Assembly: GCA_019931245.1 (NCBI GenBank)
Contig: JAINDL010000042.1
Span: forward strand, 1-64,000
Direction of reading: 5' to 3'
From: Bryobacteraceae bacterium CoA2 C42
GTDB lineage: Bacteria; Acidobacteriota; Terriglobia; Bryobacterales; Bryobacteraceae
DNA length: 64,000 nucleotides
The position numbers and the translations under genes were made by a program. The first letter of the stretch is position 1. Each line of letters opens with the position of its first letter. The notes beneath the pieces are model-generated. The model worked only from the letters and a program-made list of their open reading frames with translations. It was not told the DNA's origin and did no database searches. Shown here piece by piece: positions 1 through 64,000 of the stretch.

Positions 1-351
1 AATGCCCAGAAAGTGGCGGACACCGAGCGAATCGGTGGCCCGCCAGGCGATACCGCGTTCGGAATCGATGCCCTCGAAATAGCCGACCAGGAGGGCGCGG
101 AAGTAGATGCCTGGGGTGAGGCTGGGCCGGCCCATTTTCTTAGCGTAGAACTGCTTGCAGGCGGCTTCGGCGAACTCGTCGAACTTTTCGGCTTCGAGCA
201 GTTCATTCAGCCGGGTGTAGAAGGGGTGGGCGGCTGAGGCCGGCAACTCCTGTTTGGCGATCCACAATGTCTCCTGACGGACCCTTTGCTTGCGTGTCCC
301 CAGGTGCGTTCGACTCTGTTGACGAGCCAGTTGCCGGTATCGTCGTGGCAT
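1..351 (-). CDS. IS1182-type transposase, N-terminal fragment (runs off window)
   Basis: The frame is open from an ATG at 351 down to base 1, giving 117 residues. Recognisable transposase begins near residue 17 ([14 protein letters not shown]) and continues through [38 protein letters not shown] and [19 protein letters not shown], the DUF772-like N-terminal domain of IS1182-type DDE transposases. Residues 1-16, encoded at 304-351, are only the antisense of the istB remnant. In relatives I remember, the protein starts at the GTRKQR segment with ATG; here that codon is CTG (301-303). The fragment has no room for its own promoter or terminal inverted repeat, so the left end of the element seems lost. 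The DDE domain would lie outside the window. Family assignment is from memory of family sequences. Confidence 0.75.
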
Positions 352-482
352 GGGCAGATCGGGGACCCGACGATAGCGGATTCGATTCTGGACCGGTTGG
401 TGCATCAGGCGCACCGGATCGAGCTACAGGGGAGAGCCTGCGAAAGCGGCGGGGGACGAAAGGAGGGAAGGGGGATGGGTGA
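307..482 (+). pseudogene. istB: istB remnant (IS21-family helper ATPase, C-terminus)
   Basis: The plus-strand frame starting at 307 reads [15 protein letters not shown], then [20 protein letters not shown], the typical C-terminal end of the IstB AAA+ transposition helper. After RIELQG the frame is broken. The continuation ESLRKRR up to the TGA at 480-482 sits in another frame, and adding one G to the GGGG run at 429-432 would restore the family sequence. The ATPase core (Walker A and B) is missing because the transposase fragment replaces everything left of about 304. This is a dead fragment with both a 5' truncation and a 1-base deletion. Confidence 0.8.
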
Positions 483-515
483 GAGGAGGGCTGGTAAAGG
501 TTTCTACGGGGTTGA

Positions 516-554
516 GTGGGGCAAGGGGGCGCAAGCGCTGCCCCCTCGCCCCAC
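516..554. repeat. GC-rich hairpin at the end of the IS21 remnant
   Basis: Two arms, 516-532 and 538-554, are inverted repeats matching at 15 of 17 positions (left arm GTGGGGCAAGGGGGC) around a short loop. It lies about 35 bp after the istB stop and 34 bp before the truncated integrase frame opens. It could be the terminal structure or terminator of the IS21-type element. No T-run follows, so intrinsic termination is uncertain. Confidence 0.55.
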
Positions 555-689
555 ACCCTACTCCCCGCTAAAAGGCAGAAGGCTTGACGATTCGCGAACG
601 ACTACCTGACAAGCTATGCGCTCCGCCACAAGAGCACAACCTTTGCGAAGTATGCGGTTGGGCATGTCGTTCGGATTCTCGGTGATCGG

Positions 690-1589
690 ATGGTCGTCGA
701 TCTAGACGAAAGGTCAGTAACGGAATACCAGGACGCTCGACTCCGCGAAAAGGCCGCACCAAAGTCTGTTAATGAGGAAGTCGGCTTCCTGCTCCGATTA
801 TTGGGTGACCGCGGAACACTGATCCGCAATCGCCTAAAGAAGGACAAGACGCTGAAGCTGAAGGTACCCAAAAGCAAGGCAAAAGCCTATTCAATAGAGG
901 AGAAACAAAAATTGATTGAAGCCGCCCGAAATACGCGATCGCCGCACATACACCTTTCTATCGTTATCGCCCAAGGCACTGGTATGCGCGCCGGCGAAAT
1001 CCGCCACCTGCGCTGGGGAGATCTGAATTTTGAGAAGTCGTATCTGACGGTAGGAAGGAGCAAAACCGATGCAGGTGAAGGAAGAACAATTCCGTTGAAC
1101 CGTGATGTGCAGAACGCCCTTCTTGAGCATCGAGAGTGGTTCGTGGCACGGTTTGGGATCGCCGATCCGAATTGGTACATTTTCCCGACAGGCCGGTCAA
1201 ACAAGCTGGATCCAACTCGGCCGGTCACTACACTAAAGACCGCGTGGTCCAACGTGCGCAAACGCGCAGGTGTGACGTGCCGCCTACATGATACGCGTCA
1301 CACCTTCATCACCGAACTCGCCGAAAGCGGTGCCGGAGATCAGACGATCATGGATCTCGCAGGTCACGTCAGCCCACAGATGGTGAAGCACTATAGCCAT
1401 ATTCGTATGCAGACAAAACGGGACGCCATGGAGAAAGTTTGGCTGACGCAAAAGACCGCTGCCAACAAGCCCGCGCTCTTGGAACCATTGAGAAAAAGTA
1501 GCCGCCCCCAACTTGAGGAACCGCAACACTTGGAAGGCGAGGGATCAAACCCGCAAAGCGAAGATCCATTGACGGAAGCTGATGAATGA
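690..1589 (+). CDS. Tyrosine recombinase/integrase, 5'-truncated
   Basis: The C-terminal catalytic domain is complete. Counting from the ATG at 690, the residues are Arg100 (GTGMRAGEIRHLRW), Lys125 (GRSKTDAGEGR), His200 and Arg203 (RLHDTRHTFI), His226 (GHVSPQ) and the nucleophile Tyr235 (VKHYSHIRM). The same frame is open upstream to 588 after a TGA at 585-587 and encodes [18 protein letters not shown], part of a SAM-like core-binding domain. The ATG at 690 is therefore probably internal, and the true N-terminus was removed when the IS21 element inserted. The roughly 50 residues after the catalytic domain are low-complexity and polar. The gene points toward the 3' end of tRNA-Asn, as expected for an integrase of an element inserted in that tRNA gene. 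It probably lacks full activity without its arm-binding and N-terminal parts. Confidence 0.85.
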   Translation: MVVDLDERSVTEYQDARLREKAAPKSVNEEVGFLLRLLGDRGTLIRNRLKKDKTLKLKVPKSKAKAYSIEEKQKLIEAARNTRSPHIHLSIVIAQGTGMRAGEIRHLRWGDLNFEKSYLTVGRSKTDAGEGRTIPLNRDVQNALLEHREWFVARFGIADPNWYIFPTGRSNKLDPTRPVTTLKTAWSNVRKRAGVTCRLHDTRHTFITELAESGAGDQTIMDLAGHVSPQMVKHYSHIRMQTKRDAMEKVWLTQKTAANKPALLEPLRKSSRPQLEEPQHLEGEGSNPQSEDPLTEADE

Positions 1590-1761
1590 TGACGCCTCTA
1601 AGCATTTGGCCAGCGCCTACGGCCGCTCCCGGGCGGCAGTTGAGAGATCGTTGGCCTTGGGTGCGAGTGGCAAAAGCGAACCTGTCTCGCTGATCGTAAT
1701 GAACCTCAACCGAACAGCTCCGATGCACTACAGCACTCTAGGCAAGATCACGGAGGCTTAG
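1582..1761 (+). CDS. Small ORF (59 aa) overlapping the integrase stop
   Basis: An ATG at 1582 overlaps the integrase stop (1587-1589) by 8 bp and is preceded by GGAAG at 1573-1577 with suitable spacing. The product starts MNDDASKHLASAYGRSRAAV and is polar, with a helical N-terminal half and no signal peptide or membrane segment. I recognise no family. The overlap and ribosome-binding site argue for translational coupling to the integrase, as for small accessory or excisionase-type genes of integrative elements, but it could equally be a chance frame in decayed DNA. Confidence 0.35.
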   Translation: MNDDASKHLASAYGRSRAAVERSLALGASGKSEPVSLIVMNLNRTAPMHYSTLGKITEA

Positions 1762-1823
1762 AGACTTGTTGAGGGCAACCAAACACTCGTCACCCGCATT
1801 TGGTCCGTTCGCCACTTCAAACG

Positions 1824-1852
1824 CAAACGGATCCACGATGTGGATCCGTTTG
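1824..1852. repeat. Perfect 13-bp inverted repeat with 3-nt loop
   Basis: CAAACGGATCCAC, GAT, then its exact reverse complement. It lies 63 bp after the small ORF and 100 bp before the tRNA-Asn 3' end. No T-tract follows on either side, so it is either a weak terminator for the integrase unit or a protein-binding palindrome of the mobile element. Confidence 0.6.
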
Positions 1853-1870
1853 TACTCATATTGAAGGAGT

Positions 1871-1891
1871 GTCCCTACAAAAGTCCCTACA
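1871..1891. repeat. Direct repeat of 9 bp, candidate integrase arm site
   Basis: GTCCCTACA occurs at 1871-1879 and again at 1883-1891, 12 bp apart, between the integrase and the tRNA. Short direct repeats here are what arm-type integrase sites look like. The functional reading is inference. Confidence 0.4.
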
Positions 1892-1913
1892 GTCGTGATT
1901 TTTTGAAGGAGGA

Positions 1914-1929
1914 GGGAAGGGAGGGAGGG
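1914..1929 (+). other. G-quadruplex-type motif
   Basis: Four GGG runs separated by AA, A and A (1914-1929) form a canonical short-loop G4 pattern on the plus strand, inside a longer purine tract (1905-1929). It lies just beyond the 3' end of tRNA-Asn, so the C-rich complement would be in any read-through transcript of the tRNA. Confidence 0.45.
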
Positions 1930-1951
1930 TCGCTAAGACGTTGAAAAGATT

Positions 1952-2026
<75 letters not shown>

Positions 2027-2084
2027 ACACGTGACCTGCCAACCCTTCTATTTCAGCAAATCGAGGCGGAAAGTGTCAACTCCA

Positions 2085-2942
2085 TCAGCGTCTTTTCAGC
2101 CAATCAGCCAATCGGCCCGGCCAACTCGACAGCGCCAAATCGCTCCAGCCCAACCCCACCCCGTGCGGCCCCTTCTCATAAATATGCAGCTCCGCCGGCA
2201 CGCCGGCCCGGCGCAACGCCAAGTAAAACAGGACGCTGTTCTCCGGTGGTACCCCCGTATCCTCATTCGTGTGGAATAAAAACGTCGGCGGCGTCTCCGC
2301 CGATACTTGCTTCTCGTTCGATAGCAGCTCCGCCAACTGCGCATCCGGCGTGTCCCCCAGCAGATTCCGCCGCGACCCCTTATGCACAACCTCCTCCTGC
2401 GTCAACGTAATCACCGGATACGCCAAAATCGCAAAGTCCGGCCGCGAACTCACCCGCTCCACCGGATCCCCATCGCCCGCCCGGCCCCCGTCAAAATGCG
2501 TCGCCGCCGTCGACGCCAAATGCCCGCCCGCCGAAAACCCCCACACCCCAATCCTCGCCCTATCCACCTTCCACTCCGCCGCCCGGCTCCGCACCGTTCG
2601 TATCGCCCGCTGCACGTCCTGCAGCATCACCGGATGCCGGTAGCGCGGCCCCAGCCGGTACTTCAGCACAAACGCCGAAATCCCTTGCGAGTTCAACCAC
2701 TGCCCAATCTGCCTGCCCTCATGGTCCACCGCCAGGGCCCCGTAGCCGCCCCCGGGACACACCACCACCGCCTGCCCGCTCGGATTTTTCGCCAACCATG
2801 GCGTCAAGGACGGCTGATCCTTCTCCGTCTCTCCCACCGCCCCCGGCGCACCCCCCGCCCACAACAACTGCGCGGCGGGTTCGGGCACCGGACGCTGCCC
2901 ATACAATGCACCAAGGCTCAACAAACCAAGCAGAAAACGCAT
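2085..2942 (-). CDS. Secreted alpha/beta-hydrolase esterase
   Basis: This 285-residue protein has a signal peptide ([15 protein letters not shown]). The alpha/beta-hydrolase signatures are an oxyanion-loop motif CPGGGYG near residue 62, the nucleophile Ser137 in GFSAGG, Asp228 in HTNEDTG and His260 in KGPHGVGL. The pattern fits the BD-FAE/acetylxylan-esterase-like hydrolases often encoded in acidobacterial polysaccharide-use genomes, so deacetylation of plant polymers or a related carboxylesterase reaction in the periplasm is likely. The exact substrate cannot be read from sequence. It is transcribed away from tRNA-Asn on the same strand, downstream of the SPFH/Arc pair (13-bp gap to the Arc stop), and may be read from their transcript. 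Confidence 0.85.
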
Positions 2943-2955
2943 AGATCGTAATCTA

Positions 2956-3114
2956 TCATTCTCCCGCCTTCCACCGCCCGCTCTCCTTGAGCGCCTCCCG
3001 CAACAGATACTCGATCTGCCCGTTCAGACTCCGAAACTCATCGTCCGCCCACCGCTTCAACAGATCGAGCGTCGTCTCATCAATGCGCAGCAGAAATGAC
3101 TTCTTCTCGGCCAT
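2956..3114 (-). CDS. Arc-type ribbon-helix-helix protein (52 aa)
   Basis: This short gene starts [19 protein letters not shown]. The N-terminal beta strand (KSFLLRID) followed by two helices ([16 protein letters not shown] and [15 protein letters not shown]) is the Arc/MetJ ribbon-helix-helix fold, with polar and hydrophobic residues alternating in the DNA-contacting strand. It starts 4 bp after the SPFH stop on the same strand, so the two are almost certainly cotranscribed. A role as a small autoregulator of the pair is inference. The basic C-terminus (GRWKAGE) is short and carries no other domain. Confidence 0.8.
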
Positions 3115-3118
3115 CGCT

Positions 3119-3976
3119 CTAGTGATGTAGCGTTCCCGTGTTCACCACCGGATGCACATTGCGCTCACTGCACAGAACCACCAGCAGATTCGACACCATC
3201 GCCGCCTTCCGCTCCTCGTCGAGATTCACCACCGCCCGCTCGTTCAAATGATCGAGCGCCATCTCCACCATCCCCACCGCACCCTCCACAATCTTCGCCC
3301 GCGCCGCGATAATCGCCCCCGCCTGCTGCCGCTGCAGCATCGCCGCCGCAATCTCCGGCGCATAGGCCAAGTGCGAAATCCGCGCCTCGGTAACCTCCAC
3401 CCCCGCCACCGCCAGCCGCGACTGAATCTCCGTCTTCAAGCGCTCCGCTACCACCTCGGTCGAACCCCGCAGCGAAATCTCCTGCCCCTCGTGCGCATCA
3501 TACGGATACACCGTCGCCAGATTCCGCAGCGCCGCCTCGGCCTGCACCGTCACGTAGTGCGAATAATCGTCCACCTGGAACGTCGCCTCCGCCGAATCCA
3601 CCACTCGCCAAACCACCACCGCGGCAATCTCAATCGGATTGCCATCATGATCGTTCACCTTCAGGTGATTCGTCTCAAAGTTGCGCACCCGCAGCGAAAT
3701 CTTCTTCTTTGAAAAAAACGGGTTGGCCCACCGCAACCCCGGATCCTTCACTGTCCCCACATACCGTCCGAACAGCTGCAGCACCACCGCCTCATTCGGC
3801 TGCACCGTAAAACTGCCCGGTAGCATCACGCAGCCGGCCAACAGCAAACCCATACCCCACGCTACCTCTACCCACGTCAGCACATTCAGAAAAAAGTACG
3901 CACTGGCAACGAATACGGCCACATTGGCCAGCAGCATCAGATAACCACTCTGCACATTCGCAATCCGTTCTTTCAT
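3119..3976 (-). CDS. SPFH/band-7 family membrane protein
   Basis: This 285-residue protein has two N-terminal hydrophobic segments (about residues 13-32 and 37-55). The SPFH domain follows: [55 protein letters not shown], and a helical tail rich in Ala/Glu ([20 protein letters not shown]). The family assembles at the inner membrane and scaffolds or controls proteases and microdomains. The start ATG is followed by basic residues, fitting a membrane-inserted N-terminus. It heads a unit with the Arc-type gene. No NfeD or FtsH partner is adjacent, so its client is unknown. Confidence 0.9.
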
Positions 3977-4037
3977 ATTGAAATGATATCACTACGATGT
4001 CGCTCCGGTCCAGCAAAAAGTGAGCTATCCTCTCGCT

Positions 4038-5288
4038 ATGCGCCGCCTCGCCTGCCTTGCTTTCCTCCTTGCCGGAACCCTCGCCGCTGACCACTGGCCT
4101 CAGTGGCGCGGTCCCTCCCTTGATGGCGTCTCCCGCGAAACCGGTCTTCCCACCAAGTGGACCACTGAAGAGGGTGTCACCTGGAAGCTCTCTCTCCCGG
4201 GCCGCAGCGGCGCGACCCCCATCATCTGGGGCGAACACGTCTTCCTCAACGTGGCCGATGGCGAGGACCTCCATCTTTGGGACGTCGACCGCACCACCGG
4301 CAAGCTCCGCTGGCAGCGCAAACTGGCCGGCGGCAACTACAAAATCAATAAGCAGAACATGTCGTCGCCCTCGCCGGTCACCGATGGCACCTCCGTCTTC
4401 GTCCTCACCGGCGTCGGCATCTTTAAAGCCTTCGATTTCGCCGGCAAGGAGCTTTGGAGCCGCGATATCCAGAGCGACTACGGCAAGTTCGGTCTCAACT
4501 GGGGCTACGCCTCTTCGCCCCTGCTCTGGAATGGCTCCCTCTACGTCCAGGTCCTGCACGGCATGAAGACCGACGACCCCTCCTACCTCCTCCGCCTCGA
4601 TCCCCGCACCGGCAAGACCCTCCACAAAGTCGACCGGCCCACCGACGCCATCGTCGAATCGCCCGACTCCTACACCACCCCCCAAATCTGGAAAGAGGGC
4701 GCCAAAGAAGAGCTCATCATCACCGGCGGCGACGTCGTCACCGGCCACGATCCCCTCACCCTCAAAGAGCTCTGGCGCGCCAATGTCCTCAACCCGCAGA
4801 ACAACCCCATGAACCGCATCATCGCCTCGGCGGTCGTCAAAGACGGGCTCATCTACTGCCCCACCCGCGTCAAGCCCCTCACGGCCCTCCGCCCGGGTGG
4901 CCGCGGCGACGTCACCAAAACCCACGTCGTCTGGCAGAACCCCAACGGCCCCGACGTCCCCACCCCCGTCACCGATGGCAAGTATCTCTACATCGCCAAC
5001 GACCGCGGTATCCTCTGGTGTCTCGACGCCAAAACCGGCGCCGAAATCTGGGGCGGCCAGCGCATCAAGCCGGCCATCTATTCGGCCAGCCCCGTGCTCG
5101 CCGATGGCAAGCTCTACATCACCAGCGAAGACGGCCTCGTCACCGTCGTCAAAGCCGGTCCCACCTTTGAAGTCCTCGCCGAGAACGACATGAAGGAGTA
5201 CACGCTTTCCTCGCCCGCCGTCTCCGACGGACAGATCTTCATTCGCACGGCGGGCGCCCTCTACTGCCTCGGCGCCCGCCGCCGCTAA
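4038..5288 (+). CDS. Secreted PQQ-binding-like beta-propeller protein
   Basis: ATG 4038 is chosen over the in-frame GTG at 4020 because it directly precedes a clean signal peptide ([16 protein letters not shown]). The mature protein opens with [14 protein letters not shown], a hallmark of PQQ-like outer-membrane/periplasmic propellers in Acidobacteria and Planctomycetes. Repeated blades of the type [26 protein letters not shown] and [14 protein letters not shown] fill the 416 residues. There is no cytochrome c motif, and the usual calcium/PQQ quinoprotein ligands are not obvious, so it may be a structural or binding propeller rather than a dehydrogenase. It is a single gene, convergent with the membrane protein downstream (3-bp gap). 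Confidence 0.87.
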
Positions 5289-5291
5289 TCG

Positions 5292-5768
5292 TTAGCCTTT
5301 GGGCTTGAAGTAGAACACCATCGCCGCGCCGCCCGCCGTGATCACATAGCCGAGCCACAGCAGCGGATTCACCTTCGTCTCCGGCGGATGCAGATACATC
5401 GTGAACAGCACGTTGATCAGCGGCGCCCCGCCGAAAACGATCGGCATCACGTAGTTCGGCACGCCACCGTTGCGGAAGGCGAAGATGATGCAGATAGCGC
5501 CCACGGCGCCCAGCGCGCCGCCAATCGAGGCGTTGATCATCCCGGTGCGGTCAAACGTCCCCATGCCGCCGCTCGACTGCAACTGCAGCACCGGCACCAG
5601 CACCCCGAGCAGAAAATACGCGCCGCCCACGCACAGCAAAGCCTTCATCGGGTTGCCCAGTTTTACCTGTCCCGTATGCAAAATGGGGCCGTAAATTCCC
5701 CAGGCGAGCATGGCGCCGAGCGCGAAAAGCAACCAGAGCATACTGCGTTTTTTCTCCTTGGATGACAT
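5292..5768 (-). CDS. Small multi-pass membrane protein, EamA-like half
   Basis: This 158-residue protein has about five hydrophobic segments (LWLLFALGAMLAWGIYGPIL; ALLCVGGAYFLLGVLVPVLQ; a glycine-rich segment GGALGAVGAICIIFAF; VMPIVFGGAPLINVLFTMYL; LLWLGYVITAGGAAMVFYF). The GAMLAWGIYGP and GGAPLINVLFT patterns resemble half of a drug/metabolite (EamA) transporter. Such short forms could work as dimers. The transport function is inference. No neighbour gives a substrate; TonB receptor 1 lies 20 bp upstream on the same strand and could share a transcript. Confidence 0.7.
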   Translation of the reverse strand: MSSKEKKRSMLWLLFALGAMLAWGIYGPILHTGQVKLGNPMKALLCVGGAYFLLGVLVPVLQLQSSGGMGTFDRTGMINASIGGALGAVGAICIIFAFRNGGVPNYVMPIVFGGAPLINVLFTMYLHPPETKVNPLLWLGYVITAGGAAMVFYFKPKG

Positions 5769-5788
5769 GGAGCCTCGATTATCGCAAA

Positions 5789-8700
5789 TCAGAACTGCAA
5801 CCGGAGGGCGAACTGAATCTGCCGCGATGAGGTCACCGTCGACCGGATCCGTCCGAAACCACCCAGCGGACCGGTGGTGGTAGAAATCGCCAGCAGACTC
5901 GGCGGCGCGAAATTGGCGTGGTTGAACAGATTGAACGATTCCGCCCGGAACTGGATCCGCGCATTTTCATTCCACGCTCCCAGCCGGAACGACTTCAGCG
6001 CCGCCAGATCAAATCCCTTCAACCCCGGGCCAATAAAAGTGCCCCGGCCCAGGTTCCCCAGCGTGCCCGGAGCCGAAAGCACAAAGGCCCGCGGATCGAA
6101 GTATTGGTCCGGCCCGCCCAGCACGGCGCTCTGGTGCGTAAAGCCCGGCGCCATCGAAGCACGGTCCTGGCCGATGCCCGGGCCGAGCGAAGGCGCCCAG
6201 CCTGAGCGCGATCGGTTGCCGCTGACGAAAACCGTCAACGGGCTGCCCGACCGGAAATTGTTGATGCCCGCCAACTGCCAGTTGGCGAAGGCCGTCTTGG
6301 TCCATCCGGTCGCCGCACGCGCCACCGGCAGATCGTAGGTGAAGTTCACCACCCAGTTGTGCTTGGCGTGGTAATCCGAGAGGCCCTTGTTGTAATTGAA
6401 CCCGGCAAACTCCGGCATCGCCGACGTCGTCCCGTTCGTCCCGTCCGAGAAGAACGTCGAGGCCTGCGTCGTATCGATGTTCCGCGAGAAGGTATACGAA
6501 CTCTGGAACTGCAGGTCGCGCCCCAGTCGCTTCCGGATCTCGAGCAGCCCGGCGTGGTACCACGAATTACCGTCGCTCGACTTGAGCTCAATCGTCGCCC
6601 AGTTCGGATTCCGCCGCGGCGCGCCGGCCGGGAAGAACAGCGTCCCATCGGCCTGCCGCACCGGCTCGACGATGTTCACATCGTTCGACCGCAACAGGTG
6701 AATGCCCCGCGTGCCCGCGTAGCCGATCGTGGCCACGAACCCGCCCGGCAGCTGCTGCTGCACGTTCAGGTTCCACTGCTGCACGTACGGGTTCTTCAGA
6801 TTGAACTCCACCGGCCGCACCGTATTGCCAATCGCCCGGGCAAAGGGTGGCAGCGGGAAGGTTGGGTTGGCGATCGAAACGCGCGGCGTCGCCGGCGGAT
6901 TGGTCACCGTAACGATCAGGTTCTGCTGATTGTTCGTGTTGAAGAACAGCCCGTAGCCCCCGCGCAGCGACGTCCGCCCCGTCCCGAACACATCCCAGGC
7001 AAAGCCCATCCGCGGCGAAAAATTCTTCCGCGTCGGGTTGGCGTAGAGCGGCCCGGGAACCGTCACGGCGTCGGTGAACAGGTTCTTCATGTTCGAATCC
7101 CGGCCGTAGATATCCTGCGGCATGGTGGCGAACTCGTAGCGCATGCCCGGGTTCAGCGTGAACCGCGGCGTCAGTTTCCAGGAGTCCTGCACGTAGAAAC
7201 CCATCAGCGTGAAGCGCCAGTAGCGGTCGAAGGTGGCCGCCGGCGTCAGGCCGAGAAACCGCGCCGGCCGGTTCTCAAGAAAGCTCCGAATGTCGTTGAA
7301 GCCGAACGTACCCAGCGAAAACGTCGGGTTCACCATGTTCATCTGGTAGCGTTCGGCCATCATGCCCGCCTTGATCAGATGGCTGCCGCGCGTGATTGTC
7401 ACGCCGGTATCGAAACTCAAAATGTTCTGCGTCAGCCGCAGATTGGCCGAACTCTGCGTGCCGAACCGCGGCATGCCGCCAATGTCGATGTTCCCCGTCG
7501 TCCCCCGGCCGGGGACGAACTCGGCGAGCGGGGTGGCCGTGTTGGCTTCAATATTCTGGCCGATCCGCGTCCGGCTGAACCCTGCCCGCGCGTGCAGCAG
7601 CGTCTGCGGCGAAAGGATGTGCCGGTACTCCGTCGTCAGGAACTGATTGCGTGACAAAAACTCCCGCGGAAACTGCGGAAAGTCCGTCGGCAGAACCTGC
7701 ACGGCATCGTCCCATGTGTGCCGCGCAAAGAACTGCCCGCGCGAACCCACGTTCCGATCGTATCGGCCCTGCAGGAAGTTCTGGTCCACTGTCTGGTTAA
7801 AGCCGAAGATGTAGTCGGCCAGGCCGCCCCCGCGCGATGCCCCGTTCGGCCGCGGCATCTCGTTCAGAAACGGCAGAATCGCCGGCTGCAGCGTCACCGG
7901 GCCATCGGGCAGAATCCCGGCCCGGGCGTTGTTGTCGGGAACGATCGAACTGATCGTCCGGCCCAACCGGTCGCGCAGGCTCTCCACCGTGAAGAAGAAG
8001 AAATCCTTGTCCTTCCGCAGCGGGCCGCCAATGCTGCCGCCGAACTGGTTCCGCTTGAAGTCGGGCCGCTTGGCCGGATCGAAAAAGTTCCGCGCATCGA
8101 AGTTGTCGTTCCGCAGGAAGTGGAACAGGCTGCCGTGCCAGGCATTGGTGCCGGACTTGGTGATGGCGTTGATCTGTCCGCCGCTGTTGCGGCCAAACTC
8201 GGCGCTGTACGTATTCACCTCCACGCGGAATTCGCGAATTGCCTCCACCCCCAGAACCGTCCCCGCCGCCGACCCGGCCGGCCCGTTCGTCATATCGTTC
8301 TGCGGCGTGCCGTCGATCAGATACACGTTCGACCGCGGATCCTGCCCGTTGATCGACGTGCCCAGCCCGTGGGCCACCACCGACCCGCCATCCCGGTGCG
8401 GATACGCCACCACCCCCGGCTGCAGCAGAGCCAGATCGGTGTAGTTCCGTCCGTTCAGCGGCAACTCCCGCATGGCCGATTCGCTCACCAGATAGCCCAG
8501 CTCCGAGGTCGAAGTGTTCACCTGCGAGGCCGAAGCGTTCACCGTCACCTCCTGGTCCACCGCCCCCACTTCGAGCGTCACGTCAATCGTCGCCGACTCG
8601 TTCACCGAAAGCGAAATCCCGCGCCGCACCATCGGCCGGAAGCCCTTGGCCGTGATCCGAACCTCCACCTCGCCCACTGGAATAGCCGGAATGCGAAACA

Positions 8701-8884
8701 AACCCACGCCGTTGGTCAACACCTGCCGCACGAGGCCGGTCGCCGTCTGGGTCACCAGAACCTCGGCCCCCTGCACGATACCCCCGCTCGGGTCGTGGAT
8801 CGTCCCATTCAGGGTAGCTGTCGTTTGGCCAAATCCCATCGCCAACAGAGTGAAAAAAATTCCGGTCGCCCGCGCCAATCGCAA
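5789..8884 (-). CDS. TonB-dependent receptor with carboxypeptidase-regulatory domain (1)
   Basis: This 1031-residue outer-membrane receptor starts at TTG 8884, behind AGGTGAG. It has a signal peptide (MRLARATGIFFTLLAMGFG), then an Ig-like carboxypeptidase-regulatory domain (about 22-115; TATLNGTIHDPSGGIVQGAE, GLFRIPAIPVGEVEVRI). A plug with MRELPLNGRNYTDLALLQPG and INAITKSGTNAWHGSLFHF follows, then a beta-barrel closing in FALRLQF with terminal Phe. This is the Oar/CarO-like receptor type greatly expanded in Bryobacterales, thought to bring oligosaccharides or peptides through the outer membrane. No TonB-box partner, SusD-like protein or hydrolase is directly linked, so the ligand is unknown. 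A close architectural paralogue lies at 59140-62445. Confidence 0.92.
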   Translation of the reverse strand: MRLARATGIFFTLLAMGFGQTTATLNGTIHDPSGGIVQGAEVLVTQTATGLVRQVLTNGVGLFRIPAIPVGEVEVRITAKGFRPMVRRGISLSVNESATIDVTLEVGAVDQEVTVNASASQVNTSTSELGYLVSESAMRELPLNGRNYTDLALLQPGVVAYPHRDGGSVVAHGLGTSINGQDPRSNVYLIDGTPQNDMTNGPAGSAAGTVLGVEAIREFRVEVNTYSAEFGRNSGGQINAITKSGTNAWHGSLFHFLRNDNFDARNFFDPAKRPDFKRNQFGGSIGGPLRKDKDFFFFTVESLRDRLGRTISSIVPDNNARAGILPDGPVTLQPAILPFLNEMPRPNGASRGGGLADYIFGFNQTVDQNFLQGRYDRNVGSRGQFFARHTWDDAVQVLPTDFPQFPREFLSRNQFLTTEYRHILSPQTLLHARAGFSRTRIGQNIEANTATPLAEFVPGRGTTGNIDIGGMPRFGTQSSANLRLTQNILSFDTGVTITRGSHLIKAGMMAERYQMNMVNPTFSLGTFGFNDIRSFLENRPARFLGLTPAATFDRYWRFTLMGFYVQDSWKLTPRFTLNPGMRYEFATMPQDIYGRDSNMKNLFTDAVTVPGPLYANPTRKNFSPRMGFAWDVFGTGRTSLRGGYGLFFNTNNQQNLIVTVTNPPATPRVSIANPTFPLPPFARAIGNTVRPVEFNLKNPYVQQWNLNVQQQLPGGFVATIGYAGTRGIHLLRSNDVNIVEPVRQADGTLFFPAGAPRRNPNWATIELKSSDGNSWYHAGLLEIRKRLGRDLQFQSSYTFSRNIDTTQASTFFSDGTNGTTSAMPEFAGFNYNKGLSDYHAKHNWVVNFTYDLPVARAATGWTKTAFANWQLAGINNFRSGSPLTVFVSGNRSRSGWAPSLGPGIGQDRASMAPGFTHQSAVLGGPDQYFDPRAFVLSAPGTLGNLGRGTFIGPGLKGFDLAALKSFRLGAWNENARIQFRAESFNLFNHANFAPPSLLAISTTTGPLGGFGRIRSTVTSSRQIQFALRLQF

Positions 8885-9035
8885 TCGCTCACCTCAAACC
8901 ATCAGATTATCAAAGCGCCGCGGAACCGTTAAAATGTTTCCATGATTCGGTCGCGCGCCGTGCCACCGGAAGAGACGCCCGCCCGCCCCGGAATGTAACC
9001 CGGTGGCCTACCGCATTTGCGTATCATGGTGTCTT

Positions 9036-9238
9036 GTGAAAACCCCGCTGGTGCTCGCCGTGATTGCCCTCTTCTACCTCCTCCACCAGGATTGGTGGCA
9101 TTGGCCCGTGGCCCGGCCCCTCGCTTTCGGCTTTCTGCCCGTCGGCCTCTGGTATCACGCCCTCTACACGATTGCCGCCGCGCTGCTGATGGCCGCCCTC
9201 GTCCGCTGGTGCTGGCCCGCCGGGCTGGAGCGGGAAAA

Positions 9239-9242
<4 letters not shown>
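9036..9242 (+). CDS. DUF3311 small membrane subunit
   Basis: GTG 9036 is preferred over an in-frame upstream start because the product then begins [20 protein letters not shown], typical of DUF3311. It has 68 residues and two transmembrane segments ([35 protein letters not shown]). DUF3311 proteins are encoded just before sodium:solute symporters and act as their small partners (compare YhdT-PanF). Here the stop overlaps the symporter start as ATGA at 9239-9242, so translation is coupled. Confidence 0.85.
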
Positions 9243-10738
<1,496 letters not shown>

Positions 10739-10745
10739 TCTCCCC

Positions 10746-12068
10746 ATGCCTTCATCCCACAAGCTCACGCCCATTCAATGGCTCATCTGCGCCGTCGCCG
10801 CCCTGGGCTTTGCTTTCGACATCTACGAACTCCTCGTGCTGCCGCTCATCGCCGGCCCCGCGCTCGCCGAACTCGGCCAGCTCAAGCCCGGCACCCCGGA
10901 GTTCAACAGTTGGACCGGCATTCTCTTCTTCGTCCCCGCCTTCGCCGGCGGCATCTTCGGCATGGTCGGCGGCTACCTCACCGACCTCTGGGGCCGCCGC
11001 CGCGTCCTCGTCTGGAGCATCCTCATCTACGCCCTCTCGGCCCTCGCCGCCGGCTTCGCCACCTCACTCGAACAGCTGCTTTTCTTCCGCTGCACCACCT
11101 TCATCGGCGTCTGCGTCGAGTTCGTCGCCGCCGTCGCCTGGCTGGCCGAACTCTTCCCCGATCCCAAGCAGCGCGAAAACGTCCTCGGCTACACCCAGGC
11201 CTTCTCTTCGATCGGCGGCCTGCTCGTCACCGGCGCCTACTTCCTGGCCGTCTCCTGGGCGCCGCTCCTGCCCGCCATCCACGGCGGCCACGAAGCCTGG
11301 CGCTACACGCTCATCTCCGGCGTCCTGCCTGCCATCCCGCTGATGATCATCCGTCCCTTCCTGCCGGAGTCGCCGCTCTGGGCCCAGCACAAGGCCGCCG
11401 GCACGCTCCGCCGCCCCAGCTTCGCCGAACTCTTTCAGCCCCAGTACAGCCGCACCACCTGGGTCACCATGATCATGTACGCCGCCAGCTACGGCGCCGC
11501 CTTCGGCGCCATTCAGCATCTGCCCCGCATCGTTCCGGGCCTGGCCGAAGTGCTCCCCCTCGCCCGCCCGCTGCAGCAGAAGGTGGTCTCGAACGTCCAG
11601 TTCTTCCAGGAGATCGGCGGTCTGGTCGGCCGCGTCCTCCTCGCCTATCTCGCCGTCCGCATCCTCAGCCGCCGCCGCCTGCTCCGCGTCTTCCAGGTCC
11701 CCGGCCTCGTCCTCGTCCCGCTCGTCTTTTTCGGCGCCATGGATCTCTCGGTCGACGTGCTCAAATGGGGCGTCTTCGCCGCCGGCCTGCTCACCGTCGC
11801 TCAGTTCAGCTTCTGGGGCAACTATCTGCCCCGCATGTACCCCACCCACCTGCGCGGCACCGGCGAAAGCTTCGCCGCCAACATCGGTGGCCGCATGCTC
11901 GGCACCTCGGCCGCGCTCGTCACCACCACCCTCGCCAACTACACCCCCGGCGCCTCACCCGCCGCCAAACTCGCCTTCGCCGCCGGCTGCGTCGCCACCG
12001 CCGTCTACCTCATCGGCTTCCTCAGCAGCTTCTTCCTGCCAGAACCGCCTGAAAAACTGCCAGAATAG
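10746..12068 (+). CDS. MFS transporter (sugar/metabolite porter type)
   Basis: This 440-residue protein has 12 predicted membrane segments. The MFS signature between TM2 and TM3 is GGYLTDLWGRRRVLVWSILI, followed by acidic residues typical of the metabolite:H+ symporter branch (FAFDIYELLVLPLI in TM1, FVAAVAWLAELFPDPKQREN in TM4-5). PESPLWAQHK marks the central loop, as in sugar porters. It follows the SSS symporter by 7 bp and is followed by mtaB after 4 bp, so it sits inside a plus-strand operon. The substrate is unknown; two uptake systems side by side suggest a nutrient-acquisition locus. Confidence 0.87.
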   Translation: MPSSHKLTPIQWLICAVAALGFAFDIYELLVLPLIAGPALAELGQLKPGTPEFNSWTGILFFVPAFAGGIFGMVGGYLTDLWGRRRVLVWSILIYALSALAAGFATSLEQLLFFRCTTFIGVCVEFVAAVAWLAELFPDPKQRENVLGYTQAFSSIGGLLVTGAYFLAVSWAPLLPAIHGGHEAWRYTLISGVLPAIPLMIIRPFLPESPLWAQHKAAGTLRRPSFAELFQPQYSRTTWVTMIMYAASYGAAFGAIQHLPRIVPGLAEVLPLARPLQQKVVSNVQFFQEIGGLVGRVLLAYLAVRILSRRRLLRVFQVPGLVLVPLVFFGAMDLSVDVLKWGVFAAGLLTVAQFSFWGNYLPRMYPTHLRGTGESFAANIGGRMLGTSAALVTTTLANYTPGASPAAKLAFAAGCVATAVYLIGFLSSFFLPEPPEKLPE

Positions 12069-12072
12069 AGGT

Positions 12073-13368
12073 TTGAGGAACTTTTTCGTTCACAATTTCG
12101 GTTGCCGGGCCACCCAGGCCGACGGCGCCGCGCTCGAGTCGCTCCTCGAACAGCGCGGCCTCGCCGCCGCCCCGGAAGCCCGCGCCGCCGACCTCGTCGT
12201 CCTCAACACCTGCACCGTCACCGCCAACGCCGACGACGACGTCCGCGCCATGGTCCGCCGCGTCAACCGCGAAAACCCCGCCGCCCAAATCCTCCTCACC
12301 GGCTGCTACGCCCAACGCGCCCCTGAAGAGCTCGCCGCCCTCCCCGGCGTCACCTGGGTCGTCGGCAACTCCCACAAAACTCAAATCCCCGACATCGTCG
12401 CCGAATCCCTCACCCCCTTCCACGGCCAGATCCACGTCGGCGACATCTTCGCCCAGCACGACTTCCTCTCCGCCCCCATCGAAGACGCCGCCGGCGACCG
12501 CGCCCGTCCCAACCTCAAAATCCAGGACGGCTGCAACAACCGCTGTTCGTTCTGCATCATCCCCTTCGTCCGCGGCCGCAGCCGCTCCATGCCTGCCGGC
12601 GAGGTCATCGCCCAGGTCCAAAACCTCAGCCGCGACTACCGCGAAGTCGTCCTCTCCGGCATCAACCTCGGCCGCTGGGGCAGGGAACCGGGCCAGACCC
12701 TCCGCCTCGCCGGGCTCCTCCGCCGCATCCTCGCCGAAACCCCCGTCGAACGCCTCCGCCTCTCCTCGGTCGAGCCCATGGACTTCTCCGACGATCTCCT
12801 CCATCTCATGGCCGACTCCCCCCGCATCGCCCGCCACGTCCACGCCCCGCTCCAGTCCGGCTCCGACACCGTCCTCCGCCGCATGCACCGCAAATACCGG
12901 CCCCGCCACTACGCCGACCGCATCACCAAAGCCCGCGCCCTCATGCCCTCCGCCGCCATCGGCGCCGACGTCATGGTCGGCTTCCCCGGCGAAACCGATG
13001 CCGAGTTCGCCGAAACCTACCGTTTCATTGACGAACTCCCCTTCACCTACCTCCACGTCTTCACCTACTCCGCCCGCCCCGGCACCCCCGCCGCCACGGC
13101 GCCCGCCCAGGTGCCCATCCCTGTTCGCAAGGAGCGCAACCGCCAGCTCCGCGAACTCGCCGACCGCAAGCATCGCGCCTTTCGCCAAAGCTTCCTCGGC
13201 CAGTCGCTTTCGGTCGTCACCCTCGGCCACGGCCCCATGGCGCTCTCAAGCAACTACCTCAAAGTCGAACTCCTCGCCGACGCCCCGGCCAATCAACTCC
13301 GCGAAGTCCCCATCGGCTCGCTCACCGATGCCGGCCTGCGCCAGTTCGACCCCCTCCGCGTGCTCTAA
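12073..13368 (+). CDS. mtaB: tRNA t6A37 methylthiotransferase MtaB
   Basis: The enzyme adds a methylthio group to N6-threonylcarbamoyladenosine-37 in ANN-decoding tRNAs. The TTG at 12073 is chosen because the product then starts MRNFFVHNFGCRATQ, as in the family, 4 bp after the MFS stop. The long upstream extension of the frame is a shadow of the MFS gene. In the 431-residue product, Cys11, Cys47 and Cys78 of the UPF0004 domain bind the auxiliary cluster. Cys154, Cys158 and Cys161 (DGCNNRCSFCIIP) form the radical-SAM cluster, and a TRAM domain ends the protein. The stop abuts the recR stop on the other strand. Confidence 0.93.
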   Translation: MRNFFVHNFGCRATQADGAALESLLEQRGLAAAPEARAADLVVLNTCTVTANADDDVRAMVRRVNRENPAAQILLTGCYAQRAPEELAALPGVTWVVGNSHKTQIPDIVAESLTPFHGQIHVGDIFAQHDFLSAPIEDAAGDRARPNLKIQDGCNNRCSFCIIPFVRGRSRSMPAGEVIAQVQNLSRDYREVVLSGINLGRWGREPGQTLRLAGLLRRILAETPVERLRLSSVEPMDFSDDLLHLMADSPRIARHVHAPLQSGSDTVLRRMHRKYRPRHYADRITKARALMPSAAIGADVMVGFPGETDAEFAETYRFIDELPFTYLHVFTYSARPGTPAATAPAQVPIPVRKERNRQLRELADRKHRAFRQSFLGQSLSVVTLGHGPMALSSNYLKVELLADAPANQLREVPIGSLTDAGLRQFDPLRVL

Positions 13369-13968
13369 CTACATCTCGCGGCGGTTCTCGAGCGACTTCG
13401 ACATGCTGACCTCATCGGCGTATTCAAGGTCGCTGCCCACCGGAATCCCCATCGCAATCCGCATCACCTTGATGCCGAGCGGCTTCAGCAGCCGCGCCAG
13501 ATAAGCCGCCGTCGCCTCGCCCTCCACCGTCGGGTTGGTCGCCAGAATAATCTCGGTCACCACCCCGTCGCTAAGCCGCTCGAGCAAACTCTTGATCCGC
13601 AACTGCTCCGGCCCAATGCCCCGCAACGGCGAAATTGACCCGTGCAGCACGTGGTACAGCCCGTCAAAGCTTCGCGTCACCTCAATCGGCAGAATGTTCG
13701 GCGCCTCTTCGACTACGCAGATGATGTGCTGATCCCGCCCCGGGTTCGTGCAGTACGGGCACAACTCGCTATCGCTGATGTTGTTGCAGATCCGGCACAG
13801 CCCCAGCTTCTCTTTGACATCGACGATTGCCCGCGCCAGCCGCTGCGCGTCTTCGGTCGACGACCGCAGCACGTGAAACGCAATCCGCTGCGCGGACTTC
13901 GCCCCCACCCCCGGCAGCCGCCGGAACTCATCCACCAGACGCGCGAGCGGTTCGGCCAGGTCCGGCAT
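13369..13968 (-). CDS. recR: Recombination mediator RecR
   Basis: RecR works with RecO/RecF to load RecA on gapped DNA. The 199-residue product has the N-terminal helix-hairpin-helix ([18 protein letters not shown]), a zinc finger with Cys58, Cys61, Cys70 and Cys73 ([17 protein letters not shown]) and a Toprim domain ([33 protein letters not shown]). The length is standard. It is last in the ffs-dnaX-ybaB-recR block, a synteny kept across many bacteria, with 6 bp between the ybaB stop and the recR ATG. The stop codon abuts mtaB tail to tail. Confidence 0.97.
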
Positions 13969-13974
13969 GGCGGT

Positions 13975-14283
13975 CTAGAACAGCCCCGGAGGCAGCCCCA
14001 GGCCGCCCAGCATGCCGCTCATCTTCTTCTGCGTCTCGTCTTCCACTTTCTTGTGCGCTTCGTTGAAGGCGGCCAGCACCAGGTCCTGCAGCATCTCGGC
14101 GTCCCCGGCCGCTTCCGGGTCAATCGTCACGCCCAGGCACCGCTTCTGCCCGTCCATCTTCACCGTCACCATCCCGCCGCCCGCCGAAGCCTCCACGCGA
14201 ATCGCCGCGATGTCTTCCTGCAGCTTGGCCTGCATCTTCTGGGCCTGGGCCATCATGCCTTGCATATTGCCGGGTAGTTTCAT
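13975..14283 (-). CDS. ybaB: YbaB/EbfC nucleoid-associated protein
   Basis: This 102-residue DNA-binding protein has the family pattern: an N-terminal Met-rich helix (MQGMMAQAQKMQAKLQEDIA), a central sheet (ASAGGGMVTVKMDGQKR), the ITIDPEA-type segment and a C-terminal helix (LQDLVLAAFNEAHKKVEDET). It ends in a Gly/Met-rich tail (MSGMLGGLGLPPGLF). It lies between dnaX and recR with gaps of 4 and 6 bp, the usual arrangement. Known homologues form dimers that bind DNA with little sequence preference. Confidence 0.95.
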   Translation of the reverse strand: MKLPGNMQGMMAQAQKMQAKLQEDIAAIRVEASAGGGMVTVKMDGQKRCLGVTIDPEAAGDAEMLQDLVLAAFNEAHKKVEDETQKKMSGMLGGLGLPPGLF

Positions 14284-14287
14284 GCCA

Positions 14288-16276
14288 TTACTCCTTCAAG
14301 TTGCGGACGCTGCGGACCTGGCCTTCGGGAAAGGCCTCCTGAAAACGCTTCACCGCCGGATGGGCCAGCGCCCGTTCGGTGGCGTCATCCTGCGCCGCCT
14401 GTCGCGCCGCTGGGGGCGGGCCGCTCTGCACCGTGGCCGAAAAGCGAACCTTGGCGCGGACGCCCGTCATGCCGATGGCCGCCAGCACGCGGTTCACATC
14501 GGACTCTTTCATTGTGAACTCGGTCTCTTCGGGCGCGACGATCTCTAAGCCGCCCGGCCCCTCGGAGATCTCGGCCGCTTCGATTCCATCGGCCGTGAAC
14601 TTCAAACCCAGCTCGAGCGCCGCGGCATAAAGGCGCGCCCGCAAGTCGCCATCGATGGGCTTGGCCGTCGCAGCCGGCTTGGTGGCCGCAGCAGGCGGCG
14701 TCGGTGGCGCCTTGGGCGACCGGTCGACGAACGCATTGCCCGCCGGAGCCTTCGTGGCAGCCTGCCAGGGCTTCATACCCTCGAGTTCCGCCAACGGATC
14801 TCCGTCACTCTTCGCTGTAGCCGGCGCGGGCGCCGCCGCCTGCCAAGGCTGCAAACTCTCTAACTCCGCCAGCGGATCGTCGGTGCTCTTCGCCGCGACT
14901 GCGGGGGGCACCGCTACTTTCGGCTTCGCTTGCCAAGGCTGCAGATTCTCCAATTCCGCCAACGGGTCGCGCCCGCTCCTGGCCCCAGTCCCCGGCGCCG
15001 TTACTTTCGGCTTCGCCTGCCAAGGCTGCAAATTCTCCAACTCCGCCAGCGGATCTCCGTCCCTGCTCCCCACCGCCCCAAACCGCGCCCCACTCGGCGG
15101 CCCCTGCCGCACCGGCGGCGGCTTCTCGCCCGGCGCCGCCGGCCCGGAACCCGGGCCCAACTTCGCCAGCGCCTCTTCAATCGTCGACAGCTTGGCGGCG
15201 TGCACCAGCTTCAATAACCCAATCTCCAAGTGCAGCCGCGGCTGCAGCGAATACTGCAGGTCTTTGAAAACATCCAGCACAATCTGCAGGTACCGCGTTA
15301 GGTCCAACTCGCCAAACCGCCCCGCCACCCGCGCCAGACTCTGCTTCTCCCGCGCCGAAGCCGCAATCAGCCGCGTCCCTTCGCCCGAAATCTTCGCCAC
15401 CAGCAGGTTCCGGATATGCCGCGCCAACTCCCGGCAGAAGTGCTGCAAGTTCGCGCCCTTCCGCTCCAGCTCATCGACAATCTCCAGCATCCGCGCCGCG
15501 TCGCTCTGCTCGAGCGCCGTCGTCACCTGCTCCATCGCGTCCTGCGAGAACATGCCCAGCAGCGCCCGCACCTCGGCCGCGTGCAGCGTCGACCCGCAGC
15601 AGGCAATCGCCTGGTCGAGCGCCGACAGCGAATCCCGCACTGACCCCTCGCCCACCTGCGCAATCACCGCCAGCGCCTCCGGTTCGGCCGTAATCCCTTC
15701 CTCGCCGCAGATCCACTCCATCCGCTTCAGCAGCTCTTCAAAATCCACGCTGCGAAACGAAAACTGCTGGCACCGCGACGCAATCGTCGTCGGAATCTTG
15801 TGCGATTCGGTTGTGCACAGGATAAACACCACCCACTCGGGCGGCTCCTCGAGCGTCTTCAGCAGCGCGTTGAACGCTTCGTTGGTGATCTGATGCGCCT
15901 CGTCGACGATGAAGACTTTATAACGGTCCCGCGCCGGCCGGTACCGCACGCTCTCGCGCAGCTCCCGCATCTCATTAATGCCGCGGTTGGAGGCCGCGTC
16001 GATTTCGATCACATCCACCGCGCCGCCCGCCGTAATCTCCTTACAGCTCGCGCACACCCCGCATGGGTTCGTTGTCGGCCCTTCGACGCAGTTCAAAAAC
16101 CGTGCCATTAGCCGCGCTACGGTCGTCTTGCCCGTCCCGCGCTGCCCGCTGAAGATGTAGCCGTGCGCAATGCGCCGCTGCGTAATCGCGTTATCGAGCG
16201 TGGTCTTGACGTGTTCCTGACTCACCAGTTCAGAGAACGACTGCGGCCGGTACTTGCGCGCGATGACCTGATACAT
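14288..16276 (-). CDS. dnaX: DNA polymerase III subunits gamma/tau
   Basis: This is the clamp-loader ATPase. ATG 16276 gives MYQVIARKYRPQSFSELV, as in the family. The frame opens 13 codons earlier, but those codons lie in the SRP RNA gene. The 662 residues contain Walker A (GQRGTGKT, 44-51), the four-Cys zinc site (Cys63, 72, 75, 78), Walker B VDEAH (124-128), sensor-1 SRC (TTIASRCQQF) and domain III to about residue 370. A Pro/Ala-rich linker then carries four copies of DPLAELExLQPWQA at about 408-421, 437-450, 467-480 and 493-506. The C-terminal part (from about 545) is a small folded domain where tau binds its partners. No slippery A-run for programmed frameshifting was noticed. Confidence 0.96.
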   Translation of the reverse strand: MYQVIARKYRPQSFSELVSQEHVKTTLDNAITQRRIAHGYIFSGQRGTGKTTVARLMARFLNCVEGPTTNPCGVCASCKEITAGGAVDVIEIDAASNRGINEMRELRESVRYRPARDRYKVFIVDEAHQITNEAFNALLKTLEEPPEWVVFILCTTESHKIPTTIASRCQQFSFRSVDFEELLKRMEWICGEEGITAEPEALAVIAQVGEGSVRDSLSALDQAIACCGSTLHAAEVRALLGMFSQDAMEQVTTALEQSDAARMLEIVDELERKGANLQHFCRELARHIRNLLVAKISGEGTRLIAASAREKQSLARVAGRFGELDLTRYLQIVLDVFKDLQYSLQPRLHLEIGLLKLVHAAKLSTIEEALAKLGPGSGPAAPGEKPPPVRQGPPSGARFGAVGSRDGDPLAELENLQPWQAKPKVTAPGTGARSGRDPLAELENLQPWQAKPKVAVPPAVAAKSTDDPLAELESLQPWQAAAPAPATAKSDGDPLAELEGMKPWQAATKAPAGNAFVDRSPKAPPTPPAAATKPAATAKPIDGDLRARLYAAALELGLKFTADGIEAAEISEGPGGLEIVAPEETEFTMKESDVNRVLAAIGMTGVRAKVRFSATVQSGPPPAARQAAQDDATERALAHPAVKRFQEAFPEGQVRSVRNLKE
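14759..15055 (-). repeat. Four in-frame repeats in the dnaX linker
   Basis: Four copies of a 14-residue unit, DPLAELE(N/S/G)(L/M)(Q/K)PWQA, separated by variable 12-16 residue Ala/Pro/Lys spacers, lie inside dnaX. The first two share AKPKV directly after the unit. The conserved core against divergent spacers suggests a selected short linear motif, not simple slippage. Confidence 0.85.
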
Positions 16277-16291
16277 GCGAGGGAGAAATGC

Positions 16292-16395
16292 CAAGCCCCG
16301 GGTGATCCGCGGCACACGGACTAAACCACTACCGTTGCTTCCTTCCGGACCTGGCGGGGTTTGCAGCCGCCCGTTGCACGGAGCCCGGGACCTGA
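16292..16395 (-). ncRNA. ffs: Signal recognition particle RNA, small bacterial type
   Basis: The reverse strand carries the SRP core CCGCCAGGTCCGGAAGGAAG followed by CAACGG, the symmetric/asymmetric loop and tetraloop region of helix 8 that Ffh binds. The ends pair (AGGTCCCGGG with CCCGGGGCTT), closing a hairpin of about 100 nt, the 4.5S type without an Alu domain. It sits directly upstream of dnaX, a common location, and its 3' end overlaps the spurious N-terminal extension of the dnaX frame. The ends are estimated to within a few bases. Confidence 0.94.
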
Positions 16396-16422
16396 CAAGA
16401 ATTTAGTTTAGCATTCCGCCGC

Positions 16423-18126
16423 CTAGGGCAGACGGATTTTTAGCGCCGGACTCCGCGCTCCGGCCGCCGTTACCAACACCTCCGGCTCGCCCGCCAATCC
16501 CGCCGGAATCCGCGCGTTGATCTGGTACAACCCCGCAAAGCCCGGCGCCAGACCGCTGAAGAGCACCTCGGCCGGCCGCCCTCCCAGCGTCACCGCCACC
16601 GCCTCCCGCGTTACCGCCAGCGGATTGGCCGGCGCCGCTGCCCCGTTGGCTGGCCGGTTCGTCACATCGCCCAGCCCGGTTGCGAACAAAGACACCACGC
16701 CCTGTGTAAACGTGGCCACCGCATACACCCCGTCACTCGTAAACAGCGCCGGCTGCACCGGCCGCAGCGGAATCACCGCCACGGGCGCCGCCGCCCCGCC
16801 TACGGCCAGGCTTACCTCAGCCTGCACCCCCGGTAGCCCATACGGGATGAAGAAGTTGATCTGCGTCGGGGTGACCGCGTACAGCCCCACCGGCCCACCG
16901 TTCACCCGCACCGTCACCCCGCCCAGCGTCAACGGCAGTGGGTACCGCTCCGCCGTCACCGTCCCGGTCACCCCCGGCAGCGGCGTCGTGAAAATCGTCC
17001 CGATGCCCCCCGGCGCCAACCCCCCGGCAAAGCTCGCCGCGTTCGTCACCGCCCGCACCTGCCACGGCGCCGCCACCGCCGCAATCCGCGACACCACGCC
17101 GTCGATATTCACCAAATACAACTCGCCCGCCTCATCCTCCCCAAACGCCGCTACCTGCTGCCCCGTCGCCGCAAAACGCACCGCCGCGCCCCCTTTGTAG
17201 CCCCACACGTTCCCGTTGCAGTAGTCGGCAAACAGGTAGGTACCCCGTAGCTCAGCAGACTGACTCCCCCGGTACACAAAACCCCCGGTCACCGAACATC
17301 CCTCACTCCGCCCATAAACAAACACCGGACGCACCAGGTCCGTCCGCGTCTCGCAGTTCCGGTCATCCTGGCAGGCGTGCCCCTCCATCAGGCTCCAGCC
17401 ATAATTCAAGCCCTTCGGCGAGCCAAACGGTTCAAAATCGATCTCCTCCCACCGGTTCTGCCCCACATCCCCGGCCCACAGGTCGCCCGTCTCCCGGTCA
17501 AAGGAAAACCGCCACGGGTTCCGCCATCCGCTCGACCAGATCTCCGGCTGCGGATTCGCGCTCCCTTCCGTATCGAACCGCAGCATCTTCCCCATCAACG
17601 AAGCCGGATTCTGGCTCAGCTTCTGCGGATCGTTCGCTGACCCGCCATCCCCCATCCCCACATACAGCAGCCCGTCTTTCGGATGAAACGCGATCTGCCC
17701 GCCGTTGTGATTGGTGTAGGGTTGCCGCACCCGCAGCACCACCTGCTCATTCGCCGAATCGGCCACGTTCTCGTCCGCCGTCAGCCGCACCCGCGCCACA
17801 ATCGTCTCCTGCTGCCGGTTCACATAGTTGATGTAGAAGTACCGCTTCTGCGCAAATCCTGGCGGGAACGCCAATCCCAGCAGTCCCATCTCGCCGCTGT
17901 AGCGCACCCGCGACTGAATATCAAGCAGCGGCGTCGCCCGTAGCGCTCCGTTGCTCCAGATCCGGATCACCCCCGGCTGCTCCACCACAAACAGCCGGCC
18001 CGACCCGTCTCCCGCATGCGTCACCTGCACCGGCGCCCGCAGCCCTGTCATCAGCGGTTCAAAGCGCAGGGCGGGGAACTGCGCCGCCAGGGGAATCGTC
18101 AGAACAAGAGCTGCCAGCCACCGCAT
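16423..18126 (-). CDS. Secreted glucose/sorbosone dehydrogenase-like propeller with Solibacter-type C-terminal domain
   Basis: ATG 18126 starts a signal peptide (MRWLAALVLTIPLAAQ); the longer frame upstream overlaps rlmD. Residues of about 25-345 form a six-bladed soluble-PQQ dehydrogenase fold (RAPVQVTHAGDGSGRLFVVE, GLLGLAFPPGF, NHNGGQIAFHPKDGLLYVGM, GDLWAGDVGQNRWEEIDF). The last 200 or so residues begin with AVTNAASFAGGLAPGGIGTI and end LYQINARIPAGLAGEPEV, matching the Ig-like TIGR03437 domain seen mainly in Solibacter relatives. Aldose or other sugar oxidation in the periplasm is the likely role. It starts 4 bp after the rlmD stop, so the two may be cotranscribed despite unrelated functions. 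Confidence 0.88.
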   Translation of the reverse strand: MRWLAALVLTIPLAAQFPALRFEPLMTGLRAPVQVTHAGDGSGRLFVVEQPGVIRIWSNGALRATPLLDIQSRVRYSGEMGLLGLAFPPGFAQKRYFYINYVNRQQETIVARVRLTADENVADSANEQVVLRVRQPYTNHNGGQIAFHPKDGLLYVGMGDGGSANDPQKLSQNPASLMGKMLRFDTEGSANPQPEIWSSGWRNPWRFSFDRETGDLWAGDVGQNRWEEIDFEPFGSPKGLNYGWSLMEGHACQDDRNCETRTDLVRPVFVYGRSEGCSVTGGFVYRGSQSAELRGTYLFADYCNGNVWGYKGGAAVRFAATGQQVAAFGEDEAGELYLVNIDGVVSRIAAVAAPWQVRAVTNAASFAGGLAPGGIGTIFTTPLPGVTGTVTAERYPLPLTLGGVTVRVNGGPVGLYAVTPTQINFFIPYGLPGVQAEVSLAVGGAAAPVAVIPLRPVQPALFTSDGVYAVATFTQGVVSLFATGLGDVTNRPANGAAAPANPLAVTREAVAVTLGGRPAEVLFSGLAPGFAGLYQINARIPAGLAGEPEVLVTAAGARSPALKIRLP

Positions 18127-18130
18127 CGGT

Positions 18131-19318
18131 CTATCCTCCGTGTACGAAGTGCGTAATCGTTTCGATGTGATACGTCTGCGGAAACAGATCAATCACCTGA
18201 CACCGCTCCATCGCATACCCCGCCGCCAGCAATACCTTCGCATCCCGCGCCAGCGTCGACGGGTCGCAGGAAACCACCGCAATCCGCCCCGGCTGCAGCC
18301 GGATCAGATCCCGCACCACGCCCGCGCCCAGCCCCGCCCGCGGCGGGTCCGCCAGCACGAACTCCGGCTTCCGCTGCATCGTCTCCAGGAACAAATCCGC
18401 GCTCGCCCGGTGGTGCTCCACGCTCTTCTTCGCCCGGTTGGCGTTGAAAACCAGATCCTCCACCGCCGACTTCGAACTCTCCACCGCCACCACCCGCGCA
18501 AACCGGTCCGCCAGCGGCAAACTGAACAACCCCACCCCCGCGTAGATCTCGAGGGCCAACTCCCCGGTCGCCTCGCCAATCGCCGCCGCCACCAACTTCT
18601 GCAGCAAAAACCGGTTCACCTGGAAAAACGACCGGTGGCTCACCCGGAACCCCTCGTACTCGAGCGGCCCCGTGATCGCCCCCGGAATCTCGTTCTCGCA
18701 CCAGTCAAAAAACTGCCGCGCCACCCGCCTACCCGCCATAGTCTCAATCACGTTCACCTGCACCTGCTTCTCGTTGGTGAAAAGCTCCAGCGAACGCAGA
18801 AACCCCGGCCAACGCCCGTTCTTGAGCATCCCGCGAATGATCCGGATACACTCATTCAACTTCGGCGACGCAATCGGACACTGCTCAATTGGCTGCAGCT
18901 TATGCGACCCGCCCTCCCGGAAGCCGATCTTCGTTCCGTCGATGTGCAGTTGGATCCGGTTCCGGTACCCCCACGGGTTCCCCGTAATCGTCTCGATCTC
19001 GCCCGGAATCTCCATCCGGCCGATCCGCGCGAAAACCTCCCGGACAATCGCCACCTTCTGCTCCACCTGGTAGGCATAGGCGGCATGCTGGTAGTGGCAG
19101 CCCCCGCAGGTGCCGAAATGCGCGCACGGCGGCTCCACCCGCTGCGGCGACGGCGTCAGAACCTCCTCCACGGTCGCCTCAAGCATGTCCTTGCGCTCCC
19201 GCGCTACGGCCACCCGCACCTGCTCGCCCGGCAGCACGTACGGCGTCAACACCACGCGCCCTTCCTGACGGCTCAATCCATCGCCGCCATAAACCAATTT
19301 TTCAACTTCTATTTGCAC
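18131..19318 (-). CDS. 23S rRNA (uracil-5-)-methyltransferase, RlmD/RumA type
   Basis: This 395-residue SAM enzyme makes 5-methyluridine in rRNA or tRNA. It has an N-terminal TRAM domain (1-55; GGDGLSRQEGRVVLTPYVLP) and an Fe-S cluster site Cys65, Cys71, Cys74 (CAHFGTCGGCHYQH) plus Cys147. The SAM site is YAGVGLFSLPLADRF, followed by DPPRAGLGAG and the catalytic nucleophile Cys351 in VVSCDPSTLARD. Whether it modifies U1939, U747 or tRNA U54 cannot be decided by motif alone, so no symbol is given. It diverges from trpS, with only 37 bp between starts. Confidence 0.9.
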   Translation of the reverse strand: MQIEVEKLVYGGDGLSRQEGRVVLTPYVLPGEQVRVAVARERKDMLEATVEEVLTPSPQRVEPPCAHFGTCGGCHYQHAAYAYQVEQKVAIVREVFARIGRMEIPGEIETITGNPWGYRNRIQLHIDGTKIGFREGGSHKLQPIEQCPIASPKLNECIRIIRGMLKNGRWPGFLRSLELFTNEKQVQVNVIETMAGRRVARQFFDWCENEIPGAITGPLEYEGFRVSHRSFFQVNRFLLQKLVAAAIGEATGELALEIYAGVGLFSLPLADRFARVVAVESSKSAVEDLVFNANRAKKSVEHHRASADLFLETMQRKPEFVLADPPRAGLGAGVVRDLIRLQPGRIAVVSCDPSTLARDAKVLLAAGYAMERCQVIDLFPQTYHIETITHFVHGG

Positions 19319-19355
19319 TGACTCCTATTGTGGACTAGTAGACTGGTTGATTGCG

Positions 19356-20348
19356 ATGAAAGCACGCGTCTTCTCCGGGATGCAGCCCACCGGAAACCTT
19401 CACATAGGCAACTACCTCGGCGCCCTCCGCAACTGGGTCAAGCTGCAGCACGACTACGAATGCATCTTCTGCATCGTCGATCTCCACGCCATCACCGTCT
19501 ATCAGCCTCCGGCCGAACTCCGCGAAAAGATCCGCCAGGTCGCCGGCCTCTATCTCGCCGCCGGCATCGACCCGAAGATCACCTCGCTCACCGTCCAGTC
19601 GAGCGTCCCCCAGCACGCCGAACTCGGCTGGCTCCTCACCTGCGTCACCCCCCTCGGCTGGCTTGAACGCATGACTCAGTTCAAAGCCAAAGCCGAAGCG
19701 GCCGAAACCATCGGCGATGGCCTGCTCCAGTACCCCGTCCTCATGGCCGCCGACGTCCTGCTCTATAACGCCGCCGTCGTCCCCGTCGGCGACGATCAGC
19801 GCCAGCACATGGAACTCACCCGCGACATCGCCGAACGCTTCAACAGCCTCTACGGGGAAACCTTCGTCGTCCCCCAAACCAGCCTCCCCATGGTCGGCGC
19901 CCGCGTCATGGGCCTCGACGACCCCACGAAAAAAATGAGCAAGTCCACCGCCGGCTCCGGCCACGCCATCGGCCTGCTCGACAAACCCGAAGAGGCCCGC
20001 AAAAAAATCATGCGCGCCACCACCGACTCCAACCCCGCCGTCGACTTCGAAACCATGGGCCCGGGCGTGCAAAACCTCCTCGGCATCTTCCAGGCCTTCA
20101 CCGACTGGTCCCAGCCCGAAATGCAACGCCACTTCACCGGCATGCGCTACGGCGACCTGAAGAAGCAGGTGGCCGAAGCCGTTCTCGCCGGCCTCGCGCC
20201 GATTCAACAGCGCTACGCCGAACTCATGCAGGACCCGGGGTACCTTGAAAGCATCCTGCAGGAAGGCCGCGACCGCGTCACCCCCACCGCCGCCGGCATC
20301 GTCCGGACCGTGAAAGAACGCATGGGGCTCTACACCATCGACCAATGA
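19356..20348 (+). CDS. trpS: Tryptophanyl-tRNA synthetase
   Basis: This class I synthetase charges tRNA-Trp. ATG 19356 is chosen over the in-frame TTG 19347, giving 330 residues that start MKARVFSGMQPTGNLHIGNY. HIGN (16-19) is the HIGH motif and KMSKS lies at 193-197 (DPTKKMSKSTAG). The ATP/Trp pocket segments GDDQRQHMELTRDIAERFN and LMAADVLLY are present. The length fits the compact bacterial form. The stop overlaps the next gene (ATGA at 20345-20348), so the MFS gene is translationally coupled. Confidence 0.97.
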   Translation: MKARVFSGMQPTGNLHIGNYLGALRNWVKLQHDYECIFCIVDLHAITVYQPPAELREKIRQVAGLYLAAGIDPKITSLTVQSSVPQHAELGWLLTCVTPLGWLERMTQFKAKAEAAETIGDGLLQYPVLMAADVLLYNAAVVPVGDDQRQHMELTRDIAERFNSLYGETFVVPQTSLPMVGARVMGLDDPTKKMSKSTAGSGHAIGLLDKPEEARKKIMRATTDSNPAVDFETMGPGVQNLLGIFQAFTDWSQPEMQRHFTGMRYGDLKKQVAEAVLAGLAPIQQRYAELMQDPGYLESILQEGRDRVTPTAAGIVRTVKERMGLYTIDQ

Positions 20349-21685
20349 GCGAACGCCGCCGCGTCACCATCCCCGACTACTGGAACCTGCTCCGCACCAA
20401 CCGCAACTACCGATTGCTGTGGACCTCGCAGATTATCAGCGAAATCGGGGATTGGTTCTTCACGCTGGCGCTCTACGATCTCCTGCTTGAATTCACCGGC
20501 CGGGCCGAATCCATCGGCTTCGCCTTCGTTCTTCAGGTGCTCCCCCAATGCCTCACCGCCCCCGCCGCCGGCGTGCTCAACGACCGCATCAGCCGCCGCC
20601 AGGTGATGATCCTCGCCGATCTCTGCCGCGCCGCCATCATCGGCTGCATGCTCTTTGTCCGTTCGCCGGACATGCTCCCGCTGCTCTACGTTTTGCTGTT
20701 TCTCGAAACCGTCATGTGGGGCCTGTTTGAACCGGCCCGCGCCGCCGTCGTGCCCAACATCACCACCGGCGACGAGATCTTCGTCGGCAACGCCCTCAGC
20801 TCCACCACCTGGAGCTTCAACTTCGCCATGGGCTTCACCGTCGGCGGCGTCGCCCTGGCTCTCCTCGGCCGGGAAGCCGTCTTTGCCATCGACGCCGTCT
20901 CGTTCCTCCTCTCGGCCCTGCTCGTCCGCCGCATGGCCTTCCCCGAACCCCACGCCGAAGGCCACGCCCCCCTCCACTGGCGCGACCTGTTCGACTTCAA
21001 GCCCATCGCCGACGGCATCCGCTACGTCCGGCAGGACGGCCGCATGTTCGCCACCCTCTTCGTCAAGTCCGGCAACTCCCTCATCGCCTCCAACTGGGTG
21101 CTGCTCACCATGCTCGGCCGCGACCGCTTCGCCGTCAACTGGCTCCATGTCGAACCGGAACGCGCCGCCGCCCTCGGCGTCAGTCTGCTGATGGGCTGCC
21201 GCGGCATCGGCGCCCTCACCGGCCCCATCCTCCAAGGCTACGTCGCCGGCCGCAACCAGACCCGCCAGCGCTACGCCATTCTCATTGGGTTCGTTTTGGC
21301 TTCGTTTGGTTATCTCCTCCTTAGCCAGGCGCCCAACCTGCCCACCGCCTGCCTCGCCGTCATCATCGCCCACCTCGGCAGCACCATCACCTGGGTCGGC
21401 TCCACCATCCTCCTCCAGCTCAACACGGAAGATAAATTCCGCGGCCGCGTCTTCTCGGCCGAGTTCGGCTGCGCCGTCATCATCATGTCGCTCGCCAGCT
21501 CCTCGGCCGGCCTTCTCATCGATCGCGGCTGGACGCCGCAGCAGGTCGCCGGCCTCACCGCCGCCCTCCTCCTGCTCCCCGTCCTGCTCTGGGCCTTCGT
21601 GCTTCTCAAATGGGAACAACTTCGATCGACGCGAACCCTTCCGCCATCTCCGGCGGACTCAGCCGCTTCGCCAGACGCTCCATAG
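20345..21685 (+). CDS. MFS permease, enterobactin-exporter-like
   Basis: This 446-residue protein has about 12 membrane segments. The N-terminus (YRLLWTSQIISEIGDWFFTL) and TM2-3 loop (GVLNDRISRRQVMILADLCR) match the DHA3/EntS-like group of MFS permeases, many of which export siderophores or macrolides. LFEPARAAVVPNITTGDEIF and FGVSL-type repeats support this. The coupled position behind trpS gives no clue to substrate. The last 27 residues are Pro/Ser-rich, and their codons lie antisense to the 3' end of the kinase gene (80-bp overlap). Confidence 0.85.
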   Translation: MSERRRVTIPDYWNLLRTNRNYRLLWTSQIISEIGDWFFTLALYDLLLEFTGRAESIGFAFVLQVLPQCLTAPAAGVLNDRISRRQVMILADLCRAAIIGCMLFVRSPDMLPLLYVLLFLETVMWGLFEPARAAVVPNITTGDEIFVGNALSSTTWSFNFAMGFTVGGVALALLGREAVFAIDAVSFLLSALLVRRMAFPEPHAEGHAPLHWRDLFDFKPIADGIRYVRQDGRMFATLFVKSGNSLIASNWVLLTMLGRDRFAVNWLHVEPERAAALGVSLLMGCRGIGALTGPILQGYVAGRNQTRQRYAILIGFVLASFGYLLLSQAPNLPTACLAVIIAHLGSTITWVGSTILLQLNTEDKFRGRVFSAEFGCAVIIMSLASSSAGLLIDRGWTPQQVAGLTAALLLLPVLLWAFVLLKWEQLRSTRTLPPSPADSAASPDAP

Positions 21686-22058
21686 CCTCGGGCGGCACCA
21701 CCCGCTGCCGCCCCGCGTTCCGCTCCAAACACACCGCCAGCGGCACATCGAAATACACCGCCACGCACTCCGCCCCGTACCAGTCGGCCAGCTTGATCCA
21801 CTGCCGCCGCTCCCGCCGCGTCAGGTTCGTCGCGTCGATGTAGCTCGCCGCGGCCCCCAGCTCAAGCCGCATCCGCAGCAGTCTCCGCAGCAAGGCAAAC
21901 ACCTGCGCGTGAATCGTCTGGTCCGCTTCGTCGTCCCGCAGCAGCAGCCGCATGGCGTCCGAAGACAGCGCCGTCACCCCGCGCCGCGCGAGCCACGTGG
22001 ACTTGCCCGCCGCCGGCAAGCCCACCAGCACATACACCCGCTGCTTAGGCGAGCACAT
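21606..22058 (-). CDS. Small P-loop kinase (zeta-toxin/polynucleotide-kinase-like)
   Basis: ATG 22058 gives 150 residues starting MCSPKQRVYVLVGLPAAGKS. Walker A is GLPAAGKST (13-21). The ALSSDAMRLLL segment with a conserved Asp and the IDATNLTRRERRQWI and VYFDVPLAVCLERN segments match the AAA_33 group, which includes polynucleotide kinases, zeta toxins and small sugar kinases. The substrate is unknown. The start lies inside the end of fadE (14-bp overlap), so it belongs to the fad transcript. Its 3' end overlaps the convergent MFS gene by 80 bp. No antitoxin-like partner is seen. Confidence 0.8.
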   Translation of the reverse strand: MCSPKQRVYVLVGLPAAGKSTWLARRGVTALSSDAMRLLLRDDEADQTIHAQVFALLRRLLRMRLELGAAASYIDATNLTRRERRQWIKLADWYGAECVAVYFDVPLAVCLERNAGRQRVVPPEAMERLAKRLSPPEMAEGFASIEVVPI

Positions 22059-23763
22059 ACCGCTGCGCGGCCAGCAGCCGCTGCGCAATCTCCTGCCGCA
22101 GCGCAATCGTGTTCACCGGCTCAAACTTGGTCAAACGCTTGAGCGCCGCCAGCTGCACCCGCAGGTCGTCGCCCTCGGCGCAAGCCGCCAGCACGGTCCG
22201 CGCCTGCCGCTCCACCTCCTCCATCGCCTCCTGCAGAAACACCGCCGTCATCTTCGGCGCCACGTTGTGCTTCCGGCTCCGCAACTGCACGGACTCCATC
22301 GCAAACGCCTGCATCGTGATATCGCACAGCCCGGCCAGAATCTCCTGCTGGCTTTCGAGCTCGGTCAGATATCGCTGATAGGCCACGCCCAGACACAGCA
22401 GCGCCACCTTCTTCGCGTTTTTGACGAGGTCCGGCGGCCCCCCGGCCAGGCTCGGCCCGGCCAGCAACTCGCCCTGCAGCTTCTTCACCGCCGCCACCAG
22501 CGGCAGTTGCCCGCGCTGCGCCCGCTTGAGAATCATGCCGGTGGCCAGCATCCGGTTGATCTCGTTGGTCCCTTCAAAAATCCGGTTGATCCGCGAATCG
22601 CGATACGCCCGCTCGACGAGGTAATCCTGGTGGTAGCCATAGCCGCCGTGGATCTGCACCCCTTCGTCCACCACGTAGTCGAGCGCTTCGCTCGCAAACA
22701 CTTTGATGTAGGAGCACTCGGCGGCAAACTCTTCAACCGCCTTCAGCTTCACCGCCGCCGCGTCCGCCTGCGCCCAACTCCATCCGGTGAGCTTTTCTTC
22801 AATCATCCCGGTCACCCGGTAGCTCATCGTCTCGGCCGCGAAGGTTTTGATGGCCATCTCGGCCAGCTTGGCCTGCATCATGCCGAACTGCGCAATCGGT
22901 TTGCCGAACGCCACCCGCTGCTTCGAGTAACTCAGCGAAAGCTGCAGCACGTTCTTCATGCCGCCCACGGCAAACGGCCCCAGCTTCAGCCGCCCCAGGT
23001 TCAGAATGTTGAAGGCGATGATATGCCCGCGGCCAATCTCGCCCAGCACGTTCCCGGCCGGCACCTTCACGTTGTCGAAGAAGACCGGCGTCGTCGAACT
23101 GCCCTTGATGCCCATCTTTTTTTCTTCGGCCCCGGCTGAGACGCCCGGCGTCGACCGCTCGACGAGAAACGCCGTGAACTTCTCGCCGCCCACCTTGGCA
23201 AACACGGTGTACAGGTCCGCCGCCCCGCCGTTGGTGATCCACATCTTCTGGCCGTTCAGCGTGTAGTAGGTCCCATCGGCCGAAAGATCAGCCCGCGTCT
23301 TGGCCGCCAGTGCATCCGAGCCCGCCTCGGGCTCGCTCAGGCAGTAGGCGCCAATCAGTTCGGCCGAAGCCAGCCGCGTCAGGTACTTCTCTTTCTGCTC
23401 CGGTGTGCCGTACAGCAGCACCGGCAGCGTGCCAATGCCGCTGTGCGCCCCGTGCCAGCCGGCGTAGGAGCCGTCTTTGGCGATCCCCTCGGCGACAATC
23501 ATCGCCGAGGTCAGATCCATCTCCATGCCGCCGTAGGCTTCCGGCACCAGCACCGCCGTCAGCCCGATCTCGGCCGACTTCTTCAGCACCCGCACGGCCA
23601 CGCCCGGCTGCTGATGCTGAATCGCCTCGAGGTTGGGCTCAATCTCTTTGGCCGAAAACTCCTCGGTTGCGCGCGCAATCGCCCGGTGCTCCGCGGTGAA
23701 GTCCTCCGGGGTAAAAACCTGTTCCGCTGTCTGGTCTTCTACTAAAAATCCGCCGCCTTGCAT
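22045..23763 (-). CDS. fadE: Acyl-CoA dehydrogenase (FadE of a fadNAE operon)
   Basis: The first step of beta-oxidation: FAD-dependent oxidation of acyl-CoA to enoyl-CoA. ATG 23763 gives 572 residues, like the about 590-residue Bacillus FadE and longer than the usual 380. Signatures are AYCLSEPEAGSDALAAKTRA, KMWITNGGAADLYTVF, GIKGSSTTPVFFDNV, QRVAFGKPIAQF and QIHGGYGYHQDYLVERAYRD followed by RINRIFEGTNEINR. A helical extension of about 170 residues follows the catalytic part, as in VLCAD-type enzymes for long chains. It starts 4 bp after the fadA stop. Confidence 0.93.
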   Translation of the reverse strand: MQGGGFLVEDQTAEQVFTPEDFTAEHRAIARATEEFSAKEIEPNLEAIQHQQPGVAVRVLKKSAEIGLTAVLVPEAYGGMEMDLTSAMIVAEGIAKDGSYAGWHGAHSGIGTLPVLLYGTPEQKEKYLTRLASAELIGAYCLSEPEAGSDALAAKTRADLSADGTYYTLNGQKMWITNGGAADLYTVFAKVGGEKFTAFLVERSTPGVSAGAEEKKMGIKGSSTTPVFFDNVKVPAGNVLGEIGRGHIIAFNILNLGRLKLGPFAVGGMKNVLQLSLSYSKQRVAFGKPIAQFGMMQAKLAEMAIKTFAAETMSYRVTGMIEEKLTGWSWAQADAAAVKLKAVEEFAAECSYIKVFASEALDYVVDEGVQIHGGYGYHQDYLVERAYRDSRINRIFEGTNEINRMLATGMILKRAQRGQLPLVAAVKKLQGELLAGPSLAGGPPDLVKNAKKVALLCLGVAYQRYLTELESQQEILAGLCDITMQAFAMESVQLRSRKHNVAPKMTAVFLQEAMEEVERQARTVLAACAEGDDLRVQLAALKRLTKFEPVNTIALRQEIAQRLLAAQRYVLA

Positions 23764-23767
23764 CGTT

Positions 23768-24895
23768 CTAGATCCTCTCAAAAATTCCGGCCGCGCCCTG
23801 TCCGCCGCCAATGCACATCGTCACCATGCCGTACCGGTGCCCGCCCCGCTCCATCTCGCGCAGAATGGTCGCCGTCAGCTTCGCCCCCGTGCAACCCAGC
23901 GGATGGCCCAGCGCCAGCGCCCCGCCGTTTACATTCACCCGCTCCGGCGTCAAGCCCGCCTCGCGGATCACCGCCAGCGCCTGCACGGCAAACGCCTCGT
24001 TCAACTCAATCACCCCGATGTCGTCGAGCGTCAACCCGGCCAGCCGCAGCGCCTTCGGAATCGCCGCCACCGGGCCGATGCCCATCACCTCCGGCGCCAC
24101 GCCCCCCACCGCGAAACTCACAAATCGCGCCCGCGGCTTCAGCCCCAACGCCGCCGCCCGCCCGGCCGACATCACCAGCGCCGCCGCCGCTCCGTCCGAG
24201 GTTTGCGACGAGTTGCCCGCCGTCACCGTCCCCTGCGCGTGAAACGCCGGCTTCAGTTTGGCGAGCGCCTCAAGCGAGGTATCCGCCCGCGGACCCTCGT
24301 CTTTGCGAAACGAACCCACCGGAATCAACTCATCGTCGAACCTCCCGCTCTCCTGCGCCGCTATGGCTTTCTGATGGCTCGCCAGGGCAAAGGCGTCCTG
24401 CTCCTCGCGGCTGATCCCGTAGCGCCGCTGCAGATTCTCCGCCGTGAGACCCATGTTGATGTAGATCTCCGGCCGATGCTCCACCAGCCAGGGGTTCGGC
24501 GCAATGCGCATCATCGCCATCGGCAGCAGGCTCATGCTCTCGGTCCCGCCGGCCACCAGCACTTCGGCCATGCCCGCGCGGATCCGCTCGGCCGCCATCG
24601 CAATCGCCTGCAAGCCGGACGAGCAGAAGCGGTTGATCGTCACCCCGCACACCGTCTCGGGCAGCCCGGCGCGCAGCGCGGCAATCCGCGCCACGTTCAT
24701 GCCGCTCTCGCCTTCGGGCGTGGCGCAGCCCAGAATGACGTCTTCAATCTCGGCCGCGGCCACCGCCGGATACCGGTCGAGCAGCCCCCTCATCGCAATC
24801 GCCGCCAGGTCGTCCGGCCGCGTGTGCCGCAGCGCGCCCCGCGGCGCTTTGCCGACGGGCGTCCGTACGCAATCTACAATCACCGCATCATTCAT
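23768..24895 (-). CDS. fadA: Acetyl-CoA acyltransferase (3-ketoacyl-CoA thiolase)
   Basis: This thiolase cleaves 3-ketoacyl-CoA to acetyl-CoA. ATG 24895 starts [20 protein letters not shown]. The frame continues upstream only as a shadow of fadN. The 375 residues hold the acylated Cys91 ([12 protein letters not shown]), the active-site His in [18 protein letters not shown] and the base Cys in [16 protein letters not shown]. It lies between fadN (5-bp gap) and fadE (4-bp gap), the Bacillus subtilis fadNAE order, so the three enzymes together cover the whole beta-oxidation cycle. Confidence 0.95.
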
Positions 24896-24900
24896 CGCTT

Positions 24901-27192
24901 TTAGTTCCGCAGGGGCTTCCCGGTTTTCAACATGTGCGCCATCCGCGCCTGCGTCGGCGCGTTCCCGCACAGACTCAAAAACGCTTCCCGTTCGAGATCG
25001 AGCAGCTGCTGTTCGCTCACCAGCGTATCCGCCGCCACGGCGCCGCCGCACAGCACATGCGCCAGTTTGCCGGCGATCACCACGTCGTAGTCGGAGATGT
25101 AGCCGCCCTGCCGCGCCATCCATGCTCCGGTCTTGAGCAGGGCGATACCCGGCTCGCCGGCCACCTTCACGTCCGTGCGCGGCACCCCGGGCCGGTAGCT
25201 GTCCACCATGGCCAGCGCCTCGGCCTTGGCCACGCCCAGCAGCCGCTCCGGGTTCAACACCACGGTCGCGCCTTTATCGAGCAAACCCAGCTGCTTGGCT
25301 TCGTCCGCGCTGCCCGAGACCTTGGCGTAGCCGATGGTCTCAAACACCTTCCGCGGATCCTTGAGCCGCACAATCATCTCCTTGCAGCCGCCCGCGCCGG
25401 GAATCACCCCGACGCCGACTTCGACCAAACCCATGTACAACTCGGCCGAAGCCACCGCTCGCGGTGCGTGCAGCAGAATCTCGGCCCCGCCGCCCAGCGC
25501 CCGGCCGTGCCCGGCCACCACCACCGGCACCGGCGCGTACTTGATGGCCATGTTGGCCTGCTGAAACTGGTGGGCCGCCAGGTTCAGGTCGTCCCACTCG
25601 CCCTCCTGCGCCAGCATCAGCACGAGCACCAGATTCGCCCCGGCGCTGAACAGATCGCCCTGGTTGCCAATCACGAGCGCCTGATGGTTCCGCCGCGTCT
25701 CCTCGATCGCCTGCGTGATCTCGCCCACCTGGTCGGCGCCCAGCACGTTCATCTTTGAGTGGAACTCCAGGCACAAGCAGCCATCGCCGAGGTCGACGAG
25801 CGAGCAGCCCGCGTTCTTCCGCACCACGCCCCCGGCCCGCTTCCGGTCCGCGAGCGAGATCACCCCCGGCCGGTCCGCGATCCGCCGGTAGTGCCCGGCG
25901 CCGAGGTCGAAGAACTCCGTCCGCGGCTCGCCCCTCTCGTCGGCCGAACGGTAGAAGCTCTTGGCCCCGCGCTCTAGCATCGTCTCGATGCCGGCCGGCA
26001 GCGCGAGACCCTCCTGCTGCATCCGCTTCGCGGTTGCTTCAAAACCCAGCACGTCCCACAGCTCAAACGGCCCGTAGGTATGCGCGTAGCCCCAGCGCAT
26101 GGCCCGGTCGATCTCCACGGTCCGGTCGGCAATCTCCGGCACGCACCACGCCGAGTACCACAGCGCATCGCGCAGCACCTTCCAGACAAACCGGCCGTAC
26201 TTGTCCTGGCCCTGCGTGAGCGCCCGCAGCCGGGCCGGCAGTTCGTCGGGCAGCGGCGCCAGGCGGGGCTTGTTCGCCTTGCGGTATTCGAGCGTCTTCC
26301 AGTCGAGGGCGTGGATCTCTTTATCCGGCCCCACTCGCTTATAAAAACCCTGCCCGGTCTTTTCGCCCAGCCAGCGGTTGGCCATCATCTGGTCGACAAA
26401 CGGCGGCGGCTTCAGCCGCTCCCGCCACGGGTCGTGGGGCACCATGCCGTAGAGGTTTTCGGCCACGTGCACCCAGATGTCAAGGCCCACGATATCGAGC
26501 AGCCGGTAGCTGGCCGAGTTCGGCAGCCCGATCAGCGACCCGGTCAGCGCGTCGACCTCTTCAATGGTCAGGTCGTCTTCGATCGTGTACTGATAGGCGC
26601 TGGCGCCCCACATGCTGCCGATGCGGTTGGCGATGAAGTTCGGCGTGTCCTTGCAGACCACCACGCCCTTGCCGAGCCGGCGGTCGAGGAACCGTTCGAC
26701 GTCTTCAAGCAGCGTTGGGTTCGTTTCGTCACCGGGGATTACCTCGCATAAGTGCAGGTAACGAGGCGGGTTAAAAAAGTGCGTCCCCAGAAAATGCTGC
26801 CGGAAGCTATGATCGAACCCCTCGCTGATCCGCGCCAGCGGAATGCCGGAGGTGTTGGTGGAGACAATGGCGTCCGGCGCCCGCAGCGCGGCCACCCGGC
26901 CCCACAGCTCCCGCTTGACGTCCAGTTTCTCGGTCACCGCTTCGAGGATCCAGTCGCAGCCGGCCACCTTCGCGAGGTCGTCGGCAAAGCTTCCCGGCGT
27001 TACGCGCGCGGCGTAATCGGGCAGAAAGAAGCCTCCGGGCTTGGCCCGGAGCGCGGTGTCGAGGCCTTTGCGCGCGGCGTCCAGGGTCAGATCGAGCAGG
27101 AGAACGGAAACCCCGGCGTTGGCAAAATGCGCCGCGATTCTTGCCCCCATGGTTCCGGCACCCAACACCGCCACTTGGCGGATATTTCGCAT
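24901..27192 (-). CDS. fadN: 3-hydroxyacyl-CoA dehydrogenase/enoyl-CoA hydratase fusion (FadN type)
   Basis: This 763-residue protein carries the second and third beta-oxidation steps. The dehydrogenase comes first ([23 protein letters not shown]-binding; then [20 protein letters not shown] and [12 protein letters not shown]). A hydratase/crotonase-like part follows at about 455-650 ([55 protein letters not shown]). This order is opposite to E. coli FadB and matches Bacillus FadN. ATG 27192 is the first gene of the operon, and only 28 bp separate it from a divergent plus-strand gene, so both promoters must lie within or overlap the coding starts. No FadR-like operator was recognised. Confidence 0.94.
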
Positions 27193-27220
27193 GAGAGTCA
27201 GCCTATCATGGAACTAACGG

Positions 27221-28246
27221 ATGTCTGCTGCAACTCGGCAACGATTCCCTGCTTGGTTGATCCCCACCGCCGGCTATGCCGTCTCCATGGCCTGTCTTGT
27301 CCACGTCTATCGCCACTTCAATTGGGCGGAGCAGTGGCCGCGCATTCAGGCCGTCCCCACCCCGGCTATCCTCGCGGCCGTGTTGACGGACATCGCCGTC
27401 TACTGCGTGCAGGGCTGGCGCTGGAATCTGCTGCTGAGTCCGCTCGGCTCCTTGCCGAAGCTGCGCACCATGCAGGCGATCTACGTCGGCCTGTTCGCCA
27501 ACGAGGTGCTGCCGCTACGCCCGGGCGAGGTGATCCGCAGCCTGCTGCAGGCCCGCTGGTCCGGGGTGCCGTTTTCGGTGGTGGTGTCGAGCGTCATCAT
27601 CGAGCGGCTGTTTGACGGCATCTGGCTGATCGCCGCTTTCTTTGCCGCGTCGTTCTTTGTGGAACTTCCCGAGTTGCTTGTCGTCGGCAGCCGCATTCTG
27701 GCCGTTCTGCTGCTGGGGATTGGCTGCCTGCTGGCCTTCGCGATTCTGGCGCAGGAGCGGGCCGAGCGGTGGCTCCAGCGGACGATCTGGGCGCAGGGCT
27801 TCCATCATCTGCTGGGCGCGGTAGGCTCGATGAGCCATAGCCCGTCCTTTTACCAGAGCTTTCTGTGGAGCGGACTCTATCTGGCCCTGCAGGCGGCGCC
27901 GATCTACTTTCTCGCGACCGGCTTTCAGCTGGGTCTCACGCTGGGCGAATGCGCCATTCTGCTCGTGATCATCCGGCTGGGCGCCGTGCCGCCGCAGGCG
28001 CCGGGCAACGTCGGCACCTTTCAGTGGCTCGTCGTCGTCGGGGTCATGCTGTTCGGCGTGGCGAGGGAAACCGCCATCGGCTTTGCGACTCTACTATTCT
28101 TGGTAATTACGGTCCCGCTCTGGACAGTCGGTTTCGTGGCCCTGCTGGCCACCGGGATGAAGCTGAGCCAACTGCGCCGGGAAGCCGTCAACGAACCGGA
28201 AACCCCTCATGCGACTAGTTCTTCTTCTCGCTCTGCTGGCCTCTAG
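27221..28246 (+). CDS. YbhN/lysylphosphatidylglycerol-synthase-like membrane protein
   Basis: This 341-residue integral membrane protein has 8-9 hydrophobic segments and the LPG_synthase_TM (UPF0104) pattern: WRWNLLLSPLGSLPKLRTMQ, YVGLFANEVLPLRPGEVIRS, VVSSVIIERLFDGIWL and IRLGAVPPQAPGNVGTFQWL. There is no MprF synthetase domain, so it is probably a lipid flippase-like or glycolipid-associated protein, not a lysyl transferase. The PIG-L gene overlaps its 3' end by 38 bp, and selA follows in the same unit. It diverges from fadN. Confidence 0.85.
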   Translation: MSAATRQRFPAWLIPTAGYAVSMACLVHVYRHFNWAEQWPRIQAVPTPAILAAVLTDIAVYCVQGWRWNLLLSPLGSLPKLRTMQAIYVGLFANEVLPLRPGEVIRSLLQARWSGVPFSVVVSSVIIERLFDGIWLIAAFFAASFFVELPELLVVGSRILAVLLLGIGCLLAFAILAQERAERWLQRTIWAQGFHHLLGAVGSMSHSPSFYQSFLWSGLYLALQAAPIYFLATGFQLGLTLGECAILLVIIRLGAVPPQAPGNVGTFQWLVVVGVMLFGVARETAIGFATLLFLVITVPLWTVGFVALLATGMKLSQLRREAVNEPETPHATSSSSRSAGL

Positions 28247-29069
28247 CATGGCCGCGCAACCCCTCCGCATCATCGCCATCGGCGCCCATCCGGACGACTG
28301 CGATATCAAGTTCGGCGGTACGGCCGTTCTGCTGGCCCGGCTTGGCCACCAGGTGAAATTTGTGAGCGTCACCAACGGCGACGCCGGCCATCACCAAATG
28401 GGCGGCCAAATGCTCGCCGCCCGGCGCCGCGCCGAGGCCGCCGAATCGGCCCGCCGGCTCGGCATCGCCGAGTACGAGGTGATGGACAATCACGACGGCG
28501 AGTTGACCCCGTCGCTCGACGTCCGCCGCCAGATCATCCGCGCCATCCGCAACTGGAAGGCCGATGTTGTCCTCACGCACCGCACCAACGACTACCACCC
28601 CGACCACCGCAACACCGGCATCCTGATTCAGGACGCGGCCTACATGGTGCAGGTGCCCAACATCGTGAGCGACGCTCCGGCGCTGCGCAAGAACCCCGTA
28701 TTCCTCTACTTCTCGGACTACTTCCAGCGGCCGAACCCCTTCCGCCCCGACATCGTCGTCGACATCGAAGCCGCCTTTGAGCAGAAGATTAACGGCCTTG
28801 ATGCCCACGTCTCGCAGTTCTACGAGTGGCTCCCTTGGGTGAGCGGTGTCTCTGAGAAGGTGCCGCGGGATCCGGCCGCCCGCAAAGCGTGGCTGCGCGC
28901 CGAACGCTCCAATCCCCGTCTCAACGACGAGGCCAAGGCCTCCTTCGCCAAATGGTACGGCGCCGCGAAGACCCCGAAGTATCTCGAAGCGTTTGAGATC
29001 TGCGAGTACGGCCGGCGGCCCACCGAAGACGAAATCCGGCAGCTGTTCCCCATGCTGCCGAAGAAATGA
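28209..29069 (+). CDS. Secreted PIG-L family deacetylase
   Basis: This 286-residue protein has a signal peptide (MRLVLLLALLASSMAAQ). It has the LmbE/PIG-L zinc motifs IGAHPDDCDIKFGG (His27, Asp29/Asp30) and NDYHPDHRNTG (His130, His133). Enzymes of this family hydrolyse N-acetyl groups from GlcNAc-type sugars or small thiols; secreted versions are numerous in Acidobacteria and Planctomycetes, where the substrate is usually unknown. The start lies inside the preceding gene (38-bp overlap) and the stop overlaps selA (ATGA at 29066-29069), indicating one translationally coupled operon. Confidence 0.9.
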   Translation: MRLVLLLALLASSMAAQPLRIIAIGAHPDDCDIKFGGTAVLLARLGHQVKFVSVTNGDAGHHQMGGQMLAARRRAEAAESARRLGIAEYEVMDNHDGELTPSLDVRRQIIRAIRNWKADVVLTHRTNDYHPDHRNTGILIQDAAYMVQVPNIVSDAPALRKNPVFLYFSDYFQRPNPFRPDIVVDIEAAFEQKINGLDAHVSQFYEWLPWVSGVSEKVPRDPAARKAWLRAERSNPRLNDEAKASFAKWYGAAKTPKYLEAFEICEYGRRPTEDEIRQLFPMLPKK

Positions 29070-30328
29070 TCACGGAACTCACCAGCGTCGAAGCGGTGCT
29101 CGTGAAGTTGCGGGAGAGCCATCCCGACCTCCCGCACGAGCTGCTGAAGGCAGCGGCGCAGGCGGCCCTGTCGGAAGTCCGGCAAGGCCGCCCCGCCGAT
29201 CCCACCGTCACGATTGACTCTCTGACCAAGCCCTCGCTGCAGCCGGTGGTCAACGCCACCGGCGTCATCCTGCACACCAACCTCGGCCGCGCTCCGCTCG
29301 GCCCGTGGACCCCCATCGCCGGCTACTCGCACCTCGAGTACGATCTCACCACCGGCCGCCGCGGGCGCCGCGATCATCACCTCGACCGTTTCTTCGGCTA
29401 CCTGCTCAACGCCCGCGGCCTCGCCGTCAACAACAACGCCGCCGCCACCTACCTCGTGCTCCACGAACTCGCCCACGGCGCGGAGGTGATCGTCTCCCGC
29501 GGCGAACTGATCGAGATCGGCGACGGCTTCCGCATCCCCGACATCATGCGCCGCGCCGGCTGCACGCTCGTTGAAGTCGGCACCACCAACCGCACGCGAC
29601 TCGACGACTACCGGGCGGCTATTACCGACCGCACGGCGCTCATCCTCCGCGTGCATCCGTCCAACTTCCACATCACCGGCTTCACCGGCAAGCCGGCGCT
29701 CCGCGAACTCTGCTCGCTCCCCGTGCCGGTGTATGAGGACCTCGGTTCGGGCTGTCTCGTCGATCTTAAAGCCTATGGCATTGACGAACCGCTGGTGCGC
29801 GATTCGCTCGACGCCGGCGTGAGCGTGGTGACCTTCTCGGGCGACAAGCTGCTCGGCGGTCCCCAGGCCGGCTTGATCGCGGGCGACGGCGCGACGATTG
29901 AACGCATCCGGCGCAACCCCATGTTCCGCGCGCTGCGGATCGATAAACTCGTCACCCAGGCGCTTGAGAACGCGCTGCGGGCCATCGTCACGGAGCGCTG
30001 GGACGAGCTGCCGGCGATCGCCATGATCCGCCAAACGCCGGAGCGCATCCGCGACCGCGCCGAGCGTCTGCGGGCGCAACTCGAGCTGGCGGCCACTGTG
30101 ATTCCGGGCGAATCGCTCGTGGGCGGCGGCAGCACCCCGGACCAGTCGCTCCCCACCTGGCTGCTCGCCATTCCGCGGCCGGAAATGGAACGGCGGCTTC
30201 GGATGGGGAAGCCGCCGGTGATTGCCCGTGTGGAAAAGGGCCAACTGCTGATCGATCTCCGCACGGTGTTCCCGCACGAAGAAGCGGCGCTGCTAGGCGC
30301 GCTGCATGTAGCTGCCTTCGCTGGTTGA
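29066..30328 (+). CDS. selA: L-seryl-tRNA(Sec) selenium transferase SelA
   Basis: This PLP enzyme converts Ser-tRNA(Sec) to Sec-tRNA(Sec). The 420 residues include VVNATGVILHTNLGRAPLGP, GLAVNNNAAATYLVLHELAH, VSRGELIEIGDGFRIPDIM, VGTTNRTRLDDY and VVTFSGDKLLGGPQAGLI with the PLP lysine Lys261. It is about 40 residues shorter than E. coli SelA, mainly at the N-terminus, which in SelA helps bind tRNA(Sec). No selB, selD or tRNA-Sec was found in the window. It could be a SelA-like lyase, but the motifs favour true SelA. The 3' end overlaps efp tail to tail by 36 bp. Confidence 0.85.
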   Translation: MITELTSVEAVLVKLRESHPDLPHELLKAAAQAALSEVRQGRPADPTVTIDSLTKPSLQPVVNATGVILHTNLGRAPLGPWTPIAGYSHLEYDLTTGRRGRRDHHLDRFFGYLLNARGLAVNNNAAATYLVLHELAHGAEVIVSRGELIEIGDGFRIPDIMRRAGCTLVEVGTTNRTRLDDYRAAITDRTALILRVHPSNFHITGFTGKPALRELCSLPVPVYEDLGSGCLVDLKAYGIDEPLVRDSLDAGVSVVTFSGDKLLGGPQAGLIAGDGATIERIRRNPMFRALRIDKLVTQALENALRAIVTERWDELPAIAMIRQTPERIRDRAERLRAQLELAATVIPGESLVGGGSTPDQSLPTWLLAIPRPEMERRLRMGKPPVIARVEKGQLLIDLRTVFPHEEAALLGALHVAAFAG

Positions 30329-30850
30329 GACGAGGATCGTCTCGCCTTCGTTGATAAAGGCGGGCACCTGCACGACGAGCCCCGTCTCCATCTTGGCCGG
30401 CTTGCCGACGTTCGAAACCGTGGCGCCCTTCAGCCCCGGTTCCGTCTCGACGACCTTCATCGGCACCGACGGCGGCAGTTCGACGCCCACCGCGCGGCCC
30501 TCGTAAAACTCGATGTTAATTTTGAGGTTCGGGATCAGGTACTTCACGGCGTCGCCGAGCACCTCTTCGGTGAAGCCGAGCTGTTCAAACGTCTCGGTGT
30601 TCATGAAGTAGTAGGTCTCGCCGTCGTCGTAGAGGTACTCCATCTCCTGATCGTCGAGGGCAATTTTCTCAATCTTGTCCTCGGACGCAAACCGGTGTTC
30701 AATCTGGGAGCCGTTCCGGAGGTTGCGCATCTTCACCTGCACAAACCCGCGCAGGTTGCCCGGCGTGCGGTGCACCATGCTGAAGACCGTATGCAGTTCG
30801 TTGTTGAACTTCACCACCATTCCGGGGCGCAATTGCGTAGCTGCTAACAT
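30293..30850 (-). CDS. efp: Elongation factor P
   Basis: EF-P relieves ribosome stalling at consecutive prolines. The 185-residue product has three beta-barrel domains: KOW-like N-terminal (ATQLRPGMVVKFNNELHTVF), the OB domain (EYLYDDGETYYFMNTETFEQ, where YMN-type residues are conserved) and the C-terminal signature (VETEPGLKGATVSNVGKPAK). The loop that carries the modified residue reads HRTPGNLRG, placing Asn32 where Lys (EpmA or YmfI type) or Arg (EarP type) normally sits. It therefore looks like an unmodified or differently modified type. It is divergent from guaB, with 35 bp between starts. Confidence 0.95.
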   Translation of the reverse strand: MLAATQLRPGMVVKFNNELHTVFSMVHRTPGNLRGFVQVKMRNLRNGSQIEHRFASEDKIEKIALDDQEMEYLYDDGETYYFMNTETFEQLGFTEEVLGDAVKYLIPNLKINIEFYEGRAVGVELPPSVPMKVVETEPGLKGATVSNVGKPAKMETGLVVQVPAFINEGETILVSTSEGSYMQRA

Positions 30851-30885
30851 AAAGCCCCAGTTTACCAGCTATCCTGGAGGCTTAC

Positions 30886-32352
<1,467 letters not shown>

Positions 32353-32359
32353 CGGCGCG

Positions 32360-32384
32360 GGAACTTTTCGCTCCGGACGGCGTC
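32360..32384 (+). promoter_or_regulatory. Candidate ECF-type promoter of the sigma gene
   Basis: GGAAC (32360-32364), a 16-base spacer, and CGTC (32381-32384) match the general -35/-10 layout recognised by ECF sigma factors. It lies 44 bp before the ECF sigma start, on the same strand, as expected for positive autoregulation. A decent ribosome-binding site (AAGGGAG) precedes the ATG at 32428. Confidence 0.55.
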
Positions 32385-32427
32385 GAAAACTTCAGTAGAC
32401 TTTGGACTCAGGGAAAGGGAGTCGGTT

Positions 32428-33129
32428 ATGCCAGAATCCATTATCGGTTTCGGCTATGAGGATGCTCCGGTGGCGTCCCGGCCTGCGGATGGCCGCGAAG
32501 AGGATGCCGCACTATTGCGGGCGTTGAAAGCGAACGAAGAGAGCGCCTACGAGGTGTTGATCGCCCGCTTTCAGCAGCCCGTCTACAACTTGGTGTACCG
32601 TCTCCTGAACGACCCGGCCGATGCCAGTGACGCCGTGCAGGAGGTCTTCCTGAAGGTGTTCCGCAACGTGGAGGCCTTCCGCGGCCAGAGTACGCTAAAA
32701 ACCTGGGTCTACCGCATCGCTGTCAACGAGGCGTACAACCACCGGCGATGGTTCAGCCGGCATCGGAAGCAGGAGGTAGGACTGGAGACCGAAGAGGAGG
32801 GTTCGCGCAGTTGGATTGAGTCCATCTCGGACCCGGCGCGCGATCCCTACGAGCTGACGCTCAATGAAGAGCGCCATCAGATGATCGAGGAGTCGTTGCG
32901 CGAAATCAACCCCGATTTTCGCGCCGCCGTTGTGCTGCGGGATCTCGAAGAGCTCAGCTATGAGGAGATCGCCGAGGTCATGCAGGTGTCGCTGGGGACG
33001 GTGAAATCGAGGATTTTGCGAGGACGCGAGGCTCTGCGCCGCGCGCTCGTGGCCAAAACGAACGATGCGAGAGCCTACGGGTCGGTTTCGACCGGGACGA
33101 TGGCTTGGATGCAGGAGATCGTGAAATGA
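32428..33129 (+). CDS. ECF RNA polymerase sigma factor (RpoE-like)
   Basis: This 233-residue sigma factor has region 2 (ALLRALKANEESAYEVLIAR, VYNLVYRLLNDPADASDAVQ, FLKVFRNVEAFRGQSTLKTW, VYRIAVNEAYNHRRW) and region 4 (INPDFRAAVVLRDLEELSYE, EIAEVMQVSLGTVKSRILRG). A 25-residue N-terminal extension and an acidic linker (GLETEEEGSRSWIE) are present. The anti-sigma gene overlaps its stop (ATGA at 33126-33129). The candidate promoter just upstream suggests autoregulation. The stimulus is unknown; the membrane anti-sigma partner suggests an envelope signal. Confidence 0.93.
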   Translation: MPESIIGFGYEDAPVASRPADGREEDAALLRALKANEESAYEVLIARFQQPVYNLVYRLLNDPADASDAVQEVFLKVFRNVEAFRGQSTLKTWVYRIAVNEAYNHRRWFSRHRKQEVGLETEEEGSRSWIESISDPARDPYELTLNEERHQMIEESLREINPDFRAAVVLRDLEELSYEEIAEVMQVSLGTVKSRILRGREALRRALVAKTNDARAYGSVSTGTMAWMQEIVK

Positions 33130-33827
33130 GCAGCGCCAACAGCCGCCAACATCTCAACGAATGCAAGGCGATTCAGCGCGAGGCGGCCAACTATCTGGAC
33201 CATTTGTGCACGGCCGAACGCGCCCGCGAGATTGCGCGTCATCTGAGCGCTTGTTTGGCCTGCACGCAGTCTCTGGACAGCCTGAGCCATCTCCGGCGCA
33301 GCGTGCGGGCCTTGCCGCCCCGGGCGGTACCGGTTAACCTCGCGGTCTCTTTGCGCGTTACCGCCAGCCGGCACCACGCGCGCCGGGCTAGCCGCGTGCG
33401 CTGGTGGGACCGGCTGCGGATGTGGACCACCAACAGCTGGCGCCCGATGGCGGTGCCGATGGCGGGCGGCTTTGCCACGGCCTGCGTGCTGTTCGCCACG
33501 ATTTTGCCGATGCTCTCAAGCCCGGTGCTGGCTAACGACGATGCCCCGGTGGCGTGGTACCAGAGCGCCGAGTTGAGCGACCTGGGGCCGTTTGGCCTGG
33601 CGGCGGATCATCTGACGCTGGACCTGATTCTCGACGAACAGGGGCGGATGGTCGACTACTCGGTGCCCGAAAGCGAGAGCGTGCTGATGCGCGACGCCGA
33701 ACTGCGCCGGACCGTTGAAAACAACCTGCTGTTCATGCGCTTCAAACCCGCCGAGTTCTTCGGCCACCGGACGACCGCGAAACTCCGCATCACCATTCGC
33801 CGGAGCCAGTTGGAAGTCAAGGGCTGA
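33126..33827 (+). CDS. Zinc-finger anti-sigma factor with periplasmic C-terminal domain
   Basis: ATG 33126 overlaps the sigma stop; the frame upstream is only shadow. The 233-residue product has the zf-HC2/ZAS motif His39-x3-Cys43-x2-Cys46 (RHLSACLACTQ), a basic juxtamembrane segment, one membrane helix (about 107-130; FATACVLFATILPML) and a roughly 100-residue extracytoplasmic domain. Its end (ELRRTVENNLLFMRFKPAEF) resembles TonB/energy-transducer C-terminal folds. It probably holds the sigma factor at the membrane until the outer domain senses a signal. rsmA starts immediately after the stop. Confidence 0.87.
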   Translation: MSSANSRQHLNECKAIQREAANYLDHLCTAERAREIARHLSACLACTQSLDSLSHLRRSVRALPPRAVPVNLAVSLRVTASRHHARRASRVRWWDRLRMWTTNSWRPMAVPMAGGFATACVLFATILPMLSSPVLANDDAPVAWYQSAELSDLGPFGLAADHLTLDLILDEQGRMVDYSVPESESVLMRDAELRRTVENNLLFMRFKPAEFFGHRTTAKLRITIRRSQLEVKG

Positions 33828-34568
33828 TTGGGGCAGAAACTCGGTCAGCACTTTCTGCACAGCGCCCCGATGGTGGAGCGCATCGCGGCTGCGGTGTGTC
33901 GGTCCGCGCCTCGACGTATCGTGGAGGTCGGCCCCGGCAAGGGGGTGCTGACGCAGCGGCTGCTGGCGACCGGCGCTGACGTGATCGCCATAGAGCTCGA
34001 CCCGGCGATGGTGGCGATTCTGCGCGAGCGCTTTCCGGATCACCCCTGCCTCACCATCATCGAGGCCGATGTCCTCACCGTCGACCTGGCCCAATGGGGC
34101 CCCGCCGTGCTCGCCGGCAATCTGCCCTACTACATCACTTCACCGATTCTCGACCGGATCTTCGCGGCCCGCGCGGCTCTGTCCGAGGCCGTGCTGCTGA
34201 TGCAAAAAGAAGTTGCCGAAAGGCTGACGGCCGCCCCCGGCTGCCGCGACTACGGCTACCTGAGCGTGGTGACGCAGACTTACAGCACGCCGGAGTATCT
34301 GTTCGGGGTCAAGCCCGGCATGTTCCGTCCGCCGCCCAAGGTGGACAGCGCTGTCGTTCGCCTCACGCTGCGTCCCGAGGCCGGCGACGCCGCGGGGTTT
34401 CTGCAGTTCGCCGCCCGCTGCTTTGCACAGAAGCGCAAGACGCTGCGGAACAATCTCGCTCCCTTCTACGGCCACGAAGTTGTGGACGCGCTGCCGGAGG
34501 CTTCGCTCCGCGCCGAACAGTTGAGCGTTGGGGCGCTGCGGGAACTTTACGGCCGCCTGATCGCGTAG
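33828..34568 (+). CDS. rsmA: 16S rRNA dimethyladenosine transferase RsmA (KsgA)
   Basis: The enzyme dimethylates A1518 and A1519 of 16S rRNA. It starts at TTG 33828, directly after the anti-sigma TGA, giving MGQKLGQHFLHSAPMVERIA, the typical KsgA start. The SAM motif is VEVGPGKGVLTQRLL; the catalytic NLPYY motif is in VLAGNLPYYITSPILDRI; the end has FAARCFAQKRKTLRNNL. The 246 residues are slightly short of E. coli (273) but complete. The TTG start and zero gap make its expression depend on the upstream genes. Confidence 0.95.
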   Translation: MGQKLGQHFLHSAPMVERIAAAVCRSAPRRIVEVGPGKGVLTQRLLATGADVIAIELDPAMVAILRERFPDHPCLTIIEADVLTVDLAQWGPAVLAGNLPYYITSPILDRIFAARAALSEAVLLMQKEVAERLTAAPGCRDYGYLSVVTQTYSTPEYLFGVKPGMFRPPPKVDSAVVRLTLRPEAGDAAGFLQFAARCFAQKRKTLRNNLAPFYGHEVVDALPEASLRAEQLSVGALRELYGRLIA

Positions 34569-34577
34569 AATCGTGCG

Positions 34578-35819
34578 ATGGCTGTTTCTCGTGTTCGTCT
34601 CGCCTCGGCCGCCATCTTCATGCAGGTGCTGCTGGGCGTTATCTACTCCTGGTCGGTGTTTCGCGCGCCGCTGGCGCAGTTGCACGGTTGGTCCCGCGCG
34701 GAAACGATTGCCCCCTACCGCTACTCGCTGCTGGCGTTCGCCATGGCCATGGTGCTCGGCGGCATCTGGCAGGACCGCAAGGGACCGCGCGTGGTGGCGA
34801 CCACGGGCGGGGTGCTGCTCGGGGTGGGCTGCCTGCTGGCGGCCTGGCTGGGCGACACGCTGAACGGTCTGATCTTTTCCTACGGCACGGTGGCGGCCTG
34901 CGGTGTCGGCTTTGCCTATGTCACGCCGATTGCGACCTGCATCAAGTGGTTTCCGGACCAGCGCGGCCGGATTGTCGGCTTGGCCGTGATGGGCTTCGGC
35001 GTCGGGCCGCTGCTGTTCGGGCCGCTGCTCGAAGTGCTGCTTGGCAAGGATCCGGCGCAGTTCGCCGTCACGGTGCCGCGTACGTTTTTGATCCTGGCGG
35101 GAATTTTTCTGGTGGGGGTGGTGGGCGCGGCGCAGTTTTACCAAGTGCCTCCGCCCGGCTGGCGGCCGGCCGGCTGGAGCCCGCCGGTGGGGCAGGCGGC
35201 GACGGTCGAGATCGCACCGCGCACGATGCTCGGCATGTGGCAGTTCTATCTGCTGTGGCTTGTCTATTTTCTCGGAACGGCGGTGGGGCTGACGGCGATT
35301 GGCGAAGCAACGCCGCTGCTGCAGGAGATGGCGAAATCGACGGCGGTGCTCTCGGCCGGCGCCGCGCTGGGGGTGATGAGCATCTGCAACGGCGCCGGGC
35401 GGCTGGCGTGGGGCAGCGTCTCCGATCGCCTGGGCCGGAAGCCGGCGGTGCTGCTGATGTGCGTCGTCTCGGTGGTGGCCTGTTTGGGCTTCCTGCGGAC
35501 CGCCGGCAGCTTCGGCACGCTGCTGCTGGGGCTGTGTCTGGCCGCGTTTGCCTACGGCGGCTACCTCGCCCTGATGCCGGCCTACACCGCGGACTTTTTT
35601 GGCCCGAAGAACGTGGGCGCCAACTACGGTCTCGTGTTTTCGGCCTGGGGTTTGTGCGGCTTTCTGGTGCCGGGCTACTTTGCGGGAATCATGGACCGCG
35701 CGCGTCAGGCCGGTGACCTCGCCGCGGGCTACAACGAGGTCTATTGGAAGCTGGCGGTGATTGCGCTGGCCGGGGCGGCCGCGGCCGCCATGCTGCGGCC
35801 GCCCCGAGCGGAGTCGTGA
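34578..35819 (+). CDS. MFS transporter, oxalate/formate antiporter (OFA) type
   Basis: This 413-residue protein has 12 membrane segments. The N-terminus MQVLLGVIYSWSVFRAPLAQ, the segment GGIWQDRKGPRVVATTGGVL and YVTPIATCIKWFPDQRGRIV are characteristic of the OFA family, as are GAGRLAWGSVSDRLGRK and FAYGGYLALMPAYTADFFG in the second half. OFA members exchange small carboxylates such as oxalate/formate or carry monocarboxylates; the substrate here is not determined. It begins 9 bp after rsmA. Leu/Val codons ending in G are frequent, in contrast to the CTC/GTC-rich transporters at 9-12 kb. Confidence 0.88.
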   Translation: MAVSRVRLASAAIFMQVLLGVIYSWSVFRAPLAQLHGWSRAETIAPYRYSLLAFAMAMVLGGIWQDRKGPRVVATTGGVLLGVGCLLAAWLGDTLNGLIFSYGTVAACGVGFAYVTPIATCIKWFPDQRGRIVGLAVMGFGVGPLLFGPLLEVLLGKDPAQFAVTVPRTFLILAGIFLVGVVGAAQFYQVPPPGWRPAGWSPPVGQAATVEIAPRTMLGMWQFYLLWLVYFLGTAVGLTAIGEATPLLQEMAKSTAVLSAGAALGVMSICNGAGRLAWGSVSDRLGRKPAVLLMCVVSVVACLGFLRTAGSFGTLLLGLCLAAFAYGGYLALMPAYTADFFGPKNVGANYGLVFSAWGLCGFLVPGYFAGIMDRARQAGDLAAGYNEVYWKLAVIALAGAAAAAMLRPPRAES

Positions 35820-35883
35820 GCCCTTGGAATGCCTGATTGATTGCGGGTGCGTTTTCCGCCTGTTCGTGATAGAGATCTAAGTT

Positions 35884-36360
35884 ATGAATTTCGCGCCCTT
35901 CCTCACAGCCTCTTCCCCGATAGCGGGCGGTATCCCCGCCGGTATACAGATGGGGGGCTATCAACCGCCCCCGCAGGGTGGCTACCCGCCGCCCCAGCAG
36001 CCTTATCAGCCCAGCAGCATGCCGAACAACGTGGCCGCCACGCTTTGCTATGCGCTCGGCATTATCACCGGCATCCTGTTTCTATTTCTCGAGCCGTACA
36101 ACCGCGATCGCAACATCCGCTTCCACGCCTGGCAGTCGATCTTCGCCTTGGGCGGCGCCGTCGCTCTGCAGATCGGGCTGTCGATTCTGGGTGTGATCGC
36201 CTCCTATGTTTTCGGTCTGTTCGGGGTGTTGGTCGGCCTCATGAACCTCGGCGTCAGTCTGCTGACGCTGGGTCTGTGGATCTTCCTGATGGTCAAGGCG
36301 TATCAGGGCGAGCGCTTCTCGCTGCCGGTGATCGGTCCGCTGGCGGAACAAAAAGCGTAG
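35884..36360 (+). CDS. DUF4870-like small membrane protein with Pro/Gln-rich N-terminus
   Basis: This 158-residue protein has a disordered N-terminal third (GGYQPPPQGGYPPPQQPYQ). Three to four membrane segments follow: NNVAATLCYALGIITGILFL, FALGGAVALQIGLSILGVIA, LVGLMNLGVSLLTLGLWIFL. The motif EPYNRDRNIRFHAWQSIFA is typical of DUF4870/Tic20-like proteins. The start could be at 35884 or at the internal ATG 35950, which would begin MGGYQPPPQ. The function of the family is unknown. It includes several PP and PPP stretches that would need EF-P. Confidence 0.8.
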   Translation: MNFAPFLTASSPIAGGIPAGIQMGGYQPPPQGGYPPPQQPYQPSSMPNNVAATLCYALGIITGILFLFLEPYNRDRNIRFHAWQSIFALGGAVALQIGLSILGVIASYVFGLFGVLVGLMNLGVSLLTLGLWIFLMVKAYQGERFSLPVIGPLAEQKA

Positions 36361-36372
36361 CCGGATGGCTGC

Positions 36373-37422
36373 TTGCTGCGTCACTCTATCGTGGTAGTTC
36401 GCCTCTTTCTTTTTCTCTCCCTGGCTTTGGGCCTGCTGCCGGCCCAAAGCGCCAACCCTTCGCTGCCCCGCATCGGGATGATCGACTTTTTCGGGGTCCG
36501 CAAGGCCAGCGTCGAACGCCTGAAGAAGGCGCTGGAGGTCGCCGAAGGCGGCCCGCTGCCGCGTTCAAAGAGCGATGTCGAAGAGAGGTTGGAACTCGTT
36601 AGCGGCGTTGTGCGGGCGCGCCTCGAAGCCGTCTGCTGCGAGAACGGAAAGGCCGTTCTCTACGTCGGCATCGAAGAACGCGGCGCCCCCGCCTTTAACT
36701 ACCGGGAGAGCCCGGAAGGCGAGGTCAAGCTCCCCGCACCGGTCGTCGAGGCCTATCTCGACTTCTTCGCCAAACTGCAAACCGCCATCCGGCAGGGTGA
36801 CATCGTCGAAGACCTGACGCGCGGCCACAGCATCATGGCCAACCGCGAGGCGCAGGCGGCGCAACTGAAGTTCCTGCCGCTGGCCGCCGCGCACGAAGCG
36901 ATTCTGCGCGAGGTGCTGCGCACGAGCGCCGACGAGGTGGAGCGCGCCATGGCCGCCTACGTCATCGCCTACGTCCCGAAGAAAGCTACCGTGGTCAACG
37001 ACCTGCAGTACGCCCTGCAGGACCCCGACGATGGCGTCCGCAACAACGCCATGCGGTCGTTGCTGGGGCTGACGATTCTCAGCGAGAAGCAGCCGGCACT
37101 CGGTCTCAAAGTGAGCCCCACCTGGTTTGTCGAGCACCTGAACTCTGTCGCCTGGAGCGACCGGAACAAAGCCGCGACGGCGCTGTTGACGTTGACCGAA
37201 AAGCGCGATCCCGGGCTGCTCGGAATGTTGCGCGAACGCGCTCTCGAGGCGCTGATCGATATGGCCCGCTGGCGCCATCTCAGCCACGCCCTGCCGGGCT
37301 ACATCCTGCTTGGGCGCGTGGCCGGCATCGAGGAGGCGCGCCTGCAGACCGCCTGGAGCGAGGGCAAGCATCAGCCGCTCACCGAAGAGATGATCCGCGA
37401 CCTGACCCGGAAGAAGAAGTAG
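36373..37422 (+). CDS. Secreted HEAT-repeat-like protein of unknown function
   Basis: This 349-residue protein has a signal peptide (MVVRLFLFLSLALGLLPAQS after a possible GTG at 36391, or 6 residues longer from TTG 36373). The N-terminal half (GMIDFFGVRKASVERLKKAL; AKLQTAIRQG) resembles a POTRA-like or polypeptide-transport fold in part. The second half (about 190-330) is made of helical pairs, YALQDPDDGVRNNAMRSLLG and NSVAWSDRNKAATALLTLTE, as in HEAT repeats. A protein-binding role in the periplasm is inference. It starts 12 bp after the DUF4870 gene and converges with the GDPD gene. Confidence 0.7.
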   Translation: MLRHSIVVVRLFLFLSLALGLLPAQSANPSLPRIGMIDFFGVRKASVERLKKALEVAEGGPLPRSKSDVEERLELVSGVVRARLEAVCCENGKAVLYVGIEERGAPAFNYRESPEGEVKLPAPVVEAYLDFFAKLQTAIRQGDIVEDLTRGHSIMANREAQAAQLKFLPLAAAHEAILREVLRTSADEVERAMAAYVIAYVPKKATVVNDLQYALQDPDDGVRNNAMRSLLGLTILSEKQPALGLKVSPTWFVEHLNSVAWSDRNKAATALLTLTEKRDPGLLGMLRERALEALIDMARWRHLSHALPGYILLGRVAGIEEARLQTAWSEGKHQPLTEEMIRDLTRKKK

Positions 37423-37425
37423 CAG

Positions 37426-38271
37426 CTAGCGCAGCTTCCGCTGTTTCAGGTAGGCGATCAACGCCGCCGGGTCGTCGGTGATGATGGCGTCTACTTTCGC
37501 GGCCACCAGCTTCTCCCAATCGGCGGGGGTATTGGCCGTCCACGGCACCACCTGCAAGCCGGCCGCGTGCGCCGCGGCAACTTTTTCGGGGGTCACGGTG
37601 GGGTAGATGGGGCTGACAATGGTAGCTTTGGCTGCCCGGGCGGCTTCGACATAATCCCGCCCGGCCTCCTCGCGCCGCGCCGGCAGCAGGGCGCTGCGCC
37701 GGATCTGCGGCGCGAGCCGCTCCATGGCGAGCAGCGTCCGGTAGTCGAAGCTCTGCAGGATCACTCGCGGGGCGAGACCGTGGCGGTTGATCACGGCCAG
37801 CACGAGGCGCGCGAACTCCTCCGGCTCCGGAGCCCACTCCGGATGCGCGGGCGTCATCTTGGTTTCGATGTTGAACTCGACGCCGGCGCCCTTGGCGAGC
37901 GTGAAGACGGCATCGAGCGTGGGCACGCGCGTGCCGGGGATCGCCTGCTGTTGGGGAAACTGCGGATTGGCCCGGGCGCCGCAGTCCCAGCGCTGCAGTT
38001 CGGCCAGCGTCATCCGGCGGATCACCCGCTCGGCCCCGTCCGGCCCGGCGCAGTAGGCCGGGTTCATCGTCGCATCGTGCGAGACGACGACGATGTTGTC
38101 CTTGGTCACGGCCAGATCGAGTTCGAGCACATCGACGCCCGCGGCGAGGGCGTATTCGAAGGCCGGGATTGTGTTTTCCGGCCGCGCCGCCCGCGCGCCG
38201 CGGTGGCCATGAACCTGAACCTGCGCTGTCATCGTTGCCGCCATGATCAACAGTAGAATGGGAGTTCGCAC
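37426..38271 (-). CDS. Secreted glycerophosphodiester phosphodiesterase
   Basis: This 281-residue protein has a short signal peptide (MRTPILLLIMAATMTAQ). The GDPD domain shows HGHRGARAARPENTIPAFEY (catalytic His23, Arg24, Glu32), LELDLAVTKDNIVVVSHDAT with metal ligands Glu/Asp and the second catalytic His, and FNIETKMT. It hydrolyses deacylated phospholipids to glycerol-3-phosphate and an alcohol, in the periplasm here. It stands alone, convergent with the HEAT-like gene (3-bp gap) and divergent from the Gfo/Idh gene (53 bp between starts). Confidence 0.92.
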   Translation of the reverse strand: MRTPILLLIMAATMTAQVQVHGHRGARAARPENTIPAFEYALAAGVDVLELDLAVTKDNIVVVSHDATMNPAYCAGPDGAERVIRRMTLAELQRWDCGARANPQFPQQQAIPGTRVPTLDAVFTLAKGAGVEFNIETKMTPAHPEWAPEPEEFARLVLAVINRHGLAPRVILQSFDYRTLLAMERLAPQIRRSALLPARREEAGRDYVEAARAAKATIVSPIYPTVTPEKVAAAHAAGLQVVPWTANTPADWEKLVAAKVDAIITDDPAALIAYLKQRKLR

Positions 38272-38324
38272 GCCTTCAATCTAGCAGTCTCAGATTGCAA
38301 TCGCGTAACGATCCTCAACCTCTC

Positions 38325-39638
38325 ATGAATCGCCGCCAAGCCCTCGCCCTCACTGCTCTCAGCTACTCCCGCATCCTCGGCGCCAACGACCGCCTGCGCA
38401 TGGGCTTTATCGGCCTCGGCAACCGCGGCGACCAGGTGCACGATGGCTTTCTCGAGTTCGGCGATGCGGTCACCACGGCCATCTGCGACCTCCGCGACGA
38501 CTACCTCGACCTGGCGGCCCGCAAATCCCGAGCCACCCCGGCGCGCTACAAGGACTACCGGAAGCTGCTCGAGGACCGTAACGTCGACGCCGTGGCCATC
38601 GCCACGCCCGACCACTGGCACGCCCTCATGATGATCGACGCCTGCCGCGCCGGCAAGGACGTCTATGTCGAAAAGCCGCTTTCGCTCACCGTGGCCGAAG
38701 GGAGGCGGATGGTTCAGGTGGCCGCCGAAACGAAGCGCATTGTGCAGGTCGGCATCCAGCGCCGCAGTTCGAAGATGCTCGCCGAGGCTGTCGCCTACCT
38801 GCGGGGCGGGGAACTGGGCCACATTACCGTCGCCCGCGGCTTCCACGTGCAGAACGAAGCCCCGAACGGCATCGGACTCGCGCCCGACAGCGCGCCGCCC
38901 GATGCCGCGATGTGGGAGCAGTGGCTCGGCCCGGCGCCCAAGGTGCCGTACAACCGCAACCGCTCCTTCTACAACTTCCGCTGGTTCTATGACTACTCCG
39001 GCGGCCAGATCACCAACTTCGGCGTGCACTACATGGACATGCTGCGCTGGGCCTGCCAGAAGCGTTCGCCGCGCTCGGTGGTCGCCATGGGCGGGCGCTT
39101 CGCCGTGCGGGACAACCGGGAGGTTCCGGATACCTGCGAGGTGCTCTGGGACTTCGGCGACATGATGATGGTCTTCGTGCAGTACAACGCCAATGCCGCC
39201 CCCGCCGTGGCCGCGCGCGGGGCGGAGATGGAGATCCGCGGTACCAAAGGCACGATGTATATCTACAGCAACAAATGGGAGGTGGTGCCCGAGCGCTACA
39301 CCGACCTGCTGTTCGGCCAGCGCACCCCGCTCGACCGGGAGAGCGAGCGCGGCTACAACCCCTCGAAGAAAGCCACCATCGCCGCCCGGAGCATGGAGGG
39401 CGCCAGTTCGACGCCGCCGCACGTGCGGAACTTTATCGATGCGGTCAAAGCCCGCGTGGCGCCCAACTGCCCGGTGGAGGAGGGACATCTGTCGACGGCG
39501 AATACGATCCTCGGCCACATCTCGCTCCGCACCCGGGCTTTGCTCGACTGGGACGGCAACGCCGAACGGTTCACCAACAACGAGGCCGCCAACAAACTGC
39601 TCAGCTACAAGTACCGCGCGCCCTACCGGCTCGGCTGA
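38325..39638 (+). CDS. Gfo/Idh/MocA oxidoreductase with Tat-like signal
   Basis: ATG 38325 gives 437 residues beginning MNRRQALALTALSYSRILGA, a twin-arginine-like leader, as is common for acidobacterial and planctomycete members. The Rossmann motif MGFIGLGNRGDQV, the EKP motif (GKDVYVEKPLSLTVAEGRRM) and the C-terminal domain (WFYDYSGGQITNFGVHYMDM, with the catalytic-type His) are present. These enzymes oxidise or isomerise sugars with tightly bound NAD(P). Its 3' end overlaps the stop of the Cys-rich small gene on the other strand by 16 bp. Confidence 0.9.
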   Translation: MNRRQALALTALSYSRILGANDRLRMGFIGLGNRGDQVHDGFLEFGDAVTTAICDLRDDYLDLAARKSRATPARYKDYRKLLEDRNVDAVAIATPDHWHALMMIDACRAGKDVYVEKPLSLTVAEGRRMVQVAAETKRIVQVGIQRRSSKMLAEAVAYLRGGELGHITVARGFHVQNEAPNGIGLAPDSAPPDAAMWEQWLGPAPKVPYNRNRSFYNFRWFYDYSGGQITNFGVHYMDMLRWACQKRSPRSVVAMGGRFAVRDNREVPDTCEVLWDFGDMMMVFVQYNANAAPAVAARGAEMEIRGTKGTMYIYSNKWEVVPERYTDLLFGQRTPLDRESERGYNPSKKATIAARSMEGASSTPPHVRNFIDAVKARVAPNCPVEEGHLSTANTILGHISLRTRALLDWDGNAERFTNNEAANKLLSYKYRAPYRLG

Positions 39639-39793
39639 CGTTCGAGCGGAATGTCGCACTGGCAGCAATCGCTGCAGCGCCGGCATTTCTGACAGCGATG
39701 GAGTACGCAGGTGTCCTTCGTGCACCACACGCAAAGGTCACGCGACGGGTCGCCGCAGATGGAGCAGACAAAGGCGAGCGTGCTTGCGTTCAA
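39623..39793 (-). CDS. Cys-rich small protein (56 aa), putative zinc-binding
   Basis: The TTG at 39793 shares bases with the stop of the upstream gene (TTGA), with AGGAG seven bases ahead. The product contains CSICGDPSRDLCVWCTKDTC, then LHRCQKCRRCSDCCQCDIP: 11 Cys and 1 His in 56 residues, arranged as pairs, so one or two zinc sites are likely. There is no signal peptide. I know no named family; it loosely recalls B-box/zinc-ribbon mini-proteins. The coupling overlap, the ribosome-binding site and the Cys pattern together make it a real gene despite its size. Its function is unknown, probably tied to the two secreted proteins encoded upstream. Confidence 0.7.
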   Translation of the reverse strand: MNASTLAFVCSICGDPSRDLCVWCTKDTCVLHRCQKCRRCSDCCQCDIPLERQPSR

Positions 39794-40371
39794 TCCTTGG
39801 CTCCTTTCGGCGCCGCGGCGGTCTTTTTGGCCGCCGGCGGCTGCTTGCTCAGGATGCTCCGGCAGCGCTGCGCCTCGGTATCCATGACGTGCAGTTCAGA
39901 TTCGTGGGTGGCGGCGAGGTCCTTCATGTACTGCTCGAGAAAATCCCGGTTGGCGGAGTTCTCATTGGCGATGCCCATCAAGAGGTCAGCCACGGCGGGG
40001 TTTTGGTAGCGGCGTACGCCCGCGGCGAGCGAATTCAGTAGCTGTTCCAGGCCTTGCAGGCGGAAGTAGGTATCCATGGCCAGGCTGAGGCGGTTCGGAT
40101 CCCGGGCCAGCCGCTCAGCCGAGGTCTGCAGATAGCCGAGCGCCTTGCGCGTGTTCTGCCACTGCTGCACGTAGGCCCCCGGGGCGCCATTCTCCTTCCA
40201 CGCCTCCGGATTCAACTCTCCGAGCACCGGCTGCAGCCGGTTGGCCGTGCTCACCAAGGCGGCCAGCTGTTTGCGGGTCTCCCATTCCGGAGGCAAACCA
40301 GCCTGGGCGCAGGCTAGGCCAACGCAGACCAGACCAGTCATCAGGGAGCGGAAAGCGGTTTGTTTGCTCAA
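39790..40371 (-). CDS. Secreted all-helical protein of unknown function
   Basis: This 193-residue protein has a signal peptide (TGLVCVGLACAQA, about 12-24). The mature part is a helical bundle by pattern (TRKQLAALVSTANRLQPVLG, YVQQWQNTRKALGYLQTSAE, LEQYMKDLAATHESELHVMD) with an Ala/Lys/Pro-rich tail (KQPPAAKKTAAAPKGAKD). I do not recognise a named family. It starts 9 bp after the FecR-domain gene stop and its own stop overlaps the Cys-rich gene, so it is the middle member of a three-gene unit. Confidence 0.7.
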   Translation of the reverse strand: MSKQTAFRSLMTGLVCVGLACAQAGLPPEWETRKQLAALVSTANRLQPVLGELNPEAWKENGAPGAYVQQWQNTRKALGYLQTSAERLARDPNRLSLAMDTYFRLQGLEQLLNSLAAGVRRYQNPAVADLLMGIANENSANRDFLEQYMKDLAATHESELHVMDTEAQRCRSILSKQPPAAKKTAAAPKGAKD

Positions 40372-40380
40372 GCTTCCAGT

Positions 40381-41160
40381 TTACAGGGGCGGCGGCGGTG
40401 GTGGTGGGGGGGGCGTCGCTTCCGTATCAGCAGGCCGGCCGCCGCCTGCCGGGACGCCGCCCGTCGGAGAGCCGCCGCCGCGCGGTACCCGCAGCATGAT
40501 GTTGTAGTAGGCGTCGGTAGCCGCCTGCAGGGTGCGCCGCAGGGCGCCGCCCTTGTCGAAACTCTTCTGCGCCAGCGGCTGGTTCTTGTAGACCCGGACA
40601 TACTCGCCCGCGTTCAACAGCTTTGGCTCGCTCGGAGGCAGCAGGGAGTGGCGCACCGCCACCTGGCCCTCATCCACCGTGACCAGCGTCGTCGCATCGC
40701 CGTCTTCGATCTGCACGTCAAACACAGTGCCCCGCACCGAGATCACCGCCGTGGGGGTGGTCACGCGGTTCGGATTCGGCTGGCCGCCAAACTTTTGGAT
40801 GTGCACCTTCACGCGCCCGAGATAGAGGTCGAGCAGATCCTTCCATCCGCCGGCGTTGTTCCGGAAGATGACGCGCGAGTTGGGGTAGACTTCGAAGGTG
40901 CTGCCATCGCTCACCTGAAAAACGGCAAACCCATCGGCCCCGGTGACGATCACCTGCCGGAGATTTACCCAGTCGCCGGGTTGCAAGGCCCAGGGGGTGC
41001 TGTCTTTCAGAACCGAGACCTGCCCGCTACTCTGCATGACCTTCGCCGAACGCTCCCGCTCCGGGGCGAACAGCGAAGGAGCCTGCGCAAACGAAACCCC
41101 CAAGCAGACCGCGCAGAGGGCGGAGAGGCGGAGCGAAGTCGGGGCGAGCAGCAGAAGCAT
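40381..41160 (-). CDS. Secreted FecR-domain protein ending in nine prolines
   Basis: ATG 41160 is chosen because it precedes the signal peptide (LRLSALCAVCLGVSFAQ); the frame continues 35 codons upstream. The 259-residue product has a FecR fold at about 40-180: GQVSVLKDSTPWALQPGDWV, ADGFAVFQVSDGSTFEVYPN, TAVISVRGTVFDVQIEDGDA, TLVTVDEGQVAVRH. Stand-alone FecR proteins in this phylum are secreted and not tied to an iron sigma factor. The C-terminus is Gly/Pro-rich and ends T-P9-L, which would stall ribosomes without EF-P. It heads the unit with the helical and Cys-rich genes. Confidence 0.85.
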   Translation of the reverse strand: MLLLLAPTSLRLSALCAVCLGVSFAQAPSLFAPERERSAKVMQSSGQVSVLKDSTPWALQPGDWVNLRQVIVTGADGFAVFQVSDGSTFEVYPNSRVIFRNNAGGWKDLLDLYLGRVKVHIQKFGGQPNPNRVTTPTAVISVRGTVFDVQIEDGDATTLVTVDEGQVAVRHSLLPPSEPKLLNAGEYVRVYKNQPLAQKSFDKGGALRRTLQAATDAYYNIMLRVPRGGGSPTGGVPAGGGRPADTEATPPPPPPPPPL

Positions 41161-41380
41161 ATACGTGGGGACCCATCCAGGCCTTGACGTCCACTTCTTT
41201 GAGACTACCACGAAGCGGGCTGGACGCGGAATGTCACCTGACATGCAGAGCAGATGGAGGCCCACGCGGGTAACCTGGCAAAATGCTTTTTAGATCAATA
41301 GCTTTGGCCTAGTCCGGTCGATAGATATGGGTAGAATAGAACCAAGGCCTGAGTCAGGCGGAAACATTGTGTTGCAATCC

Positions 41381-43252
41381 ATGCGCCGAGTAACTTTCAT
41401 CCTGGTCGTTTGGCTGGCGCTTGCCGGGGTCTGTCCGGCGCAGTGGCGTCGCCTCGGGAACACGGCGGTCGATCTCCGGTTGTCCGGTCTGGCAACCGGT
41501 CCGATGGATCGTGTCGAGTTCCGGAGCGATGACGGGCGGCTGTTTGCGCGTGCGACCGCCGGCCAGTGGTTTTCTACGGCGGACTTTGAAAGCTGGAAGA
41601 TCGAAGGCGCCGAGCCGATGGCCAGTCCGCTCCCGGCCCCGGTCCCGGACCGCGTGCCCGAGCCCGGCGCCCGGCTGCGTGCCAGTTCGGCGCGAGGGGT
41701 TTTGTACGCGGCCGGCCGCCATGTCTGGCGGTCGGACGATGGCGGCCGCTCGTGGACCAACCTAACCGCATGGGGTCAAACCTCTCTTCTCGGGGCGCCG
41801 GTGGCCGACCTTGCCATCGCGGCGAACGATCCGGCGTCGATTGCCGTGGCCACCGGAACGGGCGTTTGGCGTTCGGCCGACAGCGGTCTCACCTGGACCA
41901 GTTGCAACGCGGCGCTGCCCCATCTGCCGGTCCGCCGGATCGAAGCGCTGCCCCGCGGCTCCCAGGGGGCGCGGATCAGCTTTCTCGCCCCCGCCGCTAC
42001 GGCGGCCCCGGAAGCGGCCTACGAATGGCAACCCGGGGAGCGGACCGCCTGGCGGCCCGCGGGGGGGCCTTCGCCGGCCGCGGCGCGGCGCGAGATCTCC
42101 CGCCGCCTCGGCGCCAGCGTGACGGCGTTTGAACGGCAGGGCGATTGGGCCTATGCCGGCTCGGTCGACGGCCGCCTCTGGACCTCTCTCAACCGGGGCA
42201 CCGACTGGTCGGCGCCCGCCTATCAACCCGGCGCCGCCGTCGAAGCGATCGTGGTCGATGAACGGGACCCGCGCCGGGCGCTGGCTGTCTTCAGCCGCCG
42301 CGCCAACCGCCCCGACCTCACCTCGCCGCCCACGGTCGTCCTCCGCACCCTCAACGGTGGCCTGTACTGGGACGACATCACGGCCAACCTCCCGGAGACG
42401 GCCGCCTTTGGCGTAGCCGCCGACTTCGTCGCGCGCGCCGTCTACGTGGCCACCCTTGGCGGCATCTATCAGGCCGACCTCGCCGCGCCGTCCTGGACAC
42501 TCCTGGCCGGTGGGGGGCTGCCGGCCGCCCCCGTCCTCGATGTCCGCCTCGATCCGGCCGGCAACCAGATCTACGCCGCCGTCTACGGCTTTGGTCTCTA
42601 CACGGTCATCGCACCGCACCGCAACCGCGATCTGCGCGTCGTCCACGCCGCCGACTACGCCGTCCGCCCCGCTGCTCCCGGCGCCCTGCTCAGCATTCTG
42701 GGCGCCCCGGTCACCGAGGTCACCGCCGGCGGCCGGCCGGCCGCCGTGCTGCCCTCCCCGGCGTCCGAAACCCATATCCAGCTCCCCTACGATCTGGCCG
42801 GCAACGGCGTGGCGCTCTCGTTTGTTGCCGCCAACCAGCGTGTCTCGCTCGGTCTCGCCCTGCAGCCCGCCTCTCCCGCCATCTTTGTCGACCCCGATGG
42901 CGCCCCGCTTGCGCTCGACGCCGAATCCGGCGTCCTGCTCGACGCCCGGAATCCGGCCCGCGCTGCCTCCACCGTGCAGTTTCTGCTCAGCGGCCTCGGT
43001 CGCGTCTTGCCGGATTGGCCCGTTGGTCAGGCGGCGCCGCTCGAGAACCTGCCGCGTGTCGTGGCCGGGGTCAATGCCTATCTCGACGGTGTTCCCCTCG
43101 AAGTGCTCCGCGCCACGCTCGCTCCCGGTTATATTGGCTTTTATCTGGTCGAAGTACGCCTGCCCGCTCTCTGCAACCGCGGTCCGGCGGAGTTTCACAT
43201 CGAGGCCGGAAACACCAGCAGTAACCGCGTGCGTCTTCACCTCGAACCGTAA
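41381..43252 (+). CDS. Secreted BNR/YCF48-like propeller with Solibacter-type C-terminal domain
   Basis: ATG 41381 precedes a signal peptide (MRRVTFILVVWLALAGVCPA). The 623-residue product has Asp-box blades (VWRSDDGGRSWTNLTAWG, VWRSADSGLTWTSCNAALP, LWTSLNRGTDWSAPAY) to about residue 410, a sialidase/photosynthesis-stability-factor-like propeller. About 200 residues follow, including APGALLSILGAPVTEVTAGG and ending APGYIGFYLVEVRLPAL, which match the C-terminal domain of the dehydrogenase at 16423-18126. No sialidase catalytic residues are obvious, so a binding or structural surface protein is more likely. The methyltransferase gene starts 22 bp later. Confidence 0.83.
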   Translation: MRRVTFILVVWLALAGVCPAQWRRLGNTAVDLRLSGLATGPMDRVEFRSDDGRLFARATAGQWFSTADFESWKIEGAEPMASPLPAPVPDRVPEPGARLRASSARGVLYAAGRHVWRSDDGGRSWTNLTAWGQTSLLGAPVADLAIAANDPASIAVATGTGVWRSADSGLTWTSCNAALPHLPVRRIEALPRGSQGARISFLAPAATAAPEAAYEWQPGERTAWRPAGGPSPAAARREISRRLGASVTAFERQGDWAYAGSVDGRLWTSLNRGTDWSAPAYQPGAAVEAIVVDERDPRRALAVFSRRANRPDLTSPPTVVLRTLNGGLYWDDITANLPETAAFGVAADFVARAVYVATLGGIYQADLAAPSWTLLAGGGLPAAPVLDVRLDPAGNQIYAAVYGFGLYTVIAPHRNRDLRVVHAADYAVRPAAPGALLSILGAPVTEVTAGGRPAAVLPSPASETHIQLPYDLAGNGVALSFVAANQRVSLGLALQPASPAIFVDPDGAPLALDAESGVLLDARNPARAASTVQFLLSGLGRVLPDWPVGQAAPLENLPRVVAGVNAYLDGVPLEVLRATLAPGYIGFYLVEVRLPALCNRGPAEFHIEAGNTSSNRVRLHLEP

Positions 43253-43274
43253 GCTGTATTTCAAGGAACTTTCT

Positions 43275-43835
43275 GTGCGCTATCGTGCCTTTCTTCTCTC
43301 CCTGCTTCTGGCCTTGTTCGAGGCCGCGCTCCTGGTCGGGCAAACCCCGCCCGAAAAAAAGACGCCCAAACTGGCCCCCTACTACCCCACTCCCGAGCTG
43401 ATCGTAGAAAAAATGCTGCAACTGGGCGCCGTCAAAAAGGGCGAAAAGGTCTTCGATCTCGGTAGCGGCGATGGCCGGATCGTGATCATCGCCGCCGAGA
43501 AGTTCGGCGCCAACGCCGTCGGCGTCGAGTTCGACAAAGACCTCTATCAGCAGAGTTCGGACCGGATCCGCAAGCTCGGCTTGTCCGACCGCGCCCGGAT
43601 CATCCACGGCGATCTCCTCGAACAGGACTACACCAGCGCCGACGTCATCACCGTCTATCTACTCCCGGTGTCGAACGAGAAAGTCCGCCCGCTGCTCGAA
43701 AAGCAGCTGAAGAAAGGCGCCCGGATCGTGGCTCATGACTTTACCGTCGCCGGCTGGACCCCCGAAAAAGAGATCTCCATCGATGATGACGGCGAAGGCC
43801 GCAGTCACACCCTATACTTGTATCGACGCCCGTAA
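43275..43835 (+). CDS. SAM-dependent methyltransferase-like protein with signal peptide
   Basis: GTG 43275, behind AAGGA, gives 186 residues with an N-terminal hydrophobic leader (YRAFLLSLLLALFEAALLVG). The Rossmann methyltransferase motif follows: KVFDLGSGDGRIVIIAAEKF, GVEFDKDLYQQSSDRI, ARIIHGDLLEQDYTSADV, and ITVYLLPVSNEKVRPLLEKQ. A secreted or membrane-anchored form is unusual, since SAM is cytoplasmic, so the leader may be an uncleaved anchor facing the cytoplasm. The substrate is unknown. It lies between the propeller gene and the histidine kinase in one orientation. Confidence 0.82.
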   Translation: MRYRAFLLSLLLALFEAALLVGQTPPEKKTPKLAPYYPTPELIVEKMLQLGAVKKGEKVFDLGSGDGRIVIIAAEKFGANAVGVEFDKDLYQQSSDRIRKLGLSDRARIIHGDLLEQDYTSADVITVYLLPVSNEKVRPLLEKQLKKGARIVAHDFTVAGWTPEKEISIDDDGEGRSHTLYLYRRP

Positions 43836-43854
43836 GCCGTCCCCGTAACGTCCC

Positions 43855-45021
43855 GTGGTCACCTTCCCTTCAGAAAAGCCCGCCGTGGCGGATTCGGCTC
43901 CGCTGGCCTTCAGTTGGACCAGGTCTTTTGCCTTGCTGCGGCTGATTCTGGCGCTTCTCTGCCTGGTTCTGGCGCTTCCGGGGCCGGGCCGCTGGATCGG
44001 ACTCTGGGCCGCCTTTGCCGGCTATGCCGCTCTCCTGCTCCTCTGGCGGCGGATGGATGGGCGAATGCCCGGTTTCCGTCTGCTCGTCGACACCACCTTC
44101 CTGCTCCTGTGCGCCGCCCTCCCGCTGCCCTACGCCTCCGCCGCGACGGCGCTTTTCTACCTGTTTGTCCTGCTGGCGGCCGCTCTGTTGCACCCGTTGC
44201 GGGATGTGGTGACGGTCGCCGCTTTGACAATCGGGTTCTTCCAGCTTGTCCGTCCCGCCGAAATGGTCGCTTTCCCACCCGTCCTCCTGCTGGCCGGCAT
44301 CGCTGTCGCCGTCATGGCGCTCCAGAAAAAGGCGCTGCAGGAGCGGCTGGCGGCCACCGCCCGGCAGGCGGTCCTGTCCCGCTCCGAGGTCGAACACGCC
44401 CGCGAAGATGAGCGCCAGCGCATGGCCGCCGATTTCCACGACGGGCCCCTCCAGAGCTTCGTCGGCCTGCAGATGCGCCTCGAGGTCGTCCGCAAGCTCC
44501 TCGAACGCGACCCGAACCTGGCCCGCGAGGAGATCATCCAGCTCCAGGAGTTGCTCAAGACGCAGGCCGCCGAACTCCGGACCTTTGTCCGCAGCATGAG
44601 GCCGGTGGAGGTTGACGGTGCCGGCCTCGTGCCCTCCCTCCGCAAACTGGTCGAAGGCTTCAGCAAAGAAAGCGGTATCCTGGCCAGTTTCGTCGGCGGG
44701 AACACGCGCGTGAGTCCCGACTCGCAGACCTCGCTCGAGATCCTCCAGGTCGTCCGCGAAGCCCTCCACAATGTCCAAAAGCACTCGAAAGCCTCCCGCG
44801 TCACCGTCGGCGTCGGCCGCGAAGGCCAAGCGCTCGAGCTGTCGATCGAAGACGATGGCACCGGCTTCCCCTTCAGCGGCGCCTATACCCTCGAAGAGCT
44901 CGAACTCCTCCGGCTCGGCCCCGTCTCCATCCGCCGCCGCCTGCGCAACCTCGGCGGCGAAATGCTGCTCGACTCCCAACCCGGCAAAGGCGCCTCGCTC
45001 AAGATCCGTGTCCCCCTATGA
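43855..45021 (+). CDS. Membrane sensor histidine kinase (NarX/DesK type)
   Basis: This 388-residue kinase starts at GTG 43855. Five or six membrane helices (about 24-155) have almost no periplasmic domain, so it may sense the membrane itself as DesK does. The HisKA_3 box EDERQRMAADFHDGPLQSFV has phospho-acceptor His195. The HATPase_c part shows VVREALHNVQKHSKASRVTV (N box) and LSIEDDGTGFPFSG (G1), with weak later glycines (SIRRRLRNLGGEMLLDSQPG). No LuxR-type response regulator gene is nearby, so its partner is elsewhere. The stop overlaps the next gene (ATGA at 45018-45021). Confidence 0.9.
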   Translation: MVTFPSEKPAVADSAPLAFSWTRSFALLRLILALLCLVLALPGPGRWIGLWAAFAGYAALLLLWRRMDGRMPGFRLLVDTTFLLLCAALPLPYASAATALFYLFVLLAAALLHPLRDVVTVAALTIGFFQLVRPAEMVAFPPVLLLAGIAVAVMALQKKALQERLAATARQAVLSRSEVEHAREDERQRMAADFHDGPLQSFVGLQMRLEVVRKLLERDPNLAREEIIQLQELLKTQAAELRTFVRSMRPVEVDGAGLVPSLRKLVEGFSKESGILASFVGGNTRVSPDSQTSLEILQVVREALHNVQKHSKASRVTVGVGREGQALELSIEDDGTGFPFSGAYTLEELELLRLGPVSIRRRLRNLGGEMLLDSQPGKGASLKIRVPL

Positions 45022-46016
45022 GGCCGGCCTCGCTCGTCCTCTGCCTCGGACTCACCGCCTGCGGCCGCTACGGCGACTTCTCGCTGCCGCCGCCAGCCGG
45101 CGACCCGCAACCCGTGCAGTGGCGCTGGGAGGACTCCGGCGCCCCGGTCCTCGCTCGCGGCCCGGCCGGCAGCTTCGATAGCCTCGACGCCCTGAACCCG
45201 TCGATTGTCGCCGTCAGAGACCGGCTCTGGAACTTCTACTCCGGATGGGACGGCCGCCAGTGGCGCACCGGGCTCGCCACCAGCACCGACCGCGGCCGCT
45301 CCTGGAACCGCCACCCCGCCCCGCTGCTCGCCCCCGACCCCGCCGCCGGCGAAGGCAACTACATCAGCGCCAACGGCGCCACCCTCCACCACCAAGGCGA
45401 GTTCCTCCACTGGTACCAGGCCGGCGAACCTCCCCAAATCGCCCTCGCTACCAGCCCGGACGGCCTCCGCTGGACACGCCACGGCGTCGTCCTCCCCCGC
45501 GGCCCCCGCGCCGCCTGGGACGAACGCGGCGTCGCCGACCCCTACGTGGTCGCCGCCGGCGACCGCTTCTACCTCTTCCACCTCGGCCAGGACCGAGCCC
45601 GCCGCCAGCGCCTCGGCATCGCCGTCTCGGCCGACGACGGCCGCACCTGGACCAAGCTCCGCGCCAACCCCATCCTCGAAATCGGCGCCCCCGGCCGCTT
45701 TGACTCCCTCGGCCTCGGCGAACCGGCCGTCTGGACCTCCCACGGACGCTGGTGGATGCTCTACACCGGCCGCGATCGCGCCGAACGCCGCAGGATCGGT
45801 CTCGCCGTCTCCCCCGATGGCATCCACTGGCAACGGACCAGCGAAGACGCCCTCATCACCGGCCGGGCCCCCTGGAACTCCCAGGTTGTCTGCGACCCTG
45901 AAATCTTGCCCCTGCCCGATGGCAGCCTCCAGGTCTGGTACGGCGGCGGCGACGCCCCCCAGCCCGCCGAGAACCTCCACGGCCAGATCGGCCTCGGCCG
46001 GCTCCTCCCCCGCTAA
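45018..46016 (+). CDS. GH43/DUF377-like five-bladed propeller lipoprotein
   Basis: This 332-residue protein has a lipobox (VLCLGLTACG, Cys15). Repeated blades are of the form WNFYSGWDGRQWRTGLATST, GRSWNRHPAPLL, LHWYQAGEPPQIALATSPDG and WWMLYTGRDRAERRRIGLAV, as in five-bladed propellers of GH43/GH32 or GH130-like phosphorylase families. DPEILPLPDGSLQVWYGGGD fits the same fold. An acidic pair for catalysis could not be assigned with certainty. It is translationally coupled to the histidine kinase, so the kinase may report on, or be modulated by, this surface protein. It ends tail to tail with the AAA+ gene (4-bp overlap). Confidence 0.78.
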   Translation: MRPASLVLCLGLTACGRYGDFSLPPPAGDPQPVQWRWEDSGAPVLARGPAGSFDSLDALNPSIVAVRDRLWNFYSGWDGRQWRTGLATSTDRGRSWNRHPAPLLAPDPAAGEGNYISANGATLHHQGEFLHWYQAGEPPQIALATSPDGLRWTRHGVVLPRGPRAAWDERGVADPYVVAAGDRFYLFHLGQDRARRQRLGIAVSADDGRTWTKLRANPILEIGAPGRFDSLGLGEPAVWTSHGRWWMLYTGRDRAERRRIGLAVSPDGIHWQRTSEDALITGRAPWNSQVVCDPEILPLPDGSLQVWYGGGDAPQPAENLHGQIGLGRLLPR

Positions 46017-47089
46017 GCCGCCAGCCGCCCCGGCAGCACCTCCAGCCGCTCACCCGCCGCGTCCGGCTCAAACCGGACCACCGTCCGCGGCGCCACCCGC
46101 CCTTCCGCCACCATCGCCGCCAGCGGCTGCATCACAAACCGGTGCATCGTCCGCTTCAACTCCCGGGCCCCATACTCGACGCTCGTACCGTGCCGCAGAA
46201 GAAACTGCCGCGTCCGCTTCGGCACCTCCACCTGAAAGCTCCGCTCGCCCAGCCGCCGGTCCAAATGCTCCTGCAACCCGCGCACCTGCAACTCGAGAAT
46301 CTTCTCAAGCGCCGCCGCATCGAGCGACTGGTAGGTCAACATCAAGTCGATCCGGTTGATAAACTCGGGCGAAAACTTCCGCTTCACCGCCGCCACCGCC
46401 ACCGTCTCCAATCGCTTGGCCGCATTCCGCCCTCCGTCAATGGGGCGTGCGGCCGCACCCTCCGCCCGCCGCACCGTCGCCGTCTCCAGCCCAAACTCCG
46501 GCCGCAGCTCCCGCGCCATCTCCCGCGCTCCCAGGTTGCTCGTCAGAAAGATCAACGACCGCTCAAAGTTCACCGTCGAGTTGTCCCCCAGCCGCAGCGT
46601 CGCCTTGTCGAGCACTCCCAACAGCAGCCGCTGCAGCGACCCGGCCGCCTTCTCAATCTCGTCGAACAGCACAATCGACAGATTGTTCTCCTCGCTCATC
46701 ACCGCGTTCAGCTTCACCTGCGTCAACAGCGGCTGCGTCTCCCGATGGCCCAGGTATCCCGGCGGCGCCCCGATCAGCTTGGCCACCTCGTGCTCCATCT
46801 GATACTCCCCGCAGTCCACCCGCAGAACATTCTTCGCGCTGCCGTGTAACACCTCAGCCAGAGCCTCCACCGTCCGCGTCTTCCCCGTACCCGTCGGTCC
46901 AAGCAGAAGGAAAACCCCAATCGGCCGCCCCTCCGGCGATAAGCCGGCCTGATACATCTGAATGTACGGGATGATCGCGTCGAGACTCTCCGGCTGACCG
47001 ATAACACGTTCAGCGAGCTCAGCCGCCATCCTGGCGCCCCGCGGATTCAACGCGGGTTTTTTCTTGCGGGCAGGCAGTAGGTTCTTCAC
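46013..47089 (-). CDS. Stand-alone Clp-like AAA+ ATPase (single D2-type module)
   Basis: This 358-residue protein starts at GTG 47089. Walker A is GPTGTGKT (64-71), the pore loop GAPPGYLGHRE matches the D2 loop of ClpA/ClpB, Walker B is VLFDEIEKA (140-148), sensor 1 is LIFLTSNLGAREMA, the arginine finger is in KFSPEFINRIDLML, and sensor 2 is in VEYGARELKRTMHRFV. It lacks the Clp N-domain, the D1 module, the ClpB middle coiled coil and the ClpX zinc domain. An extra stretch rich in Arg/Ala/Gly (about 200-225) interrupts the core. Its clients are unknown; no ClpP is adjacent. Confidence 0.87.
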   Translation of the reverse strand: MKNLLPARKKKPALNPRGARMAAELAERVIGQPESLDAIIPYIQMYQAGLSPEGRPIGVFLLLGPTGTGKTRTVEALAEVLHGSAKNVLRVDCGEYQMEHEVAKLIGAPPGYLGHRETQPLLTQVKLNAVMSEENNLSIVLFDEIEKAAGSLQRLLLGVLDKATLRLGDNSTVNFERSLIFLTSNLGAREMARELRPEFGLETATVRRAEGAAARPIDGGRNAAKRLETVAVAAVKRKFSPEFINRIDLMLTYQSLDAAALEKILELQVRGLQEHLDRRLGERSFQVEVPKRTRQFLLRHGTSVEYGARELKRTMHRFVMQPLAAMVAEGRVAPRTVVRFEPDAAGERLEVLPGRLAA

Positions 47090-47148
47090 GATTCAAACTA
47101 TACACCCACGCCACCAAACAACCCGGTTGCGAAGCCCTCTCCCAGTGC

Positions 47149-47167
47149 CACTTTGTGGAACAAAGTG
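47149..47167. promoter_or_regulatory. 8-bp palindrome between wecB and the AAA+ gene
   Basis: CACTTTGT, GGA, ACAAAGTG is a perfect inverted repeat 6 bp after the wecB stop and 60 bp before the AAA+ start. It has no T-tract on the downstream (minus) side, so it fits an operator better than an intrinsic terminator. A TATAGT near 47096-47101 could be the -10 of the AAA+ gene. Both readings are tentative. Confidence 0.4.
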
Positions 47168-47173
47168 AAAACT

Positions 47174-48310
47174 TTATCTGCTGAAGAATGAATAAGTTGC
47201 GTCAGCTATCCGCTCGCTGGAGCGCCCATCGCCATATGGGTTGTGAACGAGCGCCATCGCCTCGCGTATTTTCGGGTCATTCAGCAGCCGGCAAGCCTCG
47301 GACACGATCCTCTCACGGTTCGTCCCCACCAACTTCACCGTCCCCGCCGCCACCGCCTCCGGCCGCTCCGTCTTCTCCCGCAATACCAGAATCGGCTTGC
47401 CGAGCGATGGCCCCTCCTCCTGCACCCCGCCCGAGTCGGTGATCAACAGATAGGAGCGCCGCATCAGGTCGACGAAAGCCACGTAATCGAGCGGCGCAAT
47501 GCGGTGAATGTTCGGCCGCCCGGCCAGTAGCCGGTCTACCGGATCCCGCACGTTCGGGTTCGGGTGCACGGGGTAGACAATCGCCACGTCCGGACGGTTG
47601 GCCAACTCCGCCAGCGCCTCGCAGATCTGCGTAAAGCCGGTGCCAAAGCTCTCCCGCCGGTGCGCCGTGACGACAATCAGCTTCCTCGCCGGGTCAAGCC
47701 AGCTCCAATCCACCCCGGCGCTCATCGTGCCCGCCTCAAGCCCCCGTTTGACGTGCAGCACGGCGTCAATGCCCGTATTCCCCGTCACCCAAATGCGGTC
47801 TTCCGCCACCCCCTCCCGCCGCAAATTCTCCGCCGCCCACGCCGTCGCCCCAAAATGCAGCTCCGCCAACCGCCCGGTCAGCACCCGGTTCATCTCCTCG
47901 GGAAACGGCTGCGCCAAGTCGCCCGTCCGCAGCCCGGCTTCAATGTGCCCCACCGGCACCCGCGCATAAAAAGCCGCCAGCGCCCCGCACAGCGTCGTGG
48001 TCGTGTCGCCCTGTACAAACGCGATCTCCGGCTTCCAACCGTCAGCCCCGGTCAGCACCGGCTCGAGCGCCGCCATCATCCGCGCCGTCGATTGGAACAG
48101 TGTCTGGCCCGGCTGCATCAGGTTTAGGTCGTAGTCCGGCTTCACCCCGAAGGCGCCCAACACCTGATCGAGCATCCCCCGGTGCTGCGCCGTGACACAG
48201 ACCCTCACCTCGAAACGCTCCGGCTGGCTCTGAAAGTACAGCACCACCGGGCACAGCTTGATCGCCTCCGGCCGGGTACCAAACAGGAAAAGAACGCGGA
48301 CCGTCTGCAC
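47174..48310 (-). CDS. wecB: UDP-N-acetylglucosamine 2-epimerase (non-hydrolysing)
   Basis: The enzyme makes UDP-ManNAc for surface polysaccharide. The 378 residues begin MQTVRVLFLFGTRPEAIKLC and include GDTTTTLCGALAAFYARVPV, GHIEAGLRTGDLAQPFPEEM, VTAHRRESFGTGF, YPVHPNPNVRDPV and ITDSGGVQEEGPSLGKPILV, all family signatures. The next enzyme of the pathway (wecC) is not next to it. infA ends 10 bp upstream on the same strand, so wecB may be read from the infA promoter. Confidence 0.95.
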   Translation of the reverse strand: MQTVRVLFLFGTRPEAIKLCPVVLYFQSQPERFEVRVCVTAQHRGMLDQVLGAFGVKPDYDLNLMQPGQTLFQSTARMMAALEPVLTGADGWKPEIAFVQGDTTTTLCGALAAFYARVPVGHIEAGLRTGDLAQPFPEEMNRVLTGRLAELHFGATAWAAENLRREGVAEDRIWVTGNTGIDAVLHVKRGLEAGTMSAGVDWSWLDPARKLIVVTAHRRESFGTGFTQICEALAELANRPDVAIVYPVHPNPNVRDPVDRLLAGRPNIHRIAPLDYVAFVDLMRRSYLLITDSGGVQEEGPSLGKPILVLREKTERPEAVAAGTVKLVGTNRERIVSEACRLLNDPKIREAMALVHNPYGDGRSSERIADATYSFFSR

Positions 48311-48320
48311 GGGGACCGGC

Positions 48321-48539
48321 CTACTTGTGACGATACGTGATGCGGCCTTTGGTCAGATCGTACGGGGACATCTCCAGCGTCACCCGGTCGCCCGCCAGCA
48401 CCCGGATCCGGTTGCGGCGCAATTTGCCCGCCAAATGGGCCAGCACAATCTTCTCCTGGTCCAATTGCACACTGAACAATCCACTGGGAAACTTCTCAAC
48501 TACGGTGCCGGTGACTTCGATGCTATCTTCTTTACTCAT
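48321..48539 (-). CDS. infA: Translation initiation factor IF-1
   Basis: ATG 48539 gives 72 residues starting [20 protein letters not shown], with [20 protein letters not shown] and [11 protein letters not shown], the complete OB-fold IF-1. The frame is open 10 codons further upstream, but these do not match the family. A TATACT hexamer (minus strand, 48562-48557) about 18 bp before the start could be its -10. The gene lies apart from the ribosomal-protein operons where infA often sits, so the genome may hold another copy. Confidence 0.96.
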
Positions 48540-48582
48540 TCGCCTCTCAACTCTACAGTATAGTCTCAAAAAATTTGCCGGG

Positions 48583-49464
48583 GTGAACTATCCGGAAACC
48601 AGCGACCGGCCGGGCGCGATCCCGTATAATGAAGCCCAGAACCATCCCTTGCAAGGCAAACGAATTCTCATCACCGGAGCCGGCCGCGGTATCGGCAAGC
48701 GCCTCGCCATCGGACTCGCCTCGAAGGGCGCCATCGTCGGCCTGGTCGCCCGCACCAAGGCCGAAATCGATCTCGCCCATCTCGAAATTCAGCACGCCGG
48801 CGGCGTCTCCCTCCGGCTGCCCGGCGATGTACGGGAACTCGATCGCATGGTCATGGCGGCCGAACGCATGCGCGCCAGCTTCGGAGGTACCGATATTCTG
48901 ATCTGCGCCGCCGGCGTTCAGGGACCCATCGGCCTCATGCACGAAGCCGAAACCCGCGCCTGGCGCGAAACTTTCGAAACCAACGTCTTCGGCGTCATGC
49001 ACGCCTGTCGCGCCGTCCTCCCGGAGATGGTCCAGCGCCGCGCCGGCAAAATCATCGTCGTCTCCGGCGGCGGTTCGCTCACCCCCCGGCCCCACTTCTC
49101 GGCCTACGCGGCCTCGAAGGCCGCCGTCGTCCGGTTTGTGGAGACCATCGCCTCCGAGTACGCCGAGCATAACGTCCAGGCGAACTGCCTCGCCCCCGGC
49201 GGCACTTACACCAACATGACCGACGAAATCCTCGCCGCCGGCGAACATCGGGCCGGCTGGAAGGAGATCGAGGACGCCCGCCAAGTCCGCATGACCGGCG
49301 GCGTCCCCCTCGAAAAACAGCTCCAACTGGCCGTGTTTCTCTCAAGCGAAGATTCCAATCACGTCTCCGGTAAGCTACTCCGCTACGACGATGACTGGAA
49401 GAAGCTCGCCCGCGGCTCCGTTAGTCCCGAGTTATACACCTTACGGCGCATCACCAAGAGCTGA
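48583..49464 (+). CDS. Short-chain dehydrogenase/reductase (SDR)
   Basis: The classical SDR motifs are [20 protein letters not shown] (NAD(P) site), [14 protein letters not shown] (NAG equivalent), [20 protein letters not shown] with the Tyr-x3-Lys motif YAASK, and [16 protein letters not shown]. The 293-residue version begins at GTG 48583. A TTG at 48649 just before QGKRILITG is also possible, and a TATAAT at 48624-48629 would then be the -10. The substrate is unknown. It diverges from infA and converges with the DUF1080 gene. Confidence 0.87.
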
Positions 49465-49470
49465 GTGTCG

Positions 49471-50172
49471 TCACGGCAGCGGAGCCGCGCTCTGCTCCGG
49501 CGCTGTCACGCCCGGCGGCAGCTCGAGAATCCGGATGTTCCGAAAGTGAATCTTCGCGCCCTCGCTCTCAAGGCACAGATAGCCCTTTTTTTGGGATGAT
49601 TTCGCAATCCCGTTTACAAACTTCCCGTTGATCGCCAGCTTAATCACCCCGTCCACCGCCACCACATCGTAAGTGTTCCACTGCCCCCGCGGCAGGCAGC
49701 GCATCTCCACCGACCGGCTCCGCGCCGCCCGCGGATTGTCCGCCACCGTCGTCACCCCGCCCACCCCGAACAACTCTCCGCTTACATACGAATCGGTCGG
49801 CATCACCCCGTCGCGCATGTTCAGCTTCGGCCAGTCGAGCTCCAGCATCTGCACCTCCACCCCGTCCGGCAGCCGGTTCTTCTCCCCCGGACGCGCCCCG
49901 CTCCAGACAAACACCCCGCTGTTGCCCCCCGGTTCGGTATGCATCCACTCAATGTGCAGAATGAAGTTCTCATACATCCGGTCGCTCCGCATCACCCCAA
50001 TCGGCTTGCCCTTGCAGACCAACTCCCCATTCTCCACCGACCACGTGTCCGGGTCCGTGTTCACGTTCACCCATCCCGTCAGATCCTTCCCGTTGAACAG
50101 ATCCCGGAACGCCAGCGGCGGGTCCGCCCCCCAGGCAAGCGCCGCGCAAAAGAAAACAGTCAGCAGTTTCAT
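49471..50172 (-). CDS. Secreted DUF1080 (3-keto-disaccharide hydrolase-like) protein
   Basis: This 233-residue protein has a signal peptide ([15 protein letters not shown]). The DUF1080 lectin-like fold shows [59 protein letters not shown] and [20 protein letters not shown]. The family is abundant in Acidobacteria and Planctomycetes, and some members cleave 3-keto-glycosides. A secreted role in sugar degradation fits the Gfo/Idh proteins that could make 3-keto sugars, but direct linkage is not shown. Confidence 0.9.
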
Positions 50173-50193
50173 TTTTACCTACGATAATAGGTC

Positions 50194-51234
50194 ATGCGGC
50201 GTTTGGCTACCCTCCTGTCCATCCTCGCTCTGTTTTGTCTTCCCGCCCGCACCCTCAACCGCGCCGAATTCGCCACTCTCATCGCCCAACTCTCCGAGCC
50301 CGAAGGCTACTTCGACACCGACAACCTCATCTCGAACGAGTCCACTTTCCTCACCGTCGCCGGCCATCTCCGCGCCCTCCCGCGCGGCGGCGTCTATCTC
50401 GGCGTCGGCCCCGACCAGAACTACTCCTACATCGCCCACCTCCGCCCTCAACTCGCTTTTCTCGTCGATATCCGCCGCGGTAACCTCCTCGAACATCTCC
50501 TGTTCCGCGACCTGTTCGCCCGCTCCCGCAACCGCCTAGAATACCTCTGCCTCCTCCTCGGCCGCGCCCTCCCCCCCGACCTCTCCGCCTGGGACCCTAA
50601 GCCCGTCGCCGACCTCGTCCGCTATCTCGACCGGGCCCCCCGCCAAACCCGTTCCACCTCCCTTGCCGACTCCGGCCTCCCCCTCTCCCCCGCCGACCGC
50701 CGAACCATCGCCTCCTTCCACCAGCGCTTCCAGGCCGACGGCCTCGATCTTCGCTTCAACTCCCACGGCCGCGAGCCCCGCCCCTACTATCCCCGCCTCC
50801 GCGACCTCGTTCTCGCCACCGACGCCGCCGGCCACCCCGCGAGCTACCTCGCCCGCGAAGACGACTTCCGCTACCTCCAGCAGATGCACCGCGAAAACCG
50901 CATACTCCCCGTCACCGGCAACCTCGCCGGCGAGAAAACCCTCGGCGCCATCGCCGCTCACCTCCGCCGCGAAAAGCTCTCCCTCGTCGCCATCTACACC
51001 TCCAACGTCGAACAGTACCTCTCCCGGGGCGGGGAACTCGACCGCTTCGCCGCCAACCTCGGCGCCTTTCCCCGCGCCCCCGGCGCTCTCGTGATCCGCA
51101 GCGGCATGGGCCCCTACGCCCGCGGCAACAACTACAGCGACCAGCTCGTCCAGCCCCTCGACGCCCTCCTCGCCGGCTACGCCGCGGGCCGTCTCCGTAC
51201 CTTCGCCGACCTCATCAACGCAAGCCAGCCCTAG
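50194..51234 (+). CDS. Conserved protein of unknown function (LIC_10091-like)
   Basis: This 346-residue protein has an N-terminal leader (MRRLATLLSILALFCLPART). Conserved-looking blocks are LSEPEGYFDTDNLISNESTF, GGVYLGVGPDQNYSYIAHLR, LAFLVDIRRGNLLEHLLFRD, AREDDFRYLQQMHRENRILP and TSNVEQYLSRGGELDRFAAN. I recall a similar uncharacterised family (LIC_10091) in Leptospira, Acidobacteria and Planctomycetes with methyltransferase-like topology (the VGPDQNYSYI and VDIRRGN segments would be motifs I and II). This is a memory-based match. It overlaps the PPK2 stop by 4 bp, tail to tail. Confidence 0.72.
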   Translation: MRRLATLLSILALFCLPARTLNRAEFATLIAQLSEPEGYFDTDNLISNESTFLTVAGHLRALPRGGVYLGVGPDQNYSYIAHLRPQLAFLVDIRRGNLLEHLLFRDLFARSRNRLEYLCLLLGRALPPDLSAWDPKPVADLVRYLDRAPRQTRSTSLADSGLPLSPADRRTIASFHQRFQADGLDLRFNSHGREPRPYYPRLRDLVLATDAAGHPASYLAREDDFRYLQQMHRENRILPVTGNLAGEKTLGAIAAHLRREKLSLVAIYTSNVEQYLSRGGELDRFAANLGAFPRAPGALVIRSGMGPYARGNNYSDQLVQPLDALLAGYAAGRLRTFADLINASQP

Positions 51235-52292
51235 CCATCCAGCGTCAACCCGCCTCGCATCTCCCCCCGCTCGTACACCAGATTCGCCCGCCCCACCAGC
51301 AGCGTATCCAGCCGCCCAATCGCCCGGACGTCTTTGTTCTGGTACGGCAATTGGTGTAAGACATAGCGCATGGCATGAATCCGAGCCCGCTTCTTGCAGT
51401 CGGATTTGATCACCGTCCACGGCGCCTCTTCGGTATCCGTGTAGAAGAACATCGCCTCTTTGGCCTTCGTGTATTCGTCCCACTTGCCGAGCGACGCCAG
51501 GTCAATCGGCGAAAGCTTCCACTGCTTGAGCGGATGCGTCTCCCGCTCCTTGAACCGCCGCCGCTGCTCCTCCTGGCTCACCGAAAACCATAGCTTGAAG
51601 AGATGAATCCCGCTCCGCACCAGGTTCCGCTCAAACTCCGGCGCCTGCCGCATGAACTCTTTGTACTCCTGATCTGTACAAAAGCCCATCACCCGCTCCA
51701 CCCCTGCCCGGTTGTACCACGACCGATCGAACAGCACGATCTCGCCCGCCGTCGGCAGCTGCGCGATGTAGCGCTGCAGATACCACTGGCCCTGCTCAAT
51801 CTCGCTCGGCTTCGACAGCGCCACCACCCGCGCGCCGCGCGGATTCAGGTGCTCCATGAAACGGCGAATCGTTCCCCCCTTACCCGCCGCATCCCGCCCT
51901 TCAAACAGAATCACCACCCGCTGCCCCGTCGCCTTCACCCACGCCTGCAGCTTCAACAACTCCACCTGCACGTGATACTTGTACCGCTCATAGTTCCGCC
52001 GCGACATCCGGTTCTTGTACGGGTACGCCCCGTCGAGCCAGTCCTCGGCTAACTCATCGTCCGGGTCGGTCGCGACCGCCGCCTCCACTTCGGGCCGCCG
52101 CCGCAGCGCCCGCTGCAGGTTATCCACCTCATCGGGCGAAGCGCCGCTGAGAATCGCGTCGATCTGGTCCTGCCGCGCCGTCGCGGCGATGTCTTCCATC
52201 ACCGCGCTCTGCGCCTCCTCAACCGAGGCAATCGCTTCGTGAATCGTTTCCGCCGCCGCGCTCGGGCGTTTGCGGGGAGTTCTGGTGGCCAT
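51231..52292 (-). CDS. ppk2: Polyphosphate kinase 2 (PPK2)
   Basis: The enzyme transfers phosphate between polyphosphate and nucleotides. The 353 residues have Walker A GRDAAGKGG (132-140), the FDRSWYNRAG segment (Asp189, Arg190; Walker B region), and lid residues in VSQEEQRRRFKERETHPLKQ. A roughly 85-residue acidic/helical N-terminal extension precedes the core. The one-domain layout fits class I (NDP-phosphorylating) or class III; which nucleotide it prefers is not decided here. It is the last gene of the enolase-Hsp70-glycosidase operon, starting 4 bp after the glycosidase stop. Confidence 0.92.
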   Translation of the reverse strand: MATRTPRKRPSAAAETIHEAIASVEEAQSAVMEDIAATARQDQIDAILSGASPDEVDNLQRALRRRPEVEAAVATDPDDELAEDWLDGAYPYKNRMSRRNYERYKYHVQVELLKLQAWVKATGQRVVILFEGRDAAGKGGTIRRFMEHLNPRGARVVALSKPSEIEQGQWYLQRYIAQLPTAGEIVLFDRSWYNRAGVERVMGFCTDQEYKEFMRQAPEFERNLVRSGIHLFKLWFSVSQEEQRRRFKERETHPLKQWKLSPIDLASLGKWDEYTKAKEAMFFYTDTEEAPWTVIKSDCKKRARIHAMRYVLHQLPYQNKDVRAIGRLDTLLVGRANLVYERGEMRGGLTLDG

Positions 52293-52296
52293 GGGG

Positions 52297-54207
52297 TTAG
52301 AGGAGCCGGGCGCCGGTCTTCGTGTCGAAAATCAGCGACGACCGGGGCGGGATCGTAAGCTCTATTTTACTCCCATTCCGCAGATGCACCCGCGCCGCCC
52401 CGCCGTCTTTGTCGTGAATCAGTAACAATCCCCCGCCCACGTGCACCGGACGGTCGCCGTCGACGTAGATATGCGCCCCGGCCGCCCGCAGCGCCTCCCG
52501 CCATGCGGCCGCGCCCTCAATCTGCCGGGTCTCCGCCGTCAGCTCGGCGGTAAATGCCGCGCTCAGCCGCTCACCGTCGCAGTAACCGGGCTTACCCTGG
52601 AAAATCACCTTCCGGCCCTTATCGAGTAACTCAGTCCGGATCCACCGCCGCTGCGCCGCCGAGAGCAGCCAAGTGTTGGCGAACACAATTACGGCATATC
52701 GCCCCAGGTCCATCGTAGGCAGGTCGGCCAGGTGGACTGTCTCAATCCCCGCCCCGCTGCGCCACGCCTCGCCCATCGTCCGGTTCACGGCAATCGGGTC
52801 CGTGTAGGGGTCCGTCTGCGCCGAATGCCCGGTGTAGTAGTAAACCTCGGTGTCAAAGACAAACAGCACGTCTCCGGCGGGCTCATAAGGCTGCGCGTGG
52901 TACTGCTCGAGCAGCGTCTTTAACTGCCTGATCTCCGCCATCAGCCGCGTGTCCATCCACCAGCCCGTCTGGTTCGCCGGGCCGAAATCGTAGAACCATA
53001 GCCCCATGCCCCGCGTGAAACTCTCGAGTACATTCCGCCGGATCACGGCAATGTCGGCCGCCACGTCCGTCAGGTTGAACGCCGTGTCCACGTTATTGAG
53101 CCATTTCCACGAAGGCGTCTGGTCCATCTCATCGAGAAACAGCTTTCCGTGAAAGCGAATCGACTCAATCAGCGCCCTGGTTATCCCCGATCCGCCTAAG
53201 TCCCGGTAGTTGGCCCCGTAAGCCTGCGGCGCGCTCAGATAATCCACCTCCTTCGCGGTCAGTACTTTCTGCAGGCTCAGATGGCCGCCCGTGGCCTGCC
53301 GCGCGAACATGGAAAAGAAGTAACCATAAAAGGTGCCCGCCAGAATCGGCCGCGGCCAGTTCTTCTTTACCACCCCGCAGAAGTATATAATCAGGTCGGC
53401 GACTAACTCTTGCTGATGGCGGTAGTAAGCAATCACCCGCCGCCGTTTGGCCGGGTCGCGAAAGTAACCGTCGTCCACCGCCGCCCGCTCCTCTACCGTC
53501 GGCGCCGGCCCGCCCAACAGCTTCCGCATCGGCGCGCTGTCGTCGGGTTCGTTTCGCATAAAGCCCCACTGGTGCCACTCCCCGTACACGCCGCAGCAGA
53601 CATGCACCCCCGCCAGCGCCGCCCCCTCCGGCGTTTTCGCCAGGCCGCGCAGCAGCTCCACGGTTTTGGCCGTCGCCATCGCCTTCCACTTTTCGCTCGC
53701 CAGGCTCACCCGCGGCGTCCGCCGCAGGTCGTCCATTAGAATCCGCACCGGCGTCGTGCGCTCGATCTTCTCAAGGTCGCCGTTCACGTACCGCACCAGC
53801 TCCTCGGGATGCTGCTCGGCCCACCATCCCGGTGCGTTCAAGTGCCACCGCAGCACGATGGCGGCCTCCGGGCACGCATCGAGCACCCCGCGCAGATGCC
53901 GCCGCACCAGCGCCAGATCAAGCGGCCCCTCTTTCGGCCAAACCAGTTCCAAAAACAGATCAATCTGAAACAGCCGGAAGCCCGCCGCCGTAAACGCCCG
54001 CAGGTTCCGCTGCGGCTCCTCCTCCCAAGTCCACCGCCCGCCGGGGCAGTCCGTCAAAGCGTAGAAACACGCATAAGTGGGCTTTCCGTTCACAAACAAC
54101 GTCGGCTTGTTGTTCCACGGCCCCACCCGGGCCTCCACCGGCCTGCCCCCCGCCGCTGTCAGCACGGACAACGAACAGGCCTGCAAAAACGCGCGTCGAT
54201 CCAACAT
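52297..54207 (-). CDS. GH42-like glycoside hydrolase with Tat-like leader
   Basis: ATG 54207 gives 636 residues starting MLDRRAFLQACSLSVLTAAG, a Tat-type leader. The frame upstream is a shadow of the Hsp70 gene. The central part is a TIM barrel of the GH42/beta-galactosidase-like type: FRLFQIDLFLELVWP, EAAIVLRWHLNAPGWWAEQH, GVHVCCGVYGEWHQWGF (probable acid/base Glu) and GKLFLDEMDQTPSWKW (probable nucleophile Glu). The end has a trimerisation-like domain (YAVIVFANTWLLSAAQRRWI, VHVGGGLLLIHDKDGGAARV). It is unusual to find a secreted glycosidase cotranscribed with a cytoplasmic Hsp70 (10-bp gap) and PPK2. Confidence 0.8.
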   Translation of the reverse strand: MLDRRAFLQACSLSVLTAAGGRPVEARVGPWNNKPTLFVNGKPTYACFYALTDCPGGRWTWEEEPQRNLRAFTAAGFRLFQIDLFLELVWPKEGPLDLALVRRHLRGVLDACPEAAIVLRWHLNAPGWWAEQHPEELVRYVNGDLEKIERTTPVRILMDDLRRTPRVSLASEKWKAMATAKTVELLRGLAKTPEGAALAGVHVCCGVYGEWHQWGFMRNEPDDSAPMRKLLGGPAPTVEERAAVDDGYFRDPAKRRRVIAYYRHQQELVADLIIYFCGVVKKNWPRPILAGTFYGYFFSMFARQATGGHLSLQKVLTAKEVDYLSAPQAYGANYRDLGGSGITRALIESIRFHGKLFLDEMDQTPSWKWLNNVDTAFNLTDVAADIAVIRRNVLESFTRGMGLWFYDFGPANQTGWWMDTRLMAEIRQLKTLLEQYHAQPYEPAGDVLFVFDTEVYYYTGHSAQTDPYTDPIAVNRTMGEAWRSGAGIETVHLADLPTMDLGRYAVIVFANTWLLSAAQRRWIRTELLDKGRKVIFQGKPGYCDGERLSAAFTAELTAETRQIEGAAAWREALRAAGAHIYVDGDRPVHVGGGLLLIHDKDGGAARVHLRNGSKIELTIPPRSSLIFDTKTGARLL

Positions 54208-54217
54208 AAGCCGTAGT

Positions 54218-55426
54218 CTATCCTCCCAACGCGAGGCCGTGCGCAATCGAGCTGAACTCGTTGCCGGACTCGATCCGCTCGGCGCCAAAGCGCTCCGCAA
54301 AAATCCGCCGCACCGCCGGCACAAACGATGTCCCGCCCGTCAAAAACACCCGGTCCACGCCCCGGCCCCCCAGCCGGTCCACGCACGCCGCAATCGCGGC
54401 CAGGTCCCCGGCGATCCACTCCTCAAAATCCGCCCGCCGCACGGTCGCGCCAATGTCGACGCTCCCTTCGGAGAAACGAAACGCGGCCGTCTCCGCCCCC
54501 GAAAGCTCCCGCTTGGTCCGCTGCACCGACTGGTGCAGCCGGTAGCCCAGGTCCTCGTTTACCAGGTCATACAACGCCTGCAGTTTCTCCGGCGCGTCAC
54601 TCTGCGCGGGCAGCGTCTTCAGCAGATGCAGCGTCTCCTTGCTCCGCAGAAACGACAGGTAATGCCATCGCTCCAAGTGCGAGTACAGCCACACCGGCAC
54701 CGGCAACCGCTTCCCCACCGGGTCGAGCGAACTCCCCAACCCCAACTCCGGCGAAACCAGGTGCCGGATCAGCCGCGCGTCAAACGTATCGCCGGCCAGG
54801 CCCACCCCGTCGTTGCCCAACAGCTCCCGCCCCCCCGGCCCTACCCGCAGCAGCGAAAAGTCGCTCGTGCCGCCGCCGAAGTCCCCCACCAGCAGCACCT
54901 CGTCGCGCTCGAGCCGCGCTGCGTAGTACGCCGCCGCCGCCACCGGCTCCATCTCGAACTCTACGTGCGCAAATCCGGCCAGCGTAAACGCCTGCCGCAA
55001 CCGGTCAACGGCGTATGCATCGTCGGCCTCCGTCTCGGCGCCCACGAACCGCACCGGCCGCCCCACCCGCGCCTCCCGCACCTCGGTGCCAAACTGCCGC
55101 TCGGCCTCCGTCCGCAGGTCCCGCAGCAGAATCGCAATCAGCTCTTCAATCGTGTAGTGCCGCCCCAGCACCTCGGTCGATCGCAGGCTCCGGCTGGCCA
55201 AAAACGACTTCAGCGACTGAATCAGCCGCCCTTTGGCGTCTGCGTCCAGATACTGCGCAATCGCCTCCGGCCCCGTCCACCACCGCGCCCGCGCCGCCTT
55301 TGGCGCCTCGGCGTACAGGATGGACCGGTAAGACTCCGATCCATCCGCAAAGCGCGCCATCCTGACTTCACCCTCCACCGCCACCGCAATGGAGCTATTG
55401 GTCGTGCCGAAATCGAGACCCACCAT
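54218..55426 (-). CDS. Hsp70 family protein, ATPase domain only (YegD-like)
   Basis: This 402-residue actin-fold ATPase begins MVGLDFGTTNSSIAVAVEGE (phosphate 1). It has VGDFGGGTSDFSLLRVGPGG (phosphate 2), the connecting segment FAHVEFEMEPVAAAAYYAAR, and an adenosine motif VDRVFLTGGTSFVPAVRRIF. It ends shortly after (NEFSSIAHGLALGG), so the DnaK linker, substrate-binding domain and lid are missing. This is the YegD/Hsp70-like type with unknown clients. No DnaJ or GrpE is near. Its ATG shares one base with the enolase stop (TAATG), making the pair translationally coupled. Confidence 0.9.
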   Translation of the reverse strand: MVGLDFGTTNSSIAVAVEGEVRMARFADGSESYRSILYAEAPKAARARWWTGPEAIAQYLDADAKGRLIQSLKSFLASRSLRSTEVLGRHYTIEELIAILLRDLRTEAERQFGTEVREARVGRPVRFVGAETEADDAYAVDRLRQAFTLAGFAHVEFEMEPVAAAAYYAARLERDEVLLVGDFGGGTSDFSLLRVGPGGRELLGNDGVGLAGDTFDARLIRHLVSPELGLGSSLDPVGKRLPVPVWLYSHLERWHYLSFLRSKETLHLLKTLPAQSDAPEKLQALYDLVNEDLGYRLHQSVQRTKRELSGAETAAFRFSEGSVDIGATVRRADFEEWIAGDLAAIAACVDRLGGRGVDRVFLTGGTSFVPAVRRIFAERFGAERIESGNEFSSIAHGLALGG

Positions 55427-56559
55427 TAGCGGGTTAACTTCACACCCTGCGACAGCTTCTCAATCCCTTCCGGATTCCATGCAAAGCCATACCCCGGCCC
55501 GTCCGGCACCTGAATATAGCCCTCGCTATCGAGCACCGGCCGCGTCAAAAACACCTCGTCCAAATAAGGCTCCGGCGTCAGATACTCCACCCACCGCGCA
55601 TTGCCCGCCGCGGCCGTCAGATGCAGATCCGCCGCCAGCCCCACGCCCGTGTTCCACCCGTGCGGCACCACCAGAATGTTATGGTCATCGGCATACTGCC
55701 CAATCCGGTGCTGCTCGGTCAATCCGCCCACTTTCGTGACGTCCGGCTGCAGATAGTCCACCGCCCGGCGCTCGATCCACGGCAGAAACGCTTGCCGCCG
55801 CGTCAACACCTCGCCACCCGCAATCGGCACCCGCCCGTGCCGGGTCAACTCAATGTAGCCCTCAATATCGTCCGGCCGCAGCGGCTCTTCAAACCACGCC
55901 ACGTCGTAATCGGCCAGCATCTCCGCCGTCCGCAGCGCCCACTTATAGCCATGCGGCCACAGCGCGTCCGACCCGCCCGCGTCCACCATCAACTCGCACT
56001 CCTCGCCAATGGCCGCCCGCGACTCCCGCACAATCGCCTCGTCCACCCGCGCGTTCCGCCGGCCAAACGGCCCCCAGCCGATCTTGAAAGCCCGGAAGCC
56101 CCGCGCGTAGGCCGCCTCCAGCTTGGCCCGCATCAGCTCCGGCTCCTCCATCAGCATCGACGCGTAGGGCTTCACGCGGCTCCGCAGCTTGCCGCCCAGC
56201 AGCCGGTGAATTGGCTGCCCCGTCACCTGCCCTAGCAGGTCCCACAGCGCCATGTCGATGCCCGAAATGGCGTGCGTCACGCTCCCGCCCCGCCCCTGCC
56301 AGAAGGTGTTCTGGTGGAGGATTTCGGTGGTCGCCGCCGGGTCGATCGCCGAAGCGCCCTCGTACAGCGGCCGCAGCAGATCGAGCGCTGCCTGCACGAG
56401 GCCGGCCGAGGTATAGACGCTCCCGAGCGCCGTCAGCCCCGTATCGGTCACCACCTCCACCAGCGTTCGCGTCTGCTCCAGGTCAGAAAAGCGCGAGGGC
56501 CAGTCCACATAGGCCTTCCCGTAGAGCGGAATCGCCCGAATCTGTTGAATACGATGCAT
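55426..56559 (-). CDS. Mandelate racemase/muconate-lactonising (enolase superfamily) enzyme
   Basis: ATG 56559 (a TTG lies one codon before), preceded by GGAGGGAGGG, gives 377 residues. The capping domain comes first, then the barrel with Lys159 (FRAFKIGWGP), metal ligands Asp193 (LMVDAGGSDALW), Glu224/225 (WFEEPLRPDD) and Glu250 (AGGEVLTRR), the YLQPDVTKVGG segment, and His300 in VVPHGWNTGVGL. This set fits the MR subgroup, such as sugar-acid dehydratases, but KxK is reduced to KxG, so the substrate is open. It is first in the four-gene minus-strand operon and diverges from prfC. Confidence 0.9.
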   Translation of the reverse strand: MHRIQQIRAIPLYGKAYVDWPSRFSDLEQTRTLVEVVTDTGLTALGSVYTSAGLVQAALDLLRPLYEGASAIDPAATTEILHQNTFWQGRGGSVTHAISGIDMALWDLLGQVTGQPIHRLLGGKLRSRVKPYASMLMEEPELMRAKLEAAYARGFRAFKIGWGPFGRRNARVDEAIVRESRAAIGEECELMVDAGGSDALWPHGYKWALRTAEMLADYDVAWFEEPLRPDDIEGYIELTRHGRVPIAGGEVLTRRQAFLPWIERRAVDYLQPDVTKVGGLTEQHRIGQYADDHNILVVPHGWNTGVGLAADLHLTAAAGNARWVEYLTPEPYLDEVFLTRPVLDSEGYIQVPDGPGYGFAWNPEGIEKLSQGVKLTR

Positions 56560-56668
56560 CAATCTATTTCCCTCCCTCCATCCTACCCATTCCCGCCCGC
56601 CCGCCGGGCGGCAGTTTTTGACAGCCCCTCCCCCCCTCTGGGAAACTAAAAGCTAACCTAAAGGTAAC

Positions 56669-58282
<1,614 letters not shown>

Positions 58283-58300
<18 letters not shown>

Positions 58301-59125
58301 CATCTCGCGAACCCGCTCCCGAAACGCCGGGTCCCGGTAGCGCGCCCGCACCGGAGCCCACCACACGGTAAACGCCTCCTCCTCAGCGGCTAGCGTGGCG
58401 GCCAGCGCCGGGCCCACGTGGCCTACCGCCTCGCGCAGCACCACCCGGTCCTGCAAGCCCCCGAGCGCGTCCTGAATCGTCTTCAGCTCCGCGATCCATG
58501 CCGCCAGCTCCTCGCCATAAGAGCCGGCGAAGAACTCCGCCTGGTAGCGAATCGCCTTCACTCGCTTGCGCAGATCGTGCAAAATCTCGCCCGTCGCCGC
58601 GTCCCAGCCCGCGTGCAGGAACAGCCGGCACCCGAGCGGCAGCAGCAGATCCGGCAAAGCCGGCCGCATCGGCAACGCCCCGGCGCTCCGGTACTCCGGT
58701 CGCCCGATCCACTCCCGCAGCCCCGCGCACAGCGCCCGATACCGCCGCCCCCGCAGCGTCCGCCGCAAACCGGCAAACGCCTCTTTGCGCCGCTCTCGCA
58801 GCGCCGGCAGCACCCCCTCGTCCAGCCCCTCCAGATCACTTAGCTTGGCCAGCAGAACGTCCAAATCCCGCACCCGCCCCAACCGGCGGCTGATCCGGCC
58901 AATCACCCGATCCCCGGCTCCCTCCGGCCAGCGCACCGCGAACCCAAACGTCTCGCACGCAGCCCGCAGGCGCCGCATCCCCACGCGCATCTGGTGCAGC
59001 GGCTCCGGGTCGGTATCCCGGAGCACCGCCTTCTCTTCCTTTGAAAAATGCCGGAAGCTCCGGCGGACGACCCGGCGGGCAAACTCCCCCAAGCGTTCGT
59101 TGGGTTCGTTTCGTCGGGCCGTCAC
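58283..59125 (-). CDS. CHAD-domain protein
   Basis: This 280-residue helical protein has the conserved His/Arg pattern of CHAD: FRHFSKEEKAVLRDTDPEPL followed by HQMRVGMRRLRAACETFGF, then LGRVRDLDVLLAKLSDLEGL, and ILHDLRKRVKAIRYQAEFF with IQDALGGLQDRVVL. CHAD domains form a basic surface that binds polyphosphate and are often near PPK or CYTH genes. Here the CYTH domain is absent, and PPK2 lies 6 kb away. It lies 14 bp upstream of nothing on its strand; TonB receptor 2 precedes it by 14 bp, so cotranscription is possible. Confidence 0.9.
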
Positions 59126-59139
59126 GCCGATGGCTCCCG

Positions 59140-62100
59140 TTAGAACGTCAGCCGCAGCGCAAACTGCATCTGACGCGGTGTGCCGACAATGCCGGTGATG
59201 ATGCCGGCATTCGGGTTGCCCACACTCGCGTTCGGGATATCGAACTGCGTGTGGTTAAACAGGTTGAACATCTCGGCCCGGAACTGCAGCTTGAACCGTT
59301 CGGTCAACTGGAAGTTCTTGAACAGCGAGAAGTCCACGTTCTCCCGGCCCGGTCCGCGCAGAATGTTCCGCCCGCCGTTGCCGTAAGTGAAGACGGCCGG
59401 GGTGCCCCACGCCGCGCCGCTGGCCGCAGTGCCGAGCGAGGTGTCAAACCAGCGGGCAATCGTCGGGTTGTCGAGCTGGCCGCTCTTGAAGCGGTCCGGA
59501 CGGCTCCCGCCCGCGTTGGCCACCGGCGCGGCGAGCGTCGGGGTAAACGGCAGACCGGACTGGATCTGCAGAATCAGGTTGGTGTCCCAACCGCCGAGCA
59601 GATTATCCACCACGCTGTTGCCGGAGCTGAACTTCCGGCCCTTGCCGAACGGCACTTCGTAGTTGGTGCTATAGACAAACCGGTGCTTGATGTCGAAGCC
59701 CGAAGTGCCGCGGTCCACCCGCCGGAAGCGGATATCCTGCGGAATGGGTCCGTTGTCGCCGCCGCCGAACTGGTTCGGCACGTTGTCCACCGAGTTGGCC
59801 CAGGTATAGGCGGCCAGGAAGCCGAGGCCGTTGTTGAAGCGGCGCTCAAGCGTCGACTGCAGGCTGTGATAAGCCGACAGACCGTCCGAGACGTTGTAGT
59901 CGATGTTCACCACCCCCGGCACCCGCGAGAACAGGCGGCGGCGCGGACCCGGCGCACCCGGCCCGGGGTCGGGCTGGTTGAAGTTGAACACGGTGTCGAG
60001 ACGGCGGCCGAGGTTACCCACGTAGCCGATCTTGAACACCAACTCCCACGGCAGCTGCTGCTGCACCTGCAGGTTGTACTGCTGTGCATAGCCGGACCGG
60101 AGGTTCGGATCGACGGCCAGGAAGTTACCCACCGGGTTCGCCACCGCCGCGTCGAAGTTCAGGTTCGGAATCGGCGGCAGACCGTCGGCGACGCGCCGCG
60201 GATTGGCCACGAACTGGTTGATGTCGATGACATTGATGGGGCCGAACGGTAGCTGCCGGTGCCGGCGCATCACGACGCTCTCGCTCCCCACCGGGTTAAA
60301 GAAGATGCCGTAGCCGCCGCGGATCACCGTCCCGTTCTTGACGCGATAGGCAAAGCCGAAGCGCGGCGCGAAGTTGTTCCGGTCCGCCCGTACGCCCGTC
60401 CGTTCGTCGGTGTTGAAGCCGGCAATCAACAGCTTGGCGTTGTTGACGTCGAAGTTCGTCCAGCGGTTGGTTACCTCCGAGGTCGGGGTGTCGAACTCGT
60501 AGCGGACGCCAAAGTTCAGCGTCAGCCGGTCGGAGATCTTCCAGTCGTCCTGCACGAAGTAGTTGGACTCCCAGATGCGGATGCCGGGGGCGATCAGCGT
60601 GAAGTCCTGCTCAATCGTGTTGGCCGTGCCGAGGATCAGCGCCGCCATCGCGTCGCCGGTGGCGGCCGCGTTGTTCGGGTTGTCGGTGAAGGTGCGGCCG
60701 AAGTTGAAGCGGCCGTTGCCGCGGTTGGTCTGGTACTGCGTCAACTGCCGGCGGCGGAAGTCGATGCCGTACTTCACGGTGTGCCGCCCGCGCAGGTTGG
60801 TGAAGTTCACTCCCGGATGATAGGTGTTCTCAATGCGGATAATGGGCAGCGAACGGGTCTGGCCGATGCCCGTGTAGCCGGCCGGGCTGAAGATCGGAAT
60901 GCCGTTCGAGTTCGGGCCCTGGTTGGCGCCGCGCACGCCCAGCTTTTCACCGAGTTGCGCACCCTCGGCCGCGCCCTCCTGCACGAAGTTCAGCGCAAAG
61001 CGGTTAAAGCCCATGCGCGCTTCCATGACGAAGGTCGGGGTGATGGTCCGCACCCAGCTCAGCACCGAGTGGTAGGCCTTCAGTGCTGAATCGCCAGCGA
61101 AGGTGTCTTCGTTGCCCAGGCTCACCGGGCTGCTGATGCCGGGCAGGGTGACCGGCGCAAAGGTCGACGGACGCGTCGTGGTCGTGTCCTGCCGCGAGAA
61201 GCGTCCGAAGACCGTGTTGCGGTCGTTCCAGTTCCAGTCCACGCGCAGGTCGCCCTGGTCCCAGCGCTGCTTGTCGCCGGGGTTGGTGACGTGGTTGTTG
61301 ACGAGGCCCGCGCGCTGCGGCAGCGGATAGGCCGACACGAGCTTCGACATGACCGGATCGAAGCGGTTCAGCGGAATCTGCCGGTTCGGGAAGGGATCGC
61401 GCGTAAAGCCGGTCGCCGTGCCCGGCGCCGGGCGCAGCGTGTTCGGGTCGAAGATATCGCGCACGGCGGCGAAGTTGCCCACGCGCGTTTCGGCCGTCGG
61501 TACGGTGTTGACGAAGGTGCGCTGCAGGCTGCGGCGGAAACCTTCATAGTTGCCGAAGAAAAACAGCTTGTTCTTGATGATCGGGCCGCCGAGGCTGGCC
61601 CCGAACTGGTTCTGCCGCAGCGTGGGCTTGACGGCGCTGAAGAAGTTCCGCGCGTCGAACTTATCGTTGCGCAGGAAGTTATAGGCGCTGCCGTGCAGCT
61701 CATTCGCACCGGACTTGGTGATCACGTTCACCGTCGCGCCCGAGTTCCGCCCCTGGTCGGCCGTAAACAGGCTGGTCTGGATCTTAAACTCGCGGACAGC
61801 TTCCACCGACGGCCGCAGCACGATCGACAGCGTCAGCCGCTCGTTGTTGTCAATGCCGTCCCACAGAAAGTTGTTCGACCCCTCGCGGTTGCCGTTGGCG
61901 AAGATCTCGCTGCCCGGGCGCAGGTCGTCCGGACGGGTGCCGCTCATGATGGTCGAACGGCTGCCGAAGCCCACGCCGGTCACGCCCGGTCCAAGCGTGG
62001 CCAGTTGCACGAAGTTACGGCCGTTGAGCGGCAACTCGGCCACCTGCCGCTGCTCGACCACCTGGCCGATCGACGACGAGTCGCTTTCAATGAGCGGGGT

Positions 62101-62445
62101 GGAGGCCTTCACCTCAACCGATTCGGTTACCGTACCGACTTCGAGCGCAATGTCGAAGCGGGCGGTCTGGTTGACCTCGAGGTTCACCTCCTGGAAGGCC
62201 TGGCGAAAGCCGGTCTTGGTGGCGGTGATCTTGTAGCGGCCCGGCGGTAGCAGCGGAATCGTGAAAACGCCATTGGAGTCGGACTCCACCTCGCGCGTTG
62301 CGGAGGTGGCCAGATTCTGGGCGGCCACTTTGGCCCCGGCCACCGCGGCCGAGGACTTGTCGGTCACTGTACCAGTGACGGAGGAACTGGTTTGAGCCCA
62401 GGCCGCGGCCAGGAACCCTATGCATAAAAGAGCGAAACGTATCAT
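59140..62445 (-). CDS. TonB-dependent receptor with carboxypeptidase-regulatory domain (2)
   Basis: This 1101-residue outer-membrane receptor has a signal peptide (MIRFALLCIGFLAAAWA). The carboxypeptidase-regulatory domain (about 20-110) contains VTGTVTDKSSAAVAGAKVAA and GVFTIPLLPPGRYKITATKT. The plug shows VAELPLNGRNFVQLATLGPG and VNVITKSGANELHGSAYNFL. The barrel ends FNLFNHTQFDIPNASVGNPN and MQFALRLTF with terminal Phe. It shares architecture with receptor 1 but is longer and clearly diverged, so the ligands probably differ. It diverges from the PSD1 gene, with 82 bp between starts. Confidence 0.93.
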   Translation of the reverse strand: MIRFALLCIGFLAAAWAQTSSSVTGTVTDKSSAAVAGAKVAAQNLATSATREVESDSNGVFTIPLLPPGRYKITATKTGFRQAFQEVNLEVNQTARFDIALEVGTVTESVEVKASTPLIESDSSSIGQVVEQRQVAELPLNGRNFVQLATLGPGVTGVGFGSRSTIMSGTRPDDLRPGSEIFANGNREGSNNFLWDGIDNNERLTLSIVLRPSVEAVREFKIQTSLFTADQGRNSGATVNVITKSGANELHGSAYNFLRNDKFDARNFFSAVKPTLRQNQFGASLGGPIIKNKLFFFGNYEGFRRSLQRTFVNTVPTAETRVGNFAAVRDIFDPNTLRPAPGTATGFTRDPFPNRQIPLNRFDPVMSKLVSAYPLPQRAGLVNNHVTNPGDKQRWDQGDLRVDWNWNDRNTVFGRFSRQDTTTTRPSTFAPVTLPGISSPVSLGNEDTFAGDSALKAYHSVLSWVRTITPTFVMEARMGFNRFALNFVQEGAAEGAQLGEKLGVRGANQGPNSNGIPIFSPAGYTGIGQTRSLPIIRIENTYHPGVNFTNLRGRHTVKYGIDFRRRQLTQYQTNRGNGRFNFGRTFTDNPNNAAATGDAMAALILGTANTIEQDFTLIAPGIRIWESNYFVQDDWKISDRLTLNFGVRYEFDTPTSEVTNRWTNFDVNNAKLLIAGFNTDERTGVRADRNNFAPRFGFAYRVKNGTVIRGGYGIFFNPVGSESVVMRRHRQLPFGPINVIDINQFVANPRRVADGLPPIPNLNFDAAVANPVGNFLAVDPNLRSGYAQQYNLQVQQQLPWELVFKIGYVGNLGRRLDTVFNFNQPDPGPGAPGPRRRLFSRVPGVVNIDYNVSDGLSAYHSLQSTLERRFNNGLGFLAAYTWANSVDNVPNQFGGGDNGPIPQDIRFRRVDRGTSGFDIKHRFVYSTNYEVPFGKGRKFSSGNSVVDNLLGGWDTNLILQIQSGLPFTPTLAAPVANAGGSRPDRFKSGQLDNPTIARWFDTSLGTAASGAAWGTPAVFTYGNGGRNILRGPGRENVDFSLFKNFQLTERFKLQFRAEMFNLFNHTQFDIPNASVGNPNAGIITGIVGTPRQMQFALRLTF

Positions 62446-62482
62446 ACTGACTTAGATCTCCCTGGCACTCCGTAACGCGATC

Positions 62483-62511
62483 TTAACGGAGCGCAACTGA
62501 TGTTATGATAT
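62483..62511 (+). promoter_or_regulatory. Candidate promoter of the PSD1 gene
   Basis: TTAACG (62483-62488), a 17-base spacer and TGATAT (62506-62511; TATGAT overlaps it at 62504) fit a sigma-70-like promoter 16 bp before the ATG at 62528. A partly symmetric CTCCGT...ACGGAG pair (62468-62491) overlaps the -35 and could be an operator. Confidence 0.4.
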
Positions 62512-62527
62512 CGCCTGAGAGGGTCTC

Positions 62528-64000
62528 ATGTGGAAGCCGGTACTCCTCGCCGCCGCGGCAGTGACGCTGATTGCCGCGTCGATTAATCCTAAGGACGATG
62601 CCTGGATCGGCGGCCGCCGGTCGTATTGGGCGTTTCAACCGGTGGTCCGGCCCGCAGTTCCCCAGCTGAGCTCGAATCCGATCGACGCATTCCTGCTCGA
62701 GCAGCTGCAAGCCAAAGGCCTTACCCCATCGCCACCTCTCGATAAAGCCCGCCTCGCCCGGCGCGTCACCCTCGACCTCACCGGCCTGCCCCCCACCGCC
62801 GAAGAGGTCCGCCGCTTCGTGGCCGACCGCTCCCCCCGGGCCTACGAAAACCTGGTCGACCGCCTGATCGCCTCGCCCGCCTACGGCGAACGCTGGGCCC
62901 TCCGCTGGCTCGACGTCGTTCGCTACGCCGACACCAACGGCTACGAACTCGACGCCGAACGCCCCCACGCCTGGCGCTATCGCGACTACGTCGTCGATAG
63001 CTTTAACGCCAACAAACCCTACGACCGTTTCTTAAAGGAACAGATCGCCGGCGACGAACTCTACCCCGGCGACCGTCAGGCCCTCATCGCCACCGGCTTC
63101 CACCGCGCCGGCCCCATTCATCTGGTGGGCGGCAATCAGGACGAGGAGATGAACCGCCAGGAGGTGCTCACCGAGATGACCCTCGGCGTCTCGAACGTCT
63201 TCCTCGGCATGACCGTTGGCTGCGCCCGCTGCCACAACCATAAGTTCGATCCCATCCTGCAGGCCGACTACTACCGCCTGCAGGCCGTGTTCGCCGCCAC
63301 CGCGCTCAAGGACACCGAGATCGTCTCGGCCGAAGAGAAGGCCGCCCACGAAGCCGCCATGAAGGCGTGGAACGCCCGGCTGAAGCCGATCACCGACGAG
63401 ATCGCGGCCATCGAAAAGCCCGTGCGCGAACGCATTAAAGCCGAGCGGCAGGCCAAGCTCGAAAAACGCTTCCGCGAAGCACTCGACATCCCCAAAGAGA
63501 AGCGGACGCCCGAACAGGAGATCGTGGCCAAAGAGGCCAACCGGCAGATCAACCCCACCTGGGACGAGGTCGTCGCCGCCATCGAACCCAAAGAGAAGGA
63601 GCGCCGCGCCGGGCTGCGCCGGCAGATGCATCAGCTCGAGTTTGAAAAGCCCGAACCGCCGCGCACCGCCTACGCCGTCGCCAACATGGATAAGGCGCCG
63701 GTGACCCATATTCTCAAGATCGGCGACCACCGCCATAAGCTCGACCCCGTCGAACCCGGCTTCCTGACCGTGCTCGGCGCGCTCGACGCCCCGGCCGGAC
63801 CGCAAGGCCGCCGCGCGGCGCTCGCCAACTGGCTCGCCCGTCCCGAACATCCGCTCACGGCCCGCGTCATGGTCAACCGCATCTGGCAGTTGCGCATGGG
63901 CTCGGGCCTGGTGCCCACGCCGAACGACTTCGGCATTCTGGGCGGCCGCGCCTCCAACCGCAAGCTGCTCGACTGGCTCGCCGCCGAGTTCGTCTCCTCC
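62528..64000 (+). CDS. PSD1 (DUF1549/DUF1553) secreted cytochrome-like protein, 5' part
   Basis: The frame runs from ATG 62528 past the end of the window (491 codons seen). It has a signal peptide (MWKPVLLAAAAVTLIAASI). The DUF1549 blocks are NPIDAFLLEQLQAKGLTPSP, RRVTLDLTGLPPTAEEVRRF, AYGERWALRWLDVVRYADTN and GCARCHNHKFDPILQADYY with a CxxCH heme-type motif. A charged coiled-coil insert lies at about 280-360, followed by the start of DUF1553 (LARPEHPLTARVMVNRIWQL). Such proteins are typical of Planctomycetes, Verrucomicrobia and Bryobacterales; their redox role is unproven. A DUF1501 gene would be expected downstream. Confidence 0.92.
   Translation, partial: MWKPVLLAAAAVTLIAASINPKDDAWIGGRRSYWAFQPVVRPAVPQLSSNPIDAFLLEQLQAKGLTPSPPLDKARLARRVTLDLTGLPPTAEEVRRFVADRSPRAYENLVDRLIASPAYGERWALRWLDVVRYADTNGYELDAERPHAWRYRDYVVDSFNANKPYDRFLKEQIAGDELYPGDRQALIATGFHRAGPIHLVGGNQDEEMNRQEVLTEMTLGVSNVFLGMTVGCARCHNHKFDPILQADYYRLQAVFAATALKDTEIVSAEEKAAHEAAMKAWNARLKPITDEIAAIEKPVRERIKAERQAKLEKRFREALDIPKEKRTPEQEIVAKEANRQINPTWDEVVAAIEPKEKERRAGLRRQMHQLEFEKPEPPRTAYAVANMDKAPVTHILKIGDHRHKLDPVEPGFLTVLGALDAPAGPQGRRAALANWLARPEHPLTARVMVNRIWQLRMGSGLVPTPNDFGILGGRASNRKLLDWLAAEFVSS

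Follow-up and report, generated by a model that had tools for sequence, protein, structure and literature searches.

A short cysteine-rich gene overlapping the end of a helical-protein gene is conserved in one order of Acidobacteriota

Introduction

The window analysed here, a stretch of 64,000 nucleotides from Bryobacteraceae bacterium CoA2 C42, contains a reading frame for only 56 residues, eleven of them cysteines, whose start lies within the end of a gene for a helical protein. The question raised by this locus is whether so small a frame is a gene and, if so, how it is translated and what its product could do. We find that it is a real gene that is easy to overlook. Our main reading, to which we give a probability of roughly 0.45, is that its product is a small cytosolic protein folded by twelve ligands around metal, likely zinc, which would be translated by reinitiation and act as an adaptor made in step with the helical neighbour.

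The locus and its gene order

The cysteine-rich (Cys) gene runs from 39623 to 39793 on the minus strand, with a TTG start and a TGA stop, and was delimited by ORF call, homologues, alignment and pN/pS. A sequence-only reading of the window had proposed a 56-residue frame with this start, had left out its strand and had written down eleven cysteines and their spacing; the frame is present and its translation agrees with both number and spacing. Left out of that reading was a histidine, His32, whose conservation equals that of the cysteines. Read from the sequence, the proposed AGGAG, a Shine-Dalgarno-like (SD-like) element, lies at 39801..39805 (minus strand), 7 nt ahead of the TTG. Likewise, the start was said to share bases with the upstream stop, and the four nucleotides TTGA at 39790..39793 (minus) indeed combine the TTG with the TGA of a 193-residue gene read from 40371 to 39790.

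On the minus strand, going downward from position 41265, the order is thus a gene for a FecR-domain protein (40381..41265; PF04773, E 3.6e-14), the helical-protein gene (39790..40371) and the Cys gene. Divergent from this group, on the plus strand, is a recurring neighbour with a Solibacter C-terminal domain (41327..43252; NCBIfam match to TIGR03437). On the other side, a GFO/IDH/MocA oxidoreductase gene identified by Pfam (38295..39638, plus) is convergent and lies outside the unit; its end and that of the Cys gene share 16 nt.

Conservation and distribution of the gene

A search with the single protein in 101 related genomes retrieved homologues down to about 49% identity within the family and the order. 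When the search was carried out with an alignment of 59 homologues, from which L033 and L061-L066 had been left out as weak and by eye not homologous, a homologue was found in 219 of 257 genomes of the order at E<=1e-4, a count that includes one broken copy; among good-quality genomes a match was present in 139 of 163. In the case of a phylum-wide draw, 6 of 396 genomes matched at E<=0.01. Three of these, with E<=2e-23, are all of this family, and the three at E 0.007 to 0.009 are weak and were taken as chance. A pattern scan of GTDB species genomes gave 212 relatives, and the 80 of them that were listed are all titled Acidobacteriota, with names such as Bryobacterales, Bryobacteraceae, Terriglobia, Candidatus Sulfopaludibacter and similar. 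Phages and plasmids gave no match to the Cys protein, and among 140 pattern matches in IMG/VR none was confirmed as a relative, so that a phage or plasmid origin was set aside.

At the codon level, the core (39 codons) showed a pooled, uncorrected pN/pS of 0.26 over 18 same-genus loci, where pS was 0.73 and thus near saturation, and of 0.32 over all 59 loci. Of the other five frames of the 18 loci, four gave 1.71, 1.09, 1.86 and 1.34 and the fifth, an antisense one, 0.44. Cysteine codons of the core are a mixture of TGC and TGT among the 59 homologues. In-frame stop codons in relatives, which would speak against a gene, were not seen: in each of the 59 aligned homologues the core reads without interruption. 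The one broken copy (G646, L173:1380-1560) lacks the middle of the core and has lost the frame, possibly by an assembly error; in G647, another genome of that genus, the gene is intact. Selenocysteine was also considered and rejected, the in-frame TGA in G077 and G068 being a stop after the core and the match in G096 looking like chance. Altogether, a chance ORF can be rejected because homologues occur in so many genomes of the order, the start overlap described below recurs, SD-like sites precede it and pN/pS is low.

Translation start and the helical partner

A helical-protein gene lies directly upstream on the same strand in 57 of the 59 loci (in L015 only as a fragment at a contig end); the two exceptions are L034, with only 54 nt of upstream DNA, and L035, with another neighbour. 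Start and stop overlap as NTGA in 40 of the 57 loci (18 ATG, 14 GTG, 8 TTG), and a further 15 loci have their start 5 to 24 nt past the NTGA position. The outliers are L031, starting 30 nt before this position, and L030, which has no close start codon. An SD-like 4-mer precedes the start at 40 of 59 loci, compared with 13% of random positions. From its position and from these sites, we infer that ribosomes ending the helical protein may restart at the overlapping NTGA. The coupling behind a helical protein that had been proposed for the window thus holds generally but not universally, since in one family (f2) the Cys gene lies elsewhere and is coupled to a phosphomannomutase gene.

The overlapping frames could also be read as the source of a joint product, in which read-through or frameshifting exports the Cys domain as the tail of the secreted helical protein. 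The Cys frame does extend far upstream without a stop in many loci. We hold this to be very improbable. A stop in the Cys frame stands just before the start in several loci (L018, L019, L025 and L059 among others), and a frameshift fusion is therefore not a conserved product. Furthermore, the 15 starts beyond the NTGA position and the SD-like sites speak for separate initiation, and no in-frame fusion with the helical protein was met among the loci examined, whereas one with a cytosolic-type enzyme was.

The helical family itself is present in 241 of the 257 genomes. In the alignment, which holds 51 of 57 proteins after near copies and one fragment were left out, W58, Y122 and C170 are invariant, the cysteine being part of an EAQRCR motif near the C-terminus that is also seen in the window protein. 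The N-termini, including that of the window protein, look signal-peptide-like by eye. An AF2 model of the window protein is all helical with a pLDDT of 92.4, and structure searches returned generic helical bundles, the best being DGR Avd (Z 13.3, rmsd 2.3, 108 aligned), with the periplasmic region of PilJ at Z 12.0 (rmsd 7.2, 155 aligned). Matches to any one Pfam or NCBIfam family are limited to 3 of the 51 members at most, all of them weak (best E 0.0019). The helical partner is consequently a second conserved family uncovered by Pfam and NCBIfam, alongside the Cys protein.

Regarding co-occurrence, 15 of the 16 genomes that lack the helical gene among the 257 also lack the Cys gene, the exception being G530, and G525 carries two Cys genes, each beside a copy of the helical gene. 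Of the 51 loci with 1,463 nt or more of DNA on the upstream side, 37 have a FecR gene like that of the window ahead of the pair. Gene order and co-occurrence hint that the Cys protein might be a structural, protein-binding adaptor, most often for the helical precursor, for instance before its export.

Losses, relocations and fusions

Two observations loosen the tie to the helical protein. Firstly, 23 of the 241 genomes with a helical gene have no Cys match: every genome of g7 (five), g45 (eleven), g48 and g49 (three), and also G586, G035 and G653. Contig-end fragments account for a few of them, and in G035 and G653 the helical match stops at the contig end. In the g7 loci L177 and L179, the FecR and oxidoreductase genes are retained around the gap where the Cys gene is absent. 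When Cys-gene presence was mapped on a tree of helical proteins (68 rows), five changes were needed, two of them forced by well-supported branches; this tree was made by a quick method from 56 of the 57 helical proteins and 12 others, and 28 of its 65 inner branches are open. As a separate observation, the helical protein of g7 (L177-L179) sits on a long stem branch (1.21). Secondly, in both genomes of family f2 the Cys gene is apart from the helical gene and overlaps a downstream phosphomannomutase gene by ATGA or TAGTG (L035/L219 and L034/L220). Both the losses and the f2 arrangement speak against a role that the helical protein could not do without.

Two species of g23 carry an in-frame fusion of the Cys domain with an acyl-CoA-ligase-like enzyme, and the helical gene keeps its upstream place there (L132:3635-5764 and L154:3818-5764, also L227 and L228). 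In NCBIfam the fused enzymes score best with models of long-chain-fatty-acid-CoA ligases (E 6.3e-139 and 1.2e-136), below the curated cut-offs of these models. A third g23 genome that was examined, G040 (L056), has the short unfused form. The N-terminus of the Cys protein is not signal-like by eye, and because of this and of the fusion to a cytosolic-type enzyme the protein is probably cytosolic.

Downstream neighbours vary between loci. The counts of helical and FecR neighbours given above were made apart from an automatic clustering of neighbourhood ORFs, which long antisense ORFs had obscured. Directly behind the Cys gene, 53 of 114 distinct loci have an ORF of at least 100 aa on the same strand; 37 of these ORFs were scanned with Pfam, the others being judged by eye as likely antisense or spurious. 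Among the 37 were 15 PIG-L deacetylases, 7 glycerophosphodiesterases and 2 phosphomannomutases. PIG-L/BshB-like deacetylases, often with a 4-base overlap, stand behind the Cys gene in L043, L047, L054, L060, L115, L124 and L144 and further in L146, L160, L164, L165, L232 and L233; the BshB1 model matches each of these 13 (best E 9.5e-41), and L043, the one inspected in detail, is under its cut-off. PIG-L as the functional partner was nevertheless set aside, being adjacent in some genera only, and the best match in the genome of the window lies on another contig. Taken together, the f2 arrangement, the ligase-like fusion and the varied neighbours argue for a protein that works in the cytosol and is not tied to one partner.

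A short cysteine-rich ORF whose start overlaps another gene could also be a cysteine-sensing attenuator, a regulatory peptide for which the act of translation matters and not the product. In f2 the Cys gene does lead another gene; otherwise it trails its conserved partner, and in the window the next downstream gene lies on the other strand. Since, in addition, residues other than cysteine are conserved, pN/pS is as low as given above and a fusion to an enzyme exists, this explanation is highly improbable.

The Cys/His core

The twelve candidate ligands are C10, C13, C21, C24, C29, H32, C34, C37, C40, C43, C44 and C46. All twelve positions are Cys or His in each of the 112 distinct cores compared. 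These cores stem from 146 loci, 80 of which were found with patterns that themselves include some of these cysteines. Ten cysteines are invariant in these cores and the eleventh is Cys or His, so that the variable cysteine positions that would speak against the family were not found. The conservation argument is carried by the alignment of 59 homologues, which was assembled without cysteine-containing patterns, because so many of the 146 loci were found with such patterns. In this alignment every ligand up to C44 is invariant and C46 is kept at 90% or more. Outside the ligands, S17, T25, D27 and D42 are invariant, and F8, I12, K26, R39 and S41 reach 90% or more. One ungapped spacing, C-x2-C-x7-C-x2-C-x4-C-x2-H-x-C-x2-C-x2-C-x2-CC, is common to 59 of 59.

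The single swap among the 112 cores, Cys46 to His in L057, is one that a metal site would tolerate, albeit as a single case. Twelve ligands would by arithmetic, as opposed to measurement, be enough for three zinc sites. With its cysteines and histidine kept in place across most sequenced relatives, the 56-residue product is probably a small folded metal-binding protein; the conserved ligands, the C46H swap and the fusion suggest that it folds around metal, most likely zinc, in the cytosol. Behind the core, some members (L011, L014, L052 and L224) extend into an acidic tail rich in proline, roughly 75 to 84 residues long.

Metal binding could alternatively mean a buffer of the metallothionein type, whose cysteines store or deliver metal and which has no fold for binding a partner. 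A share of 20% cysteine in 56 residues is in line with this, and so are the PIG-L-type deacetylases, 15 of the 37 scanned downstream ORFs, which are metal enzymes. Metallothioneins are small proteins with a high share of cysteine in flexible clusters of variable spacing. The Cys protein resembles them in size and cysteine share, but its spacing is identical in 59 of 59 members, free of insertions and deletions, and residues other than cysteine are conserved. This points to one defined fold and against a buffer, which we regard as possible but unlikely, and the protein was not placed in the metallothionein class.

Fold and comparison with known families

Neither for the window protein nor for the 59 members did Pfam, NCBIfam, PHROGs or PDB sequences contain a family describing the Cys core, and the earlier statement that no family is known for the pattern stands within these libraries. 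Single-member matches to Trypan_PARP (E 0.0019) and to an autotransporter model (E 2.1e-5) are probably due to proline-rich tails, and PHROGs matches of E 0.034 and worse, again to single members, were set aside as weak. A literature search over titles and the beginnings of abstracts, with few subscription papers, gave nothing on this protein family. The Cys protein is thus a real, lineage-restricted small family outside the searched libraries, carried by most sampled genomes of one Acidobacteriota order. Its strict core, overlapping start and natural fusion offer handles for testing the roles of tiny cysteine-rich proteins.

The close C-x2-C-x2-C run resembles ferredoxin motifs, and an iron-sulfur protein, in which the C-x2-C-x2-C-x2-C run carries a cluster, would agree with the strict conservation of the cysteines; one of the 59 members even matches the NCBIfam iron-sulfur model TIGR00273 weakly (E 0.38). 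We nevertheless judge this quite unlikely, as the fourth cysteine is preceded by x2 spacing and not x3, the Pfam matches of the 59 members include no iron-sulfur family, and the top rows of the weak fold comparison belong to zinc fingers.

The AF2 model of the Cys protein is modest (pLDDT 78.4, pTM 0.52; 53.9 to 78.4 over five models). A Foldseek search with it gave no significant match (best E 0.35), with RING domains and chains of the UBR4 complex among the weak rows. In a second structure comparison, for which the guidance of the tool itself is that a Z under 8 may reflect a mere common arrangement, the best row was the Rim2 finger (Z 3.8, rmsd 4.1, 47 aligned), and others were the Slp4 finger (Z 3.7, rmsd 4.5, 44 aligned), the EEA1 FYVE domain as the highest FYVE row (Z 3.3, rmsd 3.1, 43 aligned), the PML B1-box (Z 2.1, rmsd 4.3, 39 aligned), HIT (Z 2.1, rmsd 4.4, 38 aligned) and, at Z of about 2, AN1, PML RING and MYND. 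According to the accessible text of one study, RING-like, HIT, MYND, PHD, AN1 and FYVE domains are cross-braced binuclear treble clefs (PMC4999995). Most rows of the second comparison are domains of these kinds, and the predicted fold weakly resembles such cross-brace zinc fingers. The ligand order fits a binuclear RING-like cross-brace treble clef, in a model that is modest and has a best Z of 3.8: the first half, C-x2-C-x7-C-x2-C-x4-C-x2-H, reads like one, and the second half, C-x2-C-x2-C-x2-CC-x-C, would supply the rest of the second site and a further, third one. In the case of zf-HIT (PF04438), none of the 59 members matched and 0 of 61 genomes of the order had any match over the cut-off, and this class was rejected.

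A three-metal design is described, in the accessible part of its source, for the UBR-box, a eukaryotic domain with three zincs on a RING-like treble clef that is circularly permuted and has one ligand shared by two zincs; its authors found no prokaryotic UBR-like protein (PMC4506424). The twelve ligands of the Cys protein would likewise allow three metals on a RING-like core; it has no sequence match to this domain in the libraries searched. The UBR4-complex chains in the Foldseek output had E 1.8 and worse (at E 1.8, TMq 0.25 and rmsd 8.4 over 41 columns, at an unspecified place in the chain), and UBR chains were not among the rows of the second comparison. If a three-metal cross-brace were true, the Cys protein would be a prokaryotic example of the design described for the UBR-box in that text (PMC4506424). 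More speculatively, and in our view improbably, it could be a three-metal RING-like mini-domain, so far met in one Acidobacteriota order only, whose translation is coupled by reinitiation to that of a secreted helical protein and whose dedicated task is the handling of this exported protein. It would be reused as an add-on to cytosolic enzymes (the phosphomannomutase operon and the ligase-like fusion) and be, in its design, a prokaryotic counterpart of the three-zinc UBR-box.

Haloarchaeal zinc-finger u-proteins are described, again in the accessible text, as carrying two C(P)XCG motifs, in one protein four, with slight variants allowed (PMC11241148). Like them, the Cys protein is very small, cysteine-rich and predicted to bind metal, and has one CXXCG (C10-G14); unlike them, its other C-x2-C pairs are without Pro and Gly and its candidate ligands number twelve. 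The same source reports several predicted zinc u-proteins to be zinc-free, which AF2 cannot tell, and warns that small proteins predicted to bind zinc may instead hold cobalt, nickel or no metal at all (PMC11241148).

B-box domains show Cys/His pairs in the same order, with gaps of 2-8-2-4-2 in those of the order and 2-7-2-4-2 in the Cys protein, which is also a small module and is joined to an enzyme in one genus. Unlike a B-box, it is mostly stand-alone and has four more cysteines than a two-metal site needs. None of the 59 members matched PF00643 at E<=10 (HMMER filters drop most matches above 0.1), and one matched ANCHR-like_BBOX at E 8.7. An hhalign comparison with 19 bacterial B-box domains of the order, taken from 20 B-box loci, gave a probability of 3% and a score of 15.0, with at least 10 of 50 Cys-fixed shuffles scoring higher. 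Because of this direct profile comparison the Cys protein was not filed as a B-box. B-box domains do occur elsewhere in genomes of the order (L188-L207, G000:C44), in 49 of 100 at E<=0.01 and in 39 of 100 over the cut-off.
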